Program-made: the position numbers and the translations under genes
Source: Rubrivirga sp. SAORIC476
Lineage (GTDB): Bacteria; Bacteroidota; Rhodothermia; Rhodothermales; Rubricoccaceae
Length of the DNA stretch: 64,000 nucleotides
Direction: 5' to 3'
Assembly (NCBI RefSeq): GCF_002283555.1
Contig: NZ_MVOI01000003.1
Location: forward strand, 1,781,578 to 1,845,577
In this document: one piece after another, positions 1-64,000 of the stretch
Layout of the letters: each line of letters starts with the position of its first letter
Position numbering within the stretch: the first letter of the stretch is position 1
The notes under the pieces: generated by a model
Told to the model about the DNA's origin: nothing
Databases searched by the model: none
Seen by the model: only the letters and a program-made list of their open reading frames with translations

Positions 1-1306
<1,306 letters not shown>

Positions 1307-1454
1307 GCGACCTCGTATGAGTCTACGTTCGTTCTGGAGTTCATCCAGACGCTCGATGCTATTTTCTCAGCAAGACGAACCATCTGCCAGCGCCCCGAAG
1401 GACTAGCCAGCGTCAGGTTCGACCCTGATGCAGTTTTGCTACGGCTATCAACAC

Positions 1455-1464
1455 GTCAAAGAAC
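1455..1464 (-). promoter_or_regulatory. boxA-like antitermination site in the 16S-23S spacer
   Basis: The minus strand reads GTTCTTTGAC about 150 nt upstream of the 23S 5' end. This matches the boxA core (GTTCTTTGA type) that NusB/NusE bind to keep polymerase processive through rRNA. A variant copy, GTTCATTGAG, lies in the 16S leader at 3711-3720. A nusB gene is present at 45818-46306. Confidence 0.6.
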
Positions 1465-1551
1465 CGTCCGGGTCATCTCCGAAGAGATTTGCCAGTCTGC
1501 CACCCTGACCTTTCGGTCGTGATCCCATTGAGAGGATCGGGTGTCAGGTAG

Positions 1552-1624
1552 TGGAGCCAGAGGGATTCGAACCCCCGACATCCTGCTTGCAAAGCAGGCG
1601 CTCTGCCAACTGAGCTATGGCCCC
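1552..1624 (-). tRNA. tRNA-Ala (anticodon TGC)
   Basis: 73-nt cloverleaf on the minus strand. The acceptor stem GGGGCCA pairs with TGGCTCC and has the G3-U70 pair that identifies alanine tRNA; the discriminator is A. The anticodon loop reads TTTGCAA (TGC) and the T-arm GGTTCGAATCC is intact. CCA is not encoded (the next bases are CC then T). It lies in the 16S-23S spacer, second after tRNA-Ile. Confidence 0.97.
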
Positions 1625-1663
1625 GATAAGCGTGACTGGTTGCTGCGAGCAGCAAGCCAGCGG

Positions 1664-1737
<74 letters not shown>

Positions 1738-1922
1738 GCATCACGCTCCGGGGAGCGAGGCTGGACGGTCGCTCCGGTGGGAGCGGACCAACAACGGTCT
1801 AAAAGAACAAAGGCCAAGGCCTCGTGGGCGGCGAACCGTCCGGGGACAGAACATAGGGAGCCCCAAAGAGCCTACCCGTGAACTGCCATTGAACACCCCG
1901 TGGTGCCGACGTTGAGAGAGAG

Positions 1923-1937
1923 AAGCATAGCGAGCCC
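1923..1937 (-). other. 3' arm of the 16S precursor processing stalk
   Basis: Plus-strand AAGCATAGCGAGCCC here is the exact reverse complement of 3689-3703 upstream of the 16S gene. Weaker complementarity continues outward on both sides. The two arms would pair and enclose the 16S rRNA, the classic RNase III processing stem. This is a direct sequence observation; cleavage itself is inferred. Confidence 0.75.
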
Positions 1938-1984
1938 ATGTCGACCGCCAGCGCGAGGCTGCGATCAGAGGAGCGTCGAGCTCT

Positions 1985-3517
<1,533 letters not shown>

Positions 3518-3688
3518 AGAGAGATTGATCTCCTGTTCCATCCGAAGATGAAGCCAGGGATCGATTGCCATACCCTCTCGGGTACAGCGTGCTGTTGAGC
3601 TTGTTGTTTGGAGTGCCGAAGCACTCCGGGTTGACTTATTCTCGTCTGGTCGCTTCCAACTGGTGAACCAGTGGAGAGCGGCCGACGA

Positions 3689-3703
3689 GGGCTCGCTATG
3701 CTT
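3689..3703 (-). other. 5' arm of the 16S precursor processing stalk
   Basis: GGGCTCGCTATGCTT (plus strand) is the perfect complement of the arm at 1923-1937, 15 of 15 bases. With imperfect flanking pairing (GCGGCCGAC against GCGGTCGAC) the helix may reach about 25 bp. It lies between boxA and the mature 5' end, as expected of an RNase III stalk. Confidence 0.75.
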
Positions 3704-3710
3704 CCAATCT

Positions 3711-3720
3711 CTCAATGAAC
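3711..3720 (-). promoter_or_regulatory. boxA-like site in the 16S leader
   Basis: The minus strand reads GTTCATTGAG followed by AGATTGGAAGC, one base from the GTTCTTTGA copy in the 16S-23S spacer. It lies about 50 nt downstream of the proposed transcription start and upstream of the processing stalk, the normal place for a leader boxA. Confidence 0.5.
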
Positions 3721-3773
3721 GGTGCCGGTGAAGTCAAGCTGGCGAACCAGCCTTGCCTCCGGGGCGTCCTGCT

Positions 3774-3802
3774 AATCTACGGAATCCGTAGTGGGCTGTC
3801 AA
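3774..3802 (-). promoter_or_regulatory. Probable rRNA operon promoter
   Basis: On the minus strand TTGACA (3802-3797) is followed after exactly 17 nt by TAGATT (3779-3774), a perfect sigma-70 -35 box with an acceptable -10. The same bases also read as the Bacteroidota pattern TTG-N20-TAGATTAG (TAnnTTTG with one mismatch). Transcription would begin near 3767, giving a 250-nt leader. It is the only such pair I found upstream of 16S. Confidence 0.6.
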
Positions 3803-4132
3803 GTGCTTCGTCGTCTCTTCTCTTGCGATCTGTAGACCCGGCGAGTGCCGGTCGGCGAAGCTCCTGCTCCTCTTTCGAGGGGAGCCCATGGTACGGGTGA
3901 ATCCGGGAGGCCGCAAGGACCGGGAGGCGGGTTCACTAACCCTTCGCCCGTTCGGCTGCGACCCTCGTGGATCCGTCATCCGGTAGAGAACAGAGCAGCG
4001 GGGCGAGTCGCGAACGACGCTATCCCTGCTGCGGAGACCCATGATAGGCACCCTTCCGGCCCGTGTCTATGGACACGCGGAGGAGAGGGAGTGAGGGGTG
4101 TGTGAGGGTGAGGGGTCCGGACTCTGCTCCGC

Positions 4133-4140
4133 TATCTTTA
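4133..4140 (+). promoter_or_regulatory. Bacteroidota-type -7 element upstream of the PASTA gene
   Basis: TATCTTTA matches TAnnTTTG in all but the last base and lies 45 nt before the ATG at 4186. No clear -33 TTTG is seen at the usual distance, so confidence is moderate. Confidence 0.4.
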
Positions 4141-4185
4141 AGGACACGCGCCGGGTTCCGGGGCTCCCTTCTCTCCTCCCTCTAT

Positions 4186-4941
4186 ATGGCTCGCTCTGAC
4201 CGCGGTGGCATCCTGTCTGTTCTGGGCGACCGCGCCTTCTGGCTCGGCCTCGTTGTGATCGTCGTCGGTCTCATCGTGTTCGCCCTCCTCTTCAACTCGG
4301 CTGTCATGCCGATCTGGACGCGTCACGACGCCGCCGTGCAGGTGCCAGACGTGAAGGAGCTCACCCCGGAGGATGCCCAGAGTGCTCTGTTGCTCGCCGG
4401 ACTCGACTGGGAGGAGCAGGAGCAGCCTTACAACCCCAACGTCCCGGCGGACGTGGTGGTGGATCAGAGTCCGTCGGCTGGGACGACTGTCAAGCCGGGG
4501 CGGCGGATCTACTACTACGTCAACGTCAGTCCGAAGCAACTGGTGGTGGTGCCGCGCGTCGTCTCGCTGTCGGAAGGCAAGGCGAGGGAGGACGTCGGGG
4601 ATCGCGGCCTCGTGGTGGACCGTGTCGAGATGGACACTCTCCGGACCCCCTATGAGAACACGGTCACCCGCCAGGAGCCGGCGGCTGACAGCCGCGTGCC
4701 GGTCGGAACACGCGTTACGCTGTGGATCAGCCCCGGTGTGGAGAGCGGCCGCCAGGTGACCGTTCCCAATGTGACCGGGATGCTGGTCGAGGAAGCACGC
4801 GCTGCGATCAGCGAAGCGGAGCTCTGGGTCGACTCGCCTCGGGCGGTCGAGGGGGAGGTGACGCGTCAGGAGCCTGCTCGGGGCGAGCGCCTGAGCCCGG
4901 GGCAGGAAGTGCGCATCTATACAGAGAGCGGCGGCGACTGA
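4186..4941 (+). CDS. Membrane-anchored triple-PASTA-domain protein
   Basis: 251-residue protein with a short cytoplasmic N-terminus, one membrane helix (about residues 19-37) and three extracytoplasmic PASTA domains (about 52-118, 119-187 and 193-250), each with the V-P-x-V/L start and the P-G-x-x-V end. PASTA domains bind muropeptides or beta-lactams, usually on PknB-type kinases or class A penicillin-binding proteins; here there is no kinase or transpeptidase domain. The ATG at 4186 is chosen because the protein then begins just before the membrane helix; an in-frame start at 4063 adds an unstructured Arg-rich stretch. It faces pyrR tail to tail. A role in cell-wall sensing or scaffolding is inferred. 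Confidence 0.85.
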   Translation: MARSDRGGILSVLGDRAFWLGLVVIVVGLIVFALLFNSAVMPIWTRHDAAVQVPDVKELTPEDAQSALLLAGLDWEEQEQPYNPNVPADVVVDQSPSAGTTVKPGRRIYYYVNVSPKQLVVVPRVVSLSEGKAREDVGDRGLVVDRVEMDTLRTPYENTVTRQEPAADSRVPVGTRVTLWISPGVESGRQVTVPNVTGMLVEEARAAISEAELWVDSPRAVEGEVTRQEPARGERLSPGQEVRIYTESGGD

Positions 4942-5004
4942 GCCTCTGACGTCCTCCGATCGTCCGATGTAAGTCCTCCTTTGGCAATCGGACAGAAGAC
5001 TCTG

Positions 5005-5511
5005 CTACTCCTCCAGGTACACCGCCGGCTCGCTCGGGTCCACGACGACCCGCTCTGCGTGCTTGGTCGGGACGACGCGACCGACGAAGTCGGGGTGGAC
5101 CGGGACCTCGCGGTGGCCCCGGTCGATCAGGACGGCCAGGCGGATCGTGCGCGGGCGGCCGTACTGGAGGATGGCGTCCAGCGCGGCGCGAATGGTGCGT
5201 CCGGTGAACAGCACATCGTCCACAAGGAGAACGTCTCGGCCTTCTGCGCTGGGGGCGTCGGTGGGGAAAGGCAGAGGCTCGCCGTCTCGGTCGTCGCGAA
5301 ACCCGGCGATGTGGAGGCTGTGGCGTTCGATCCCCTCCCCAGACGCCTCGGCGAGTGCGTCGGCGAGGCGGTCGGCGAGGGCAGCGCCTCGCGTCTTCAG
5401 CCCGAACACGAGCAGTCCGTCGACGCCCCGGTTGCGCTCGATCACCTCGTAGGCGAGGCGGGTCACGGTGCGGCGGACGCGCTCGGGCGTCATCAGGACG
5501 GAACGGCTCAT
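5005..5511 (-). CDS. pyrR: PyrR-type pyrimidine regulator / uracil phosphoribosyltransferase
   Basis: 168-residue type I phosphoribosyltransferase fold. The PRPP loop VLLVDDVLFTGRTIRAALDA and the C-terminal HPDFVGRVVPT segment are PyrR signatures. In Gram-positive bacteria PyrR binds pyr mRNA to cause attenuation and also makes UMP from uracil and PRPP; in Bacteroidota the RNA role is less certain. The ATG at 5511 overlaps the stop of the PhzF gene (ATGA), so translation is probably coupled; a second ATG at 5493 is possible. No other pyr biosynthesis gene with a clear assignment is adjacent, and I saw no PyrR-binding loop upstream of the cluster. Confidence 0.92.
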   Translation of the reverse strand: MSRSVLMTPERVRRTVTRLAYEVIERNRGVDGLLVFGLKTRGAALADRLADALAEASGEGIERHSLHIAGFRDDRDGEPLPFPTDAPSAEGRDVLLVDDVLFTGRTIRAALDAILQYGRPRTIRLAVLIDRGHREVPVHPDFVGRVVPTKHAERVVVDPSEPAVYLEE

Positions 5512-6314
5512 GGGCGGGCAGCAGGCGCCAGTTCGGCGCGGTAAACGGTGAGGGCGCGGCCCGTGAGCGCGACGCGGTCGCCGAGCACCTCGACGCCCAC
5601 CATTCCGCCTCGCCGCGACGCCTGGTAGCAGGCGAGCTCGCTCTGCCCCAGCCGCTCCGCCCAGTACGGGCCGATGGCACAGTGCGCGGAGCCCGTGACT
5701 GGGTCCTCCGGAACGCCAGACCCCGGCGCGAAGAAGCGCGAGACCACGTCCGCCTCGGTCGAGGCGTCGGCCGGAGCGGTGAGGATGACGCCACGGGCCC
5801 CAAGGCGGGCGACGGCAGCTGGGTCCGGGGCGAGTGTGCGGACGGCCATCTCGTCCGCCAGGACGGCGAACACGTCGAACGGTGTCCGGCCGGTCCACAC
5901 GGGCGTGGTCCCGAACACCTCCTCGAAGCCGTCCGGCGCAGGCGCCACGGTGGGCGGCGTCGCGGGAAAGTCCATTCTATAGGTGTCCTGGCCTATGCAC
6001 CGGACCGTGAGCCGACCACTTCTCGTGTCGAACCGTGCCTCGGCGTCGGGCGCGAGGCGGCCAGACTCGAACAGGACGTGGGCGCTCGCGAGCGTGGCGT
6101 GGCCGCACAGGTCGACTTCCACCTCAGGGGTCAACCAGCGGAGTCCGAAGGCACCGTCGGGACCGGGAGTCAGGAACGCCGTCTCCGAGAGGTTCATCTC
6201 GCTGGCGAGCCCCCGCATCCAGGCGTCCGGGGCAGGGGTATCCAGAATGCACACGGCCGCCGGGTTGCCGGAGAACGGGCGATCCGCAAAGGCATCGACG
6301 ACGGTGATGGTCAT
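5508..6314 (-). CDS. PhzF-family isomerase/epimerase
   Basis: 268-residue PhzF/diaminopimelate-epimerase-fold protein. The N-terminus has VDAFADRPFSGNPAAV and NLSETAFL, where the Glu is the conserved acid of the family, followed by the GHATLASAHVL motif; the second half carries FFAPGSGVPEDPVTGSAHC. Family members isomerise small carboxylic acids; most outside phenazine clusters have unknown substrates. There is no phenazine gene here. The start ATG overlaps the Fur-type gene stop (ATGA) and the stop overlaps the pyrR start, so it sits in the middle of a tightly packed operon. Confidence 0.9.
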   Translation of the reverse strand: MTITVVDAFADRPFSGNPAAVCILDTPAPDAWMRGLASEMNLSETAFLTPGPDGAFGLRWLTPEVEVDLCGHATLASAHVLFESGRLAPDAEARFDTRSGRLTVRCIGQDTYRMDFPATPPTVAPAPDGFEEVFGTTPVWTGRTPFDVFAVLADEMAVRTLAPDPAAVARLGARGVILTAPADASTEADVVSRFFAPGSGVPEDPVTGSAHCAIGPYWAERLGQSELACYQASRRGGMVGVEVLGDRVALTGRALTVYRAELAPAARP

Positions 6315-6787
6315 GCCGCAGCAGCCTCGGGTTTGCTCGGGCACGCCTCCCGGCGGCAGTGAGCGTAGACCGTCAGCGCGTGGCGCGCGACCTCGAACCC
6401 GTAGATATCGGCGACGGTCTCCTGGATCTCCTGGAGGCGTGGGTCGCAGAACTCCAGGATCTCCCCGCAGTCGAGGCAGATCAGGTGGTCGTGCTGCCAG
6501 TAGGCGAAGGCACGCTCGAACTTGGCCTGCTGCTGTCCGAACTGGTGCCGGACGACGAGGTCGCACTCGATGAGCAGGTCGAGCGTGTTGTACACCGTCG
6601 CGCGGGAGACGCTGACGCCGTCCGCGAGGAGGCGGGCGTACAGGGTATCGGCGTCGATGTGATCCGAGGTGGCGTAGAGCGCGTCCAGGATGGCGAGACG
6701 CTCGGGCGTCCGGCGCTGGCCTCGTTCCTTGAGGAAGGCGAGGAAGCGCTGGCGGACCTCGTCGAGTTGGCGGGTGGTGAGCGACAT
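6311..6787 (-). CDS. Fur/PerR-family metalloregulator
   Basis: 158-residue ferric-uptake-type repressor. The winged helix spans about residues 10-90 (RATVYNTLDLLIECDLV is the recognition region). The C-terminal dimerisation domain has HDHLICLDCGEILEF with the first CxxC and HCRREACP with the second cysteine pair, the structural zinc site. HDH gives regulatory metal ligands. Whether it senses iron, zinc or peroxide cannot be told from sequence alone. It is 36 bp downstream of accC and overlaps the PhzF gene. No Fur-box-like palindrome was identified with confidence. Confidence 0.93.
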   Translation of the reverse strand: MSLTTRQLDEVRQRFLAFLKERGQRRTPERLAILDALYATSDHIDADTLYARLLADGVSVSRATVYNTLDLLIECDLVVRHQFGQQQAKFERAFAYWQHDHLICLDCGEILEFCDPRLQEIQETVADIYGFEVARHALTVYAHCRREACPSKPEAAAA

Positions 6788-6823
6788 AAGGCTAGGACGT
6801 AGGGCGATGGGCGAGGGATCCGG

Positions 6824-8332
<1,509 letters not shown>

Positions 8333-8441
8333 CACGTCGCGGCGTAGAGGATTGGCATAGAGTCTGTATCGGGGAATCCATGACCACGTGACGGTCGTCC
8401 CACTGGACGCGCACCGATCACCGGTCTGCCGCTCTTCCCCG

Positions 8442-9308
8442 ATGCCTGAAGTTACCGACTACTACCACCTGCTCGGTGTCCCCGAGACCGCGTCGCCAGA
8501 CGCGATCAAGCGGGCGTATCGGTCGCTGGCACGGGACTCTCACCCCGACCGCAATCCGCACGACCCGGAGGCCGAGGAGCGATTCAAGCAGATCCAACGC
8601 GCCTATCAGGTGCTGTCAGACGCGGCACGGCGTGCTCAGTACGATCACGTCCGCCACGCTGCCCTCGGCAATCTCGGCGGTGGTCTCGACGGTCGCGTCC
8701 AGCCGAACGTCGGGTGGCCGTTCGAGCCGGTCGAGGGCTATGACCCGCTCACTGCGCTGTTCTTCGGTGACGAGCCGAGTTCTGCCACGAGGCCCGTCCG
8801 CGGTGCCGACGTCGAGGCGCAGGTCAAGCTGACCTTCGACCAGGCGCTACGCGGAGGCACCACCGAGGTCCGACTGGCCGATGGACAAACCGTCCGGCTG
8901 ACCGTCCCGAAGGGCGTCCGCTCGGGCCTGAAGGTCCGTGTGCGGAACCGCGGGCGCGTCGGCTCGGCGGGCGACCACGGCGACCTGTACGTGACGTTCC
9001 GCGTCGACGTGGTGGCGCGGTTCCGACGCGAAGGAGACAACCTCCATGTCATCGAGACGGTATCGGCGCTGGAGGCCATCCTCGGCACGACCCGGTCGAT
9101 CACGAACGCCTACGGCCAGACGATGAAGGTTCACATCCCGCCGGGGACCCAGCCGGGCGAGCGCCTTCGGCTGCGCGGCCAGGGGGTTGAGACGGCCACG
9201 CGCCGGGGCGACCTGTTCGTGGAGGTGCAGGTGACCGTGCCACGGTCGCTTACGGACGCCCAGCGCGAGGCCCTCGCTGCGTGCGCACGCGACTCCGGCC
9301 TGATCTAG
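8442..9308 (+). CDS. DnaJ-like co-chaperone (CbpA type, no zinc finger)
   Basis: 288 residues: an N-terminal J domain (about 4-70) with the DnaK-contacting HPD in SHPDRNPHDPEAEERF, a short linker, then the two C-terminal peptide-binding beta domains ending in QVTVPRSLTDAQREAL. The cysteine-rich zinc-finger domain of true DnaJ is missing, so this is a CbpA/type II co-chaperone that would stimulate DnaK. Start: ATG right before EVTDYYHLLGV, the normal J-domain opening; an in-frame start at 8388 adds an unconserved leader. It diverges from accC. Confidence 0.93.
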   Translation: MPEVTDYYHLLGVPETASPDAIKRAYRSLARDSHPDRNPHDPEAEERFKQIQRAYQVLSDAARRAQYDHVRHAALGNLGGGLDGRVQPNVGWPFEPVEGYDPLTALFFGDEPSSATRPVRGADVEAQVKLTFDQALRGGTTEVRLADGQTVRLTVPKGVRSGLKVRVRNRGRVGSAGDHGDLYVTFRVDVVARFRREGDNLHVIETVSALEAILGTTRSITNAYGQTMKVHIPPGTQPGERLRLRGQGVETATRRGDLFVEVQVTVPRSLTDAQREALAACARDSGLI

Positions 9309-9339
9309 AGCCGGTCGTGACGCGGTGGTAGTCTTGGGG

Positions 9340-10812
9340 ATGCCCGACGCCGCCGCTCTTCCGCTTCAGTACCGCCTCCTCCGAGGGATCGTTCGGGCCG
9401 TCGTCCGGCTGTTCTTCCGCAAGGTCGCCGTCGCGGGCACCCACCACGTGCCGACGGACCGTGGCGGGTTGCTCGTCGCGTGGCACCCGAACGGGCTTAT
9501 CGACCCCGCCCTCATCCTGTCGACGGTCCCAGGCCGCATCGTGTTCGGCGCGCGGGATGGGCTCCTTCGCTGGCCAGTCGTCGGAGCGATGATGCGCGGC
9601 CTGGGGACGGTGCCCATCTACCGCTCCATCGACCAGGAGGGCATGTCGCCTGACGAGCGCCGCGCTGCGAATGCTCGAAGCCTGGGCGCGCTGGCCGAGG
9701 AGATCGCGGGCGGCTCGTTCTCGGCGCTGTTTCCCGAGGGCACCAGTCACGACCAGCCGCACCTCGCCGAGATCCGAGCCGGGGCGGCGCGTCTCTACCT
9801 CCAGGCGCGCGAGCAGACGCCTCCTGGCCAGCCGCCGCCGGTCGTCGTCCCGGTCGGCTTGCATTATGAGGACAAAGACACCTTTCGCACCGACGTGCTG
9901 GTCGCGTTCCACCGGCCCCTCGACCTCGACGCTCTCGGCCTCGATGCTCCGGCCGCCGAGTCTGGCGCCGACGCGGCCCACCGGCTGACTGAGGCCATCG
10001 AAGACGCCCTCGAACGGGCCGTTCACCCGACCGCGTCGTGGGAGCTCCATGCGCTCATGCACCGGGCGCGGACACTGATCGCCTGCGAAGCCGCCCGACG
10101 ACGCGGCGAGCACGTCGCTCCGGAAACGGTCGTCTCTCGTACGACTGGCTTCGCGCAGATCTGGGAGGGGTACCAGATCCGGACCGAGACACACCCGGAG
10201 GAGATCGAGGCCCTGCGCCGTGACATCACCACCTACCACGAGTCTCTCCGCCAGCTCGGGCTGGACGATGCCGACCTCGACCGCCCGCCGCGGCTGGGGT
10301 CGAGCGTTCTGGTGGCGGGCGCTGTGCTCCAGGCGAGTGCCGTCGTGCTGCTGCTGCCGCCGCTGCTCGTCATCGGCTTCCTCGTCAACACGCCGCCGTA
10401 CTGGCTGCTGAAGGGGCTCGCGCGGCTCGCGTCGAAGGCCGAAAAGGACACGGCGACGGTCAAGATCTTCGGCGGGCTCGTCCTCTTCCCGCTCGCCTGG
10501 GCGATCGCGGGAGTGCTGGCCGGGCTCGGCGTCGTCAAGATGCACACCCTGATGCCGGGGCTGCCGGACACGCCGGTGATCGTCGGCCTCGGAGTCGCCG
10601 CGCTGAGCATCGCGGGCGGCGTGGCGGCACTGCTCTACTCCGAGATCGCAGTCGGCGCGTGGCGCGGCCTCCGCGTCCGGATCGCGCGCTGGCGCCACCA
10701 CCACCAGCTCGACGGCCTCCGCCAGCGCCGGGCCGACCTCCACGACCGCTTCCTCAACCTCGCCGACGGCCTCCACCTGCCGACCTCCGTCATCCCTGGC
10801 CCGCCTCGGTGA
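9340..10812 (+). CDS. PlsC-like lysophospholipid/glycerol-phosphate acyltransferase
   Basis: 490 residues. The N-terminal acyltransferase domain (about 35-240) shows the catalytic block WHPNGLIDP (His and Asp five residues apart, the variant found in GPAT-like bacterial enzymes) and the FPEGTSHD substrate motif. Two or three membrane helices follow in the C-terminal third (about residues 320-350, 375-400, 410-435). It probably acylates a lipid precursor at the inner membrane. An in-frame GTG at 9325 is an alternative start. It lies 31 bp behind the DnaJ-like gene and converges on arsM. Confidence 0.85.
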   Translation: MPDAAALPLQYRLLRGIVRAVVRLFFRKVAVAGTHHVPTDRGGLLVAWHPNGLIDPALILSTVPGRIVFGARDGLLRWPVVGAMMRGLGTVPIYRSIDQEGMSPDERRAANARSLGALAEEIAGGSFSALFPEGTSHDQPHLAEIRAGAARLYLQAREQTPPGQPPPVVVPVGLHYEDKDTFRTDVLVAFHRPLDLDALGLDAPAAESGADAAHRLTEAIEDALERAVHPTASWELHALMHRARTLIACEAARRRGEHVAPETVVSRTTGFAQIWEGYQIRTETHPEEIEALRRDITTYHESLRQLGLDDADLDRPPRLGSSVLVAGAVLQASAVVLLLPPLLVIGFLVNTPPYWLLKGLARLASKAEKDTATVKIFGGLVLFPLAWAIAGVLAGLGVVKMHTLMPGLPDTPVIVGLGVAALSIAGGVAALLYSEIAVGAWRGLRVRIARWRHHHQLDGLRQRRADLHDRFLNLADGLHLPTSVIPGPPR

Positions 10813-10836
10813 CGCTTTCGAGGCAGACGGGGTGGA

Positions 10837-11889
10837 TCAGCAGCAGGAGCCGGCCGCAGCCTCACCGCCGGCAGACGGAGCGGGCTCGCAGTCGAACAAG
10901 CCGAAGTGGGTCGAGCGGTCGCCGAGCACGTCGAAGAACCGGCCGTAGCGCGTGTCCTGTACCATCGCGGCCGAGTTGCCGCAGACGAGCATCGGGCGGC
11001 CGGCCTCGAACAGGTGATGGTCGTCCAGCATGAACGCGTGCCGCTGCCCCTCGACGCCACCGCGGTAGATAGCGACCTGGCCGTAGTCCTCGCAGCGGTC
11101 CTCGATCAGGTCCGGCAGCTTGAACGCACGGATCGTGGCCGACGAGAACCGAGCGTTGCCCAGCCGGTCGCGCAGGTCGGCATCCTCCACCTCGATGGGC
11201 CGCTCGGTCACCGTGCGGACGTCCTTCCAACCCAGGTCCGCCATCATGCGGCGGAAGTCCTCCGTGTAGAGCGCGCCACCCAGGCACTCGCCCACCAGTA
11301 CCTCGTCGCTGCGGACGGCCTCGGGCAGGCGACGGTCCACGAACACGTCCGAGATGTAGAGTTCGCCGCCGGTCTTGAGCACGCGGTCGATCTCGGCGAA
11401 GACGGGCGCCTTGTCGGGCGCGAGGTTAAGGACACAGTTCGAGATCACGACGTCCACGGAGCCTTCCTGGATGCCGAGCGCGGCGAGGTCCTCCATGGTG
11501 CCCAGCAGAAACTCGGTGGTCGGCGTCGGGTGGCCGAGCGCGTCGGCGACCGCCTGCTGGTGGCGACGGGCGACCTCGATCTGCTCCTCCGTCATGTCGA
11601 CCCCGATCACGCGCCCGGTCGGGCCGGCCAGCGCGGCGGCGACGAACGCGTCGCGGCCGGTGCCGCAGCCGAGGTCGAGGACCGTCATCCCCTCCAGCGC
11701 GGGGGGGATCGGCGAGCCGCAGCCGTAGAACTTGCTCATCACCTCGTCCGGCAGCAGCGAGAGGATCGGCTTGTGATGCTCCGGGACCGCCTCGTCCGAG
11801 CAGCACGCTGTCGTCTTGAGGTCCGTCGTGGCCTGGAGGGTCTGGCCGTAGTACGTGCGGACCTGATCGTGGGTGAAGGTGGCTTCCAT
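10837..11889 (-). CDS. arsM: Arsenite S-adenosylmethionine methyltransferase
   Basis: 350 residues. The SAM-binding motif VLDLGCGTGRDAF (about 71-83) sits in a class I methyltransferase fold. Cysteines at 29/30, 57, 152 and 202 have the spacing of the four As(III)-handling cysteines of animal AS3MT (32, 61, 156, 206), and the surrounding SNCVLNL and GECLGGALY motifs fit. It should methylate As(III) to mono- and dimethylated species, a detoxification step. The protein ends in GSCC, an extra cysteine pair. No ArsR, ArsB or ArsC gene is near. It converges on the acyltransferase gene with 24 bp between. Confidence 0.93.
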   Translation of the reverse strand: MEATFTHDQVRTYYGQTLQATTDLKTTACCSDEAVPEHHKPILSLLPDEVMSKFYGCGSPIPPALEGMTVLDLGCGTGRDAFVAAALAGPTGRVIGVDMTEEQIEVARRHQQAVADALGHPTPTTEFLLGTMEDLAALGIQEGSVDVVISNCVLNLAPDKAPVFAEIDRVLKTGGELYISDVFVDRRLPEAVRSDEVLVGECLGGALYTEDFRRMMADLGWKDVRTVTERPIEVEDADLRDRLGNARFSSATIRAFKLPDLIEDRCEDYGQVAIYRGGVEGQRHAFMLDDHHLFEAGRPMLVCGNSAAMVQDTRYGRFFDVLGDRSTHFGLFDCEPAPSAGGEAAAGSCC

Positions 11890-12250
11890 GAGGCGCGAGA
11901 GGGGAGGGCAGTGAGGACGACGCGACGGCGCAAGTTCTCACGTCTCGCAGGCCGCCACGACGAGAATGAGAGGTCGGCCTACACACCTCCGCACCGTCTC
12001 GACTGCCTCGGGCCGGCTGCCGAGGTAACCGGTCGCGCTGAGGATTGACTGAGGATGAGCGCCTGACCTGAGGGGTGCGGCCGCACGGACCGTCGAATCC
12101 AGGCGCAGGAGGATCCTTTCGGCGATCTGCACTGCCCAGAAATGGAGCGTGGTGACTCCCGACCCCGGCCGGTGATCAAGAGTGCGCGGAAGCGGCCGAT
12201 AGCTTTACTGGAGGTACGGACAGGCCGTGCTCCCACCACTCCCGACCGCG
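11890..12250. other. Intergenic region between divergent arsM and DUF1800 genes
   Basis: 361 bp with no convincing gene. It contains a small hairpin (CCTCGG...CCGAGG, 12006-12025), a short direct repeat CTGAGGAT near 12038-12060, and a TAGCTTTA promoter-like element at 12200-12207 directed to the DUF1800 gene. I see no ArsR-type operator. Confidence 0.4.
12200..12207 (+). promoter_or_regulatory. Promoter-like -7 element upstream of the DUF1800 gene
   Basis: TAGCTTTA fits TAnnTTTG except the last base and lies 43 nt before the ATG at 12251. It belongs to a set of similar elements upstream of other genes in this window. Confidence 0.35.
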
Positions 12251-13774
12251 ATGCACCGCCGCGCCTTCCTGACGCGCTCGACGAGTCCGGCCCGCCCGGC
12301 CTCGCACCGGCACGCTGCCCTCGTCGCCGACCTCACGCCCTACACCGGGCCGTGGACACCGACGCAGGCCGCCCACCTCGTCCGCCGGACCCACTTCGGA
12401 GCCTCTCGGCAGGACGTGGTGTCTGCGCTGGTGGCAGGCTCGGCCGGCGCAGCGGCCAGCGCTCTCGTCAACAAGGCGGCCAGTCGACCTCTGCCCGACG
12501 CGCCCGGGTGGGCGGGGACGATCACGTCCGACAACGGCCTCAACACCCTCCGCGTCTACGAGTGGCAGCGGGCGTGGTACACCGAGATGGCCGCAGGCGG
12601 ACTCCGCGAAAAGCTGGCGCTGCTCTGGCACGACCACTTCGCGACCGGTCACGAGGTCTACCGCCACGCCGCGTTTGCCGTCGAGTACCTGACGTTCCTT
12701 CGCGAGCACGCCGTCGGTCCGTTCCGGCCGCTTCTCCAGGGCATCGGCACGCGGCCGGCCATGCTGCGTTTCCTCGACAACGAGCAGAACGAAGCGGGCA
12801 ACCTCAACGAGAACTACGCCCGCGAGATCCTGGAGCTGTTCTCGATGGGCCTCACCGCCCCCGACGGCTCGCCCAACTACACCCAGGGCGAGATCGTCGA
12901 GGCCGCCCGCGCGCTGACGGGCTGGACCATCGACGATGCCAACGTCCGCGCCCGCTTCCAGGGCAGTCGCTACGACAACGGCCTCAAAACCATCTTCGGC
13001 CGCCGCGGCCGGTGGGACCACGACGACCTCGTGGACCTCATCTTCGAGGAGCGCGGGGCGTCCGTGGCGCACTTCCTGGCAGGCAAGCTGTACGCGTGGT
13101 TCGTCCATCCCGTCCCGAACGCCGGTGTGGTGGCCGCGCTGGCGGACGTGCTGGTCCAGACCGCCTTCGACGTCCCCGCGGCGCTGAAGGCGCTCCTGTC
13201 GAGCGCCCACTTCCACGACCCTTCCGTCGTCGGCGCGCGGCTCAAGACGCCGATGGAGTTGCTGGTCGGCTTGCAGCGCGAGCTCGGCCTGACACCGTCG
13301 CAGGACGTGCTGGAGCAGTTCCGCGAGGTCAGCGAGTCGCTCGGGCAGGAGGTCCTCAACCCGCCGTCGGTGGAGGGCTGGCCCGGCTACGACGACCCGC
13401 TGGAGTACCGCGCCTGGGTCACGACCGGCACCATTCCGGAGCGCCGCGGCATCTCGGAGGCAGCCATCTTCGGCGACGGCCCCTTCCCCGAGGTGGACCC
13501 GCTGCCGCTCGTGGAGCAGCTCTCGGACCGCTTCGACCCGTACCGCCTCACGCGCGACCTCGCCGCCCACCTGCTGGCGGTCCCCCTGACCGACGCTGCC
13601 GCCGACGAGCTCGCCGAGCAGACCGTCCTCGACGGTGTGCCGATGTCGTACACCCGCGAGGAGCGGCAGGGCTTCTGGACCGAGATCGTGGTCTCGTCGG
13701 AGCCCATCGCGCGGGACCGCTTGCGCCAGCTCCTCGCCGCCCTCGTCAACCTGCCGGAATACCAGTTGGTCTGA
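12251..13774 (+). CDS. DUF1800 family protein
   Basis: 507-residue DUF1800 protein. The family core is clear: AAHLVRRTHFGAS near the N-terminus, LALLWHDHFATG, the strongly conserved NENYAREILELFSMG block, YTQGEIVEAARALTGW, and the C-terminal NPPSVEGWPGYDDP. Biochemical function is unknown; DUF1800 genes habitually sit next to DUF1501 genes, as here (106 bp upstream of one). The N-terminus begins MHRRAFLTRS, reminiscent of an Arg-Arg export signal but without a clear hydrophobic core. Start is the ATG at 12251, not the in-frame one 24 nt earlier, because it follows a C/T-rich leader like other genes here. Confidence 0.9.
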   Translation: MHRRAFLTRSTSPARPASHRHAALVADLTPYTGPWTPTQAAHLVRRTHFGASRQDVVSALVAGSAGAAASALVNKAASRPLPDAPGWAGTITSDNGLNTLRVYEWQRAWYTEMAAGGLREKLALLWHDHFATGHEVYRHAAFAVEYLTFLREHAVGPFRPLLQGIGTRPAMLRFLDNEQNEAGNLNENYAREILELFSMGLTAPDGSPNYTQGEIVEAARALTGWTIDDANVRARFQGSRYDNGLKTIFGRRGRWDHDDLVDLIFEERGASVAHFLAGKLYAWFVHPVPNAGVVAALADVLVQTAFDVPAALKALLSSAHFHDPSVVGARLKTPMELLVGLQRELGLTPSQDVLEQFREVSESLGQEVLNPPSVEGWPGYDDPLEYRAWVTTGTIPERRGISEAAIFGDGPFPEVDPLPLVEQLSDRFDPYRLTRDLAAHLLAVPLTDAAADELAEQTVLDGVPMSYTREERQGFWTEIVVSSEPIARDRLRQLLAALVNLPEYQLV

Positions 13775-13839
13775 TGCGTGATGCGTGATCCTCTCGCTCG
13801 GCCTCGGTGCTCTCGCCGGAGAGTCACGCATCACGCATC
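13773..13839. repeat. 16-bp perfect inverted repeat between DUF1800 and DUF1501 genes
   Basis: GATGCGTGATGCGTGA at 13773-13788 is exactly complementary to TCACGCATCACGCATC at 13824-13839, separated by 35 nt; CTCTC/GAGAG just inside can extend the stem. Each arm is itself a 7-bp tandem repeat (GATGCGT). It starts within the DUF1800 stop codon. There is no T-run after it, so it is not a classical terminator; an mRNA-processing or attenuating hairpin is possible. Confidence 0.8.
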
Positions 13840-13880
13840 TCCCGAGCACGCTCTCTGCGACGCCCCACACCGTCCTCCCC

Positions 13881-15524
13881 ATGTGCGACCACCACCACCA
13901 CGCGCCGCCACGCCGAGCCATCTCGCTCGACTACGGGCGCGACCACGACCGCGACCACGCGGCCTGGAGCCGACGCGACTTCCTGACGAGCGCCACCACG
14001 GCGGCGGCCGGGGCCTTTCTGATCGGCCACGGCGCGAACGCGCGAACCGTCCGGGCGTCGTCGCACACCCCGCTGCTGCAGTCGCTCGGACAGGCCGAGA
14101 CCGACCGCGTGCTCGTCATCATCCAGCTCGGCGGTGGCAACGACGGGCTCAACATGGTTGTCCCGTACACGAGCGACGCCTACTACCGCCGCCGCCCGAC
14201 CATCGGGCAGGCCGCGTCGTCGCTGATGACGCTCGACGAGGACTACGGCCTCAACGGCGCGATGAGTTCGCTCGACCCGATGTGGGGCGCGGGCGATCTC
14301 GCCGTGATTCACTCGGCGGGCTACCCGAACCACAACCGCTCGCACTTCCGCTCGACCGACATCTGGGCATCGGCGTCGAACCACAACGAGGTCCGCACGG
14401 ACGGGTGGACGGGGCGAACCGTGGACCGCATGTTCCCCGGCCACACGCAGGACCCGCTGGAGTACCCGGTCGCGATCCGGATCGGCGGCGCGTCGTCGCT
14501 GCTGACGCGCGGCTCGGCCGGAGCGCTGGGCATGAGCTTCTCCAACCCGGACCAGTTCGACCGCCTCGCGCAGACGGGCCAGTACTACGACGAGTCAGAC
14601 GTTCCCGCGACGCTGGCGGGCGACGAGCTGCGGTTCGTGCGCGAGATCTACAACTCGGGCCTCCGCTACCGCCAGGCGGTCTACGACGCGTCCCAGGCAG
14701 GAAGCAACGACGGCGGGGCGAACTACCCCGGCGGCAGTCTCGCGTCCTCGCTGGCCTCCGTCGCACGGCTCATCAAGGGTGGCCTGCCGTCGCGCATCTA
14801 CGCCGTCTCCATCGGCGGCTTCGACACACACTCGAACCAGCTCAGCCGTCAGCCGGGCCTGCTGCGTCAGATCGCGGACTCCGTGACCGCCTTCAACGCC
14901 GACCTCGGCGCCGACGCGAGCCGGGTCCTCACGATGACCTTCTCCGAGTTCGGGCGGACCATCGGCCAGAACGGGGCGGGGGGGACCGACCACGCCGAGG
15001 CGTCGCCGATGCTCCTCTTCGGCCCCGGCGTCGGCGGCGGGCTCTACGGCGAGGGTCCCGGACCGATCCTCGACAGCCTCCCCCAGAACGCAAGCGCGTT
15101 GCCGATGTCAGTCGACTTCCGGCGCGTCTACGCGAGCCTGCTCGGCGGCTGGTTCGGGCTGAGCGCTTCCGACACGGCGTCGGTGCTGGGCGGCGGGTTC
15201 TCCGTCCTCGACGGGCTGGTGGCCGGTGCCGGTCCGGTCAGCACCACCGCGCCGCCCGAGGCGGGCTCGCTCCGCCTCTCGGTCGGCCCCAACCCGACGG
15301 CCGGGCACGCGCGGGTCGCGGTCTCCCTCGACGGACCGGCCGCGGTCCGGGTCGAGGTGGTGGATCTCCAGGGGCGCACCGTCCGCGTCCTCGCCGACGG
15401 CACGCTGCCCGCAGGCGACACGGCACTCCCGCTCGACACCGCCGGTCTCGCGGCCGGCCTCTACCTCGTCCGCCTGCGCACGCCGCGCGACGCGCGGACC
15501 GTCTCCCTCACCGTCGTCCGCTGA
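13881..15524 (+). CDS. DUF1501 family protein with Tat signal and T9SS sorting domain
   Basis: 547 residues. A His-rich start is followed by the twin-arginine motif SRRDFL (30-35) and a hydrophobic stretch ending near ANA, a Tat signal. The DUF1501 body (alkaline-phosphatase-like fold, function unknown) shows VLVIIQLGGGNDGLNMVVP, SHFRSTDIW, GGFDTHSNQ and MTFSEFGRT. The last 85 residues are a type A T9SS sorting domain: GPNPTAGHARV, DLQGRTVRVL, LAAGLYLVRL and a terminal TVVR. So it is predicted to cross the inner membrane folded by Tat and the outer membrane by T9SS. It partners the DUF1800 gene upstream and shares one base (TGATG) with the next lipoprotein gene. tatC is at 26739-27719. Confidence 0.92.
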   Translation: MCDHHHHAPPRRAISLDYGRDHDRDHAAWSRRDFLTSATTAAAGAFLIGHGANARTVRASSHTPLLQSLGQAETDRVLVIIQLGGGNDGLNMVVPYTSDAYYRRRPTIGQAASSLMTLDEDYGLNGAMSSLDPMWGAGDLAVIHSAGYPNHNRSHFRSTDIWASASNHNEVRTDGWTGRTVDRMFPGHTQDPLEYPVAIRIGGASSLLTRGSAGALGMSFSNPDQFDRLAQTGQYYDESDVPATLAGDELRFVREIYNSGLRYRQAVYDASQAGSNDGGANYPGGSLASSLASVARLIKGGLPSRIYAVSIGGFDTHSNQLSRQPGLLRQIADSVTAFNADLGADASRVLTMTFSEFGRTIGQNGAGGTDHAEASPMLLFGPGVGGGLYGEGPGPILDSLPQNASALPMSVDFRRVYASLLGGWFGLSASDTASVLGGGFSVLDGLVAGAGPVSTTAPPEAGSLRLSVGPNPTAGHARVAVSLDGPAAVRVEVVDLQGRTVRVLADGTLPAGDTALPLDTAGLAAGLYLVRLRTPRDARTVSLTVVR

Positions 15525-16531
15525 TGACTCGCTTCCTCTCGCTTCTCGCGCTCGTCCTCCTGCTCCCGGCCTGCGACGCCTTCGGCGGCGGCGACACCGC
15601 CTCCGTCGACGGATACCCGGTCCTGTTCGAGGGCCAGTGGGGCTTCATCGACAGCGAGGGCCGGTTGGTGAGCACGCCGTCGTTCGACTTCGCCGACGAG
15701 GTCGTCGGCGGGCTCTCGGTCGTCCGCCAGGGCGCCGACTGGGGCTACGCCCGGCCGGACGGGCGTGTCGCCATCGAGCCGCAGTTCGTGGCCGCGGGTC
15801 GGTTCGAGGGACGCCTCGCGCCGGTCCGCTCGGCCGCCGAGGGCTGGTTCTACATCGACGAGACGGGCGGGCGCGTGGGCGAAGCCGGCTACGACATCGC
15901 CGAGCCCCTGTCCGATGGGCGAGGAGCCGTCCGCCGCGGTTTCCTGTGGGGCTACGTCGGTGAGGACGGCGCGCTCGCCGTGGACCTCCAGTTCGCCGCC
16001 GTCGGGCCGTTCGCCGAGGGACTCGCGGCGGTGCAGACGGCCGAGGGCTGGCGCTACATCGACCGGAGCGGAGCCTTCGCCTTCGCGACCGCCTTCGAGG
16101 AAGCCGGCGCGTTCTCCGAGGCGGGCCTGGCCCCCGTCCGTGAGCTGGGCAGCGAGGTCTGGAAGTATGCCGACCGCCAGGGCCGGATCGCGATCAACTC
16201 GACGTTCGACGCCGCCGAGCCGTTCTCGGAAGGCGTCGCAGCGGTCCGCGTGGACGACAAGATCGGCTTCATCGACCGCGACGGCGCTTTCGTGGTCGAG
16301 CCGACGCTGGCGTCGGCGGGTGCGTTCTCGGAAGGCCGCGCGGCGGTCCGGTTCAGCAACCGCTGGACGTACGTCCGCCGCGACGACGGGCTGATCATCA
16401 CGAGCCCGGCCTACTCGACCGCGAAGCCGTTCCGCGGCGGGCTGGCGCAGGTGACGACGGGCAGCGGCAACAACCTGCGCGTCGGCTACATCGACCTCGA
16501 CGGCGCCGTCGTCTGGGAGCCCACTCGCTGA
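15524..16531 (+). CDS. WG-repeat lipoprotein, copy 1
   Basis: 335 residues with lipoprotein signal (lipobox LLPAC, Cys about residue 16). The rest is about nine WG/KWG beta repeats of 35-45 residues, each with a core such as WGFIDSEGRLV, WGYARPDGRVA, GFIDRDGAFVV and VGYIDLDGAVV. WG repeats form solenoid-like or propeller-like folds of unknown function, common in envelope proteins. The ATG overlaps the DUF1501 stop by one base, indicating coupled translation with a T9SS cargo. It is a paralogue of the following gene. Confidence 0.9.
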   Translation: MTRFLSLLALVLLLPACDAFGGGDTASVDGYPVLFEGQWGFIDSEGRLVSTPSFDFADEVVGGLSVVRQGADWGYARPDGRVAIEPQFVAAGRFEGRLAPVRSAAEGWFYIDETGGRVGEAGYDIAEPLSDGRGAVRRGFLWGYVGEDGALAVDLQFAAVGPFAEGLAAVQTAEGWRYIDRSGAFAFATAFEEAGAFSEAGLAPVRELGSEVWKYADRQGRIAINSTFDAAEPFSEGVAAVRVDDKIGFIDRDGAFVVEPTLASAGAFSEGRAAVRFSNRWTYVRRDDGLIITSPAYSTAKPFRGGLAQVTTGSGNNLRVGYIDLDGAVVWEPTR

Positions 16532-16568
16532 CCCGCGTCTTCCTCCTGGCTCGCAGCCTCTCCTCTCC

Positions 16569-17570
16569 ATGCGTCCGCTTCTTTCCCTCCTCCTGCTCCT
16601 CGTCCTCGCCTCCGGGTGCGACACGTTCGGGGGCGACGACGCCGACTCGAGCGCCCGCCTGTTCCCTGCCCGGCAGGACGGCACGGTCGTGCTGATCGAC
16701 GCATCCGGGCGCGTGGCGGTGACCCTCGACGGGTACAATTACGCCCGTGCGGGGGCCGAGGGCCTCACCCCGGCGCGGCGTGAGGGCAGCCCCAAGGTCT
16801 GGGACTACTACCGCACCGACGGCGAGGTCGCGTTCTCGGTCCAGGCCGACGAGGCGCTCGCTCCGAGCGAAGGGCGCGTCCGCGTCAAGATCGACGGCAA
16901 GTTCGCGTTCGTCGACACGGAGGGCCGTTTCCTCATCAACCCGTACCTCAACGAGGCCGGCGACTTCTCGGAGGGACGCGCGCGCATCCGCACGACCGGG
17001 AGCCAGTGGGGCTTTCTCGACCGCGACGGCCAGATCGTGGTGCCGCCCACGTTCCAGGAGCTGGGCGACCTTCACGACGACCGCGCCCTCTTCCGACGCG
17101 ATGGCAAGGTCGGCTACGTGGACCGGACCGGTGCGGTCGTGATCCCGGCCGTCTACGACGACGCACGCGACTTCTCCGACGGCCGCGCGGCCGTCAAGCA
17201 GGGCCAGCGCTGGTTCTACATCGACACCCGGGACCAGCGCCTCGGCGACGGCCAGACGTTCATCTCGGCCGGCGACTACCGCGAGGGCCGCGCGCCGGTG
17301 CGCACCGAGAACCCCTGGGAGTTCGTCGACGGCGACGGGGTGCGCGTCATCGAGCCGCAGTTCCAGGGCGCCCGCGCCTTCAAGGGAGGCCGCGCCGCCG
17401 TCAAGATGGACGGCCTGTGGACGTTCGTCCGTCCTGACGGCTCGTTCCTCCGTGCGCCCGAGTTCGATGAGGTCAACGACTTCGCGGGCGGCCTCGCGGC
17501 GGTCTACCTCGGCAACAAGGTGGGCTACATCGACGAGGAGGGGGCGACGGTCTGGCTGCCGCGCAACTGA
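16569..17570 (+). CDS. WG-repeat lipoprotein, copy 2
   Basis: 333 residues: lipoprotein signal (lipobox ASGC, Cys about residue 17; followed by DTFGGDDAD) and about nine WG repeats (e.g. WGFLDRDGQIVV, VGYVDRTGAVVIP, VGYIDEEGATVW). The N-terminal region is close to copy 1 (LLLLVLASGCDTFGG against LLLPACDAFGG), so they arose by tandem duplication. It is 37 bp downstream, preceded by a CCTCTCCTCTCC leader. A decayed third copy of the C-terminal end is at 20302-20400. Confidence 0.9.
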   Translation: MRPLLSLLLLLVLASGCDTFGGDDADSSARLFPARQDGTVVLIDASGRVAVTLDGYNYARAGAEGLTPARREGSPKVWDYYRTDGEVAFSVQADEALAPSEGRVRVKIDGKFAFVDTEGRFLINPYLNEAGDFSEGRARIRTTGSQWGFLDRDGQIVVPPTFQELGDLHDDRALFRRDGKVGYVDRTGAVVIPAVYDDARDFSDGRAAVKQGQRWFYIDTRDQRLGDGQTFISAGDYREGRAPVRTENPWEFVDGDGVRVIEPQFQGARAFKGGRAAVKMDGLWTFVRPDGSFLRAPEFDEVNDFAGGLAAVYLGNKVGYIDEEGATVWLPRN

Positions 17571-17639
17571 CCACCGGGCGACACCTCCGTCGTTGCGAAC
17601 GCTGGAAACGACCGGAAAGCGGCGAACGCCCGGATCCGA

Positions 17640-17671
17640 CAGCGGCCGCGCTCCGGAGAGCACGGCCGCTG
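17640..17671. terminator. Hairpin between convergent genes
   Basis: CAGCGGCCG (17640-17648) pairs with CGGCCGCTG (17663-17671), a perfect 9-bp GC stem around a 14-nt loop. It lies in the 120-bp gap between the WG lipoprotein and the oppositely directed fibre-like gene, where it could end transcription from both sides. There is no T-tract. Confidence 0.5.
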
Positions 17672-17690
17672 GACCGGAGCCGAATCGTGA

Positions 17691-19430
17691 CTAGCGGAGG
17701 CCGTCCTGTTGTCCGTCGGCCGCACGCTCGGCCTCGATGGCGTCGAGGCGGGCGCGCAGGGCGTCCAGCTCGGCCGTGATGCGGGCCTCGTTGTCACGGA
17801 CCGACGCGGCGCGCTCGGCCGCGATGTCGGACGACGTCAGCGCTCGGCCTGCCGGGCCCTCGCCGTCGGCTGCAGACGCAGCGCCGTCGGCCAGGTTCGA
17901 GACCGCCGTCCCGTACGCCGTCGGGACAAACAGCAGCGACAGCTGGTGGTCGATCGAGGTCGCATCCCCATTCAACTCTGACCCGACGAGGCAGAACGTC
18001 GTCGTGCCTGAGGGGACTGAGAACAGGCCGCTCGGGCTGGCGGAGAAGTTGTAGAACCCTGACGCGACGGCGGACGGGATGCTGATGTCGAAGTCCGAGG
18101 CGCTCCCGGCCGTCGGCGAGGCGTCGCAGTCGGTGGTGACCGCGAACTCGGCGGCCGAGGCCGACCCGCCCGACGTGTGGGCAAACTGCACATCGACGGA
18201 CGCGATGGCGATCACGTAGCCGCTGGCCGGGGCCGTCAGGGTGCGCGAGAGGAGCACCTGATACCCGGGCGTCAACGTGACGAGGGTCCCCGAGAACGCG
18301 TTGGCGGCGCCCGCCTCCTGGCTCGTCTCGGCCGCCGAGACCGCGTCGGTGGGGAGGATCACCGAACCGTCGCCCGCTACAGCGTCGTCGAAGAGCGACC
18401 GGTTGGTGCCCACACCGAGGGTAGTCCTGGACCCACCGGCGTTGTTGCCGTTGACCTGGAAGGCGGCTCCACCGGTGCCATTGGCGACCGTAAAGAACCC
18501 ACCCGTGCCGCCCCCGTCGGGCTCGATGCGCGTGTGGATGACGCCATCCTCGGTGTACCAGTTGCTCTCCCCGCCCGTGTTGCTGTCGTTCCGGACATCG
18601 AAGCCGACGAAGCCGGCCTCCGGGTCGAGCGGGTTGGGCGTGGTGAACACCCGGAATTCGGCCGTGCTTGTCGCGGCACCCACGTTCACGGTGGACCCGT
18701 CCAGGGTCATCAGATCCTCGCCCACGCCGGGCAGCATTACAAACCCGTCCGCCCCGCCCCCGGTCGCGTCGGTGATCGCGAACGTCCCGGCCGGGCGCTC
18801 CGTCCCGTTTCCGTAGACGCGGTACTCCCACGTCCGGCCGCCCTGCACCGACCGCAGCCGGAAGCGCATCAGCTGGTCGGAGATGAACACCGGCGTCACG
18901 TCGCGCGTGATGAACCCGATCTGGCCCAGCGCTCCGGTGATTTGGAGCGGTGCCCCGTTAGCGACCGTGATGAAGCGGCCGTTGTCGTACGAGTCCTGCA
19001 GCGTGTTGCCCGGCGCAAAGCCACTGCCCGCACCGTCCGCCTCGCGCCCGAGGGCCACCGGCGCGCTCGCCGGCGCGCCGTCGACCGAGACGGTCAGCCA
19101 GCGGGCCTCTTCCGGAAGCGCCGCCCGACTGCCGAGCAGCGTCAGGAACCGGCCGCCCACCACCGCCACGTCGTGCGCCTCCTGCCATGCCGGGGCCGAG
19201 CCCGACTCGGCGTCAGCAGCCGAGGCATAGGCACGGAAGACGAGCGCCCGCGAGCCGTCGGGCAGCGGTGCACCGTCGGCGTCGGTCAGCAGGCCCGAGT
19301 AGGTCACTCGCGTCGGCGCCTCGATGGCAGGCTCAGTCGGCTCCGTGGCCAGATCCTGTGCGGTGACGGGGAACGCGAGGAGCACGAGCGCGCAGAGGAA
19401 CGCAGCCCTGGTGAAGGTGGGGGCAGTCAT
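17691..19430 (-). CDS. Secreted fibre-like protein with C-terminal coiled coil
   Basis: 579 residues. Signal peptide of about 25 residues (LLAFPVTAQ). Residues about 40-125 match the N-terminal domain common in Bacteroidota fibre-like proteins: TYSGLLTDADGAPLPDG, FRAYASA, WQEAHDVAVVGGRFLTLLG. A long Gly/Thr/Asn-rich beta region follows, and the last 45 residues form a heptad-like coiled coil (ARITAELDALRARLDAIEAE). This architecture resembles trimeric tail-fibre or adhesin stalks, although I see no S74 autoprotease domain. It follows a small T9SS-tagged protein by 41 bp on the same strand. Function as a surface fibre is inferred. Confidence 0.75.
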   Translation of the reverse strand: MTAPTFTRAAFLCALVLLAFPVTAQDLATEPTEPAIEAPTRVTYSGLLTDADGAPLPDGSRALVFRAYASAADAESGSAPAWQEAHDVAVVGGRFLTLLGSRAALPEEARWLTVSVDGAPASAPVALGREADGAGSGFAPGNTLQDSYDNGRFITVANGAPLQITGALGQIGFITRDVTPVFISDQLMRFRLRSVQGGRTWEYRVYGNGTERPAGTFAITDATGGGADGFVMLPGVGEDLMTLDGSTVNVGAATSTAEFRVFTTPNPLDPEAGFVGFDVRNDSNTGGESNWYTEDGVIHTRIEPDGGGTGGFFTVANGTGGAAFQVNGNNAGGSRTTLGVGTNRSLFDDAVAGDGSVILPTDAVSAAETSQEAGAANAFSGTLVTLTPGYQVLLSRTLTAPASGYVIAIASVDVQFAHTSGGSASAAEFAVTTDCDASPTAGSASDFDISIPSAVASGFYNFSASPSGLFSVPSGTTTFCLVGSELNGDATSIDHQLSLLFVPTAYGTAVSNLADGAASAADGEGPAGRALTSSDIAAERAASVRDNEARITAELDALRARLDAIEAERAADGQQDGLR

Positions 19431-19471
19431 GGGACGTGTCGGGGTGGAGACAAGAGGAGTCGAAGCGAGCG

Positions 19472-20035
19472 TCAGCGGACGACCGTGAGGCGCGTGGCGT
19501 GGACCGTCTCGCCAGCGACGAGGCGGACGTGATAGAGCCCCGGCGCGAGGCGGTCGGTGGGCAGGGCGGCCGTGTGGCGCCCGGCGGACTGGGGGCCGTC
19601 GACAAGCACGGCCACGCGGCGGCCCAGCGCGTCGAAGACGGCGAGGTGGACGCGGCCCGCCTCGGGCAGCGCGTAGGGAACGCGGGCCCGGTCGCGACTC
19701 GGGTTGGGCGCGGCGGCGCCGAGTTCGATCTCCGTGACCGCGGCCTCTGCGAGTGCGGCGGGCCCAGGCAGGACCGCGTCGCGCTCGACGACGGGGTTGG
19801 CCACGGGCACGATGGCCTCGGTCCAGATCAGGGCCGTGCCGGAGACAAGGGGGGCGGCGCGGGTGGCGTGGGCGACGAGCCGGACCGGTCCGGCCTCGGC
19901 CGAGACCGGGACGGCGTAGAGCGTCGTGAGCCGGGTCGTGCTCTGGGCGGCGACGACGTCAGCGACCCCGCTACCGAGCGTTACCGCGAGGAACAGCCCG
20001 AACGTTCGGGCCGGTGACCATGGAGAGGAGTGCAT
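19472..20035 (-). CDS. Small secreted protein with T9SS sorting domain
   Basis: 187 residues with an N-terminal signal (GLFLAVTLGSGVADVVAAQ), a central beta-rich part of about 80 residues without a family I recognise, and a type A T9SS C-terminal domain: AAPNPSRDRARVPY, FDALGRRVAVLVDG, LAPGLYHVRL and terminal LTVVR. It should be secreted and attached to the cell surface through T9SS. Start: the ATG at 20035 directly precedes the signal peptide; an in-frame start at 20107 would add 24 residues of no clear type. It is first in a two-gene unit with the fibre-like protein. Confidence 0.8.
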   Translation of the reverse strand: MHSSPWSPARTFGLFLAVTLGSGVADVVAAQSTTRLTTLYAVPVSAEAGPVRLVAHATRAAPLVSGTALIWTEAIVPVANPVVERDAVLPGPAALAEAAVTEIELGAAAPNPSRDRARVPYALPEAGRVHLAVFDALGRRVAVLVDGPQSAGRHTAALPTDRLAPGLYHVRLVAGETVHATRLTVVR

Positions 20036-20301
20036 CGGCGGGTGGTGTGCGGCGTGAGGGGCAGAGTACGGGGGGCACCTTTCACATCCTAGCGGCGCGT
20101 CCGGCAAGCCGCCGGGCCATCGGTCGGTGCCGACGACACAGGGCTCACGACGCTCCGCTTCTGCGGCCGACGACGGTCCGACTTGAGACGAAGCACAAAG
20201 GGGAGAGGACGGGATCAGGACTACGAGAAACGACCCGAGAGACTGTCAGGCACCCTGCGCGCGGTGTGGCGAGTTGGGCGCGGTCGCGAGGGTCGGCGGG
20301 C

Positions 20302-20403
20302 GCAGGAGGTCTCGCGGGCGCCTCCCTCGGCGACAACGTGGGCCGCATCGACGAGCAGGGGACGACGGTCTGGTCGCCGCGCAGCCAATCAATGGGGCGA
20401 TAG
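20302..20403 (+). pseudogene. Remnant of a third WG-repeat lipoprotein (C-terminal end only)
   Basis: Translation in one frame gives AGGLAGASLGDNVGRIDEQG and then TTVWSPR, matching the C-terminus of the second WG lipoprotein (17482-17565) at 18 of 28 residues, with high base-level identity. The match stops abruptly upstream, so about 90% of the gene is gone, and the frame ends at TAG 20401. There is no start codon context. It shows that a third copy once existed between the T9SS pair and the paralogous lipoproteins. Confidence 0.75.
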
Positions 20404-20408
20404 CTTCC
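20401..20408 (+). promoter_or_regulatory. Promoter-like -7 element for the first paralogous lipoprotein
   Basis: TAGCTTCC, 20 nt before the GTG start at 20429. The first three bases are also the stop codon of the WG remnant, so the promoter lies at the junction of the decayed gene. A -33 element is not evident. Confidence 0.35.
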
Positions 20409-20428
20409 AGGACATCTCCTCCTCGACT

Positions 20429-21076
20429 GTGCCTCGTCTCCTGCTCCTCGCCCTCGTTTTGCCCCTCGCCGCCTGCGAGTCACCGGCGCCCGAGGTGCCC
20501 GGTACGCCACGCGCCGTCGGCGACCTTTCGGAGACGTTCGTGGACGCTGGCTCCTCGGAGCCCCTTGCCGTCGACTCGTCAGAGCTCGCCTCCGCATCCA
20601 ACGAGCCGAGCACCGATGGTCCGGACTGGACCCCTTACGAGGCGCTGCGCGGCTGGGTCGGACATTCGCCCGTCAGGGAGGACGGGACGCACTTCGTGCT
20701 CGACCCGAGCGTCCGCCCGACCATCGAGGAGGCGTTCTCGGTCGAGCCCGGGCTGATGGCCAAACTCAGCCACCTCGACACGGAGCCCTCCTACCTCATG
20801 GAGCCGGTGGATTTCGCGGGCGGCGCGTTCGCGCTCGCATTCGCCAGCAACCCCGCGACGAACGACGACGCGCGCTCGCTGTGGATGCTGATCGAGGCCG
20901 AGACGGGCGCCGTGTTCGCGCTCCTGGCCGACGACCGCGACACGTACTACCGCGCCTCCTACGACGCTCGCGTTGCCGACCTCCGGCCGGAGGCGATCGC
21001 ATGGGTCGAGCACGCGTCCGGCCGGCCGTTCGGTGACCTCGCGCGGATGTCGGAAGAGGCGCCGGTCGGGCCGTAG
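20429..21076 (+). CDS. Lipoprotein, paralogue A
   Basis: 215 residues. The GTG at 20429 gives MPRLLLLALVLPLAAC, a textbook lipoprotein signal; a longer frame upstream runs through the WG remnant and is not used. After a low-complexity linker (to about residue 68) there is a folded domain: WVGHSPVREDGTHFVLDPS, LMAKLSHLDTEPSYL, GAFALAFASN and AIAWVEHASGRPFGD. I do not recognise the family. The next gene carries the same domain in the same order, so the two are tandem duplicates. Confidence 0.8.
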   Translation: MPRLLLLALVLPLAACESPAPEVPGTPRAVGDLSETFVDAGSSEPLAVDSSELASASNEPSTDGPDWTPYEALRGWVGHSPVREDGTHFVLDPSVRPTIEEAFSVEPGLMAKLSHLDTEPSYLMEPVDFAGGAFALAFASNPATNDDARSLWMLIEAETGAVFALLADDRDTYYRASYDARVADLRPEAIAWVEHASGRPFGDLARMSEEAPVGP

Positions 21077-21145
21077 TTCGCCAGGAATCGCACAATGACG
21101 ACCGGCCCGGCGGAGTATGATCCGATCTCCGATCCCTCCACTGCC

Positions 21146-21685
21146 GTGCCCCGTCCCCTTCTTCTCGCCCTCACCCTGATCCTCGCCGCCTGCGCCGATC
21201 GCTCGGCGCCCGCCCAGACCGCAGAGCCGACTCCGGCCGAGACGCTGAGCGACTGGATCGGCAAGTCGCCGGTCGGGGAGGACGGGCTGTCGTTCGTCGA
21301 GGAGCCGTCCATCCGCCCGGCGCTGGAGCAGGCGCTCTCCGTCGAGTACGGCGTGCTCGACAAGCTGAGCAATCTGGACTCGGTGGCGACCTACACCGCC
21401 ACGCCCGTCGAGTTCGTGGGCGGCTCGTTCGTGATCGAGTACACGCCGGATGAGGCGCTGGCGGACGACGACCGGCGGATCTGGGTCGTGGTCAATGGCG
21501 ACAACGGAGACGTGTTCACCCTCCTCCGCTCCTTTACCGGCGGCTTCCCGTTCTACCGTCCCGCCGTTGGCGTGGACCGGGAGGCGCTGTCGGAGGAGAC
21601 GAAGGACTGGGTGAGCGAGCGCATCCGGATTCCCTTCGACGAGATCGGTAGCGCGCCAACCTCGTTCGATTCGAGCTTCCGGTAG
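21146..21685 (+). CDS. Lipoprotein, paralogue B
   Basis: 179 residues. The GTG at 21146 yields MPRPLLLALTLILAAC, nearly identical to the paralogue upstream. The domain lacks the long linker: WIGKSPVGEDGLSFVEEPS, VLDKLSNLDSVATY, GSFVIEYTPDEAL and KDWVSERIRIPFDE align with paralogue A. The in-frame ATG at 21095 would bury the signal peptide, so GTG is chosen. TATGATCC (21116-21123) is a possible promoter element. Function unknown; both are predicted outer-membrane lipoproteins. Confidence 0.8.
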   Translation: MPRPLLLALTLILAACADRSAPAQTAEPTPAETLSDWIGKSPVGEDGLSFVEEPSIRPALEQALSVEYGVLDKLSNLDSVATYTATPVEFVGGSFVIEYTPDEALADDDRRIWVVVNGDNGDVFTLLRSFTGGFPFYRPAVGVDREALSEETKDWVSERIRIPFDEIGSAPTSFDSSFR

Positions 21686-21715
21686 GACACGCCGAGGTCT
21701 ATGCACTGAGCGCGG

Positions 21716-22402
21716 TCACCGGGTGGCGACGCCCGCGATGTGAGGCGCCACCACACCGCCCGAGACGCGGAACGCATCCATCTGCAGGTCGGCGAAGCCT
21801 GCCTCGGCGAGGCGACGGCCGGTGTCCTGGTCGGGTCGGCAGCCATCGGCCAGCCAGCCCCACGGCTGGCGCACGAGCCGCTGGACGCGGCGGAGGAGCG
21901 AGCCCGGGGGCGCGGCGACGTGCTCGACGAACACGAACCGCCCGCCGGGTCGCAGCACGCGCCGGGCCTCCGCCAGCGACCGGCTGACATCGGCGACGGA
22001 GCAGAGGACGAGCGTGCTCACGACCGCGTCCGCTTCTCCGTCGGCGACGGGCAGCGACTCCGCCGCGCCGTCGCGGAGGTCGACCGTGAGGCCGTGGGCC
22101 TGGGCCGCCTCGCGGATGCGGCCGTGGAAGTGGACGTTGGGCTCGACGACGACCCACCGGGCGCCGGTCGGCAAGAATGCAGCGTTGAGCCCAGTCCCGG
22201 CGCCGATCTCGACCACCACCGGCGCCGATCCGGCACGACCCTCGATCTGAGTGAACAGCGCCCGTTTGCGGTCGGCATAGAGCCGGTGTTGGGTATGGTC
22301 CGCGTGGCCGAGCGACCACGCGAAGAGGCGTGCCCGGAGGCCCGTCCGGACCTTCGAACCCGACGGCGACGTTGCAGGCGTCCTCTTCTCAACCAACCCC
22401 AT
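21716..22402 (-). CDS. Class I SAM-dependent methyltransferase
   Basis: About 228 residues. Motif I VVVEIGAGTGLNAAF, the acidic end of strand 2 (VVVEPN), a GAAESLPVADGEADAVVSTL motif, and LRPGGRFVFVEH place it in the Methyltransf_11/UbiE-like group (METTL7-like). The substrate is unknown; membrane-lipid or quinone methylation is possible. The start is uncertain: the ATG at 22402 leaves only 4 bp to the divergent dodecin start, and longer frames would run into dodecin. A shorter start near KVRTGLRARLF is possible. Confidence 0.8.
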   Translation of the reverse strand: MGLVEKRTPATSPSGSKVRTGLRARLFAWSLGHADHTQHRLYADRKRALFTQIEGRAGSAPVVVEIGAGTGLNAAFLPTGARWVVVEPNVHFHGRIREAAQAHGLTVDLRDGAAESLPVADGEADAVVSTLVLCSVADVSRSLAEARRVLRPGGRFVFVEHVAAPPGSLLRRVQRLVRQPWGWLADGCRPDQDTGRRLAEAGFADLQMDAFRVSGGVVAPHIAGVATR

Positions 22403-22406
22403 TCCC

Positions 22407-22619
22407 ATGGCAATCGCAAAGATCATCGAAGTGTCGGCCATCTCCGACAAGAGCTTCGACGACGCGGTGAAGCAGGCGTACACCGAGGTGTCGCAGACGG
22501 TCCGCGACGTGCAGAGCGTCTACGTCCAGGACTTCATCTACGAGCCCGGCGTCGACCAGGCGGGTTCGTTCCGCGTCCACTGCAAGGTGACGTTCCTGGT
22601 GAACAACAACGCGAGCTGA
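22407..22619 (+). CDS. Dodecin-family flavin-binding protein
   Basis: 70 residues matching dodecin throughout: AIAKIIEVSAISDKSFDDAV, AVKQAYTEVSQTVRDVQSVYV and the C-terminal CKVTFLVNN. Dodecins assemble into hollow dodecamers that store or buffer riboflavin or FMN; the flavin-stacking aromatic of archaeal dodecin is replaced here within VQSVYVQDF. Start ATG lies in CCATGG, which is palindromic, so the opposite strand also has an ATG one base away. It is followed by a strong hairpin. Confidence 0.92.
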   Translation: MAIAKIIEVSAISDKSFDDAVKQAYTEVSQTVRDVQSVYVQDFIYEPGVDQAGSFRVHCKVTFLVNNNAS

Positions 22620-22640
22620 GGTCACGACCTCGCTCGGTTC

Positions 22641-22676
22641 ACGCGCCCCGTCGGCTTCGGCCGGTGGGGCGTGCGT
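22641..22676. terminator. Hairpin terminator after dodecin
   Basis: CGCCCCGTCGGC-TTCG-GCCGGTGGGGCG forms a stem of 12 positions with a single interrupted step and a stable TTCG tetraloop; ACGC/GCGT can extend it. A short T-run (TCGTTTA) follows on the plus strand. It lies between convergent genes and may serve both. Confidence 0.75.
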
Positions 22677-22679
22677 CGT

Positions 22680-22928
22680 TTAGAGGGTGGCGGACGAGTC
22701 GGGCTGGAGGGTCTGCTCGGGCGGGAGGCCTTCCTCAGGCTCGAAGTTGCTCTCCGGCTCGATGTCGGCCTCGGGTTGGAGCCCCGCGTCGGGCGTCAGG
22801 TCCTCGTCGGTCTGGACGGGGTCGACGCCGTCGAGGGTGGGGCCGGGCGGGTTGTCGTCGGCGCACCCGGCGAACGAGAGAGCGGCGGCGAGCAGCAGGG
22901 CGCGGCCCGAGAGAGAGGTCGGCGACAT
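22680..22928 (-). CDS. Small lipoprotein with acidic hexapeptide repeats
   Basis: 82 residues. The signal ends in the lipobox LSFAGC (Cys 22). The mature part has no globular look: from about residue 46 it is a chain of six-residue units P-(E/D)-x-x-(L/I/F)-x (PDAGLQ, PEADIE, PESNFE, PEEGLP, PEQTLQ, PDSS). Such Pro/Glu repeats form extended acidic stalks. It is 32 bp behind the TauE-type gene and probably co-transcribed. No known family; function unknown. Confidence 0.7.
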   Translation of the reverse strand: MSPTSLSGRALLLAAALSFAGCADDNPPGPTLDGVDPVQTDEDLTPDAGLQPEADIEPESNFEPEEGLPPEQTLQPDSSATL

Positions 22929-22960
22929 GGTGGTGGGACGAAGGGCCGGGTACACCCTCC

Positions 22961-23773
22961 CTACGTCAGTGCGTTCCACAGAAGCCGAACGGCGACGAGG
23001 GCGGCGAAGGCGGCGAAGCTCAGCCGCACCTTCCGCACGTCGATCCGGTGGGCCGTCGCGACGCCGAGGCGGGCGGTCACGATGGCGGGCAGCGCCAGCG
23101 CCGCGGCGCCGCGCCAGTCCACGTAGCCGAGCGCGCCCTCGGGCACGGCCGCGCCCCACCCGAGTACGGTGTACGTCGCCACGCCGACCCCGGTGATGAG
23201 CACGATGGCCGCCGTGGAGGTCCCGGCAGCGACGCGCAGCGGCAGGCGGATGAGGCCGCTGAAGGCGGGCACCATAATCACACCGCCCCCGACGCCCGCC
23301 AGCGACGCGATGGTTCCGGCACCCAGGCCGGTCGCGGCGAGTGCCCCCAGCCCGCGCCGAGCGTCGGTCGTGGAGAGCGTGTCCCCGCGGTCGGTTCGCC
23401 GCACCATCCGGACGACGACGATGACCAGGAGCACGCCGAGCGTGAGTTGGAACGACTCCTTGTCGTACCACGGCGCCGTCGTCACGAAGCGCCCGACCAG
23501 AACCACGGCAACGGCCGCGACACTCCCCACGATGAGCGCTGTCCGTCGGTCGATAGCGCCCTGCCGGGCCTGGGCCACGGCGCCGGACGCGCTGGCCGCG
23601 AACGTGCAGAGCAGGCTCGACCCGAGCGTCAGCGGCGTCAGCACGGGGTCGGTGATGCCCGCGGCCTGGAACACAAAGAAGAGGACCGGCCCGAAGATGA
23701 TGCCGCCACCGACGCCGACCAGCCCGGCCACGAATCCGCCGAGGGCGCCGGCGAGGAGAAGAAGGACGAGCAT
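22961..23773 (-). CDS. TauE/SafE (TSUP) family membrane permease
   Basis: 270 residues with about eight membrane helices in two repeated halves. Each half begins with the family's Gly-rich signature: GALGGFVAGLVGVGGGIIFG near the start and ATGLGAGTIASLAGVGGGVI in the middle. TSUP proteins move sulfite, sulfoacetate, thiosulfate or related sulfur anions; the substrate cannot be read here. The leader just before ATG is CTCCCCTCCCCC. A TAGGTTCG element lies 19 nt upstream (23793-23800). Confidence 0.9.
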   Translation of the reverse strand: MLVLLLLAGALGGFVAGLVGVGGGIIFGPVLFFVFQAAGITDPVLTPLTLGSSLLCTFAASASGAVAQARQGAIDRRTALIVGSVAAVAVVLVGRFVTTAPWYDKESFQLTLGVLLVIVVVRMVRRTDRGDTLSTTDARRGLGALAATGLGAGTIASLAGVGGGVIMVPAFSGLIRLPLRVAAGTSTAAIVLITGVGVATYTVLGWGAAVPEGALGYVDWRGAAALALPAIVTARLGVATAHRIDVRKVRLSFAAFAALVAVRLLWNALT

Positions 23774-23851
23774 CGGCGGGGGAGGGGAGCGGCGAACCTA
23801 CAGCCGGGCGCCCACCCCGACTCGCCCCGACTCGGGCACGTCGCCGACCGG

Positions 23852-23892
23852 TCCGACGCGAGGTCCGCGCGCTCCGACGCGAGGTCCGCGCG
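23852..23892. repeat. Two tandem 20-bp direct repeats
   Basis: TCCGACGCGAGGTCCGCGCG occurs at 23852-23871 and again at 23873-23892, one base apart and identical. They sit in the 179-bp gap upstream of the TauE-type gene, flanked by other short GC repeats (CCCCGACTCG about 23815-23835). They could be an operator pair or a replication-slippage product; two copies alone do not make an array. Confidence 0.7.
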
Positions 23893-23952
23893 GCCGGAGA
23901 GGAGATCTCCGGGCGCGGAGGGGAACGCCCCGCCTCATTCCCCCGCGTGTCC

Positions 23953-24540
23953 CTACGAGGAAGCTCTCGGCGGCGGCGGCATCGTCACCTCGGCCTCGAC
24001 GCGGAGGTCGTCGATGCCCACCTCGACGGTCTGAACGGTCCCGGCGGAGTCGAACAGGACGAGGACCGAGTCGTCGTCGAGGCGGATCGTCTCGCGGTAG
24101 CGTGTGGCGCCTTCCGCGAGGCGGACGAGGCGGCGACCCTCGGGGTCAGAGACGGCGATGGTGCGCGCGTCGGCCCGGTCGAAGCGGCCGTCGCCGTTGG
24201 TGTCCTCCTCGACCAGCTCGTAGACGACCATCCGCACGCGCATGCTGTCGCCGATGTCGCGCTCGGAGAGGATCACGCGGTCGGAGTCGGGAAACAGCCA
24301 GCGCCCCTCACGGCCGTCGATGTCGTAGAAGATGACATTGGCGTCCCGGGCGGCCCGGCTCCCGCGGCCCGAGATCGAGACCCCGTACTCGCCGTCCTGG
24401 CGCAGGTGGGCGCGGAGGTGGCGGTGCCCCTGGACCCGCTCGAAGGGGCCGATGGTCAGGTCGGACTCGGCCTCCTCGGCGGCGTCAGCGGCGCAGCCGC
24501 TGACGGCAAGAAGGGCGGCGAGGCAGAGGGCGGTTCGCAT
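23953..24540 (-). CDS. Lipoprotein with an EF-hand-like loop
   Basis: 195 residues: lipoprotein signal (LLAVSGC, Cys 16) and a mature region with a DTNGDGRFDRAD calcium-loop-like motif (about residue 110), the dockerin/EF-hand style D-x-N-x-D-G pattern. The strand-rich remainder (GVSISGRGSRAARDANVIFYD, DDSVLVLFDSAGTV) has no family I can name. It is 14 bp downstream of the S41 protease gene and presumably in its operon. Calcium binding is inferred from the loop only. Confidence 0.8.
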   Translation of the reverse strand: MRTALCLAALLAVSGCAADAAEEAESDLTIGPFERVQGHRHLRAHLRQDGEYGVSISGRGSRAARDANVIFYDIDGREGRWLFPDSDRVILSERDIGDSMRVRMVVYELVEEDTNGDGRFDRADARTIAVSDPEGRRLVRLAEGATRYRETIRLDDDSVLVLFDSAGTVQTVEVGIDDLRVEAEVTMPPPPRASS

Positions 24541-24554
24541 GGGACCGGATCGGG

Positions 24555-26174
24555 CTAGCGGCTGAGGGCGCGGGCGTAAGCGGCCGGATCGAGGATCAGA
24601 CGGCGGGCCTCGGCGACGACGGCGTCCTCCGAGAGCGCGTCGACGGTCTGAGCTTGCTGACCGACGTAGCGCGAGAGGATTTCCTGCCGGAGGGAAGAGC
24701 GGAGGCGGTCGGCGTGGCGCTCGAAGTCGCGCGCCTTCTCGCGGGCGACGGCCTCGCGAAGGTCTCGGAGGGCGCGGGTGGCCCCGTCGTAGCCCGCCCC
24801 GGCGAGGTCGTCGGCGAGGGCGTCGGCGGTGCGCTCGGCGTCGGTGCGGTAGTCGAGGCCCTCGCCTTCGACGAACTGCTGGAAGCGACGGAGGAGCGCG
24901 TCGTCCACACGGAAGCCAGTCGGGAGGGTGGGGGTGTCGGCAGCGAAGCGGTTGGCGAAGCGGAGGAAGGCGGCCGAGCGGACGAGCGCCCGCTCCAGCT
25001 CGCTCTCCTCACCCAGCGACACCGCCACGTCCGGCTCGATGCCGACGCCGCTGCGGACGGTCCGCCCGGCGGCGGTCTCGAACGTCCGGCCCGGTCCGGC
25101 CTCGGTCGCCTCCGTGCCCTGCGCGTACGTCAGGCGCTGGATCTCGCGGCCCGAGGGCGTCGTGTAGCGGCTGACCGTCAGCTTGAGCGCCGTGCCATAC
25201 GGCATCGGACGGACGACCTGCACGAGGCCCTTGCCGAACGAGGTCTCGCCGACGATCACCGCACGGTCGTGATCCTGCAACGCCCCCGCCACGATCTCGC
25301 TCGCCGACGCGCTGGCGCCGTCCTGCAGCACGACGACGGGCAGGTCGGGGACCGTGGGCGGCTCCTGCGTGTGGTACGTCTGGTCGGTGCCCGCCGCACG
25401 CCCGCGCGTCTGCGTGATGACGGTGCCGAGGGGCAGGAACTGTCCGCTGAGGGCGACGGCCTGGTCGAGCAGGCCACCGGGGTTGCCGCGCAGATCGAGT
25501 ACGAGTCCGCGCAACTCCCCGTCCTCCTGAAGGCCGGCCACGGCGCGTGCCACCTGCCCGGCGGCGTCCTGCAGGAAGCGTCCGAGGCGGACGTAGCCGA
25601 CGCCCTCGGCGGGGTCGCCGAGGAAGCCGGAATACGTCACCTCGGTGTCCGGGTCGCCCGCGCGGACGAGGACGAAGCGGAGAGGCTCAGCCTCGCCCTC
25701 GCGCGTCACTTCCAGGGGGACCGTAGAGCCCGGCTCTCCACGGAGAAGGCCATTGGCGCGCTGAGCTGCCAGCCCCGCGGCCATCTGCCCGGCCAGCGAG
25801 ACGACGGTGTCGCCCGCGCGGAGCCCCTGCCGCTCGGCGTCGGAGCCGTCGAGCACGGACACGACCACCAGCCGCCCGCCGCGCTCGGCCACGACCACGC
25901 CGACGCCGCCCACGTCGCCGCCCTGTTGGAGGCGGCTCGCGGCGGCCGTCGCCTCGTCGTAGTAGACCGTGTAGGGGTCCAGCGAGCCGGTCATCGCCCC
26001 GATGCCGCTCCGCATGAGCGCCTCCGCGTCGATGGCGTCGACGTACTCGGAGGCGAGGATCTCGTAGACGGCGCCGTAGAGCCCGAAGCTCTTGCGGATG
26101 GCGAAGTAGTCCACCTCCTGCGCCTCGGCAGACGCGGCGAGGAGGACGAGGACGGCGAGAGCGAGGCGGCGCAT
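24555..26174 (-). CDS. S41 (C-terminal processing) periplasmic protease
   Basis: 539 residues. Signal peptide (LALAVLVLLAASAEA), an N-terminal helical region, a PDZ domain (about 90-175, GGVGVVVAERGGRLVVVSVL) and the S41 catalytic domain. The nucleophile Ser is in ASASASEIVAG and the general-base Lys lies 25 residues later in ETSFGKGLVQ, the spacing of Prc/CtpA. It should cut envelope proteins from their C-termini. The C-terminal 150 residues are helical. It is downstream of a small lipoprotein and upstream of another. The ATG at 26174 precedes the signal peptide; the longer frame is not used. Confidence 0.93.
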   Translation of the reverse strand: MRRLALAVLVLLAASAEAQEVDYFAIRKSFGLYGAVYEILASEYVDAIDAEALMRSGIGAMTGSLDPYTVYYDEATAAASRLQQGGDVGGVGVVVAERGGRLVVVSVLDGSDAERQGLRAGDTVVSLAGQMAAGLAAQRANGLLRGEPGSTVPLEVTREGEAEPLRFVLVRAGDPDTEVTYSGFLGDPAEGVGYVRLGRFLQDAAGQVARAVAGLQEDGELRGLVLDLRGNPGGLLDQAVALSGQFLPLGTVITQTRGRAAGTDQTYHTQEPPTVPDLPVVVLQDGASASASEIVAGALQDHDRAVIVGETSFGKGLVQVVRPMPYGTALKLTVSRYTTPSGREIQRLTYAQGTEATEAGPGRTFETAAGRTVRSGVGIEPDVAVSLGEESELERALVRSAAFLRFANRFAADTPTLPTGFRVDDALLRRFQQFVEGEGLDYRTDAERTADALADDLAGAGYDGATRALRDLREAVAREKARDFERHADRLRSSLRQEILSRYVGQQAQTVDALSEDAVVAEARRLILDPAAYARALSR

Positions 26175-26230
26175 CGGGCGGAGGGGACGAGGACCGCAGG
26201 CTAACGCCAACGCCCGGCGCTTCGCGCCTG

Positions 26231-26662
26231 CTACCGGCGCCGGAACTCCAGCAGGGGGCCGTCCAGGTACCGATGCTCGATGTACAGCCGGTCGCGGTCG
26301 ATCCCGAACACGTAGCGCGCGTCCCCGATGGTCAGTCGGGGAGAATCCCCCGGCTCCGGAGCGCTGACCCTGTAGTTCCCCTCTGCAGAAACGGTCTCGT
26401 TGGAGGTGTAGGTGGCCGTCCCGTCGGCACGGAACACGAGGCGGGCGGACTGGCCCACCTCCTCGGCAGGTCGCGTCCGGGTGCAGTCCTCCCCCATGCA
26501 CTCGCCAGAGGGCGTGACCGTGACGAGGTCCCAGGTGCCGACCAGCGCGTCGGCGTCGTGTCCCAGCGCGGTCACGTCGATGCCGTTGCGGTCAGGAGCG
26601 GCCGTGTCGCAGCCGGAGGCGACGAGGACGAAGAGAGCGAGGACGGGCAGGAGCCGAAGCAT
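26231..26662 (-). CDS. Lipocalin-like lipoprotein
   Basis: 143 residues: lipoprotein signal (LLPVLALFVLVASGC, Cys 18) and a small beta-barrel type domain beginning ALVGTWDLVTVTPSG and continuing ARLVFRADGTATYTSNET, YRVSAPEPG and ARYVFGIDRDRLYI, the layout of lipocalin-like domains in Bacteroidota. A CMGEDC cysteine pair is inserted. Ligand unknown. It lies between tatC and the S41 gene on the same strand. Confidence 0.75.
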   Translation of the reverse strand: MLRLLPVLALFVLVASGCDTAAPDRNGIDVTALGHDADALVGTWDLVTVTPSGECMGEDCTRTRPAEEVGQSARLVFRADGTATYTSNETVSAEGNYRVSAPEPGDSPRLTIGDARYVFGIDRDRLYIEHRYLDGPLLEFRRR

Positions 26663-26738
26663 GGAATGGTCGCGGAGGAAAAGGGTGTCGCTGAACATCG
26701 GGGCCACCCGGCACGAACGGCAATCCCCTCTCCGATCC

Positions 26739-27719
26739 CTACTCCGTTTTACCCCCTGCCTTCGCCTCGGCGGCGGCGCGCTTGGCAGCCGCCTTCGCCT
26801 CCCGGGCGGCTTCAGCGGCCTCCTCGCGAGCCCGGCGACGCTCCACGACGCCGGTCAGCGCGATGGACAGCTCGTAGAGGCCCATCAGCGGGATCGACAT
26901 GAGCAGCTGGCTCCACGGGTCCGGCGGCGTCAGGAACGCCGAGATCACCAGCACGGCAACGAGCGCGTACTTGCGGCCCGTCCGCAGCATGTCCTGCGTC
27001 AGGACGCCCACCTTCGCCAGCACCACCACGACCACCGGCAGCTCGAACAGGATGCCCGCGCCGAAGGCCCAGGTGATCAGCATCGAGAAGTACTTCGAGA
27101 TGTCGAACTCGTTGACGATCGAGTCCGAGATCTGGAACTGGGCGAAGAACTGGAGCGCGATCGGCGCGATGATGAGGTAGCCGAACGAGATGCCGAGGGC
27201 GAAGAAGAACGTCGCGAAGACGGCCGCGAATCGCAGGCCCTGGCGCTCCTCCGGGTAGAGGCCCGGCTCGATGAACTTCCACGTCTGGTACACCACCAGC
27301 GGCGAGCCCATCACCACGCCCGCCGCGATCACGGTCCCGAAGTAGGCGAAGAACTGGCCCGTCACCGTCCGGTTCTGGAGCACGATGTCGACCGCCGGGA
27401 TGCGGAGCACGTCGTACATGAAGAAGCTCGCCCGCGTCGGCCCGAGCAGCAGCGTGTCCATGATCCAGCCCGTAAAGAACAGGCACGCGCCGACACAGAG
27501 GACGATGGCGCCGAGCGCCTTCAGGATGCGCCAGCGGAGTTCCTCGAGGTGGTCGAGGAACGGCATCTCACCGGGTCCCGGCGTCATGTGCGCAGGGACC
27601 CCGCCGCCGGGGGGCACCGGCGGTGCTGGCGGCGGCATCTGATCGAGGCGGATGGGGTCCGCCGCGCCGTCGCCCTGCGAGCCAGCCGCCTTCTGCGACC
27701 GCGAGCGCCAGACATCCAT
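26739..27719 (-). CDS. tatC: Sec-independent protein translocase TatC
   Basis: 326 residues with six membrane helices. The cytoplasmic signal-recognition motif MPFLDHLEELRWRI is intact, then VYQTWKFIEPGLYPEER in the first periplasmic/cytoplasmic loops and AFLTPPDPWSQLLMSIPLMGLYE near the end. TatC binds twin-arginine signals and works with TatA/TatB, which are not in the window. Unusually, about 75 residues (Pro/Gly-rich, PPPAPPVPPGGG) precede the normal N-terminus and a 45-residue Ala/Lys/Glu tail follows. A later ATG (27638) would shorten the extension. The DUF1501 protein is a likely substrate. Confidence 0.95.
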   Translation of the reverse strand: MDVWRSRSQKAAGSQGDGAADPIRLDQMPPPAPPVPPGGGVPAHMTPGPGEMPFLDHLEELRWRILKALGAIVLCVGACLFFTGWIMDTLLLGPTRASFFMYDVLRIPAVDIVLQNRTVTGQFFAYFGTVIAAGVVMGSPLVVYQTWKFIEPGLYPEERQGLRFAAVFATFFFALGISFGYLIIAPIALQFFAQFQISDSIVNEFDISKYFSMLITWAFGAGILFELPVVVVVLAKVGVLTQDMLRTGRKYALVAVLVISAFLTPPDPWSQLLMSIPLMGLYELSIALTGVVERRRAREEAAEAAREAKAAAKRAAAEAKAGGKTE

Positions 27720-27845
27720 GCGGGTGAAGCGAGAGGGGAAAGAGGGAAGGGCCGTCCACTCAGGACCGGCCGACGCACCGTCCACAACGTACGAGTCGAG
27801 GACATGGGTTCGGGCTCGCAGGCCCTTCACCATGGCCCGGTCGCC

Positions 27846-28454
27846 TCACCCTCCGGCCGTGTCGCCAGAGGTCACCCGGGCGCTCTCGCGGAGGTTGAGT
27901 TCGAGCAGCGACTCGACCCAGAGGCCCTCGGCCTCCAGCCGCGCCCGCCCGCCGCTCCAGGTGAAGTTGAACAGCGTCACGACGCCGGACACGTCGAAGC
28001 CGTCGCTGCGGAGGAGCGCCGCCGCCCGCGCCGCGCTCCGGCCGCTGTTGAGGATGTCGTCCATGAGGGCGACCGGGCGCGACCGGTCCAGTGGGCCCTC
28101 CACCAGCCGGCGCCGTCCGTAGGCCTTGCGCCGCTCGCGGATGAAGCCGCCCCGGAACGGGCGCTCGGCGGTCCCGTGCGGCAGCACGGCCGTCACGAGC
28201 GGGAAGGCGCCGTAGCCGAAGCCGGCCACCTGATCGATGCCGCGCGCCCGGAGCCGCTCGGCGAGGACCGCGCCCGCTTCGTTGAACACGTCACCGTCGA
28301 GCATCGGCGTCCGCGTGTCGAGGAGCCAGCCGATGGGTTGCCCGCGCGGGTCGGTGATGGACTCGTCCTCGCGCCGCACCAGCGCCCGCTGGTAGAGCGT
28401 GTGCCCCAGCTTTGCCAGGGCCGACTCGGGGACAGTGCTGTAATCGTTCGGCAT
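27846..28454 (-). CDS. Orotate-phosphoribosyltransferase-like protein
   Basis: 202-residue type I phosphoribosyltransferase. The PRPP loop reads VALMDDILNSGRSAARAAAL, a variant of the usual VED-x-TTG, and KAYGRRRLVEGPL looks like the flexible catalytic loop (K-x-x-x-R) of PyrE. It would transfer phosphoribose to orotate or another base. The ILNSG variant and lack of a pyr neighbourhood leave the substrate open. It lies 126 bp upstream of tatC. Confidence 0.75.
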   Translation of the reverse strand: MPNDYSTVPESALAKLGHTLYQRALVRREDESITDPRGQPIGWLLDTRTPMLDGDVFNEAGAVLAERLRARGIDQVAGFGYGAFPLVTAVLPHGTAERPFRGGFIRERRKAYGRRRLVEGPLDRSRPVALMDDILNSGRSAARAAALLRSDGFDVSGVVTLFNFTWSGGRARLEAEGLWVESLLELNLRESARVTSGDTAGG

Positions 28455-28736
28455 GGGGGGCGACGGCGGGCCGCGACGATCTCGGCGCGGCAGGCGACAA
28501 CATACGGAGGGGGGACCGGCAAGCGGCGTGCCGTCGAGCGGGACGACCGCGGACGCGACGAGGTTGCGCCAACCGTGGGCGCCGCCGTCACGTCCCCGAC
28601 TCGCTCAACGCACGCGAACGGGTGCTCGCATGCGGAGACGCCGAACGGGACGCGGCTCAGACGGAGATACGACCGGCGTCGGGCCGGAATCTCCCCACAT
28701 CCCGCTGCCCCCGCCTCAGGACCGAGGCGGAGGAGA

Positions 28737-30056
28737 TCAGGCGCCGACCGGCTCCGCGCCCAGGCTCGCCACGTCGTACAGCGGGAAGCGGTCGCAGAGC
28801 GCCTGCACCTCCGCCCGTACCGCCTCGGCGTCGGCACCGCGGCTGGCGATGACGCGGTCCATCAGGTCCACGACCGTCCGGAACTCGTCGGCGCCGAAGC
28901 CGCGCGTGGTCATGGCCGGCGCGCCGACGCGGATGCCAGAGGTCACGAACGGGCTCTCGGGGTCGCCGGGGACCATGTTCTTGTTGACCGTGATGGCGGC
29001 CTCGCCCAGCCACGCCTCGGCGTCCTTACCGGTGCACTTGCCCCGGAGGTCGACCAGCGCGAGGTGGTTGTCGGTACCGCCCGAGACGACGTCGTACCCC
29101 TTCTCCACGAACGCCTGCGCCATCGCCTGCGCGTTCGCGATCGTCTGCCGCTGGTAGGTCACGAACTCCGGCGTCAGCGCCTCGCCGAAGGCGACGGCCT
29201 TGGCCGCGATGCAGTGCATCAGCGGCCCGCCGATGGTGCCGGGGAACATGGCCGAGTCCAGGACCTGACCGGTGGACTTCGGGTTGCCGGACTTGACCCA
29301 CGTCTCGCCCGTCGGGCTGGGCGCGTCGTTCCCGACGAGGATCATGCCGCCGCGGGGGCCGCGCAGCGTCTTGTGCGTCGTCGTGGAGACGACGTGAGCG
29401 TGGGGGAGGGGGTCGTTGAGCAGCTTCGCCGCGATGAGCCCCGCCGTGTGTGCCATGTCCACCCACAGGATCGCGCCGACCTCGTCGGCGATCTCGCGCA
29501 TGGCCGCGTAGTCGAAGTCACGGCTGTAGGCGCTCGCGCCGACCGACAGCATCTTCGGCTGTACCGCCTTCGCCCTGTCGCGGAGTGCGTCGAGGTCGAT
29601 CCGTCCGGCGTTCTCGCCCTCCTGCTCGACGCCGTAGAAGTGGGCGTCGTAGAGCTTGCCCGAGAAGTTGACCGGCGAGCCGTGCGTCAGGTGCCCGCCG
29701 TGCGCCAGGTCCAGGCCGAGGAGTCGGTCGCCGGGCGCCATGAACGCGAGGTAGATCGCGCTGTTGGCCGTCGCGCCAGAGTGCGGCTGGACGTTCACCC
29801 AGTCGCAGCCGAACAGCTCCTTCGCCCGCTCGATGGCCAGCGTCTCGACCTCGTCGACCACCTCGCAGCCACCGTAGTAGCGCTTGCCGGGCAGGCCCTC
29901 GGCGTACTTGTTGGTCAGCGGGCTGCCCAGCGCCTGCAGCACGGCCGGGCTGACGAAGTTCTCCGACGCGATCAGCTCCAGGCCATCGTTCTGCCGCTCG
30001 ACCTCCCGGCGGACGATGTCGAAGACGGCGGGGTCGGAGTCGCGGAGGGCGGTCAT
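28737..30056 (-). CDS. glyA: Serine hydroxymethyltransferase
   Basis: 439 residues, full length for the family. It interconverts serine and glycine with tetrahydrofolate, supplying one-carbon units. Signatures: [50 protein letters not shown] and the PLP-binding lysine in [16 protein letters not shown]. The ATG at 30056 starts the conserved region ([13 protein letters not shown]); the longer frame adds an Arg-rich leader. A TAGCTTGC promoter-like element lies at 30083-30090. Confidence 0.97.
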
Positions 30057-30082
30057 GGCGTCGGGCGGATGAGGAGCGGACG

Positions 30083-30090
30083 GCAAGCTA
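30083..30090 (-). promoter_or_regulatory. Promoter-like -7 element upstream of glyA
   Basis: TAGCTTGC on the minus strand, 26 nt before the ATG at 30056, part of the recurrent TAGCTTnn set. No -33 TTTG is obvious. Confidence 0.4.
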
Positions 30091-30189
30091 GCACGGCGCC
30101 TCTTCCGCGTCCCCGGGCGGAACCCCTTCCACGCAGGTTCGGCCACTCTTTACCCAGCCCCCGCCTCGGTGCCGAGGCAGTCCCTCGCG

Positions 30190-30519
30190 CTACCGCCTCG
30201 ACTCGTCGCTTTCCAGCGGCGTGAACCAGCCTGCAATGCCGAGGTACCGCTGCTCGCCGCCCGGCATCCGACCGTTCATGTCGATCGTGTAGACGGTCGC
30301 CAGGTAGTAGTTCTCGTGCTCGGCGTTCTCACCCAGCGTCTGGGCCGTCTTTCGGCCCGTGCGGCCCTGGAGGAAACGGCTCACGGTGTCGCTGCCCTCT
30401 GCCCGCGCCGCCGCCTCGTCGGTCAGGAACTCGCCGAAGGCGTCCGGCCCCGGGTTGAGGACGAACAGCAACGCCGCCACGGCGAGCAGGCCGACGAACA
30501 GGACGCGTCCAGGGGTCAT
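30190..30519 (-). CDS. DUF4359-like membrane-anchored protein
   Basis: 109 residues with one N-terminal membrane helix (VLFVGLLAVAALLFVL) followed by NPGPDAFGEFL, a stretch NAEHENYYLATVYTIDM, and RYLGIAGWFTPL. The N-P-x-x-x-F/Y-x-x-F start and the Y-LGI-G-F end resemble DUF4359 proteins, first known from cyanobacteria. Function unknown. It lies between glyA and the DUF4159 gene on the same strand. Confidence 0.65.
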   Translation of the reverse strand: MTPGRVLFVGLLAVAALLFVLNPGPDAFGEFLTDEAAARAEGSDTVSRFLQGRTGRKTAQTLGENAEHENYYLATVYTIDMNGRMPGGEQRYLGIAGWFTPLESDESRR

Positions 30520-30586
30520 GGGGGTGTGGGCAGAGGCCGAACAGTCGGGGTATCGGCCGGGGCGGCCGCATCCATAGCGAGGCAGG

Positions 30587-31255
30587 TTACGGGACGATCC
30601 CCTGCGTCATGGCATACACGAGCAGGTTGACGCCCATCCGGAGCGCCGCCTCGCGCGCCTCCGGCGGATCCGGGTGGATGCCCGCTGGCTCCCACCCGTC
30701 GGCGAGGTCGCTCTCGTGGGCGTAGAAGACCACCAGCCGCCCCTCGTGGAACAGCCCGTAGCCGACCGCCGGTTCGCCGTCGTGCTCGTGGATCTTGGGC
30801 AGCCCATCCGGGAACGCGTAGTGGGCGCGGTACACCGGGTGACTGGCGGGCAACGGCTGGAGCGGCTGCTCGGGGAAGACCTTCGCCAGTTCGCGCCGCA
30901 CGGCCTGATCCAACCCGTAGTCGTCGTTGACGATCAGGAAGCCGCCGCCTTCGAGGTAGCGACGCAGACGGCCCGCCTCGGCGTCGGTGAAGACCACGTT
31001 GCCGTGCCCGTTGAGGTAGAGGATGGGTACGGTGAACAGCCGGTCGCTCGTCAACTCGACTGTGATCGGCTCCGGCGCGAGGTCCAGCAGCGAGTGCTGG
31101 CGGGTGTACGCGATCAGCGTCGGCAGTGGGTCGCCGGAGTACCAGTCGCCCCCGCCGCCGTACTGGACGCGGGCGATCTGGACCTCGCCCTGCGCCGATG
31201 CCGCACTGGCGAGGGCCACGATGAGGGAAAGCAGGAGCAGACGCAGGAGGGTCAT
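30587..31255 (-). CDS. Secreted DUF4159 domain protein
   Basis: 222 residues: signal peptide (LLLLSLIVALASAASA) and a DUF4159 domain with VQYGGGGDWYSGDP, ILYLNGHGNVVFTDAEAGRL, YLEGGGFLIVNDDYG and VVFYAHESDLADGWEP. The fold resembles glutamine-amidotransferase-like domains used in gliding or membrane complexes with MoxR/BatA genes, but none is present here. The ATG is only 34 bp from the divergent DUF1028 start, so the two promoters must overlap. Confidence 0.85.
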   Translation of the reverse strand: MTLLRLLLLSLIVALASAASAQGEVQIARVQYGGGGDWYSGDPLPTLIAYTRQHSLLDLAPEPITVELTSDRLFTVPILYLNGHGNVVFTDAEAGRLRRYLEGGGFLIVNDDYGLDQAVRRELAKVFPEQPLQPLPASHPVYRAHYAFPDGLPKIHEHDGEPAVGYGLFHEGRLVVFYAHESDLADGWEPAGIHPDPPEAREAALRMGVNLLVYAMTQGIVP

Positions 31256-31289
31256 GGCGCTAGAATACGGGGACACCCGCCCCACGCCG

Positions 31290-32357
31290 ATGCCAACGCC
31301 ACGCCCCCGCCGCTTCGTCTCCCTCGCCGCGCTGGCGGTGCTCGTCGCCGGCGGCTGCGCGCCGACTTCGGACGACCACGAGATCATCCGCAACGAGGCC
31401 GGCGACCCGCTCGTGTCGACGTTCTCCATCGTCGCCGTCGACACGACGACGGGCGAGATTGGCGTCGCGGTCCAGTCCAAGTTCCCCAACGTCCGGTTCA
31501 TGGTCCCGACCGTCGTGGCGGGCGTCGGCGCCGTCGCCACCCAGTCGTTCGCGCGGCTCGCCTACGGTCCCGAGGGCATCGCGATGATGGCCGAGGGCGC
31601 GACGGCCGAGGAGGCGCTCCGCATCTCCATGCGCAACGACCCCGACACCGGCGCCCGGCAGGTCGGGATGGTGGACGCACACGGCAACGCGGCCACCTTC
31701 ACCGGGGCCGACGCCTTCGCGTGGCGCGGCGGGCGCGTGGGCGGCAGCGACGCCATTGCGACGCCGGGGGTCGTCGCCGTCGGGCACGGCTACGCCGCCC
31801 AGGGCAACATCTTGGTCTCCCAGGAGACCGTCGACGCCATCGCCGAGACGTTCGAGGCCAGCACCGGCACCCTCGCCCAGCGCCTCACGGCCGCGCTCGT
31901 CGCGGGGGGTCGGGCGGGCGGAGACAAGCGAGGGGAGCAGTCGGCTGCGCTCGTGGTCCACCGCAAAGGAGCGGGCTATGACGGCTCGGACGTGATCGTC
32001 GACATCTCGGTCTACGACCACCCGACCCCCCTCGCGGAACTGGAGCGACTCGTCGCCCTCAACGACCTCTACTTCACCGACTCCGACCCGGCGGACATGA
32101 TCGAGGTCACGCCCGCCATCGCCCGCGAGCTGCAGGAGATCTGGATCGCGCGCGACTTCCAGTACGACGGCCCCGCCGACGGCGTCGTCGATGCCGAGTT
32201 CCAGCGCATCCTGACCGACTACATGGGCTGGGAGAACTACGACCTCCGCATTGACGAGGTCGCCAACGTGGACCTGGCAGCAGGGGAGACGCTCCGGATC
32301 GACCCCGAGGTGCTGGCCGACATCCGCGACGTGTTCCGCGAGGGCCGCTACCGCTAG
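31290..32357 (+). CDS. DUF1028 (Ntn-hydrolase-like) lipoprotein
   Basis: 355 residues with lipoprotein signal (LAVLVAGGC, Cys about 18). The DUF1028 domain follows: STFSIVAVDTTTGEIGVAVQ, SFARLAYGPEGIAMM, QVGMVDAHGNAATFTG and ALVVHRKGAGYDGSDVIVD. The family has an Ntn-hydrolase-type fold and is often exported; its substrate is unknown. The C-terminal 80 residues carry an extra helical peptidoglycan-binding-like segment seen in part of the family. The ATG at 31290 begins the signal peptide. The HEAT-like and GNAT genes follow closely. Confidence 0.88.
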   Translation: MPTPRPRRFVSLAALAVLVAGGCAPTSDDHEIIRNEAGDPLVSTFSIVAVDTTTGEIGVAVQSKFPNVRFMVPTVVAGVGAVATQSFARLAYGPEGIAMMAEGATAEEALRISMRNDPDTGARQVGMVDAHGNAATFTGADAFAWRGGRVGGSDAIATPGVVAVGHGYAAQGNILVSQETVDAIAETFEASTGTLAQRLTAALVAGGRAGGDKRGEQSAALVVHRKGAGYDGSDVIVDISVYDHPTPLAELERLVALNDLYFTDSDPADMIEVTPAIARELQEIWIARDFQYDGPADGVVDAEFQRILTDYMGWENYDLRIDEVANVDLAAGETLRIDPEVLADIRDVFREGRYR

Positions 32358-32365
32358 CGCCTCCC

Positions 32366-32905
32366 GTGCACCCGCTCCACCTCCGCCTCGCCGACTCGAC
32401 GCGCGGCCCCATCGGCGCCGCCCGCGACGTGGCCGCCGAGATCGCGCACGACTCGGACGCGTTCGCCGTCGTGGTCGACGGGCTGGCGCACCCGGACGAG
32501 GGGGGCCGCAACCGGAGCGCGTGGGCGCTCGACGTCGCGACGCGGTCGTATCCGCGTCGCCTGGCGCCACACGCCGACGCGCTCCTCGCCGTCGCCGAGG
32601 CGGACCGGAACGGCGGGATGCTCCGGCGCCTCCTCCCGTCCCTTCTGTCTCGGGTGCCTCTCACCCCAACTCAGGCCCGGCACGTGACCGACTGGGCGCT
32701 CGGAATCCTCGACCGCTCGCGCATGGCCGACCAGGCAAACCTGCTCAGCGCGCTGGCGGCCGTCGCCCTGGCGCACCCGGACCTCGCGCCTGGCATCGTC
32801 CCTCGCATCCACGTCGCGCTCGACCATCCCGCCCCGTCGGTTCGCGCGAGGGCGCGGCGCCTCTGCGCCCGGCTCGACCGTCGCGGTCTTCTCCCCGACT
32901 CATGA
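32366..32905 (+). CDS. HEAT-like repeat protein
   Basis: 179 residues, GTG start 8 bp after the DUF1028 stop. Entirely alpha-helical by sequence, with repeated Ala/Leu/Arg helices (RNRSAWALDVATRSYPRRL, NLLSALAAVALAHPDLA, SVRARARRLCARLD) like HEAT or ARM repeats. There is no signal peptide, so it is cytosolic. I recognise no specific family; a scaffold role is inferred. Its stop overlaps the GNAT start (ATGA), suggesting coupled translation. Confidence 0.7.
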   Translation: MHPLHLRLADSTRGPIGAARDVAAEIAHDSDAFAVVVDGLAHPDEGGRNRSAWALDVATRSYPRRLAPHADALLAVAEADRNGGMLRRLLPSLLSRVPLTPTQARHVTDWALGILDRSRMADQANLLSALAAVALAHPDLAPGIVPRIHVALDHPAPSVRARARRLCARLDRRGLLPDS

Positions 32906-33537
32906 CGCCCGTCACCCTGGAAGGCGCCCACGTCCGCCTGGAGCCCCTCACCCGCGCCCACCTCGACGCGCTCGCCGAGGTGGGCCTCGACCCGGACCTT
33001 TGGACCTGGACCGCCTCCACCGTCCGCACCCGCGACGATCTGGCGGCCTACGTCGAGACCGCCCTCGCCGGGCAGGCCGACGGCACCGCGCTCCCGTTCG
33101 CCACCGTCGACCGCGCCAGCGGGCGCGTGGTCGGCAGCACGCGCTTCGGCAACTACGTCGCCGCTCATCGCCGCGTCGAGATCGGGTGGACGTTCGTCGC
33201 GCCCCCGTGGCAGCGGACCGCCGTCAACACCGAGGCCAAGTTGCTGATGATGGCCCACGCCTTCGACACCCTCGGCCTGACCCGCGTCGAGTGGAAGACC
33301 GACGCCCTCAACGCGCGCTCCCGCGCCGCCATCCTCCGCCTCGGCGCGATAGAGGAGGGGACGCTGCGCAGCCACATGGTCGTCCGCGACGGCCGCCTCC
33401 GCGACACCGTCTACTTCAGCGTCACCGCCGACGAGTGGCCCGCCGTCCGCGACCGCCTTACCGCCCGGTTGGCGCAAGGAGCCTTCTCGACTCCGATCAA
33501 TACGCCTGGTTCGTCGGCCGGTACAGGATCTCGTTGA
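32902..33537 (+). CDS. GNAT-family N-acetyltransferase (RimJ/RimL type)
   Basis: 211 residues. The layout is that of ribosomal-protein-acetyltransferase-like GNATs: [48 protein letters not shown] (acetyl-CoA loop region), [20 protein letters not shown] and [20 protein letters not shown]. Substrate unknown. The ATG overlaps the preceding stop. Its last 41 bp overlap the 3' end of the SDR gene on the other strand, an unusually deep convergent overlap. Confidence 0.9.
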
Positions 33538-34243
33538 TGTCCACGTCCTCCGGCTGCTCCATCGCGAACACCACCGCCCGCGCGAACGAGTCCGCCGGAA
33601 TCGCGACCTCGTCGTAGAGCTTGTTCATCCGCTCTGCCGCGGCCGGGTCCGAGATCGAGTTCGGCAGCTCCGTCGCTACCGCCCCGGGCGAGATGATCGT
33701 CGTCCGGATGCGGTGCGGCTTCACCTCCTGACGCAGCCCCTCCGTCAGCGTCCGCACCGCGAACTTCGTCGCCGAGTAGACCGCGCTGCCCGGCCCCACC
33801 CGGTGCCCTGCCACCGACGCCACGTTGATGATGTGGCCGCTCTTCTGCGCCGTCATGTGCGGCAGCACCGCTGCGATGCCGTAGAGCACCCCCTTGATGT
33901 TGACGTCGATCATCCGGTCCCACTCGTCCACCTTCAGGTGTTCGAGCAGGGACTGCGGCATCAGGCCCGCGTTGTTGATCATCACGTCCACCCGACCGAA
34001 CGCCTTCACGGCCGTGTCCACGAGTGCCGACACCTGCGCGCGGTCCGTGACGTCGGTGGTCACCGCCCGCGCCTCCCCGCCCGCCTCGGTCAGTTCAACA
34101 GCCAGCGCCTCGATCCGGTCCGACCGCCGCGCGCCCAGCACGACCTTCGCCCCGCGTGCCGAGAGCATCCGTGCCGCGGCCTCGCCCAGCCCGCTGCTGG
34201 CTCCGGTGATGACGACGACGGTTCCTTCGATGGGGGAGGACAT
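33497..34243 (-). CDS. Short-chain dehydrogenase/reductase
   Basis: 248 residues, classical SDR: cofactor motif TGASSGLG, an Arg/Ser-rich end of beta-2 (GARRSDR) that favours NADP, NNAG, the catalytic Ser in VASVAGHRV, and the YSATK Tyr-Lys pair. The C-terminus ([20 protein letters not shown]) fits the YdfG/clavulanate-dehydrogenase-like subgroup that oxidises 3-hydroxy acids or reduces small carbonyls. The leader is CTCCCCTCTCTCC. The 3' end overlaps the GNAT gene. Confidence 0.93.
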
Positions 34244-34417
34244 GGCTCAGGAGAGAGGGGAGACGTGGACAGACCCGCTCCCCAACCCCCGGTACATGGC
34301 ACAGGCTCCCGGATCCGGCGAGGAGAGGATTTTCGCCTCCTGTGATCGGTTCGGCGATGATTCGGTGCGATAGGAAGCAGGTGTCCACGCACCCCTTCCT
34401 CGCCAGCCTCAGCGTCC

Positions 34418-34996
34418 ATGTCCCGCTTCCTGCTCTCCGCCAGCCGCCTGCTCGCCCTGCTGCTCTGCGCCGTCCTCCTCTCCGCCTGCGTCCAGGACCT
34501 CACCGGACCCGATGACCCTGACGACCCGCCTCCACCACCCGTGCGGATGCGGACTGTCTACGACCTCAAGGTCTCGCCCCGCTACATCGACGTCGTCGGC
34601 TCCTGCGACAAGGTGTTCGGATCACCGACGGCTGGAGAGTTCCAGTACCGCGTCGAGGTGAACGGCGAGGGCCGCACCAACGGCTTCGAGAGCCAGAACT
34701 ACAACTCCCGCCTGGGGGTCGTCACCGGTCGCGTCGCCGGTCAACAGATCACCTTTGCCCCGAGGACCTACACGTGGTCCAGCATGTCCAGCCCCGGTCG
34801 GATTGAGGCCGTCGTGTTCGGGACGGAGTGGGACGGCGCCATCCGCGACGGCGACATGAGCAACCGACGCGGCGCACGAACGGTCCCCTTCGCGCTCGGT
34901 CGCCGACCCGGCACCGTCACCATCGGCGCGACCTCCGAGTGCCGTCTCGTCCTCGCCTACGAAGCCGAGTGGGTCCAGCGCGAAGTCCCCGCCTGA
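34418..34996 (+). CDS. Lipoprotein of unknown family
   Basis: 192 residues: signal with lipobox LLSAC (Cys about 24), an acidic/proline linker (DPDDPPPPPV), and a beta-rich domain beginning RTVYDLKVSPRYIDVVGSCD. Two further cysteines (GSCDK, SECRL) could form a disulfide. No family recognised. It stands alone between the divergent SDR gene and pgi, preceded by a C-rich leader. Confidence 0.7.
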   Translation: MSRFLLSASRLLALLLCAVLLSACVQDLTGPDDPDDPPPPPVRMRTVYDLKVSPRYIDVVGSCDKVFGSPTAGEFQYRVEVNGEGRTNGFESQNYNSRLGVVTGRVAGQQITFAPRTYTWSSMSSPGRIEAVVFGTEWDGAIRDGDMSNRRGARTVPFALGRRPGTVTIGATSECRLVLAYEAEWVQREVPA

Positions 34997-35262
34997 CGCG
35001 GGAGAACCGGAGAGGTGCAAGGCGTGGAGCGTCGACGTGAGTCGCCTCACGGCGAGTTGCCGACCACACCGACGCCATCGATCCGGTCTCCGTCGGCCAG
35101 GAACGCATCGCCCGCCCCATCTTCGGCGACAGAGCCAAAGGAGCCCGGAGCGAGACGCCGCGACGCATCCCCGCCCCATGCAGCGCTCTCTGATCTCTGT
35201 CACTTCCTGACCGGCACCCTATCCGAGCGCAGGCGTACGCCCCACCCCTCGCTCCCGACCCG

Positions 35263-36546
35263 ATGCCGCTCACCTTCGACCGCCACCACGCAGCCGACGC
35301 CCTCGCCTCGCTCGACGGCCCCGCCCGCGACACCACCGAGGCCCTAGCTCTCGACGCCCACCGCCGCGTCCTCAGTGGCGAGACCCGCAGCCCCGAGATG
35401 CTCGGCTGGCGCGACATGCTCCTCACCCCCGACGACGCCCTCCTCGAACGCATCGCCGCCGACGCCGCCGAGATCCGCGAGCGCGCCGACGTTCTCCTTT
35501 GTATAGGCATCGGCGGCTCCTACCTCGGCGCCGAGGCCGTCATGCAGGCCCTCGTCCCGCCTTTCGGCAGCGACGGGCCCGAGATCCTGTTCGCCGGCAA
35601 CCACCTCGGCCCCGATTACCACGAGCGCCTCTTCGAGTACCTCGACGGCAAGAGCGTCTACGTCAACGTCATCTCCAAGTCGGGCACCACCCTCGAACCC
35701 GCCCTCGCCTTCCGCCTCGCCCGCCGCTTTCTGGAGGAGCGCTTCGACGACGCCGACCGGCGCATCATCGCCACCACCGACGCCGAGCGCGGCGCCCTCC
35801 ACGACTTCGCTGTCGAGAAGGGCTACCGACGCTACGTCGTCCCCAACGATGTCGGCGGACGCTTCTCCGTCCTCACCCCCGTCGGCCTGCTCCCCATCGC
35901 CGCCGCCGGCATCGACATCCGGACTCTCTTCTACGGCGCCGTCGCCGAGGCTCGCGATCTGACTGACGCCGACGCTTCCCACCCCGCTCTTCAGTACGCC
36001 GCCGACCGCTACACCTTTCACGAGGCGGGCTATGCCACCGAAGTCCTCGCCGTCATGGACCCTCGTCTGAAGGGCCTCGGCGCCTGGTGGCAGCAGCTCT
36101 TCGGCGAGAGCGAAGGCAAGGAAGGCAAAGGCCTCTTTCCCGTCGTCCTCCAGTACACCACCGACCTCCACTCCGTCGGCCAGTACGTCCAGCAGGGCAA
36201 GCGCCTCCTCGTCGAGACCTTCCTCCGCCTCGACGACGCCGACGCCGGCCTCACGGTCCAGGACGAGCCCGGCGACCCCGACGGCCTCAACTACCTGGCC
36301 GGTGTCCCGATGGGCAGCGTCAATGAGAAGGCCTACCAGGGCACCGCCGAGGCCCACGCCGAGGGCGGCGTCCCCAACTGGACCCTCACCCTCTCCCGTC
36401 TCGACGCCGAGACGGTTGGCCGCCTCCTCTACTTCTACGAGCACGCCGTCGCCGTCTCCGGCACCATGCTCGGCGTCGACCCCTTCGACCAGCCTGGCGT
36501 GGAGACCTACAAGCAGAAGATGTTCTCCCTCCTCGGCAAGCCGTAG
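35263..36546 (+). CDS. pgi: Glucose-6-phosphate isomerase
   Basis: 427 residues, near the length of the compact Bacillus-type enzymes rather than the 550-residue enterobacterial form. It interconverts glucose-6-P and fructose-6-P in glycolysis. Signatures: LCIGIGGSYLGAEAVMQAL, NVISKSGTTLEPALAFR, VGGRFSVLTPVGLLPIA, LQYTTDLHSVGQYVQQG and the C-terminal GVETYKQKMF with its catalytic Lys. It is followed by a strong terminator hairpin and then the proposed origin. Confidence 0.97.
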   Translation: MPLTFDRHHAADALASLDGPARDTTEALALDAHRRVLSGETRSPEMLGWRDMLLTPDDALLERIAADAAEIRERADVLLCIGIGGSYLGAEAVMQALVPPFGSDGPEILFAGNHLGPDYHERLFEYLDGKSVYVNVISKSGTTLEPALAFRLARRFLEERFDDADRRIIATTDAERGALHDFAVEKGYRRYVVPNDVGGRFSVLTPVGLLPIAAAGIDIRTLFYGAVAEARDLTDADASHPALQYAADRYTFHEAGYATEVLAVMDPRLKGLGAWWQQLFGESEGKEGKGLFPVVLQYTTDLHSVGQYVQQGKRLLVETFLRLDDADAGLTVQDEPGDPDGLNYLAGVPMGSVNEKAYQGTAEAHAEGGVPNWTLTLSRLDAETVGRLLYFYEHAVAVSGTMLGVDPFDQPGVETYKQKMFSLLGKP

Positions 36547-36570
36547 GGGCCTCTCTGCCTCCTCCGGTCC

Positions 36571-36601
36571 GAGCCGCCGTTCCCTCCCGGGGCGGCGGCT
36601 C
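36571..36601 (+). terminator. Terminator hairpin after pgi
   Basis: GAGCCGCCG (36571-36579) and CGGCGGCTC (36593-36601) form a perfect 9-bp stem over a 13-nt loop, 25 bp after the pgi stop, followed by TCTCATTGTC. The T content is modest. Confidence 0.7.
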
Positions 36602-36794
36602 TCTCATTGTCAGAAGGACGCGCCCTTGGCTGCTCGTCCACCCCGCTGAGGCCCACCGATCCGGCCCTCTTCGGACATCCCGGCAGGCACTCACCACACG
36701 CGGCTTCTCAGGCCACCCGTCGTCCCCAGCTTCGAAATCGTGCGAGACAGCCTCGGAGGTCATCCACCGACCGGCCCAAACGCTCGAAAAAGGG

Positions 36795-37199
36795 CTATCC
36801 ACATCGTGGATGACCGTGTGGATAACCCACCGTTCGTCGGGGAGGCCTGTGGACGCGTTCTCCGATGGGGTCGGACACCCTCCATGCAAGCACCAACCGC
36901 CCACGAGATGCTCCGACCCTTGTCCACACCGAAGGTCGGCTCCTCACATCCGGGCTAGGCCGGGGGCTTCCTTGTGGACGAGTGTGGAGAAGTGGACGAC
37001 GCTCCGAAGATCCCCGTACAGTCTCTCTCCAGCGACGTTCAATGGCTACCGTCTCGTGGACGAGCCCGTGGATGAGGCTGCCGGTTGTCCACGTCCCTCC
37101 ACAACCCGTCCGCTCCCCCCGGTTGTCCACTCTGTCCACAGGCCTACTACTGATCCTACTCTTTTATCAAATCCCCCTGATGTCTAAGAGGGTGTGGAC
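36795..37199. other. Putative chromosomal replication origin (oriC)
   Basis: This part of an 824-bp non-coding region holds many DnaA-box-like 9-mers in both directions. One is a perfect TTATCCACA (minus, 36825-36817). Near matches are CTATCCACA (36795), TTGTCCACA (36920), TTCTCCACA (minus, 36991-36983), TTGTCCACG (37085), TTGTCCACT (37123) and CTGTCCACA (37132). TGTGGAC cores recur at 36848, 36973 and 37193. The right end is A+T-rich in an otherwise about 70% G+C window. The short open frames across it have no protein character. dnaA itself is not nearby. Confidence 0.7.
37144..37190. other. A+T-rich unwinding-element-like stretch with DnaA-trio pattern
   Basis: About 60% A+T over 46 bp. 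Directly after two adjoining DnaA-like boxes (37123-37140) and a GGCC spacer comes CTACTACTGATCCTACT, whose complement reads 3'-GAT GAT GAC in steps of three. This is the arrangement box, GC spacer, DnaA-trio described for bacterial origin unwinding. A further A+T-rich CTTTTATCAAAT follows. Confidence 0.6.
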
Positions 37200-37301
37200 G
37201 AACGGGAGGAAGGAGGGGAGCTCTCAGGAGAGGAAACGCAGAGCCTTCCGTCCGCCACGGAGCTTCCATAGATCACTGATCGCACCCGGTATACCAGTCG
37301 G

Positions 37302-37314
37302 TGACAGGCTGTCA
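37302..37314. promoter_or_regulatory. Palindromic operator-like site before the stress-protein gene
   Basis: TGACAGGCTGTCA is a perfect 6-1-6 palindrome. It ends 28 bp before the TACCTTCC promoter-like element (37343-37350), i.e. around -40, a good position for an activator or repressor. The protein that would bind is unknown. Confidence 0.4.
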
Positions 37315-37342
37315 GCCGGCGCGGAATCCTGCCGCTCCCGCG

Positions 37343-37350
37343 TACCTTCC
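37343..37350 (+). promoter_or_regulatory. Promoter-like -7 element upstream of the universal stress protein
   Basis: TACCTTCC, 20 nt before the ATG at 37371; it fits TAnnTTnn but not the full TAnnTTTG. Confidence 0.3.
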
Positions 37351-37370
37351 CGTCCCCTCATCCTTCGGCC

Positions 37371-38225
37371 ATGACTCAGCGCATCCTCGTCGTCCTCGAT
37401 CCCGACTCTGACACCCCCGTCGCCACAGACACCGCCATCGACATCGCTCGCCTGACCGGAGGCGAAGTCACGGGCCTCGCATTCGTCGACAAGGACTCCA
37501 TCGGCAACGACGCCGCCGGAGGTGGGATCGGGTCGATGTACTTCGCCGAGCGCCTCCGCGAGCAGCTTACCGAGGAGACGCGCGAGAAGGCCAAGGACCT
37601 GATCGCCGCTTTTACCGCACGCGTCGAGGCGCAGGGTGTCGCACACTCCGGCGACCGCGTCGGCGAGGGCGAACTCGTCAAGAGCCTCCTCGACGAGATG
37701 CGGACGCACGACCTGCTGGTGGCAGGGCGTGAGAGCCACTTCTACTACGCGGAGCCCGAGCGCCGTACCCATACCCTCGGCAAGGTTCTCCAGGACGCCG
37801 CCGCCGCCACGCTCATCGTCGGCACCGAGCGGCCGACCGTCCGACGCGTCGCGGTGGCCTATGACGGCAGCGGGCCCTCCGCGCGGGCGATGCAGAAGTT
37901 TGCTCACCTCGCGCCCTTCGGCACCGACCTCGATGTCGAGGTGGTCCACGTCCGCGGCGGCTCCGAGGCGGACGTTCTCGCCAGCGACCGGCTCCGGCAG
38001 GACGCGGCAGCCTACCTCCGTGCCCATGGCTTCGAGCGCGTCACCACGACCGCCATCGAGAGCAGTGACCCGGCCAACCGCATCTGCGAACTCGCCCAGG
38101 GAGACCGCGCCGACCTCGTCGTCTCGGGCGCGTTCGCCAAGAAAGGCTTCCGCAAGATGCTGTTCGGGTCGAGCGCCACGAAGCTGCTGGAGCAGGCCAC
38201 CGTCCCGCTCTTCCTCTACCACTAG
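37371..38225 (+). CDS. Tandem-domain universal stress protein
   Basis: 284 residues: two UspA folds in series (about 1-145 and 150-284). The second keeps the nucleotide-binding tail G-x-F-x-KKGFRKMLFGSSATKLL followed by TVPLFLYH; the first is more divergent (RRTHTLGKVLQDAAAATLIVG). Usp proteins bind ATP and help survival under starvation or oxidative stress. It lies directly downstream of the proposed origin, with a palindrome and a promoter-like element upstream, and converges on the cardiolipin synthase gene. Confidence 0.9.
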   Translation: MTQRILVVLDPDSDTPVATDTAIDIARLTGGEVTGLAFVDKDSIGNDAAGGGIGSMYFAERLREQLTEETREKAKDLIAAFTARVEAQGVAHSGDRVGEGELVKSLLDEMRTHDLLVAGRESHFYYAEPERRTHTLGKVLQDAAAATLIVGTERPTVRRVAVAYDGSGPSARAMQKFAHLAPFGTDLDVEVVHVRGGSEADVLASDRLRQDAAAYLRAHGFERVTTTAIESSDPANRICELAQGDRADLVVSGAFAKKGFRKMLFGSSATKLLEQATVPLFLYH

Positions 38226-38264
38226 CCAGAAGGCTCCGCCTCGGCGTCGAGGTGGAGCGGGTCG

Positions 38265-39722
38265 CTACAGCACCGGCGCCAGCATCCGGGTGGCGTTGGC
38301 GGCGAACCGGAACGCGAAGGACTTCCCCTCGATGTCCTTGAGCCCGATCTCGGTGCAGGACGCCAAGTCGCGCTCCAGCATTCGCGCCACGTCGTCGCAG
38401 ACGCCCTCGTCGTGGGCCACCACCGTCGCCTCGAAGTTGAGGCGGAACGAGCGGTTGTCGAAGTTGGCCGTCCCCACCGCCGCGAAGTCCCGGTCGACGA
38501 CAGCCACCTTCTGGTGCATGAAGCCGTCCTCGTACAGGAACACGCGGACACCCGTGCGCGCCACATCCGGCAGGTAGGCGTAGGGGACGTACTTGAAGAA
38601 GATGCTGTCGCTCGTCCGCGGCATCAGGATTCGCACGTCCACGCCGCGGAGAGCGGCCAGCTGGAGCGCACCGAGCACGCGCCCGTCCGGCACGAAGTAG
38701 GGCGTCGCGATCCAGATCCGCTGCTCAGCGCTCTCGATGACGTGCGCGTAGAGCAGCCCGCAAGTTTCGATCTCATCGGCCGGTCCGGACGCCAGCACCA
38801 GCGCGGTCTGGTCGGCCTCCTCCGAGGCCGTGGGCTCCCACTGGAGGCCGTCGATCTCTTCACGGGTCCCGTAGAACCAGTCGCGGCAGAATGACAGCTG
38901 CAGGCCCTGCACGATCGGCCCGTGGACCCGCAGGTGGGTGTCCCGCCAGTTCCCGATCGTCTCGTCGCGTCCCAGGTACTCATCGCCCACGTTGAGGCCG
39001 CCCGCGAACGCGACCCGGCCGTCGCACACCACGATCTTGCGGTGATTGCGGAAGTTGAGGCGTAGCTTCTTGAGCCAGCTGCGCGGCCCGCTGAAGGGGC
39101 AGACGGTCACTCCCGCCGCGTCGAGCTCGCGGCGATAGCTGCGAGGCAGTTTGATCGAGCCCACCGTGTCGTACATCAGCCGGACCTCGACGCCACGGCG
39201 GGCCGCCGCGATCAGTCGCTCCTTGAACGCCCGCCCGATCTGGTCGTCGTGGATGATGTAGAACTGTGCCAGCACGTACCGCTCTGCCGCGTCGATGCCC
39301 GCGAAGAGCGCGTCGAAGGTGTCGTCGCCGTCCACGAGCAACTCGATCTGGTTGCCGGTCGTGAACGGCACCGTGGCCATCTGGTCGAAGGCCTGCATCT
39401 CGCCCACCTCCCGGCCCTCGGCCGTCCCGTGCGGGGCGAGAAACGCCTTCAGCGCACCATGCGAGGCCTGCTCCAGTCCGTCCGCGATCTCGTTGTCGAA
39501 GGTCCGTAGCGCGTCGACGTAGTCGTCGAAGCGTGAGCGGCCCAGGATGAAGTACAGCGGGATGGCGACCAGCGGCACCGTCGCGAGCGCGAAGACCCAC
39601 GCCGTGGTCCCCTGCGGCGTCCGCGTCTTCATGACCGCGTCCACCGCCGACAGAAAGCCGAGCGCGTACACGACCGCCAGCCCGATGCCTGCCAGTCCGA
39701 AGTTGAAGGTGCCGATGTCCAT
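38265..39722 (-). CDS. clsA: Cardiolipin synthase (phospholipase D family)
   Basis: 485 residues. Two N-terminal membrane helices (FGLAGIGLAVVYALGF and AWVFALATVPLVAIPLYFIL) are followed by two HKD catalytic motifs: HRKIVVCDGRVAFAGGLN and HQKVAVVDRDFAAVGTANFD. It condenses two phosphatidylglycerols to cardiolipin at the inner membrane. The ATG at 39722 is preferred; a GTG at 39737 is in frame. Oddly for this window, GGAGGT lies just before the ATG, but one base away, too close to act as a Shine-Dalgarno. The histidine kinase gene is 48 bp upstream on the same strand. Confidence 0.95.
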   Translation of the reverse strand: MDIGTFNFGLAGIGLAVVYALGFLSAVDAVMKTRTPQGTTAWVFALATVPLVAIPLYFILGRSRFDDYVDALRTFDNEIADGLEQASHGALKAFLAPHGTAEGREVGEMQAFDQMATVPFTTGNQIELLVDGDDTFDALFAGIDAAERYVLAQFYIIHDDQIGRAFKERLIAAARRGVEVRLMYDTVGSIKLPRSYRRELDAAGVTVCPFSGPRSWLKKLRLNFRNHRKIVVCDGRVAFAGGLNVGDEYLGRDETIGNWRDTHLRVHGPIVQGLQLSFCRDWFYGTREEIDGLQWEPTASEEADQTALVLASGPADEIETCGLLYAHVIESAEQRIWIATPYFVPDGRVLGALQLAALRGVDVRILMPRTSDSIFFKYVPYAYLPDVARTGVRVFLYEDGFMHQKVAVVDRDFAAVGTANFDNRSFRLNFEATVVAHDEGVCDDVARMLERDLASCTEIGLKDIEGKSFAFRFAANATRMLAPVL

Positions 39723-39770
39723 GACCTCCGTATCCACCCCGCCGCCGCCGCGTTCCCCCGCGCGGCCAGG

Positions 39771-41207
39771 TCAGCCCGCCTCGGTCTCCTCCAGCGCGTC
39801 GAGCGCCGTGACCGACGCCTTGGGCGCGTCGATGGGCAGGCAGACCTCGAAGACCGTGCGGCCCGGGGCGCTCTCCAGCGAAATCGTCCCCTCGTGCTGC
39901 ATCACGATCCGTCGGGCGATGTCGAGGCCCAGGCCCGTGCCCTCACCAGGCTCCTTGGTGGTGTAGAACGCTTCGAAGATGCGCTCCTGCGCCTCCTCCG
40001 GGATGCCCGGCCCGTCGTCAGCGATCGTGACGCAGACGAGCGCTCCCTCGGTGCGTGTCGCGATCTCGACCGTCCCGCCCTCCGGCACGGCGTCGAGCGC
40101 GTTGTCGAGGAGGTTGGTCCAGACCTGGTTGATCTCGCCCGGATACACGCACACCTCCGGCACGTCCTCGCCGTAGTCGCGGACCACGCGAACCGACTTG
40201 GCTCGGACGGTGTGGCCGAGCATGGTCAGCGTCTGGTCCAGCCCCTCGCCGAGGTCGACTCGCTGGCGGTCGGGCGACTGGTCGCGGTGGGTGTAGCCCT
40301 TCACCGAGGCCACCAGATCCGAGATCCGCCCGGCCGCCCGCTCGATCTCGGCGAGCAGACGGTTGGACGCCAGTCCTTTCTCGATCCACAGGATCACGTC
40401 CGTCAGCGCGTCCTCGTCCACGTGCTCGGCCATGTGGGTGAGGGCCTTCGGCGTAACGCCCTCCTCGGCCAGCACCTCCGCGATCACGTAGGCATGGGGC
40501 ACGTCGTGGTCCTCCAGCCAGTCGGCGAGCGCGTCCTCTCGCTCGCCTCGTTCGAGGGTGGTGAGGGTGCCGGGCGTGGGAGCGGTACAGGTCATGAGCG
40601 CGGCACGAGCGGCCTCTACCTGGTCCGGCGTGAGGCCGTGGCCGGTGAGCCGGGTCACCAGCTTCGGCATCAGGTCGAGCCGCTCGCGGAGGTCGGACAC
40701 CGAGCGGCGGATGGCGGCCGCCGGGTTGTTGAGCTCGTGGGCCAGCCCGGCCGACAGCTTGCCGAGCGCCATCATCTTCTCGCGCTGCACGTCGTTCTTC
40801 GACGACTCCCGGACGCGATCCGTCATGCGCGCCACGAGCCGCTTGCCCACCTCCGGCATCCGGTTCAGCATCTCCGCGAAGTGCTGCTGGTCGACGCTCG
40901 CGATCCGGCTGTCCGCGATCGTCACCCCCTCGCCGCTGAACGTCTCCATCCGCGAGAACGGCAGCAGGCCGCTGATTTCCCCCTCCCGGACCGTCCCGAA
41001 CAACGTCCGCGTGCCGTTGGTGAGGGAGAAGATCTGGAAGCCTCCCTCGAGCACGGCGAACATGGCCTCTGCCTTCGCGCCGTGCTCGAACGGCCGCACG
41101 CCCTCGGCGAACGTACGCTCCTCGGAGACGGAGGCCAGCCACTCGAGCGCGTCGTCGTCCTGGTCGGAGAACACGTCGATGGTGCGGAGGTCGGCGGCGG
41201 TGATCAT
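39771..41207 (-). CDS. Sensor histidine kinase with cyclic-nucleotide-binding-like domain
   Basis: 478 residues without a signal or membrane helix. The N-terminus (about 8-120) is a CRP-type cNMP-binding fold: FSDQDDDALEWLASV, FEHGAKAEAMFAVLEGGFQIF, GEISGLLPFSRM. Then HisKA with phospho-acceptor His157 in GLAHELNNPAAAIRRS, a 150-residue helical insert, and HATPase_c with NLLDNALDAVP, DDGPGIP and GTGLGLDIARRI. It is a soluble kinase probably sensing a cyclic nucleotide or redox ligand. No response regulator is adjacent; the partner is unknown. The leader is CTCCCCCCTCCCC. Confidence 0.92.
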   Translation of the reverse strand: MITAADLRTIDVFSDQDDDALEWLASVSEERTFAEGVRPFEHGAKAEAMFAVLEGGFQIFSLTNGTRTLFGTVREGEISGLLPFSRMETFSGEGVTIADSRIASVDQQHFAEMLNRMPEVGKRLVARMTDRVRESSKNDVQREKMMALGKLSAGLAHELNNPAAAIRRSVSDLRERLDLMPKLVTRLTGHGLTPDQVEAARAALMTCTAPTPGTLTTLERGEREDALADWLEDHDVPHAYVIAEVLAEEGVTPKALTHMAEHVDEDALTDVILWIEKGLASNRLLAEIERAAGRISDLVASVKGYTHRDQSPDRQRVDLGEGLDQTLTMLGHTVRAKSVRVVRDYGEDVPEVCVYPGEINQVWTNLLDNALDAVPEGGTVEIATRTEGALVCVTIADDGPGIPEEAQERIFEAFYTTKEPGEGTGLGLDIARRIVMQHEGTISLESAPGRTVFEVCLPIDAPKASVTALDALEETEAG

Positions 41208-41463
41208 GGCAGCGCAGGGGAGGGGGGAGCGTGAACGCGGGCCCAGGAGGCAGGCTCCGGACCTACCTGCCGCCGAGGGCTTTCCTCGCGGCCTCGGAAC
41301 GAGCTGGCCCGGTCGGCACGGGTTCGCGGATCGGAACGTTGACCCCTTCTTCCGGTCGGCCTCCTTCGTGCTTGCTCCGCGGGCATGTGGTGGCAGTCTC
41401 GGCGTTTCGCCTTCTCTCGACTCGACCGGCAGGGTAGCCTGCGTCTCCATCCCACGCCCTCGA

Positions 41464-42246
41464 ATGCGTTTCCTCGCTCTTCTCGTCGCAGCCGTCACCA
41501 TTACCGCGTGCGGCTCCTCGCCCCTTCTGTACGCGGCGTCGCCCGCCACATCCGACACCGTCGTCGATGGGCGAGCGAGCGAGTGGCCGTCCGCGCTACG
41601 CCCGGTGCCGGAAGAGTCGGGCCTGAGCGTCGGCTTCCGTCACGACGGGGACGATCTCGTGGTCGCCGTCATCGCGGGTGACGACCGGCAGGCACGGCGC
41701 ATCGCGGTCGGCGGCCTCCGCGTGTGGGTGGACCCGATGGGTGGGACCGATCGCGCGCTCGGCATCCGCTACCCGTCGCCCGAGGCGCCCGACGCCCGGT
41801 CGGTGGTGCGGAACGGTCCGCGCGCCGGCGGCCCGGCGGCGAGCGACGATCCCCAGCGGCTCCGGCGCCGGTTCGAGTCCGGCCTCGACCAGATGGAGGT
41901 GACCCGTGGCATCCTGACGCAGCGCGCGGCGGCGGACGGCTCCTTCGGCGGGCTGGCTGCCTCTGCGACCTGGGGGGCGCGCGGTCTGGTCGTCGAGATG
42001 CGGATTCCGCTGACGGCAGCGCCGGGCCTGCTGGAGACCTCTGCTGATGGAACGGTCGGCATCGGCGTCGAGCTGCTCGACGTGCGGACGACCGCGATGC
42101 AGGCCCGCATGCGGAACGGACGCCGCCCGGCTCGCCCCCGCGAGGGCGCCGACGACCGGCCGATGCCCCCGGCGGAAGGTCCGGCCGTGGAGCCGGAGAT
42201 CGACATCGCGACGGTCACGCGCTGGATGCAGGTGGACCTGGAGTGA
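41464..42246 (+). CDS. Lipoprotein with CBM9-like (DOMON-type) fold
   Basis: 260 residues: lipoprotein signal (AAVTITAC, Cys about 16), then VVDGRASEWPSALRPV, SVGFRHDGDDLVVAVIAGD, GLRVWVDPMGGTDRALGI and the later VVEMRIPL, which follow the layout of family-9 carbohydrate-binding-like or DOMON domains (D-G-x-x-x-x-W start). Ligand unknown. It diverges from the kinase gene, and converges on the ROK gene. Confidence 0.7.
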   Translation: MRFLALLVAAVTITACGSSPLLYAASPATSDTVVDGRASEWPSALRPVPEESGLSVGFRHDGDDLVVAVIAGDDRQARRIAVGGLRVWVDPMGGTDRALGIRYPSPEAPDARSVVRNGPRAGGPAASDDPQRLRRRFESGLDQMEVTRGILTQRAAADGSFGGLAASATWGARGLVVEMRIPLTAAPGLLETSADGTVGIGVELLDVRTTAMQARMRNGRRPARPREGADDRPMPPAEGPAVEPEIDIATVTRWMQVDLE

Positions 42247-42276
42247 GGGGTGGTCTCTTCGCCCGTCGTATGACGC

Positions 42277-43179
42277 CTAGGGCGTGCTCACCGGCCACAG
42301 CCACGCTGCCCCGCGGACGCCGCTCGAATCGCCGTGGACGTTCTGGACCACGCGCGTGACGACTCGGTCCGAGAAGACCCACGGCGCGAGCGCCTCGGCG
42401 GCGCTCTCGGCTAGGCCGGGCAGGTTGGACATCCCGCCCCCGAGCACGATGACGTCGGGGTCCAGCAGCGTCACGAGCTGCCCCAGCCCACGCCCGAGGC
42501 GGTCGACGTAGCGGTCCATCGTGGCCTGCGCGTCGGTGTCGCCCGCCTCGGCGTGCGCGACGATCTCGCGCGTCGAGAGGGCGTGGCCGGTGTGACGCTC
42601 GTGGTCGGCAGCGAAGCTGGGGCCGGAGAGGAACGTCTCGATGCAGCCCGAGCGCCCACAGTAGCAGGGTGGCCCCGGCCGCTCGTCGTCGCGCGGCCAC
42701 GGCAGGGGGACGTGCCCCCACTCGCCCGCGATGCGGTTGGCGCCGTCCACCACCTCGCCGCGCACCACGAGCCCGCCGCCGACGCCGGTGCCGAGGATGA
42801 CGCCGAACACGACCTCGGCACCCGCGCCGCCCCCATCGCTCGCCTCCGAGAGTGCGAACGCATTCGCGTCGTTCGTCACCCGGACTGGCCGCCCCAGGTG
42901 CGTCGCAAGGTCCTCGCGGAACGGCTTCCCGTTGAGCCACAACGAGTTGGCGTTCCTGACGAGTCCAGAGGCTGCGTCGATGGCGCCGGGGATGCAGAGA
43001 CCGACTGTCGCCCCCTCGCCGACCGTGCTCTCGATGTCATCCACCACCTGCGTCAGGGCAGCCAGGGTGCCGTCGTAGTCTCGCGGCGTCGCCACCCGCT
43101 GACGAACGGCCTCGGTGCCGTCGTCGCGGAGGGCGAGACCCTCGATCTTGGTGCCGCCGAGGTCGATGCCGATGCGCAT
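42277..43179 (-). CDS. ROK-family sugar kinase (fructokinase/Mak-like)
   Basis: 300 residues. ATP motif RIGIDLGGTKIEGLAL, sugar-binding NDANAFALSEA, the ROK signature GVILGTGVGGGLVVRGEVV with GEWGHVPL, and the zinc cluster CYCGRSGCIETFLSGPSF, whose form is closest to Mak-type fructokinases. It should phosphorylate fructose, mannose or a related hexose. It follows comEC on the same strand. The leader is CTCCCCCTCCCAC, with a TAGGCTTC element at 43203-43210. Confidence 0.92.
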   Translation of the reverse strand: MRIGIDLGGTKIEGLALRDDGTEAVRQRVATPRDYDGTLAALTQVVDDIESTVGEGATVGLCIPGAIDAASGLVRNANSLWLNGKPFREDLATHLGRPVRVTNDANAFALSEASDGGGAGAEVVFGVILGTGVGGGLVVRGEVVDGANRIAGEWGHVPLPWPRDDERPGPPCYCGRSGCIETFLSGPSFAADHERHTGHALSTREIVAHAEAGDTDAQATMDRYVDRLGRGLGQLVTLLDPDVIVLGGGMSNLPGLAESAAEALAPWVFSDRVVTRVVQNVHGDSSGVRGAAWLWPVSTP

Positions 43180-43228
43180 GGGTGTGGGAGGGGGAGTGTC
43201 CGGAAGCCTACGCACAGCGGGTCTCTTC

Positions 43229-45706
43229 TTACCGCCAGTCCACCCGCTCGACGCGTTCCCCGTCCGAGCGAAGCCAGATGGCGCCTTCGGCGGAGGTGTG
43301 GAGCAGGTCGGCGCCGGTCTCGGCCCAGCGCGCCAGCGGCTCGGCGTTCGGCAGGCCGTAGCGGTTGCGCCGCGCCACCGACACGACAGCGACCTCCGGC
43401 TGGCCGACGGCTGCAACCAGCGCGGCGGTCGACGACGTGCGGGAGCCGTGGTGCCCCACCTTCACGACGTCGGCACCGAGGTGAGCACGGAACCGGCCGA
43501 CGAGTGCAGCCTCCCCGGCGACCTCGGCATCGCCGGTCAGCAGCCAGCGAGTCGCGCCGTGCTCGATGCGCAGGACCACCGAGGCGTCGTTGGGTGATGA
43601 CATCGGCCCAGAAGGTCCCAGGACCCGAATCCGCACCGCCGGGTCGACGGCCAGCGTGTCGCCCCCGCTCACGGGCTGAATGGGAATGCCGAGCGAGTCG
43701 GCCACGTGGAGGACATCGGTCCAGAGAGCGGACTCGCCGTCTTGCCCGTTCGTAATCAGCCGGCCCACCTCGACGGCCGTGAGGAGCGACCGGGTGCCCC
43801 CGATGTGGTCGGCGTCGGCGTGGGTGAGCACGAGCGCGTCGAGGCGGCGGATGCCGTATCGGTGGAGGTGGGGGAGGAGCGTTCGTTCGCCCTCGTCCAC
43901 GTACGGCGAGCGCAGCCCGGCGTCCACGAGGACCTGCGCGCCGCCGGGAGTCGAGATCAGCGTCGCGTCTCCCTGACCCACGTCGAGGAACACGACATCC
44001 AGTGCTGGCTCGGCGTCGCCTCGCACCACGCCCATCCAGGATCCGAGGGCGAGGCAGCCGACGGCGGCCATCGTCAGGCGTCGCCGGGCGACGGGGCGGC
44101 GGCTGAACGCGAGCGCGGCCAGAAAGAGGACGCTCGCCGCCAGGACCAAGGGCGCATCGAGGAAGCCGTCGTAGGTCGCCCACCCGAGCGTTTCGGCACC
44201 TGTTTCGGTCGTCCAGAGAAGCGCACGGCCCGCGACATCCGCGAGAGCGCCGAAGGTCGCGGCCAGGACGGGCACCGGTGCGCTGAGCGTGCAGGCGATG
44301 CCGGCCCCGAGCGTCGCCGCCGTCAGCGGGATGGCGACGACGTTGAGCACCAGCCCGCCGACGGGGAGCCGCCCGAAGTGGGCCAGCAGTGCTGGGGCCG
44401 TCCCGAGCGTCGCCGCCACCGAGGTCGCCATCGACCCGGCCACGAACATCCCTGGAGCCGACTGGCCGATGCGCTCGGGTACGGCGGACGTCAGGAGGGG
44501 CGTCAGCGTCACGAGGGCAACTACCGCGCCGAACGACAACTGAAACCCGACGTCGAACAGGGCCGCCGGGCGGTGGACGAGGATCGCGACCGCGGCCACG
44601 CCCAGCGTGTTCAGCGCGTCGGCTGGTCGCTCCAACGTCCGGCCGACGAGTACGAGAGCGACCATCACGAACGCGCGCACCACCGACACCGACGCCCCAG
44701 CCACGAGCACATAGACCGCCAGCAGCGCCAGTGTGATGGCCGTTCGCGTCCGCTCGACCTGCTGCCGCCGAAGTCCGAGGCGGCCGAGGAGGGGCTTCAG
44801 CAACTGGTACAGCACCAGCCCCACCAGGCCGACGTGGAGGCCAGATACGGCCAGCAGGTGCATCAGGCCGGTCGCGCGGAAGGCGTCCAGCGTCGGCGCG
44901 TCGATGGCGCTGCGGTCGGCGAGAAGGAGCGCACTCAGAAGCGCCTGCACGTCACGCGTGGGGATGTCGCGAGCCAGTGCCCGACGGACGCGGGCCCGGA
45001 CTGCCTCCGTGATTCTCGGCACCGGATGGTCGGTCGCGCCGAGGAACGTCACGTCGGCCTCGCTCGCTACATCCAGCATCGCGCCGACTCCCTGCCGCGC
45101 GAGGTACGCGGCGTAGTCGAACTGGGCCGGGTTGCGCCGCCTCGGCAGCGGTGCCAGTCGGCCCGTCAGCCGGACGCGGTCGCCAGGGCGCAGGACCGGG
45201 TACACGGCACCCGCCTCTCCGATCTGGAGCGACACCTGCACCCGTCCGCTCGCCCGTGCCCGTCGGTCCCCGCGTCCGGCCGAGTCCACGTCGGCCGCGA
45301 AGCGGATGGACCACGTCCGCTCAGGTACGTCCGCGACGGTGCCCCAGACGGTGATGGGTGTCGCATGGTCCAGGCTGTCCGCTTCCTCCGCAGACCTCGC
45401 GACGTGGGCGATGGCGTCTGGCGGTACCGCGCGCCACGCCGCGTGTCGGGCGGCTCCGAGGGCGATGGCTGCGACCCCCACAGCCAAGGCGACCACCAGA
45501 GGTCGCAGCGTGACCAGCTGCTTCCTCGTTCCTGCAACGTATCCGGCTGCAGCCGCGGCGGCGGCCAAGCCGAGAGCGATCCACGCCATCGGGCCGACCT
45601 CGGGGACGGCATGGCCGATCCCAATCCCGACCGAGACGACCGCGGCGACGGCCAGTGCGGGGCGCGTCCCGAGGTGGAGCGGGGGAGGGGGAGGAGCGAG
45701 CGGCAT
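43229..45706 (-). CDS. comEC: ComEC/Rec2 DNA-uptake channel
   Basis: 825 residues: two N-terminal helices and a DUF4131 OB-like domain (about 60-220), the polytopic Competence domain with GLMHLLAVSGLHVGLVGLVL and ASVSVVRAFVMV, then a C-terminal metallo-beta-lactamase-like domain with VVFLDVGQGDATLIST, LTHADADHIGG and VVKVGHHGSRTSS. ComEC carries single-stranded DNA across the inner membrane in natural transformation; the C-terminal domain is thought to degrade the other strand. All regions are intact. The ATG at 45706 begins before the first helices; the longer frame runs through nusB and is a shadow. Confidence 0.95.
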   Translation of the reverse strand: MPLAPPPPPLHLGTRPALAVAAVVSVGIGIGHAVPEVGPMAWIALGLAAAAAAAGYVAGTRKQLVTLRPLVVALAVGVAAIALGAARHAAWRAVPPDAIAHVARSAEEADSLDHATPITVWGTVADVPERTWSIRFAADVDSAGRGDRRARASGRVQVSLQIGEAGAVYPVLRPGDRVRLTGRLAPLPRRRNPAQFDYAAYLARQGVGAMLDVASEADVTFLGATDHPVPRITEAVRARVRRALARDIPTRDVQALLSALLLADRSAIDAPTLDAFRATGLMHLLAVSGLHVGLVGLVLYQLLKPLLGRLGLRRQQVERTRTAITLALLAVYVLVAGASVSVVRAFVMVALVLVGRTLERPADALNTLGVAAVAILVHRPAALFDVGFQLSFGAVVALVTLTPLLTSAVPERIGQSAPGMFVAGSMATSVAATLGTAPALLAHFGRLPVGGLVLNVVAIPLTAATLGAGIACTLSAPVPVLAATFGALADVAGRALLWTTETGAETLGWATYDGFLDAPLVLAASVLFLAALAFSRRPVARRRLTMAAVGCLALGSWMGVVRGDAEPALDVVFLDVGQGDATLISTPGGAQVLVDAGLRSPYVDEGERTLLPHLHRYGIRRLDALVLTHADADHIGGTRSLLTAVEVGRLITNGQDGESALWTDVLHVADSLGIPIQPVSGGDTLAVDPAVRIRVLGPSGPMSSPNDASVVLRIEHGATRWLLTGDAEVAGEAALVGRFRAHLGADVVKVGHHGSRTSSTAALVAAVGQPEVAVVSVARRNRYGLPNAEPLARWAETGADLLHTSAEGAIWLRSDGERVERVDWR

Positions 45707-45785
45707 GACCCCATAGACCCGGAACCTCTCCAGATCTACCCCCCACTTCGTTGCCTCTTGATCCGGTCCATCGCGTTCGGCCGGG

Positions 45786-45793
45786 TATCTTTG
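45786..45793 (+). promoter_or_regulatory. Consensus Bacteroidota -7 element upstream of nusB
   Basis: TATCTTTG is an exact match to TAnnTTTG and lies 24 nt before the GTG start at 45818. A TTG at 45758-45760 is the nearest -33 candidate, 25 nt upstream, slightly far. Confidence 0.5.
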
Positions 45794-45817
45794 GAATCCC
45801 TCGCTCTCTCCCGTCCT

Positions 45818-46306
45818 GTGTCCCAGCCCCGTCCGAGCAAGCGCCGCCAGGTGCGCGAGCGCGTCCTCCAGGCGCTCTACGCCTTCGAAGCCAGCGGCGA
45901 CTCGGTCGACCACGTCCTCGCGACGGTCATCCGGCCCGCCTTCGAGGACGACCGGACCTACCTCCGCTTCGCCGAGCGTCTCTTCCTCAAGAGCGCCGAC
46001 GCGCGTCACGAGTGTGACGTGCTGATCGACAAGCACGTCGAAAACTGGGACCTCAGCCGCATCGCGCGGACGGACCGCTTCGTGCTCTGGATCGCCATCA
46101 CGGAGTTCCTCTACTTCGAGGACATCCCCCCGAAGGTGACGCTCAACGAGGCGCTGGAGGTGGCCCGTGCGTTCGGCACCGACAAGAGCGCCTCGTTCGT
46201 CAACGGCGTGCTGGACGCGGTTCTGCGAGAGCTTCGCCAGAGCGACCGGCTGAAGAAGTCCGGCCGCGGGCTCGTCGACTCGACGAACCGGGGCGGAGGC
46301 GCGTAG
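45818..46306 (+). CDS. nusB: Transcription antitermination factor NusB
   Basis: 162 residues, all-helical NusB domain: KRRQVRERVLQALYAFEASG at the N-terminus and DLSRIARTDRFVLWIAITEF, PPKVTLNEALEVARAFGTD and SASFVNGVLDAVLREL at the C-terminus. NusB with NusE binds boxA RNA and keeps polymerase elongating through rRNA; boxA-like sites are in the rRNA operon of this window. GTG start is chosen because upstream codons are not conserved and the promoter element is just before. It lies 4 bp before the phosphatase gene. Confidence 0.93.
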   Translation: MSQPRPSKRRQVRERVLQALYAFEASGDSVDHVLATVIRPAFEDDRTYLRFAERLFLKSADARHECDVLIDKHVENWDLSRIARTDRFVLWIAITEFLYFEDIPPKVTLNEALEVARAFGTDKSASFVNGVLDAVLRELRQSDRLKKSGRGLVDSTNRGGGA

Positions 46307-46310
46307 GGCG

Positions 46311-47015
46311 ATGGGGTGGTACGCGATCGGCGATGTCCACGGCTGCGCGCGAACGCTCGATGCGCTGCTCGACCGCCTGGCAGAGGATGCGGGCGGCGCC
46401 CTCGGACCCGCCGACACGCTCGTGTTCGTCGGCGACTACGTGGATCGTGGCCCGGCCAGCCCGCAGGTGCTGGACCGGATGCTGGAGTTGGAGGCTGCCT
46501 CGGAAGCGGGGACTGGTCCCCGGGCCCTCTTCCTGCGCGGCAACCACGACCAGATGATGCTCGACTACGCCGACGGCGTCGGCGACGCAGACCTCTGGTG
46601 GGTCAACGGCGGCCGGACGACGCTCGCAGCCTACGAAGCACGGGGCGACCTGCGCTTTCCTCCCGAGCACATCGCCTTCCTGCGGCGTACGGTCCTCGCC
46701 GCTCAGGGCGCCGGGGCGGCCTACGTCCACGCGGGCCTCGACACGCGCCGGTCGGTCGCGGACAATCTCGCGGACCCGGACCCGCGAATCGTCCTCTGGA
46801 CGCGCCAGCACTTCGACGCGGATCTCTCGCGATGGGAGATGCCGGTCGTGTGCGGGCACACGCCGGTCTCCGAGCCTGTCGACCACCCCGCGCTGATCGC
46901 CATCGACACCGGCGCCGTGTTCACGCATCGCGCCGGACTGGGTCGGATGACCGCCGTGGCGATGCCCGAGCGCCGCTTCCTGTCCGTGCCGACGGTCGAC
47001 GTGGTCGGCGGTTAG
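46311..47015 (+). CDS. PPP-family serine/threonine phosphatase-like metallophosphoesterase
   Basis: 234 residues with all PPP motifs: YAIGDVHGCARTL (GDxHG), FVGDYVDRGPASPQVL (GDxVDRG), LRGNHDQMM (GNHD), and later VHAGLDTR and VCGHTPV. It resembles bacterial PrpA/PrpB or ApaH-like enzymes acting on phosphoproteins or dinucleotides. A GGAGG lies 12 nt upstream but within the nusB end. It is probably co-transcribed with nusB. Its last 4 bp overlap the convergent barrel-like gene. Confidence 0.92.
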   Translation: MGWYAIGDVHGCARTLDALLDRLAEDAGGALGPADTLVFVGDYVDRGPASPQVLDRMLELEAASEAGTGPRALFLRGNHDQMMLDYADGVGDADLWWVNGGRTTLAAYEARGDLRFPPEHIAFLRRTVLAAQGAGAAYVHAGLDTRRSVADNLADPDPRIVLWTRQHFDADLSRWEMPVVCGHTPVSEPVDHPALIAIDTGAVFTHRAGLGRMTAVAMPERRFLSVPTVDVVGG

Positions 47016-47530
47016 CGTCCGAACGACGTCGACAGCCCCGCTCGGAAGGAGGGACTCTGCGTGCCGACTTCGGCGAAGAAGACCCGGTTGGAGGATCTCC
47101 GCAGGGTGACCCGTGCGAACGGATCGATCATGACGGCGAACGCCCGCGACCGGCTCTCGGCCGACTGTTCGAAGAACGCCGTGTAGAACGATGGTCCGAT
47201 GCGGACGCCAAGGTCCAGGTCTACTGAGCCCGGGTCGCGGTTCTGAACCACGTCAATGACTCGGAAGACGCGAACGGCGCCGCCGACGCCGACGGCCGTG
47301 AGCAGGCGCCCGCTGCCGCCGGTCACCCGCGGCACGTAGTCGGCATAGAGCGCGACTTCGCGGGTGAAGACGGTGAACGCGGGCGTGGTGCCCTCCGCCA
47401 CCACCCCGATTCCTGGTCCGAACCCACCGCCCACGTAGACGCGCGGTCGGCTGCCGAGCGGGTCGGGCCCCGCCTGCCCGAGCGCGGGCAACGCCAGCAG
47501 GAGGGCGAGCAGGGAGAGGAGACGGCGCAT
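47012..47530 (-). CDS. Small outer-membrane beta-barrel-like protein
   Basis: 172 residues: signal peptide (LLSLLALLLALPALGQA) and alternating Gly/aromatic strands (RVYVGGGFGPGIGVV, VALYADYVPRV, VRIGPSFYTAFFE) ending in FRAGLSTSFGR, like an 8-strand barrel with a terminal aromatic. No named family. TAGCTTCC lies only 4 nt before its ATG, so its mRNA may be leaderless. Confidence 0.65.
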   Translation of the reverse strand: MRRLLSLLALLLALPALGQAGPDPLGSRPRVYVGGGFGPGIGVVAEGTTPAFTVFTREVALYADYVPRVTGGSGRLLTAVGVGGAVRVFRVIDVVQNRDPGSVDLDLGVRIGPSFYTAFFEQSAESRSRAFAVMIDPFARVTLRRSSNRVFFAEVGTQSPSFRAGLSTSFGR

Positions 47531-47534
47531 GCCG

Positions 47535-47542
47535 GGAAGCTA
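47535..47542 (-). promoter_or_regulatory. -7 element 4 nt from the start codon (possible leaderless transcript)
   Basis: TAGCTTCC on the minus strand followed by CGGC and ATG. If this is the -7 element, transcription would start at about the A of ATG. The malic enzyme gene has the same arrangement. Confidence 0.35.
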
Positions 47543-47661
47543 CCGGCGCGCACCGCCGTGTGGGGCTGCGCTGACGTGTCCTCCAAATCGTTCTTCGCCC
47601 CCACTCCGCCCGCCCCGGAGCGCGGTTCGGTAGACTCGCGGCTCATCCAATCCGAGACCCC

Positions 47662-48756
47662 ATGGCTCTCCGCGTCGGCATCGTCGGGCTCCCCAATGTG
47701 GGCAAGAGTACCCTCTTCAACGCGCTCTCCGAGGCGGGCGCCGAGGCAGCCAACTATCCGTTCTGCACCATCGAGCCGAACGTCGGGGTGGTGCCGGTGC
47801 CGGACGCCCGGCTGGACCGCCTAGCAGAGCTGGCCGGGTCGGCGCAGACGCTGCCCGCTGTGATCGAGTTCGTCGACATCGCGGGCCTGGTGGCGGGCGC
47901 CTCGAAGGGGGAAGGGCTGGGCAACCAGTTTTTGGCCAACATCCGAGAGACAGACGCGATCGCCCATGTCGTCCGGTGTTTCGAGGACCCGAACGTGGTG
48001 CACGTGGAGGGCTCGGTGGACCCGCTCCGGGACATCGAGACCATCGAGACCGAACTGCTGCTGAAGGATCTCGACACGGTCAGCAAGCGCCTCCTGCGCG
48101 TCGCCAAGTCGGTCAAGACGGGCGACAAGGGGGCCAAGGCCGAGGCCGACTTCCTCGCACGTCTGGAAGAGCACCTTGGCGATGGGCTTCCGGCCCGCAC
48201 GTTGGAGGTGTCGGACCAGGAGGCCGTCCTCCTCCGCGAGCAGTTCCTGCTCTCCGCCAAGCCGGTGCTGTACGTCGCTAACGTCGGTGAGGGGGATCTG
48301 CCGGACGGCAACGCGTACGTCGAGAAGGTCCGCGAGCGCGCCGAGGCAGAGGGCGCGGGCGTGGTGCTCATCTCGGCCGAGTTCGAGGCTCAACTGGTGG
48401 AACTCGACGACGAGGACCGGGCCGACTTCCTGGAGTCGGCGGGCGTCACGGAGTCCGGCCTCGATCGGTTGGCGCAGGCGGCCTACGCGCTGCTCGGCCT
48501 GATCACCTACTTCACGGCCGGGCCCAAGGAGTCGCGGGCGTGGCAGATCTCTCGGGGCACGAAGGCGCCGCAGGCGGCGGGCGTCATCCACACCGACTTC
48601 GAGAAGGGTTTCATCCGCGCCGAGACCATCAAGTTCGCCGACTACGACCGCCTCGGCAGCGAGACGGCAGCCCGCGAGGCGGGCGCGATGCGCAGCGAGG
48701 GCAAGGAGTACGTGGTCGCCGATGGGGACGTGATGCTGTTCCGCTTCAACGTGTGA
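47662..48756 (+). CDS. ychF: Ribosome-binding ATPase YchF (OLA1-type)
   Basis: 364 residues, full length. Walker A in [14 protein letters not shown], then [15 protein letters not shown], the [17 protein letters not shown] switch region, a coiled-coil arm, and the C-terminal TGS domain ([26 protein letters not shown]). YchF prefers ATP over GTP and binds ribosomes, linking translation to stress. The ATG is preceded by TCCAATCCGAGACCCC. Its stop shares one base with the next gene (TGATG). Confidence 0.97.
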
Positions 48757-49265
48757 TGCGTCCCGTGGATCTGGAGACCACCGAGGACATCGTGAGGACG
48801 CGCGGTCGCCTGCTGGGCGATCTCTCCTGGCGCCTCGTGGGGGTGCTCGGCGTCTTGCTCGCCGTCTTGGAGGCCCAGGCCCAGGCGGCGAACGAACTCC
48901 GGCACCGGACGCCTGACGAGCAGGGACCGACCGGCGCCACACTCGACGTTCGCGTTTCCGCAGATGGGACGATGCGACTCGACGGCGTCGTGTCCGATTC
49001 CTCGTCCGTCTCACGCTCGGTCCGGTCCCACATTCGACGGCAGCCGAGTGGGTCTGTGAGATTCGGAACGGAGCGTGGCCTGCCCTACGAGATCTACATC
49101 CAGCACCTCGACACTCTCAAGGCAGCGTACCTGGCGGAGTGGGACGAGATCTCCCTTCGCGACTACGGCATCCTGTACGAGCGGCTGAAGTCCTCGGCGC
49201 GCGACGCTGTGAGGGCAGAGATTCCGCTAGGCATCGTGCTGGAGGAGCCTCGCACCGATCACTGA
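48756..49265 (+). CDS. ExbD/TolR-like membrane protein (orphan)
   Basis: 169 residues: a short N-terminus, one helix (LVGVLGVLLAVLEAQAQA), then a domain matching Bacteroidota ExbD: DVRVSADGTMRLDGVVSD, VRFGTERGLPYEIYIQHLD, TLKAAYLAEWDEISLRDYG and AEIPLGIVLEEP. ExbD pairs with ExbB to transmit proton-motive force to TonB; no exbB or tonB is here, and the membrane Asp normal in ExbD is not evident, so it may be a degenerate relative. Its ATG overlaps the ychF stop, an unusual partnership. Confidence 0.6.
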   Translation: MRPVDLETTEDIVRTRGRLLGDLSWRLVGVLGVLLAVLEAQAQAANELRHRTPDEQGPTGATLDVRVSADGTMRLDGVVSDSSSVSRSVRSHIRRQPSGSVRFGTERGLPYEIYIQHLDTLKAAYLAEWDEISLRDYGILYERLKSSARDAVRAEIPLGIVLEEPRTDH

Positions 49266-49384
49266 GACACCGGGGGAGACGGCATCCGAAACGCTGACGG
49301 ACGTCGCCGGTACAACCCACTAGCGGATCACGCAGTGCAGCCCGGTCGGGGCGGCCCGTTCCGCTCCCCTGTTCTCTCTTCGAC

Positions 49385-49585
49385 ATGTCCTTCACGCCGT
49401 CCTCCGTCGCCCAGACTCTCTTGTTTCACCTCGCGCGCACGCCGGGCGCCGTCCACCGCGACCGCCTCGCTGAGTTGGCGGGTACGACGAAGGACTACGC
49501 GGGGCGTGTGCTGAGCAAGATGGTAAAGCGGGGCCGCATCGAGCGCGTTGGAAGGGGCACGTATGACCTCGTGAGTCGCATCTGA
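49385..49585 (+). CDS. Small winged-helix protein (AbiEi-like N-terminal domain)
   Basis: 66 residues forming only a helix-turn-helix with wing: LLFHLARTPGAVHRDRLAEL, TKDYAGRVLSKMVKRGRIER and VGRGTYDLV. The shape and the final G-R-G-x-Y resemble the DNA-binding part of AbiEi-type antitoxins, but there is no toxin gene nearby and the rest of AbiEi is missing. A stand-alone transcription regulator is likely. Confidence 0.65.
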   Translation: MSFTPSSVAQTLLFHLARTPGAVHRDRLAELAGTTKDYAGRVLSKMVKRGRIERVGRGTYDLVSRI

Positions 49586-49648
49586 GTAGTCGACGGGGCG
49601 TGTCCGGTGAAGACGGATCGATCCCTGTCCGCCCAGGTGGGGGCGGGA

Positions 49649-49656
49649 TAGCTTGC
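49649..49656 (+). promoter_or_regulatory. -7 element 4 nt from the malic enzyme start codon
   Basis: TAGCTTGC, then CTGC and ATG (49661). The spacing equals that of the barrel-like gene at 47530, suggesting leaderless mRNA for both. Confidence 0.35.
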
Positions 49657-49660
49657 CTGC

Positions 49661-50992
49661 ATGCCTGACTCTCACCCGCCGCTCCGCTCCGCACTCCCGG
49701 AGTACGACGTTGTCCTGACGGTCCGCAACCCCCAGCGGCCGGGGATGATCGGTCGTCTGCTCGGTCTCGTCGGCGACCTCGGTGCGCTCGTGGGCGACAT
49801 CGAGACGCGGTACATCGGGCGAGACCACTTCCTGCGGGACGTGACGCTGTCGGTGTTCGACGAGTCGCACCTGGCTGAGGTGCTGGCTGCGATCCGGGAG
49901 CAAACCGACACGGAGGTCCTGGACGTCAAGGATCTGGTCTTCGAGCGCCACGTGGGGGGCAAGATCCGGGTGGTGAGCACCACCGAGGTGGAGCGGCTCG
50001 AGGACCTGCGGTACATCTACACGCCAGGCGTCGCGCGCGTCTGCCGTGCCATTGAGGCCGACCCCGGTCGAGCGCGGGAGTTCACGGCGGTGGGTCACAC
50101 GGTGGGCATCTTTACCAACGGCACGCGGGTGCTCGGGCTGGGCAACATCGGTGCGCTGGCGAGCCTGCCGGTGATGGAGGGCAAGGCGGTGCTCTACGAT
50201 CGGTTCGTAGGGCTGAGCGCCGTGCCCATCGTGATCGACGAGGAGGACCCGGAGGCGTTCGTCGAAACGGTGGTACGCGTGGCGCCGAGCTTCGGGGGGA
50301 TCCATCTGGAGGACATCCAGACGCCGGACTGTTTCTGGATCGAGGAGGAGTTGATCCGGCGGTTGCCTCAGCCGGTCATGCACGACGACCAGCACGGCAC
50401 GGCTACTGTCCTCCTGGCGGCCGTACTGAGCGCGCTCCGCCACACGGGCCGCGAGGGAGACCGAGACCTGACGTGTGCCCAGGTGGGCCTCGGAGCCGCC
50501 GGACTCGCCATCGCGACGCTGCTTCTGGAAGCGGGCTTCCGCGTCATCGGCGTGGATCCGGGGGAGGACGCGCGGCAGCGTCTCGAAGCGCGCGGGGGGC
50601 GGACCGCCTCGCTCGAAGACGCCGCGGCCGAGGCCGACGTGCTGATTGCGACCACTGGCGTGGTGGGGCTCATCACGCCTGCACTGATCCGCCCGGGTCA
50701 GATCGTGCTCGCGCTTTCGAACCCCAACCCTGAGATCACGCCCGAGGCGGCGCTGGCCGCGGGCGCGGCGTTCTCCGCCGACGGTCGCAGCGTCAACAAC
50801 GCGCTCGCGTTCCCGGGTCTGTTCAAGGCCGCGCTCGACGTGGGCGCTCCGGCCATCACGAGCCGCATGAAGATCGCGGCGGCGGAGGCCATCAGCGCCC
50901 TCGCCCCGGCCGACGAACTGGTGCCGAGCCCGTTTCACCCCGACGTGCATACGCGCGTCGTGGAGGCGGTGACTCGGGCGGCCTCGGTGTAG
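49661..50992 (+). CDS. NAD(P)-dependent malic enzyme with N-terminal ACT domain
   Basis: 443 residues. Residues about 15-95 form an ACT-like regulatory domain (TVRNPQRPGMIGRLLGLVGD). The malic domain has YTPGVARVCRAI, TNGTRVLGLGNIGALASLPV, GGIHLEDIQTPDCFWIE and DDQHGTATVLLAAV; the NAD-binding half has VGLGAAGLAIATLLL and ALSNPNPEITPEAAL. It decarboxylates malate to pyruvate. The ACT domain suggests amino-acid or other allosteric control. It converges on yhbY. Confidence 0.95.
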   Translation: MPDSHPPLRSALPEYDVVLTVRNPQRPGMIGRLLGLVGDLGALVGDIETRYIGRDHFLRDVTLSVFDESHLAEVLAAIREQTDTEVLDVKDLVFERHVGGKIRVVSTTEVERLEDLRYIYTPGVARVCRAIEADPGRAREFTAVGHTVGIFTNGTRVLGLGNIGALASLPVMEGKAVLYDRFVGLSAVPIVIDEEDPEAFVETVVRVAPSFGGIHLEDIQTPDCFWIEEELIRRLPQPVMHDDQHGTATVLLAAVLSALRHTGREGDRDLTCAQVGLGAAGLAIATLLLEAGFRVIGVDPGEDARQRLEARGGRTASLEDAAAEADVLIATTGVVGLITPALIRPGQIVLALSNPNPEITPEAALAAGAAFSADGRSVNNALAFPGLFKAALDVGAPAITSRMKIAAAEAISALAPADELVPSPFHPDVHTRVVEAVTRAASV

Positions 50993-51003
50993 TCTCGGCG
51001 GGA

Positions 51004-51303
51004 CTACGGGAGCCGGATGGTCGGGTCCTCCGGGTCGGCGCGGTAGAGGGTCGCGTTTCGTCCCACGACCTGGACGACGGTGGCGTTCTGGACCCGGCCT
51101 GCCAGCGCGTGGGCGGTGTCCTTCGCGCTCTCGGGCGCGGCCTCCAACACACGCACCTTGACCAGTTCGTGGGTGTCGAACGTCTGCTGGAGGGCCCGGA
51201 CGGCGGCGTCGGTAACGCCTTCCTTGCCGATGTGGGCGAGGGGCTTGAGGGCGTGGGCGAGGCCGCGGAGGTGGGCGCGCTGCTTGGAGGTGAGGTCGGC
51301 CAT
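51004..51303 (-). CDS. yhbY: CRM-domain RNA-binding protein YhbY
   Basis: 99 residues: LTSKQRAHLRGLAHALKPLA, HIGKEGVTDAAVRALQQTFD, THELVKVRVLEAAPESAKDT and VVGRNATLYR, which is the YhbY/CRM fold including the GxxG-like IGKEGVT loop. It associates with precursors of the large ribosomal subunit. The leader is CCGCCCCCCC immediately before ATG. Confidence 0.95.
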   Translation of the reverse strand: MADLTSKQRAHLRGLAHALKPLAHIGKEGVTDAAVRALQQTFDTHELVKVRVLEAAPESAKDTAHALAGRVQNATVVQVVGRNATLYRADPEDPTIRLP

Positions 51304-51448
51304 GGGGGGGCGGAAGGGCTGAGCGCAGTATCCGCAATCTGAGCGGCGCGGCGTCGTGAGTCTGAGCGAACTCGCGTGAGTGCGCTCTGAAATGGTCTAC
51401 ACATTCCGTGGGTCCAGGTCATGCGCGATGGGCCAGAGTTCTGTCCGG

Positions 51449-51468
51449 GGAGTCCACCTCAGGACTCC
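51449..51468. terminator. Small hairpin upstream of the DoxX gene
   Basis: GGAGTCC-ACCTCA-GGACTCC, a perfect 7-bp stem with a 6-nt loop, followed by TTATGG. It sits in a 285-bp gap with no gene. It could attenuate the DoxX transcript; evidence is limited. Confidence 0.35.
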
Positions 51469-51588
51469 TTATGGCCGCGACTCTCACCAGCGAGGCCATC
51501 GGGTAGGGTCAGGGCGGACTTGAGATGACGCAGCCTGCGATCCTGTCTCGGTCGTGGTCGTAGAGTGTGCCTCTCCCGCTTCTGACTC

Positions 51589-52020
51589 ATGCTGCATTCT
51601 CTCCTGTTCGGCTCCGGCGACACGTCTCGGCCCACTGATCTGGGCCTCCTCGTCCTCCGGCTCGGCATCGGGCTGACGCTGGCGCTCGCCCATGGACTGG
51701 GCAAGCTGCCACCGTCCGACGGGTTCATCGAGGGCACGGCGGCGATGGGCTTCCCGCTGCCGGTTCTGTTCGCGTGGGCGGCAGCACTGAGCGAGTTCCT
51801 CGGGGGGCTGTTGCTCGCGGTCGGGCTGGCGACGCGACCAGCGGCGGTGTTCGTGTCGGTGACGATGGCCGTCGCCTTCTTCGTCCGCCACGGCGGTGAC
51901 CTCGGGGAAGGGGAGAAGGCCTTCCTGTTCCTGGTGGGCGCGGTCGCGCTGGCGGTGTCCGGCGCTGGGAAGCTCTCCCTGGACGCATGGATCCGGTCGA
52001 AGCGGACCCATCGTCTGTGA
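51589..52020 (+). CDS. DoxX-family membrane protein
   Basis: 143 residues with four membrane helices: DLGLLVLRLGIGLTLALAHG, GKLPPSDGFIEGTAAMGFP, AAALSEFLGGLLLAVGLATR and KAFLFLVGAVALAVSGAGKL, the DoxX layout. Members act with oxidoreductases in quinone or thiosulfate chemistry or detoxification. The partner is not in view. It converges on mfd with 21 bp between. Confidence 0.9.
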   Translation: MLHSLLFGSGDTSRPTDLGLLVLRLGIGLTLALAHGLGKLPPSDGFIEGTAAMGFPLPVLFAWAAALSEFLGGLLLAVGLATRPAAVFVSVTMAVAFFVRHGGDLGEGEKAFLFLVGAVALAVSGAGKLSLDAWIRSKRTHRL

Positions 52021-52041
52021 CGCTCGCCAGAGGCGCTGTCC

Positions 52042-55000
52042 CTACGCCTCTGTCGCTTCAGAATCGATGAGCGCCTCGGTCGTCTCTACCAGCGTGCCGA
52101 GGTGAGCCTGGGCGGCTTCGAGGGACGGGATGTCTTGGAGGATGGCGCGCAGCTTGCCGCTGCGACTCTCCTTCATCACGTAGCGCGTGCCGGACGTGTT
52201 GAGAGCCTCCAGCAGCGCGTGGAAGATGCGCGTGTGGAAGTAGGGGTCGTCGGCGGGTTCGGGAATGGTCAGGAAGAGCCGCTGATTCATCCACACGACG
52301 CGAGGGAGGCGGAGACGCATCGCCTGCGGACGCATCGCAGCGAGCCGGAGCAGCGTATCGATCTCATGCGGCGCGGGACCGAACCGGTCGGTCAGCTCGG
52401 CGCGGAAGGCATCGATCTCTTCCGTGGTGTCGAGATCTGAAAGGCGCCGATAGAGGTTGAGGCGCTCGACGGGGTTGGAGACGTAGGTCGTCGGGATGAA
52501 CACGTCGTCCTCCACGTCCACGGTCGGCTCGGGTGGGGGAGGGGCAGTGTCCTGGTCGGCGAAGACGTCGGCGAACTCCTCGTGGCGAAGCTCCTGGACG
52601 GCTTCGTCGAGGATCTTGTGGTAGGTCTCGAAGCCCACGTCCTCGATGAAGCCGGATTGCTCGGCACCGAGCATGTTGCCGGCGCCGCGGATGTCGAGGT
52701 CGCGCATCGAGAGGTTGAAGCCCGACCCCAGGTCGGAGAACTCCTCGACCGCCTGGAGGCGCTGCCGGGCTTCTTTCGTCAACGAGTGGACACTCGGGAC
52801 GAGGAGGTAGCAGAACGCTTTCTGGTCGTTTCGTCCGACGCGTCCGCGGAGCTGGTGCAGATCGGCCAGTCCGTGCCGCTCGGCGTGGTTGACGATGATG
52901 GTGTTGGCGTTGGAGACGTCCAAGCCGGACTCCACGATGGTGGTGCTCACCAGGACATCGAACTTGTGGTCCATGAAGTCCATCATGGTCTTCTCCAGCG
53001 TCGCCGGTGGCATTTGCCCGTGGGCAGCCCGGATGCGCACGTCGGGCGCGAGGGCGCGGACCATAGCGGCCATCTCGTCGATCGTCTGGACGCGGTTGTG
53101 GATGAAGAACACCTGCCCGCCGCGGTGGACCTCGTAGAGGATGGCGTCTCGGATGAGGTCGCGGTCGAAGGTGTGGATCTCGGTGATGACCGGCTGCCGG
53201 TTGGCGGGCGGGGTCTGGATGAGGGACAGGTCTCGAGCGCCGAGGAGCGAGAACTGGAGCGTCCGCGGGATGGGCGTCGCGGTGAGCGTGAGGGTGTCGA
53301 CGTTGGGCCGCAGCTTGCGGAGCTTCTCCTTGGCGCCGACGCCGAAGCGTTGCTCCTCATCGACGATGAGGAGGCCAAGGTCCTTGAAGGCGACATCCTT
53401 CGAGAGCACGCGCTGGGTTCCGATGACCACGTCCACTGTGCCATCGGCGAGGCCGGCGATCACCTCCTTCTGCGCCGCCTTGTCGACGAAGCGCGAAAGC
53501 TGAGCGATGTGAATGGGGAAGCGGCCCATCCGCTTGATGAACGTCTCGGTGTGCTGTCGCGCGAGCACCGTGGTGGGGACCACCACGGCCACCTGCTTTC
53601 CGTCCTGGATGGCCTTGAACGCAGCCCGGATGGCCACCTCGGTCTTGCCGAAGCCGACATCCCCACAGACGAGCCGGTCCATCGGGATCGCCTGCTGCAT
53701 GTCCTCCTTGATGGCGTCGATTGCGGTCGCCTGGTCGGGCGTCTCCTCGAAGGCGAAGCTGGCCTCCAACTCGCGTTGCCAGATGGTGTCGGCCTTGAAG
53801 GCGTAGCCCTGCGAGGCGCGGCGCTTGGCGTAGATCTGGATCAGGTCGCGAGCGATGTCCTTGACTCGTTTCTTGGTCCGCGCCTTGAGGCGGTCCCACG
53901 CACCGGTCCCCAGCTTGGTCAGCTTGGGCTGGTGGCCCTCCTTGCCGGTGTACTTGTGCAGCTTGTGCAGCGCCGTGACGTTGACGAACAGCTCGTCGTT
54001 GCCCTGGAAGATGAGCCGCACCGCCTCCTGCGTCTGCTCGCGGACGGTGATCGTCTGGAGGCCAGCGAACTTGCCGATGCCATAGTCCACATGGACGACG
54101 AAGTCGCCGGGGCGGAGCGACTTGACCTCACGGAGCGACAGACCACCGCGGGCCTTCTTGCGCTTGCGTGCCGTCGGCCGGTGATAGCGGTCGAACAGCT
54201 GGTGGTCGGTGTAGACGGCGAGGGATGCCTCTGGGATCTCGAACCCCTCATGGAGGCTCTCGACGATGAGATCGGCCGGAGGGGGCTTGCCGGTCTCGAG
54301 GTCGCCTCCGAGCAACTCCCACAGCCGATTCTTCTGCGAGCCACTGTCGCACAGGACCACGAACTGCGTGCTCATGCGGCTCCCGAGGTCCGCGCGGAGG
54401 CGCTTCAGGTCGCCATTGTACGAGGGCTGTGGCGTGGCCTTGAGCTCAGCGGTGAGGTCGCCTTCGCCCGAGAAGGTGCCGAAGAGGAGGGTCGGGCGCG
54501 CGTCGATGAGCGCCGACAGCGTGTCGCCGGTGAGGTAGCGTTCCTCCGGTGCGTGTGGCGGGTCGTCCTCCGCGTCCGCCTCGGCCACGCGCTGGACGTA
54601 CGCAGCAGAGGCTGTCTCGAACCGCTCCTGTGCCGACTCGACCAGCCGCTGGCTGTCGAAGAGCGCGAGTGGGGTGGAGGTGGGGAGGTAGTCGAGCGCC
54701 GTCACGTGCCCGCCCTCGGTGTAGCGCTCGGCGCCCAGGTTTGGAACCAGGCGGGCTGTCTCGAGGCGGCTCACCGAGCGCTGTGTCTGCGGGTCGAACT
54801 CACGGATCTGGTCGACCTCGTCGCCGAAGAACTCGAGGCGGATGGGGTAGCCTCCGGCGAACGGGTACACGTCCAGGATGCCGCCACGCAGCGCGAGCTC
54901 GCCGGGCTCGCTGACGAACTCGACCAACTCGAAGCTCTGTCCAGTGAGCCGGTCCATCAGGTCTTCGGGGGCAACTTCTTCCCCGATCCGCACCGTAAGC

Positions 55001-55434
55001 GTCTCGTCGCTCACGGTCTCCGGGAGCGGCACCAACTCCGAGATCGCTTCGACGCTGGTGACCAGCAGGCCGTCGAACCCGTCGCGCAAGCGGCCGAGCG
55101 CGTCGGCTCGCTGGACGAGGGGGAGCGTGTCCGAAAGCTGCTCGGGGTCATACGGGTCGTGGCCGGTGGGCGGCAGAAACAGGATGCGGTCGTCGGAGCC
55201 GAGCACCTGCTCCAAGTCCGAGCGGAGGTAGTCCGCGCTTTCGCTCTCTGCCAGGAGGGCGACGATCGGGCCGCCGGTCTGCTCCAGCACATCGGCCAGT
55301 ACGAAGGCGGGAAGCGAGCCTGCCGTGCCCTTAATGCGGAGCGATTGGCTGGGCGCGAGCCCTTTGGTTTCCTCGCGTACCTGCGCGAAGAAGGGGAGAG
55401 CGGCGAGGGTAGTGCGGAGGTCAGAGAGCGTCAC
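52042..55434 (-). CDS. mfd: Transcription-repair coupling factor Mfd
   Basis: 1130 residues, full length, GTG start. N-terminal UvrB-like modules (FLPPTGHDPYDP, LALRGGILDVYPFAGGYP), the RNA-polymerase-interacting domain (GDFVVHVDYGIGKFAGL), the RecG-like translocase with VCGDVGFGKTEVAIRAAF (Walker A), VDEEQRFGVGAKEKL (DEEQ box) and QLRGRVGRND, and the C-terminal UvrA-binding-masking domain. It removes stalled polymerase and recruits excision repair. It lies downstream of a lipoprotein gene on the same strand. Confidence 0.98.
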   Translation of the reverse strand: MTLSDLRTTLAALPFFAQVREETKGLAPSQSLRIKGTAGSLPAFVLADVLEQTGGPIVALLAESESADYLRSDLEQVLGSDDRILFLPPTGHDPYDPEQLSDTLPLVQRADALGRLRDGFDGLLVTSVEAISELVPLPETVSDETLTVRIGEEVAPEDLMDRLTGQSFELVEFVSEPGELALRGGILDVYPFAGGYPIRLEFFGDEVDQIREFDPQTQRSVSRLETARLVPNLGAERYTEGGHVTALDYLPTSTPLALFDSQRLVESAQERFETASAAYVQRVAEADAEDDPPHAPEERYLTGDTLSALIDARPTLLFGTFSGEGDLTAELKATPQPSYNGDLKRLRADLGSRMSTQFVVLCDSGSQKNRLWELLGGDLETGKPPPADLIVESLHEGFEIPEASLAVYTDHQLFDRYHRPTARKRKKARGGLSLREVKSLRPGDFVVHVDYGIGKFAGLQTITVREQTQEAVRLIFQGNDELFVNVTALHKLHKYTGKEGHQPKLTKLGTGAWDRLKARTKKRVKDIARDLIQIYAKRRASQGYAFKADTIWQRELEASFAFEETPDQATAIDAIKEDMQQAIPMDRLVCGDVGFGKTEVAIRAAFKAIQDGKQVAVVVPTTVLARQHTETFIKRMGRFPIHIAQLSRFVDKAAQKEVIAGLADGTVDVVIGTQRVLSKDVAFKDLGLLIVDEEQRFGVGAKEKLRKLRPNVDTLTLTATPIPRTLQFSLLGARDLSLIQTPPANRQPVITEIHTFDRDLIRDAILYEVHRGGQVFFIHNRVQTIDEMAAMVRALAPDVRIRAAHGQMPPATLEKTMMDFMDHKFDVLVSTTIVESGLDVSNANTIIVNHAERHGLADLHQLRGRVGRNDQKAFCYLLVPSVHSLTKEARQRLQAVEEFSDLGSGFNLSMRDLDIRGAGNMLGAEQSGFIEDVGFETYHKILDEAVQELRHEEFADVFADQDTAPPPPEPTVDVEDDVFIPTTYVSNPVERLNLYRRLSDLDTTEEIDAFRAELTDRFGPAPHEIDTLLRLAAMRPQAMRLRLPRVVWMNQRLFLTIPEPADDPYFHTRIFHALLEALNTSGTRYVMKESRSGKLRAILQDIPSLEAAQAHLGTLVETTEALIDSEATEA

Positions 55435-55502
55435 GGGCAGAGCACACGGCGAGCCCGGCTCCTCAGCGGAGACGGGCAGGAGAAGAACGAAAACGTCTTG
55501 CG

Positions 55503-55985
55503 TCAGCGGCTACCGAAGACGACGCGGCCACGCGGAACCTGCCCCCGCACTGGCTCGCCGTCGGCAGGGCTCATCGGGTAGGATTCCCCGTCGAACCGGA
55601 GTCGGGACCACCCTCGGGGGCTGCGGACGATGAGGTCGCTCCAGTATCCCCGGCTCCGGACCACGCGGATCGGTCCGCTGACCATGCTGATCTCAGCGGA
55701 AGGGCGGAAGCGTCCGAACTCCTCGGCATCGCGCGGGTCCATCTGCTCGAATACGAGAAGCGTGCACCCGCCCGAGCCGCACCAGTCGGCGCCACTCAGG
55801 TAGACGAGCGCGTCCTCACGCCCATCGCGGGTGATATCGATCCACGCGATGCGCGTCGTCCGCCGGCTCCAGTCGAGCCCGATTGGCCGGACGTACTGCG
55901 TGATGGCAGCATACAGATCGTCCGTCCTGCGGTCCGTCGTGTCCGCGGAACAGGTGAGGGCGAGCAGGAGAGACAGAGTCCACAT
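55503..55985 (-). CDS. Putative lipoprotein of unknown family
   Basis: 160 residues: short lipoprotein signal (LSLLLALTC, Cys about 12), then RIAWIDITRDGREDALVYL and a striking WCGSGGCTLLVFEQMD motif, with two Cys close enough for a disulfide, and a C-terminal beta-rich part. Similar DWCGSGGC proteins exist as hypothetical proteins in many bacteria. No function known. It is 68 bp upstream of mfd. Confidence 0.65.
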   Translation of the reverse strand: MWTLSLLLALTCSADTTDRRTDDLYAAITQYVRPIGLDWSRRTTRIAWIDITRDGREDALVYLSGADWCGSGGCTLLVFEQMDPRDAEEFGRFRPSAEISMVSGPIRVVRSRGYWSDLIVRSPRGWSRLRFDGESYPMSPADGEPVRGQVPRGRVVFGSR

Positions 55986-56113
55986 GTCCAGCTTGGGAAG
56001 CGTCGGCGCGGAGGCCAGTTCCCTGTGTGGGCGGACTCCATGGCATCTCCGGTTCTTCCCGTCGGTGTGGGCCGGATGGCATCAACTTCCCTCCGCCCAC
56101 TGCCCTCGGTCTG

Positions 56114-57055
56114 TCACCCCGACGCCGCCCCTGGCCTGGTGCCTGCGATAGCGTGTCGGACGAAGCCGTCGGCCTCCTCGATCCGAGCCCGGGCCGCCTC
56201 GGCGTCCACGTCGGCCAGGACCATGACGAGAGCGGTCTTGACGTGCCCGTCGGCTGCGTCGAGCACCTCGGCCGCGGTGTCGTAGTCGACGCCCGTGGCC
56301 GTCATGACGATTTTCTTCGACCGCTCGACCAGCTTGAGATTGGTCATCTGGAGGTCGACCATCATGTTCTCGTACACCTTCCCGAGGCGGACCATGGTGG
56401 CGGTCGAGAGCATGTTGAGGATGAGCTTGGTCGCTGTGCCACTCTTCATGCGCGTCGATCCCATGATCGGTTCCGGTCCGACGTCGGCGCAGATGGCCAC
56501 GTCCACGTCGAGGTCGAAGCGGCTGCGGGGGTTGCAGGTCACGAACAGCGTCTTGGCTCCAAGCTCCCGGGCCCGCGCCACCGCACCGACCACGTAAGGC
56601 GTCCGGCGGCTCGCGGCGATGCCACAGACCACGTCGCGCTCGGTGACGCCCGCGGCGTCGATGTCCTCCGCGCCGTTTGACTCGTGGTCCTCGGCGCCTT
56701 CCTGTGCGACGAACATCGCGGCCTGTCCACCGGCGATCAGTCCCTGGACCTGTTCCGGCGGCGTGCCGAAGGTCGGCGGGCACTCCGCGGCATCCAGCAC
56801 ACCGAGGCGGCCGCTCGTTCCGGCTCCGGCGTAGAACAACCGGCCTCCGTTTCGGAACGCGTGCTCGATGATCTCGACGGCCTGCACGACGTAGGGGAGC
56901 TCCGGCGTCACCGCGTCTACGGCGCGCTGGTCCTCCTCGTGCAGCATCTGGACGACCTCTGGCAGCGGCGCCGTGTCGATGGTCAGGGTTCGTGGGTTTC
57001 GCGTCTCCGTCGTCAGGGTCTGGAGTTCGTCGAAGAGGGCAGGGCGGTCAGGCAT
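56114..57055 (-). CDS. murQ: N-acetylmuramic acid 6-phosphate etherase
   Basis: 313 residues, SIS sugar-isomerase fold. Signatures: GGRLFYAGAGTSGRLGVLDA, AAECPPTFGTPPEQVQGLIA, VCGIAASRRTPYVVGAVARA, ELGAKTLFVTCNP and MGSTRMKSGTATKLILNMLS. It converts MurNAc-6-P to GlcNAc-6-P and lactate in cell-wall recycling. Its first 8 bp overlap the end of the CHAT gene. TAGCTTGG (57078-57085), inside that gene, could be an internal promoter. No other recycling gene is adjacent. Confidence 0.97.
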   Translation of the reverse strand: MPDRPALFDELQTLTTETRNPRTLTIDTAPLPEVVQMLHEEDQRAVDAVTPELPYVVQAVEIIEHAFRNGGRLFYAGAGTSGRLGVLDAAECPPTFGTPPEQVQGLIAGGQAAMFVAQEGAEDHESNGAEDIDAAGVTERDVVCGIAASRRTPYVVGAVARARELGAKTLFVTCNPRSRFDLDVDVAICADVGPEPIMGSTRMKSGTATKLILNMLSTATMVRLGKVYENMMVDLQMTNLKLVERSKKIVMTATGVDYDTAAEVLDAADGHVKTALVMVLADVDAEAARARIEEADGFVRHAIAGTRPGAASG

Positions 57056-59696
57056 TGGCGGGGTGCGGTCGAAAGCGCCAAGCTAGCCCGCCTGCGACTC
57101 CGACGGCCCCCAGTGCCAGCCATGTCCATGGAATCCGCGAGCGGAGCGGGACCGGCGATGGGTTTCCCGACAGCACCGGAGCCGCCCAGTAGAACGGGCT
57201 GGCGGCCAGTCCCTCGTGATCCTCCAAGTAGGTGAGTTGTGCCTGCTGCAGCGCCTCGTCTTTCCCGAGGCCAGACTCCAGTCCCTCGTAGAAGGACTCC
57301 ATGAGGCTCGCGGTCGCTCGGTCGGCGACGGGCCAGAGTGTCGCGACCGTCGCATCGGATCCTGCTGCGCGCATGCCATACTGGAGGCCAACCAGTCCCT
57401 CACCATCCTGCCTGCCTCCATCGGCCGTCGAGCATCCACTGAGCACCACCAGATCGGCCTGGAGTGGTGTGTTCAGGATTTCGTAGAGGTGGAGGATGCC
57501 ATCTTCTCCTTCTCCCTCGTGGAGCACGATCCGAGAGTAGAGCGGGAGTTCTGGTCGGGCCTGAGCGTGAGACGCGAGGTGGATGATCCGCGCTTGGCCC
57601 GCGTCCCGTTGGAACTGCACCTCGGTCGCCTGCTCATCTCGCAGTACACGCGTCTGTCCGTGGCTCCCTACTCGGCGGACCTCTTCGTGGACGTTGGGAA
57701 GGTCAGCGAGCCCGGGGTCGTTCCACGTGGAACGCTCTGAGCCGAACACGCTTCTGCCCATCGCCAGGATGTCGATCTCACGATCCTCCTTGTCGGCCGG
57801 TGATGTCACGAGCGCAGCGGCCAGATCTGTCGTGATCGCCCAGTCACGCAGCAGGTAAGGAGCGTTTTCATAGTCCTCCCCGGGAGCGGTCAGGAAGATG
57901 GCAAACGGGGCGGTCGTGAGGACTTCGTCCGGGATGATCGTGACCTGCGACGTGGACACCCACATGCGGATGGGCTCCACCAGATCCCGGTAGAGGGCGT
58001 GGAGGGGGGGGAGGGAGAACGCCAGGTCCGGGGCGCGTCCGTTCCAGGGAGACCCGATGGCCCGCAAGTGCTCTCGCACGCGCCGGGTCGTCGCAGGGAG
58101 CGGGACAGCGACGAGGGTGTCTGCCCGAACGATGAACGCGACGCCTTCGTCGGCGCCGATCATGTAGGAGATCAGTGTGCGGTCCTCATCGGCGAGGATG
58201 CGCTGCAGCGCTGCGATGTCCACTGCCTCGTTCGCCGCCGGGGACGCATCGGTCGACGTGAGGTGTGCGATGCGTTGCTGGAGCACGGACACCTCCTCCT
58301 GCAGAGCCGCTCGCTCGGCAGCGGACTCGGCGCTGAGCACGTCGAGGCGCGCTGCCGATAGCAAGCTGGCGACGCTGTCGACGGCCTGTCGTGACTCGTC
58401 CTTGAGCGAAACGCGGATGCTGTGGTGGCGCCGGAGATCCTGCAGGTATCTCGCTCGGGTGCGGTCCAGCACCTGGAAGGCGCCGACGGCGTCACCCTGG
58501 GCAAGCCGCACCCGAGCGAGACCGCGGTACGGCGTCTGCATCAGAGCGAATGCCGAGGCGCTCCAGTCGCCGAGGCCGAGGCGGTCGCGCACGATTTCCC
58601 GGCGGTCGATGGCTGCCTGGTACGCCAGTGCGGCGGCCTCCCAGTCGCCCTGCCGCTCGTCGAGGCGGCCGAGGTATTCCAGGGCATCGGCCTCGTTCGG
58701 CGTCTCCTCTGTGCGGATCGCTTCCTGGCGGGCGCGTTCGAACGCCGCGCGGGCGCCCTGCAGATCGCCCGAGAGTTCTGCGATCCGCCCCTCGGTGATG
58801 TAGGTGTTCCACAGGGCCAGCGGCATCAGGATGCCTGCTCGTTCGGCGAGCCTTCGGGACGACCGCATGCGGGCTCGTGCCAGGTCCATGTCGCCACGCC
58901 AGGCTGCCACGAGTGCACTCAGGTTGGCGACGTGCGCCCGGTGACCAGCAGGCTGGCCGTCCGAAGACAGCACCGCCAGTGCGGCGGAGGTCCGCCGGTC
59001 CAGCAGGTCGATCAGGGAGTCGCGCTCGGCATCGGAGCCCGCGCGCTGGATCTGCTGATCGGTCAAGATGGACAGGCTGGTCAGTGCTGACCCTTGCTGG
59101 TCTAACAAGGCGGGGTCGCTCTCCAGACTGTCCGCGATGAGGCGGAGCGCCGACTCGAAGTACTCGGTCGCAGGGCCCTCCTCGCCGAGATACCGCGCGA
59201 TGTAGCCAGCAGTGATCAGCGCGCGGGCGCCGTGGACGGCCTCGGCCTGGTCGGCGAAACTGGCCGCTCGGAACGTCGCCTGTGCCCCTTCCAGACTCCT
59301 TCCGAGTTGCCGGAGCGCGTACCCCCGATGATTGTGCAACATGATCTTGGATCGGATGCTCGTGTGGGAGCCCGCCCCCTCCAGGTACCGGGCGATCCAT
59401 GCCTCCATCTCGGCGTAGCGCTCGTCCATGACGTACAGGAACGCAGTGTGCTCCTGCAATCTGCCCAGGCAGATCGGAGCCGTTTCGCCGTACTGGTTCT
59501 TCAGCACCTGGAGGCGGTCCATCAGGACGCGCCGTGCCTCGGGCCCGTCGTTGCGTCGCTCGACGAGGTCCTCGTAGAGAGAAGCTCGGCGTTCTTCGCA
59601 CTCCCGTTCATCCTGTGGCCCCCCCCAAGCGTCCGCTGTCACTACCAGGACACCCAGGAGTCCAAGTACAAGACTGATGCGAGAAGCTGAACCCAT
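57048..59696 (-). CDS. TPR-CHAT caspase-like protease, probably periplasmic and membrane-anchored
   Basis: 882 residues. An N-terminal signal peptide (SLVLGLLGVLVVTADAWG), a large helical region of TPR-like repeats (about 60-400; e.g. HNHRGYALRQLGRSLEGAQA and ALEYLGRLDERQGDWEAAAL), a coiled stretch (about 400-480), then the CHAT domain with the dyad His710 (HLASHA) and Cys755 (LSGCST), and GDATVATLWPVAD. A C-terminal helix (PWTWLALGAVGVAGGLAW) followed by RFRPHP anchors it, catalytic domain outside. CHAT/TPR proteins are a caspase-related protease class; substrates here are unknown. Its end overlaps murQ by 8 bp. Not related to any neighbouring toxin-antitoxin or defence gene that I can see. 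Confidence 0.92.
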   Translation of the reverse strand: MGSASRISLVLGLLGVLVVTADAWGGPQDERECEERRASLYEDLVERRNDGPEARRVLMDRLQVLKNQYGETAPICLGRLQEHTAFLYVMDERYAEMEAWIARYLEGAGSHTSIRSKIMLHNHRGYALRQLGRSLEGAQATFRAASFADQAEAVHGARALITAGYIARYLGEEGPATEYFESALRLIADSLESDPALLDQQGSALTSLSILTDQQIQRAGSDAERDSLIDLLDRRTSAALAVLSSDGQPAGHRAHVANLSALVAAWRGDMDLARARMRSSRRLAERAGILMPLALWNTYITEGRIAELSGDLQGARAAFERARQEAIRTEETPNEADALEYLGRLDERQGDWEAAALAYQAAIDRREIVRDRLGLGDWSASAFALMQTPYRGLARVRLAQGDAVGAFQVLDRTRARYLQDLRRHHSIRVSLKDESRQAVDSVASLLSAARLDVLSAESAAERAALQEEVSVLQQRIAHLTSTDASPAANEAVDIAALQRILADEDRTLISYMIGADEGVAFIVRADTLVAVPLPATTRRVREHLRAIGSPWNGRAPDLAFSLPPLHALYRDLVEPIRMWVSTSQVTIIPDEVLTTAPFAIFLTAPGEDYENAPYLLRDWAITTDLAAALVTSPADKEDREIDILAMGRSVFGSERSTWNDPGLADLPNVHEEVRRVGSHGQTRVLRDEQATEVQFQRDAGQARIIHLASHAQARPELPLYSRIVLHEGEGEDGILHLYEILNTPLQADLVVLSGCSTADGGRQDGEGLVGLQYGMRAAGSDATVATLWPVADRATASLMESFYEGLESGLGKDEALQQAQLTYLEDHEGLAASPFYWAAPVLSGNPSPVPLRSRIPWTWLALGAVGVAGGLAWRFRPHPANA
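57078..57085 (-). promoter_or_regulatory. Possible internal promoter element for murQ
   Basis: TAGCTTGG on the minus strand, 22 nt before the murQ ATG and inside the CHAT coding sequence. It belongs to the TAGCTTnn set. Confidence 0.3.
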
Positions 59697-59776
59697 CTGG
59701 TGTGCAGTGTGCGGGACATGAGATTAGCGAACATCGCAGACGGCGACCGGTATGACTCCGCCGCCCCTGATTGTCC

Positions 59777-60928
59777 GTGCGCCTTCGTCGTCTCTCGTTG
59801 TCCTCCTTCCGCGCGCACACCGCGACGATGCTCGACTTCGCGCCCCGCGTGAACCTTCTCGTCGGGGCGAATGGAGCGGGGAAGACGAACGTCCTGGAGG
59901 CGCTCGGCACTCTCTGTCTGGGGAAGAGCTTTCTCGGCGCCTCGGATGCGACCCTGTTACAGCGCGGTGCTCCTCACTTCACCGTCGAGGGTGTGTTCGA
60001 TGGGGAAGATCGTCCCGATGTCCGGCTCCGCCTCGCGTTCGTTCCGGGGGAGGGGAAGCGAGCCTTTGCGAACGGTGCTGCTCTGGATCGCCTGGCGGAT
60101 TTGGTCGGACGCGTTCCGGTCGTCATCCTGTCTCCCTCCGATCATGAGTTGACCGCGGGCGGGCCCGTCGAGCGTCGGCGCCTGCTGGACGCCACGTTGA
60201 GCCAGGTCTTCCCGGTCTACCTGGACGACGTACTCAAGTACCGACGGGCGCTCAAGCAGAAGAACGCGCTCCTGCAGCAGGTCCGCCGCGGCCGTCCCCA
60301 GGCTCCCGGGACCATGGACGCGTGGGATGAGGAACTGGCCACCCTCGGGGGGCGCATCGTTGCCCGCCGGCGCTCGTTCCTCAATCGGTTTGCGGAGTTG
60401 CTCGTGGACGCCTACGATCTCCTCGGCTCGCCCGGCGGCGTGCCCTCGTTGGCGTACCAACCGTCGAGCGGGTCTGATGATGCGGATGACACTGATGCGA
60501 TGCGGCGCTCGCTCGCTCGCACTCGGCGACGCAGCGTCGATCTCGGCCGGACACTCGTGGGCCCCCACCTCGACGAAGTCGCGTTTCAGATCGACGGCTT
60601 CGACCTGCGGCCGTATGCGTCTCAAGGACAGCATCGGACCTTCGCCCTGGCCGTCCGGGTCGCCCAAGCACTCTACGTCCGGGAGCGCACCGACGAGCCG
60701 CCCCTTCTTCTGCTCGACGACGTGTTCGGGCCTCTCGATCCCGATCGGTCTCGCGTCGTTCTCGACCTTCTCGTATCGGGTACGCTCGGTCAGTCCTTCG
60801 TCACGGCTGCGCGGTCAGAACCCTTCGACGGTGTCGTGCCGTTCGAGGCCGACGAGCATGCTGCGTTTCACGTGGAACGTGGCGTCGTCGCAGCTTTGCA
60901 TCCCCTTCCCACCGCTCCTCTCTCATGA
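59777..60928 (+). CDS. recF: DNA replication and repair protein RecF
   Basis: 383 residues. GTG at 59777 gives MRLRRLSLSSFRAH, the standard RecF opening; a TTG two codons earlier is less likely. Walker A VGANGAGKTNVLEA, SPSDHELTAGGPVERRRLLD, and Walker B/signature region (ASQGQHRTFALAV, LLLLDDVFGPLDPDRS) are intact. RecF loads RecA at gaps with RecO/RecR. Normally recF lies next to dnaN/dnaA; here the neighbours are an M48 peptidase (ATGA overlap) and a divergent CHAT gene. Confidence 0.96.
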   Translation: MRLRRLSLSSFRAHTATMLDFAPRVNLLVGANGAGKTNVLEALGTLCLGKSFLGASDATLLQRGAPHFTVEGVFDGEDRPDVRLRLAFVPGEGKRAFANGAALDRLADLVGRVPVVILSPSDHELTAGGPVERRRLLDATLSQVFPVYLDDVLKYRRALKQKNALLQQVRRGRPQAPGTMDAWDEELATLGGRIVARRRSFLNRFAELLVDAYDLLGSPGGVPSLAYQPSSGSDDADDTDAMRRSLARTRRRSVDLGRTLVGPHLDEVAFQIDGFDLRPYASQGQHRTFALAVRVAQALYVRERTDEPPLLLLDDVFGPLDPDRSRVVLDLLVSGTLGQSFVTAARSEPFDGVVPFEADEHAAFHVERGVVAALHPLPTAPLS

Positions 60929-62415
60929 TGAACCCCTTACGTCTGGCCTTCCGGCCGGCCCTCTCTCTCGTGCTGGTCGCCATGCTGTCGGCGTGCGGCA
61001 CCACGAACGTCAACTACGTCACCGGCGAGCAGCAGCGCGGTGCCTATACCTGGGCTCAAGAGGTCCAACTGGGTACCGAGGCGGATCAGCAGATCCAGGC
61101 TCAGTTCGGCCTCTACGATGATCCATCCTTGACGGCCTACGTCGAGCGCGTCGCGCAGGATGTGCTGAGCACGAGTGCCTACAATGATCCGAACACGCCT
61201 CAGGAGATCAAGAACACGCCGTTCTACTTCCGAGTGCTGGACTCCCCCGTGGTGAACGCGTTCGCGCTGCCTGGCGGATACGTGTACGTGACTCGGGGGC
61301 TCCTCGCTTACCTGGAGAATGAAGCTCAGTTGGCCGTGGTCCTCGGGCACGAGATCGGCCACGTGCTCGGCCGGCACTCCTCTGAGCAGGCTGCCCGAGC
61401 CCAGCTCAGTCAGTTCGGTCTTCTCGGGGCTGCTGTCCTGGGAGGCGTCGTCGGCGGCGGCCGGGTGGCCGAGGGCATTCTGAACTACGGTGGGACCGGC
61501 CTCCAGCTTCTCCAGCTTAGCTACGGCCGTGATGCCGAGCGGGAGGCCGATCAGGCGGGCGTCGCCTACGCTGAGTTTGCTGACTACGATGCGTCCGAGG
61601 CCGCCCGCTTCTTCGTCTCCCTCCAGCGGCTCAGCCAGCAGTCGGGGCAGAGCGTGCCCAGCTTCCTCTCCACCCACCCGGATCCGGGCGAGCGAGCCCA
61701 GACGATTCCGCAGCTCGCGGCTCAGTACGACCCGCAGGGGACCGAGGTGAACGCGGCTCCGTTCCTCGCTCAGATTCAGGGCATCGTGCTCGGTGAGGAT
61801 CCCCGGCAGGGCTTCACCGAGGGCAACCGGTTCTACCACCCGGAGCTCCGCTTCGTGCTGTCCTACCCGAACGGATGGCAGACGCAGAACTCGCCGTCGG
61901 CTTTCTTGATGGGTGAGCCCAACGGAGCGGCTGTGATCCAGTTGACGCTCGCGCAGGGTACCTCCGCGTCCTCCGCAGGTCGCGCCCTCGCCCAGCAGCA
62001 GGGCGTCCAGGCCTCCTCTAGTGGTGCGGTCTCGGTGAACGGCTACCCGGCGTACCGAGTGGAGGGGACGGCTCAGCAGCAGAGCGGTGCCGCGGGCTTC
62101 TCAGCGACCTTCATCGAGTACGGCGGTCAGGTCTATCAGATTCTCGGCCTCACGGCCGCGGGCTCCTTCGGCCAGTACGCGAGCGTCTTCCGTTCGACGG
62201 CGGGGAGCTTCGACCGGCTCACCGACAGCCGCTACCTCAACCGGCAACCGTCGCGACTGGAAGTGACGACGGTTAACAGCGCGACGACCCTCCAGGCCTT
62301 GCTCCAGGGCCGGACGATTCCGGGCGGCGAGACGACGCAGTCCATCGCCATCATGAACCAGCTGGACCTCACGACCCGCATTCCGGCGGGCACGACGGTG
62401 AAGCTGCCCGGCTGA
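60925..62415 (+). CDS. M48-family lipoprotein metalloprotease
   Basis: 496 residues: lipobox LSAC (Cys 24), peptidase M48 domain (about 40-270) with LPGGYVYVTRGLLAYLENEA, the zinc motif HEIGH (His142) and the later Glu in DAEREADQAGVAY, SFLSTHPDPGERA. The second half (about 285-496) is a beta-rich domain with YPAYRVEGTAQQQSG and a C-terminal NSATTLQALLQGRTIPGG that resembles TPR-less BepA-like proteins. It likely degrades or assembles outer-membrane proteins. The ATG overlaps the recF stop. Strong terminator follows. Confidence 0.93.
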   Translation: MMNPLRLAFRPALSLVLVAMLSACGTTNVNYVTGEQQRGAYTWAQEVQLGTEADQQIQAQFGLYDDPSLTAYVERVAQDVLSTSAYNDPNTPQEIKNTPFYFRVLDSPVVNAFALPGGYVYVTRGLLAYLENEAQLAVVLGHEIGHVLGRHSSEQAARAQLSQFGLLGAAVLGGVVGGGRVAEGILNYGGTGLQLLQLSYGRDAEREADQAGVAYAEFADYDASEAARFFVSLQRLSQQSGQSVPSFLSTHPDPGERAQTIPQLAAQYDPQGTEVNAAPFLAQIQGIVLGEDPRQGFTEGNRFYHPELRFVLSYPNGWQTQNSPSAFLMGEPNGAAVIQLTLAQGTSASSAGRALAQQQGVQASSSGAVSVNGYPAYRVEGTAQQQSGAAGFSATFIEYGGQVYQILGLTAAGSFGQYASVFRSTAGSFDRLTDSRYLNRQPSRLEVTTVNSATTLQALLQGRTIPGGETTQSIAIMNQLDLTTRIPAGTTVKLPG

Positions 62416-62442
62416 CCCCGTCCGCCTCGGAGCCTACTACAG

Positions 62443-62476
62443 AGGGCCTGGATCACTTCGATCCAGGCCCTTCTTG
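62443..62476. terminator. Rho-independent terminator after the M48 gene
   Basis: AGGGCCTGGATC (62443-62454) and GATCCAGGCCCT (62460-62471) form a perfect 12-bp stem with a 5-nt loop (ACTTC), followed by TCTT. It sits between convergent genes and is the clearest terminator in the window. Confidence 0.9.
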
Positions 62477-62478
62477 CG

Positions 62479-62904
62479 TCAGTCCTGCTCGTCGGCGGGA
62501 GGGGGGATGACGACAGCCTCACCCCCGAGCGACATCTTGCCGTTGCAGTAGGCGTACATCCGGACCTTGACGTGACCGTGACGCTCGATCTTCTCCGCCA
62601 CCTTCACCTCTATGGTTACCTCCTCGCCGACCGGCACCGGGCGCAGGAACTTGGCCGATAGCGAGACGGCGATGGAGCCTGGACCGGGGAAGTCCCGGCC
62701 GAGCACCTTCGACGCGATCCCGAGCAGGTAGACCCCGTGGACGACCGGCTTGCCGAACCGGCTCGCCGCACCCGCAGCCTCGTCGATGTGGATCGGGTTG
62801 TCGTCTCCGGTAACATCGGCGAACGCGCGGACATCGTCCATCGTGATCTGACGCGACCAGGAGAAGCTGTCGCCGACGGAGAGGGAATCGTAGGTATGGG
62901 CCAT
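62479..62904 (-). CDS. MaoC-family (R)-specific hydratase
   Basis: 141 residues, single hotdog fold. DVTGDDNPIHIDEAAGAASRF holds the catalytic Asp/His motif of R-specific enoyl-CoA hydratases (D-x-N-P-x-H), then PVVHGVYLLGIASKVLG and SIAVSLSAKFLRPVPVGEEV. It hydrates trans-2-enoyl-CoA to (R)-3-hydroxyacyl-CoA, or acts as a related dehydratase. The leader CTCTCCCCTCCCC just before ATG is the clearest example of the C/T-rich leader. Confidence 0.92.
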   Translation of the reverse strand: MAHTYDSLSVGDSFSWSRQITMDDVRAFADVTGDDNPIHIDEAAGAASRFGKPVVHGVYLLGIASKVLGRDFPGPGSIAVSLSAKFLRPVPVGEEVTIEVKVAEKIERHGHVKVRMYAYCNGKMSLGGEAVVIPPPADEQD

Positions 62905-62931
62905 CAGTGGGGAGGGGAGAGGGTCGTGAGG

Positions 62932-63369
62932 CTACGACGCAGGGCCGGTGGATGCCAGTTCATCCGCATCCAAGAACCGGTCCCGTTCCCCCGGACGAGG
63001 CATGCGACACGCCTCGCGGGTCCCAAACCACTGGTAGCGGTTCTCCGCGACGCCATCGTAGAGCCAGTCGCGGATGACCCTGGGGATCCAGCGTCCGACA
63101 GCGGCCCATCGCCAGGGCGCGTCCAACCGCGCAGCGATACGCCACGCCGCCTCAGACCGCTCGTACACGTCCGCACCGTTCACCAGGACGACCGAGTCGA
63201 GTCGGTCAGGATCGAGACTGTGGGACTCCAGCAACCGCCTTCCTACGTTGGACTGAAGCGACGCAAACCGGAAGGCTTCTGCTGAGTCGTGGTCGAGGAT
63301 GAACTGGACGGACCGATCGCAAAGGGTGCAGACGCCGTCAAAGAGGAGGATCGGGCCGTCGTCGAGCAT
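62932..63369 (-). CDS. DCC-family thiol-disulfide oxidoreductase-like protein (DUF393)
   Basis: 145 residues: LLFDGVCTLCDRSVQFILDH with the CxxC redox motif, RFASLQSNVGRRLLESHSLD, SVVLVNGADVYERSEA, and VIRDWLYDGVAENRYQWFG. This is the DCC protein family, predicted to have a thioredoxin-like fold without a proven role. It is 27 bp upstream of the MaoC gene. The start is the ATG at 63369. Confidence 0.92.
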   Translation of the reverse strand: MLDDGPILLFDGVCTLCDRSVQFILDHDSAEAFRFASLQSNVGRRLLESHSLDPDRLDSVVLVNGADVYERSEAAWRIAARLDAPWRWAAVGRWIPRVIRDWLYDGVAENRYQWFGTREACRMPRPGERDRFLDADELASTGPAS

Positions 63370-63426
63370 GGAAACCGGGGCGATGGGGAGCGGGGTAGGG
63401 GGACCTACGCTCTCGCTCCATTGCAG

Positions 63427-64000
63427 ATGCACGCGCCTCCGTCTTCGTCGCTGGGTGCCCGGTTGGCTGAACTCGCCCGGCTCTTCTTCACACTGGGCGT
63501 CGTGGGCTTCGGTGGCCCTGCCGCACACATCGCGATGATGGAAGACGAGGTGGTCCAGAAGCGGCAGTGGATGTCCCCGCAGTCGTTTCTCGATCTCGTC
63601 GGTGCGACCAATCTGATTCCAGGGCCGAACTCGACAGAGATGACGATGCACGTCGGCTTCTCGCGGGCCGGGTGGCTCGGTCTCTTCGTGGCCGGCGCGT
63701 CCTTCATTCTGCCCGCTTCGGGGATGACGCTCGCGCTGGCGTGGCTCTATGTCCGCAGCGCTGAGATTCCAGATGTGGCGCCCGTGCTCGCTGCCATCCC
63801 GGCCGCCGTGCTGGCTGTGATTCTGGGTGCCCTCTGGCGCCTCGGCAAAAAAGCCATTGCTTCGGTGCCGACGGGGCTGGTAGCGCTCGGTATCACGGCT
63901 CTGCTCATGCTCGGCGTGCGCGAGATCCCGGCCCTCCTCGGGGGAGGACTGGTGGGTGGAGTGGTTCTCTACATGGTGCGTCGACCCACCGCGCCTCCAT
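63427..64000 (+). CDS. chrA: Chromate transporter ChrA-like, 5' part (cut by the window end)
   Basis: The window ends after 191 codons of an open frame. Features: RLAELARLFFTLGVVGFGGP, IAMMEDEVVQKRQW, LVGATNLIPGPNSTEMTMHV (the ChrA T-x-x-x-P-G-P-N motif) and at least three membrane helices. ChrA exports chromate using proton-motive force; family members may move other anions. The remainder is beyond the end, so whether it is the long (two-domain) type cannot be judged. It diverges from the DCC gene with 57 bp between. Confidence 0.9.
   Translation, partial: MHAPPSSSLGARLAELARLFFTLGVVGFGGPAAHIAMMEDEVVQKRQWMSPQSFLDLVGATNLIPGPNSTEMTMHVGFSRAGWLGLFVAGASFILPASGMTLALAWLYVRSAEIPDVAPVLAAIPAAVLAVILGALWRLGKKAIASVPTGLVALGITALLMLGVREIPALLGGGLVGGVVLYMVRRPTAPP

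Follow-up and report, generated by a model that had tools for sequence, protein, structure and literature searches.

A probable chromosomal replication origin between pgi and usp, distant from dnaA, in Rubrivirga sp. SAORIC476

Introduction

The oriC of Bacillus subtilis contains tandem DnaA boxes followed by CTA-type DnaA-trios and an A+T-rich tract, an arrangement that may resemble in sequence detail the site described here. Clustered DnaA boxes also occur away from dnaA, as at the Escherichia coli loci datA and DARS. To our knowledge, datA and DARS lack trios and an A+T-rich unwinding region. In bacterial origins that carry an unwinding module known as the basal unwinding system (BUS), a box array, tandem boxes, a short G+C-rich spacer, at least three trios and A+T-rich DNA occur in this order (PMC8287927, PMC6669920). 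The published search definition of a BUS allows up to two mismatches in a box and up to four in the second tandem box, and calls for three or more 3'-NAN-5' trios no further than 16 bp from a box (PMC8287927). We found no description of the origins of Rhodothermus, Salinibacter or Rhodothermota in the literature; the sites may already be recorded in DoriC under the complete genomes of Rhodothermus and Salinibacter.

Here we describe a cluster of DnaA boxes in Rubrivirga sp. SAORIC476, whose genome assembly comprises 4.48 Mb in 19 contigs. The window, that is, the whole stretch of DNA analysed, spans 64,000 nucleotides of contig C3 (2.16 Mb). Among named relatives, a Rubrivirga MAG is the closest by pgi (86%), followed by an uncultured bacterium (84%). 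The cluster shares with the described BUS origins all of the elements listed above, in the same order. It differs from them in that it is located away from dnaA, flanked by pgi and usp, and in that its boxes are G+C-shifted (TTGTCCAC, TCGTCCAC). The B. subtilis unwinding region is at dnaA-dnaN, whereas dnaA is 397 kb distant in the present case.

Results

The intergenic gap between pgi and usp is 824 bp. Allowing up to two mismatches to TTATCCACA, we found 12 DnaA-box-like sites within 442 bp of this region (36760-37201; Table 1), one of which is perfect. The original prediction had been of approximately ten boxes, one perfect, in about 400 bp of non-coding DNA, and this description held, the perfect box being at 36817-36825. 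The predicted span, 36795-37199, contains the starts of 11 of the 12 sites: the cluster is real and slightly longer than had been proposed. A looser pattern based on the TCCAC core yielded 14 sites in the cluster. The open reading frames inside the cluster are spurious, and the same architecture is non-coding in relatives.

Table 1. Features of the pgi-usp region and its surroundings. Positions are those of the window.
Feature	Position	Strand	Family or source
rRNA operon (23S cut by window edge, tRNA-Ala, tRNA-Ile, 16S)	1..3517	-	
pgi, glucose-6-phosphate isomerase; conserved left neighbour	35263..36546	+	PF00342
Probable oriC: DnaA-box cluster and putative unwinding region, between pgi and usp	36760..37201		
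DnaA box CTATCCACA	36795..36803	+	
DnaA box TCATCCACG	36805..36813	-	
DnaA box TTATCCACA, perfect	36817..36825	-	
DnaA box TTGTCCACA	36920..36928	+	
Two DnaA boxes, TCGTCCACA and TTCTCCACA	36973..36991	-	
DnaA box TCATCCACG	37067..37075	-	
DnaA box TTGTCCACG	37085..37093	+	
Tandem DnaA boxes TTGTCCACT-CTGTCCACA, opening the BUS	37123..37140	+	
G+C-rich BUS spacer GGC	37141..37143	+	
DnaA-trios CTA CTA CTG ATC CTA CTC TTT (3'-NAN-5' on the other strand)	37144..37164	+	definition, PMC8287927
A+T-rich stretch after the trios, putative unwinding region	37160..37190		
Closing DnaA box TCGTCCACA; same place in many relatives	37193..37201	-	
Universal stress protein gene (usp), right neighbour	37371..38225	+	PF00582
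parS site GTTCCACGTGGAAC	57720..57733		
parS site GTTTCACGTGGAAC	60865..60878		

We compared the density of these sites with that expected by chance, which it had been claimed to exceed. Indeed, in 2000 dinucleotide shuffles of the gap, the mean number of sites was 0.86 and the maximum was 4, versus the 12 observed. Similarly, the densest 410 bp contained 11 sites, versus a maximum of 4 in 100 shuffles of the whole window. A density scan revealed no equal cluster: the second-densest place in the window contained three sites per 410 bp and samples of this contig totalling 400 kb had at most four per 410 bp elsewhere. The cluster also has the A+T-rich end that had been proposed, but the enrichment is modest: the A+T content was 54% at 37151-37200 versus approximately 31% overall.

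An unwinding element, consisting of trios and an A+T-rich stretch, adjoins the box array at 37144-37190. Specifically, the order of the module at 37123-37172 is TTGTCCACT-CTGTCCACA-GGC-CTA-CTA-CTG-ATC-CTA-CTC-TTT, followed by TATCAAAT. TTGTCCACT and CTGTCCACA contain two mismatches each, and the seven consecutive trios begin 3 bp past the tandem boxes. Analysis of single-strand folding in the unwinding region yielded no signal beyond chance (z = -0.27).

The only dnaA of the genome was located at C3:1421634, in agreement with the claim that the cluster is outside the usual dnaA neighbourhood. Its product is a full DnaA in which the box-binding domain (PF08299) is present, and the DNA in front of the gene has a cluster of no more than four boxes. 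Given the distance of this gene from the cluster, a search near dnaA would miss the putative origin, whose position recurs in many families of the order. Several Rhodothermales genomes contain two DnaA-type genes (PF00308): G147, G195, G183, G198 (L022), G199 (L024) and G200 (L025). In G198 and G199, the second gene occurs approximately 26-30 kb from the putative pgi-linked origin.

Regular-expression searches identified the same module 193-590 bp past the end of pgi in the window and in 23 other Rhodothermales loci, as well as at three more pgi loci found in whole genomes. When the Rubrivirga-like loci were left out of the alignment, no variation was seen in the second-box TCCACA or at several positions in the trios. 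In several species, the module is followed by the closing box and then by usp; some pgi-linked loci have no usp directly downstream.

We next used R1, a sequence-only BUS model built from 23 loci, all pgi-linked, with this genome and its nearest relatives left out. In the Rubrivirga genome, R1 had a single match at E ≤ 10, at C3:1818710-1818750 (37133-37173 of the window), which was weak (13.2 bits, E = 0.32). Across the class, R1 matched 178 of 245 genomes at E ≤ 1e-3, at one place in each. In the genome of L003, which was outside the training set, the sole match was again behind pgi. The distance between BUS and pgi was a few hundred bp in seven genomes (G000, G003, G030, G058, G085, G155 and G179), and the two were also linked in other Rhodothermales-named loci of the public collection. 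Outside the order, wherever both were listed, BUS and pgi were on different contigs or far apart (G065, G191, G112). Because the linkage is seen in the order and not outside it, the pgi position is typical of much of the order and not of the class. In family f3 of the order (G013, G034, G131), pgi and BUS were on different contigs, reflecting either lost linkage or a broken assembly.

GC skew in the Rubrivirga genome, evaluated using 20 samples of contig C3, was too weak to place the origin, and the minimum in the window was broad (40-46 kb). Codon-position skew corrected for gene strand was noisy. After training on three relatives, a k-mer strand classifier reached an accuracy of 0.80-1.00 on held-out genomes; in the Rubrivirga genome, it gave mostly negative values to the left and positive values beyond 2.0 Mb, a rough placement only. 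Within the window, the strongest local drop in skew, approximately -0.06 to -0.19, occurred at 32000-40000, the 8 kb around pgi.

In complete relatives, skew was calculated from 20 samples of 20 kb per genome, and placement was coarse. The local skew minimum (cumulative in G003) was within 1 kb of the BUS in three genomes: at 31 kb in G003 (BUS, 31.4 kb; dnaA, 0.5 kb), 2394 kb in G030 (BUS, 2394.1 kb; dnaA, 2324 kb) and 1155 kb in G179 (BUS, 1154.6 kb; dnaA, 924 kb). Three further genomes, G065, G191 and G112, provided an independent test of R1, as the model was trained on pgi-linked sites only and all three are outside the order, with the match far from pgi. The best R1 match was at 955.6 kb in G065 and 320.2 kb in G191, and the best-fit skew switches were at 910-1090 kb and 200-390 kb, respectively. 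In G112, the match was weak (270.0 kb, E = 0.016); the best fit was at 430-640 kb, with a runner-up at approximately 325 kb at nearly equal R2. Overall, the best-fit interval contained or adjoined the BUS in G003, G065, G191 and G179, and in G112 and G030 the best coarse step fit missed it by one to two sampling intervals. No sample fell between BUS and dnaA in G030, where the best coarse fit was further left (1.85-2.08 Mb).

Using BUS or dnaA as the origin, respectively, the R2 values of the step model were 0.85 and 0.69 for G003, 0.58 and 0.45 for G179, 0.49 and 0.21 for G112, 0.85 and 0.81 for G065, 0.61 and 0.28 for G191, and 0.60 and 0.60 for G030. In all six genomes, including those where it is distant from both pgi and dnaA, the best R1 match is at the skew origin or within the coarse sampling error of it. 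Finally, mean local skew across the element was -0.040 on the left and +0.013 on the right. This change was seen in 18 of the 22 loci (Wilcoxon p = 8e-5, an optimistic value because close relatives were counted separately).

The genome contains just three matches to the parS pattern, GTTNCACGTGNAAC (C3:1839297, 1842442 and 1846181), all 20.5-27.5 kb to the right of the BUS. The reversed pattern, used as a control, had no match in the genome. In relatives, the distance between parS and BUS was 14 kb in G112, 26 kb in G065, 34-39 kb in G179, 46-52 kb in G147, 88-94 kb in G003 and 98-110 kb in G030; no match to the pattern was found in G191. The parS sites were near the BUS and not dnaA in G000, G179, G065 and G112, and closer to dnaA than to the BUS in G003 and G030. 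Transcription of the rRNA operon at the left edge of the window runs to the left, pointing away from the cluster.

Two genes near the parS sites were also noted. One, at 59771-60928 (+), encodes a RecF/SMC-N-like protein of 385 amino acids and overlaps a parS site. As recF is usually found beside dnaA-dnaN, a remnant of an old origin neighbourhood may persist there. The other, at 57048-59696 (-), encodes a CHAT-domain protease-like protein with TPR repeats.

Discussion

Based on these data, the region at 36760-37201 is very probably the chromosomal replication origin, oriC, as originally predicted. This reading is based on the BUS adjoining the boxes, the order-wide retention of its position behind pgi, the single genome-wide match to R1, the coincidence with the skew origins of relatives, and the nearby parS sites. 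By homology to BUS origins, DnaA, encoded by its distant gene, would bind the array of about 12 boxes, and a filament starting at the tandem boxes would then spread over the trios of one strand. The A+T-rich DNA to the right of the trios is predicted to open, allowing helicases to load and two forks to depart. What the sequence data show directly is the set of elements, how they are conserved, and their agreement with skew origins and parS in relatives; binding by DnaA, strand opening, loading of helicase and use of the site as an origin in this species are inferred.

Dense boxes away from dnaA, together with the few boxes in front of that gene, would also be expected of a locus that titrates or reactivates DnaA, with the true origin at dnaA. 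The likeness to datA and DARS is limited to clustered boxes distant from dnaA; the present site differs in having an unwinding module and nearby parS sites. Moreover, skew fits the BUS better than dnaA in five of the six complete relatives, and equally well in G030, the orthologous element is at or near their skew origins, and parS is near the BUS rather than dnaA in the four genomes noted above. We consider a titration or reactivation locus very unlikely.

It is even less probable that DnaA regulates usp or pgi by binding to these boxes. The cluster is upstream of usp, which directly follows it in several relatives. Nevertheless, usp is not directly downstream in some pgi-linked loci, and other families keep the structure of the element and not its neighbours, with the element still at or near the skew origin (G065, G191, G112). 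As for TCCAC words having built up by chance in non-coding DNA that is rich in G+C, many of the boxes are degenerate, and nothing further favours this explanation. It was rejected as next to impossible based on the shuffles and the conservation of the element across families.

The preferred reading, oriC, places the site in a known kind of element, an origin with a BUS. What may be new is the fixed position between pgi and usp together with the separation from dnaA. We lean slightly towards a class-wide pattern in which oriC is uncoupled from dnaA and one BUS design is kept; in much of one order, the origin would have stayed fixed between pgi and usp, dnaA having moved to distances that range from 31 kb to several hundred kb. 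We found no paper describing such class-wide uncoupling with a fixed pgi-usp position. As several of these species have two DnaA genes, the initiator may have followed an evolutionary path separate from that of the origin.

With this site, the group gains an origin that is precisely placed and testable; its records often start numbering at dnaA, which is not the origin. For example, the G003 and G112 records begin at dnaA, and skew and BUS together put the origin approximately 31 kb and 270 kb away, respectively. For members of the class with fragmented genomes, the BUS model can locate oriC, and such placement aids coverage-based estimates of growth rate, origin-based numbering, and the study of how origin and dnaA became separated.
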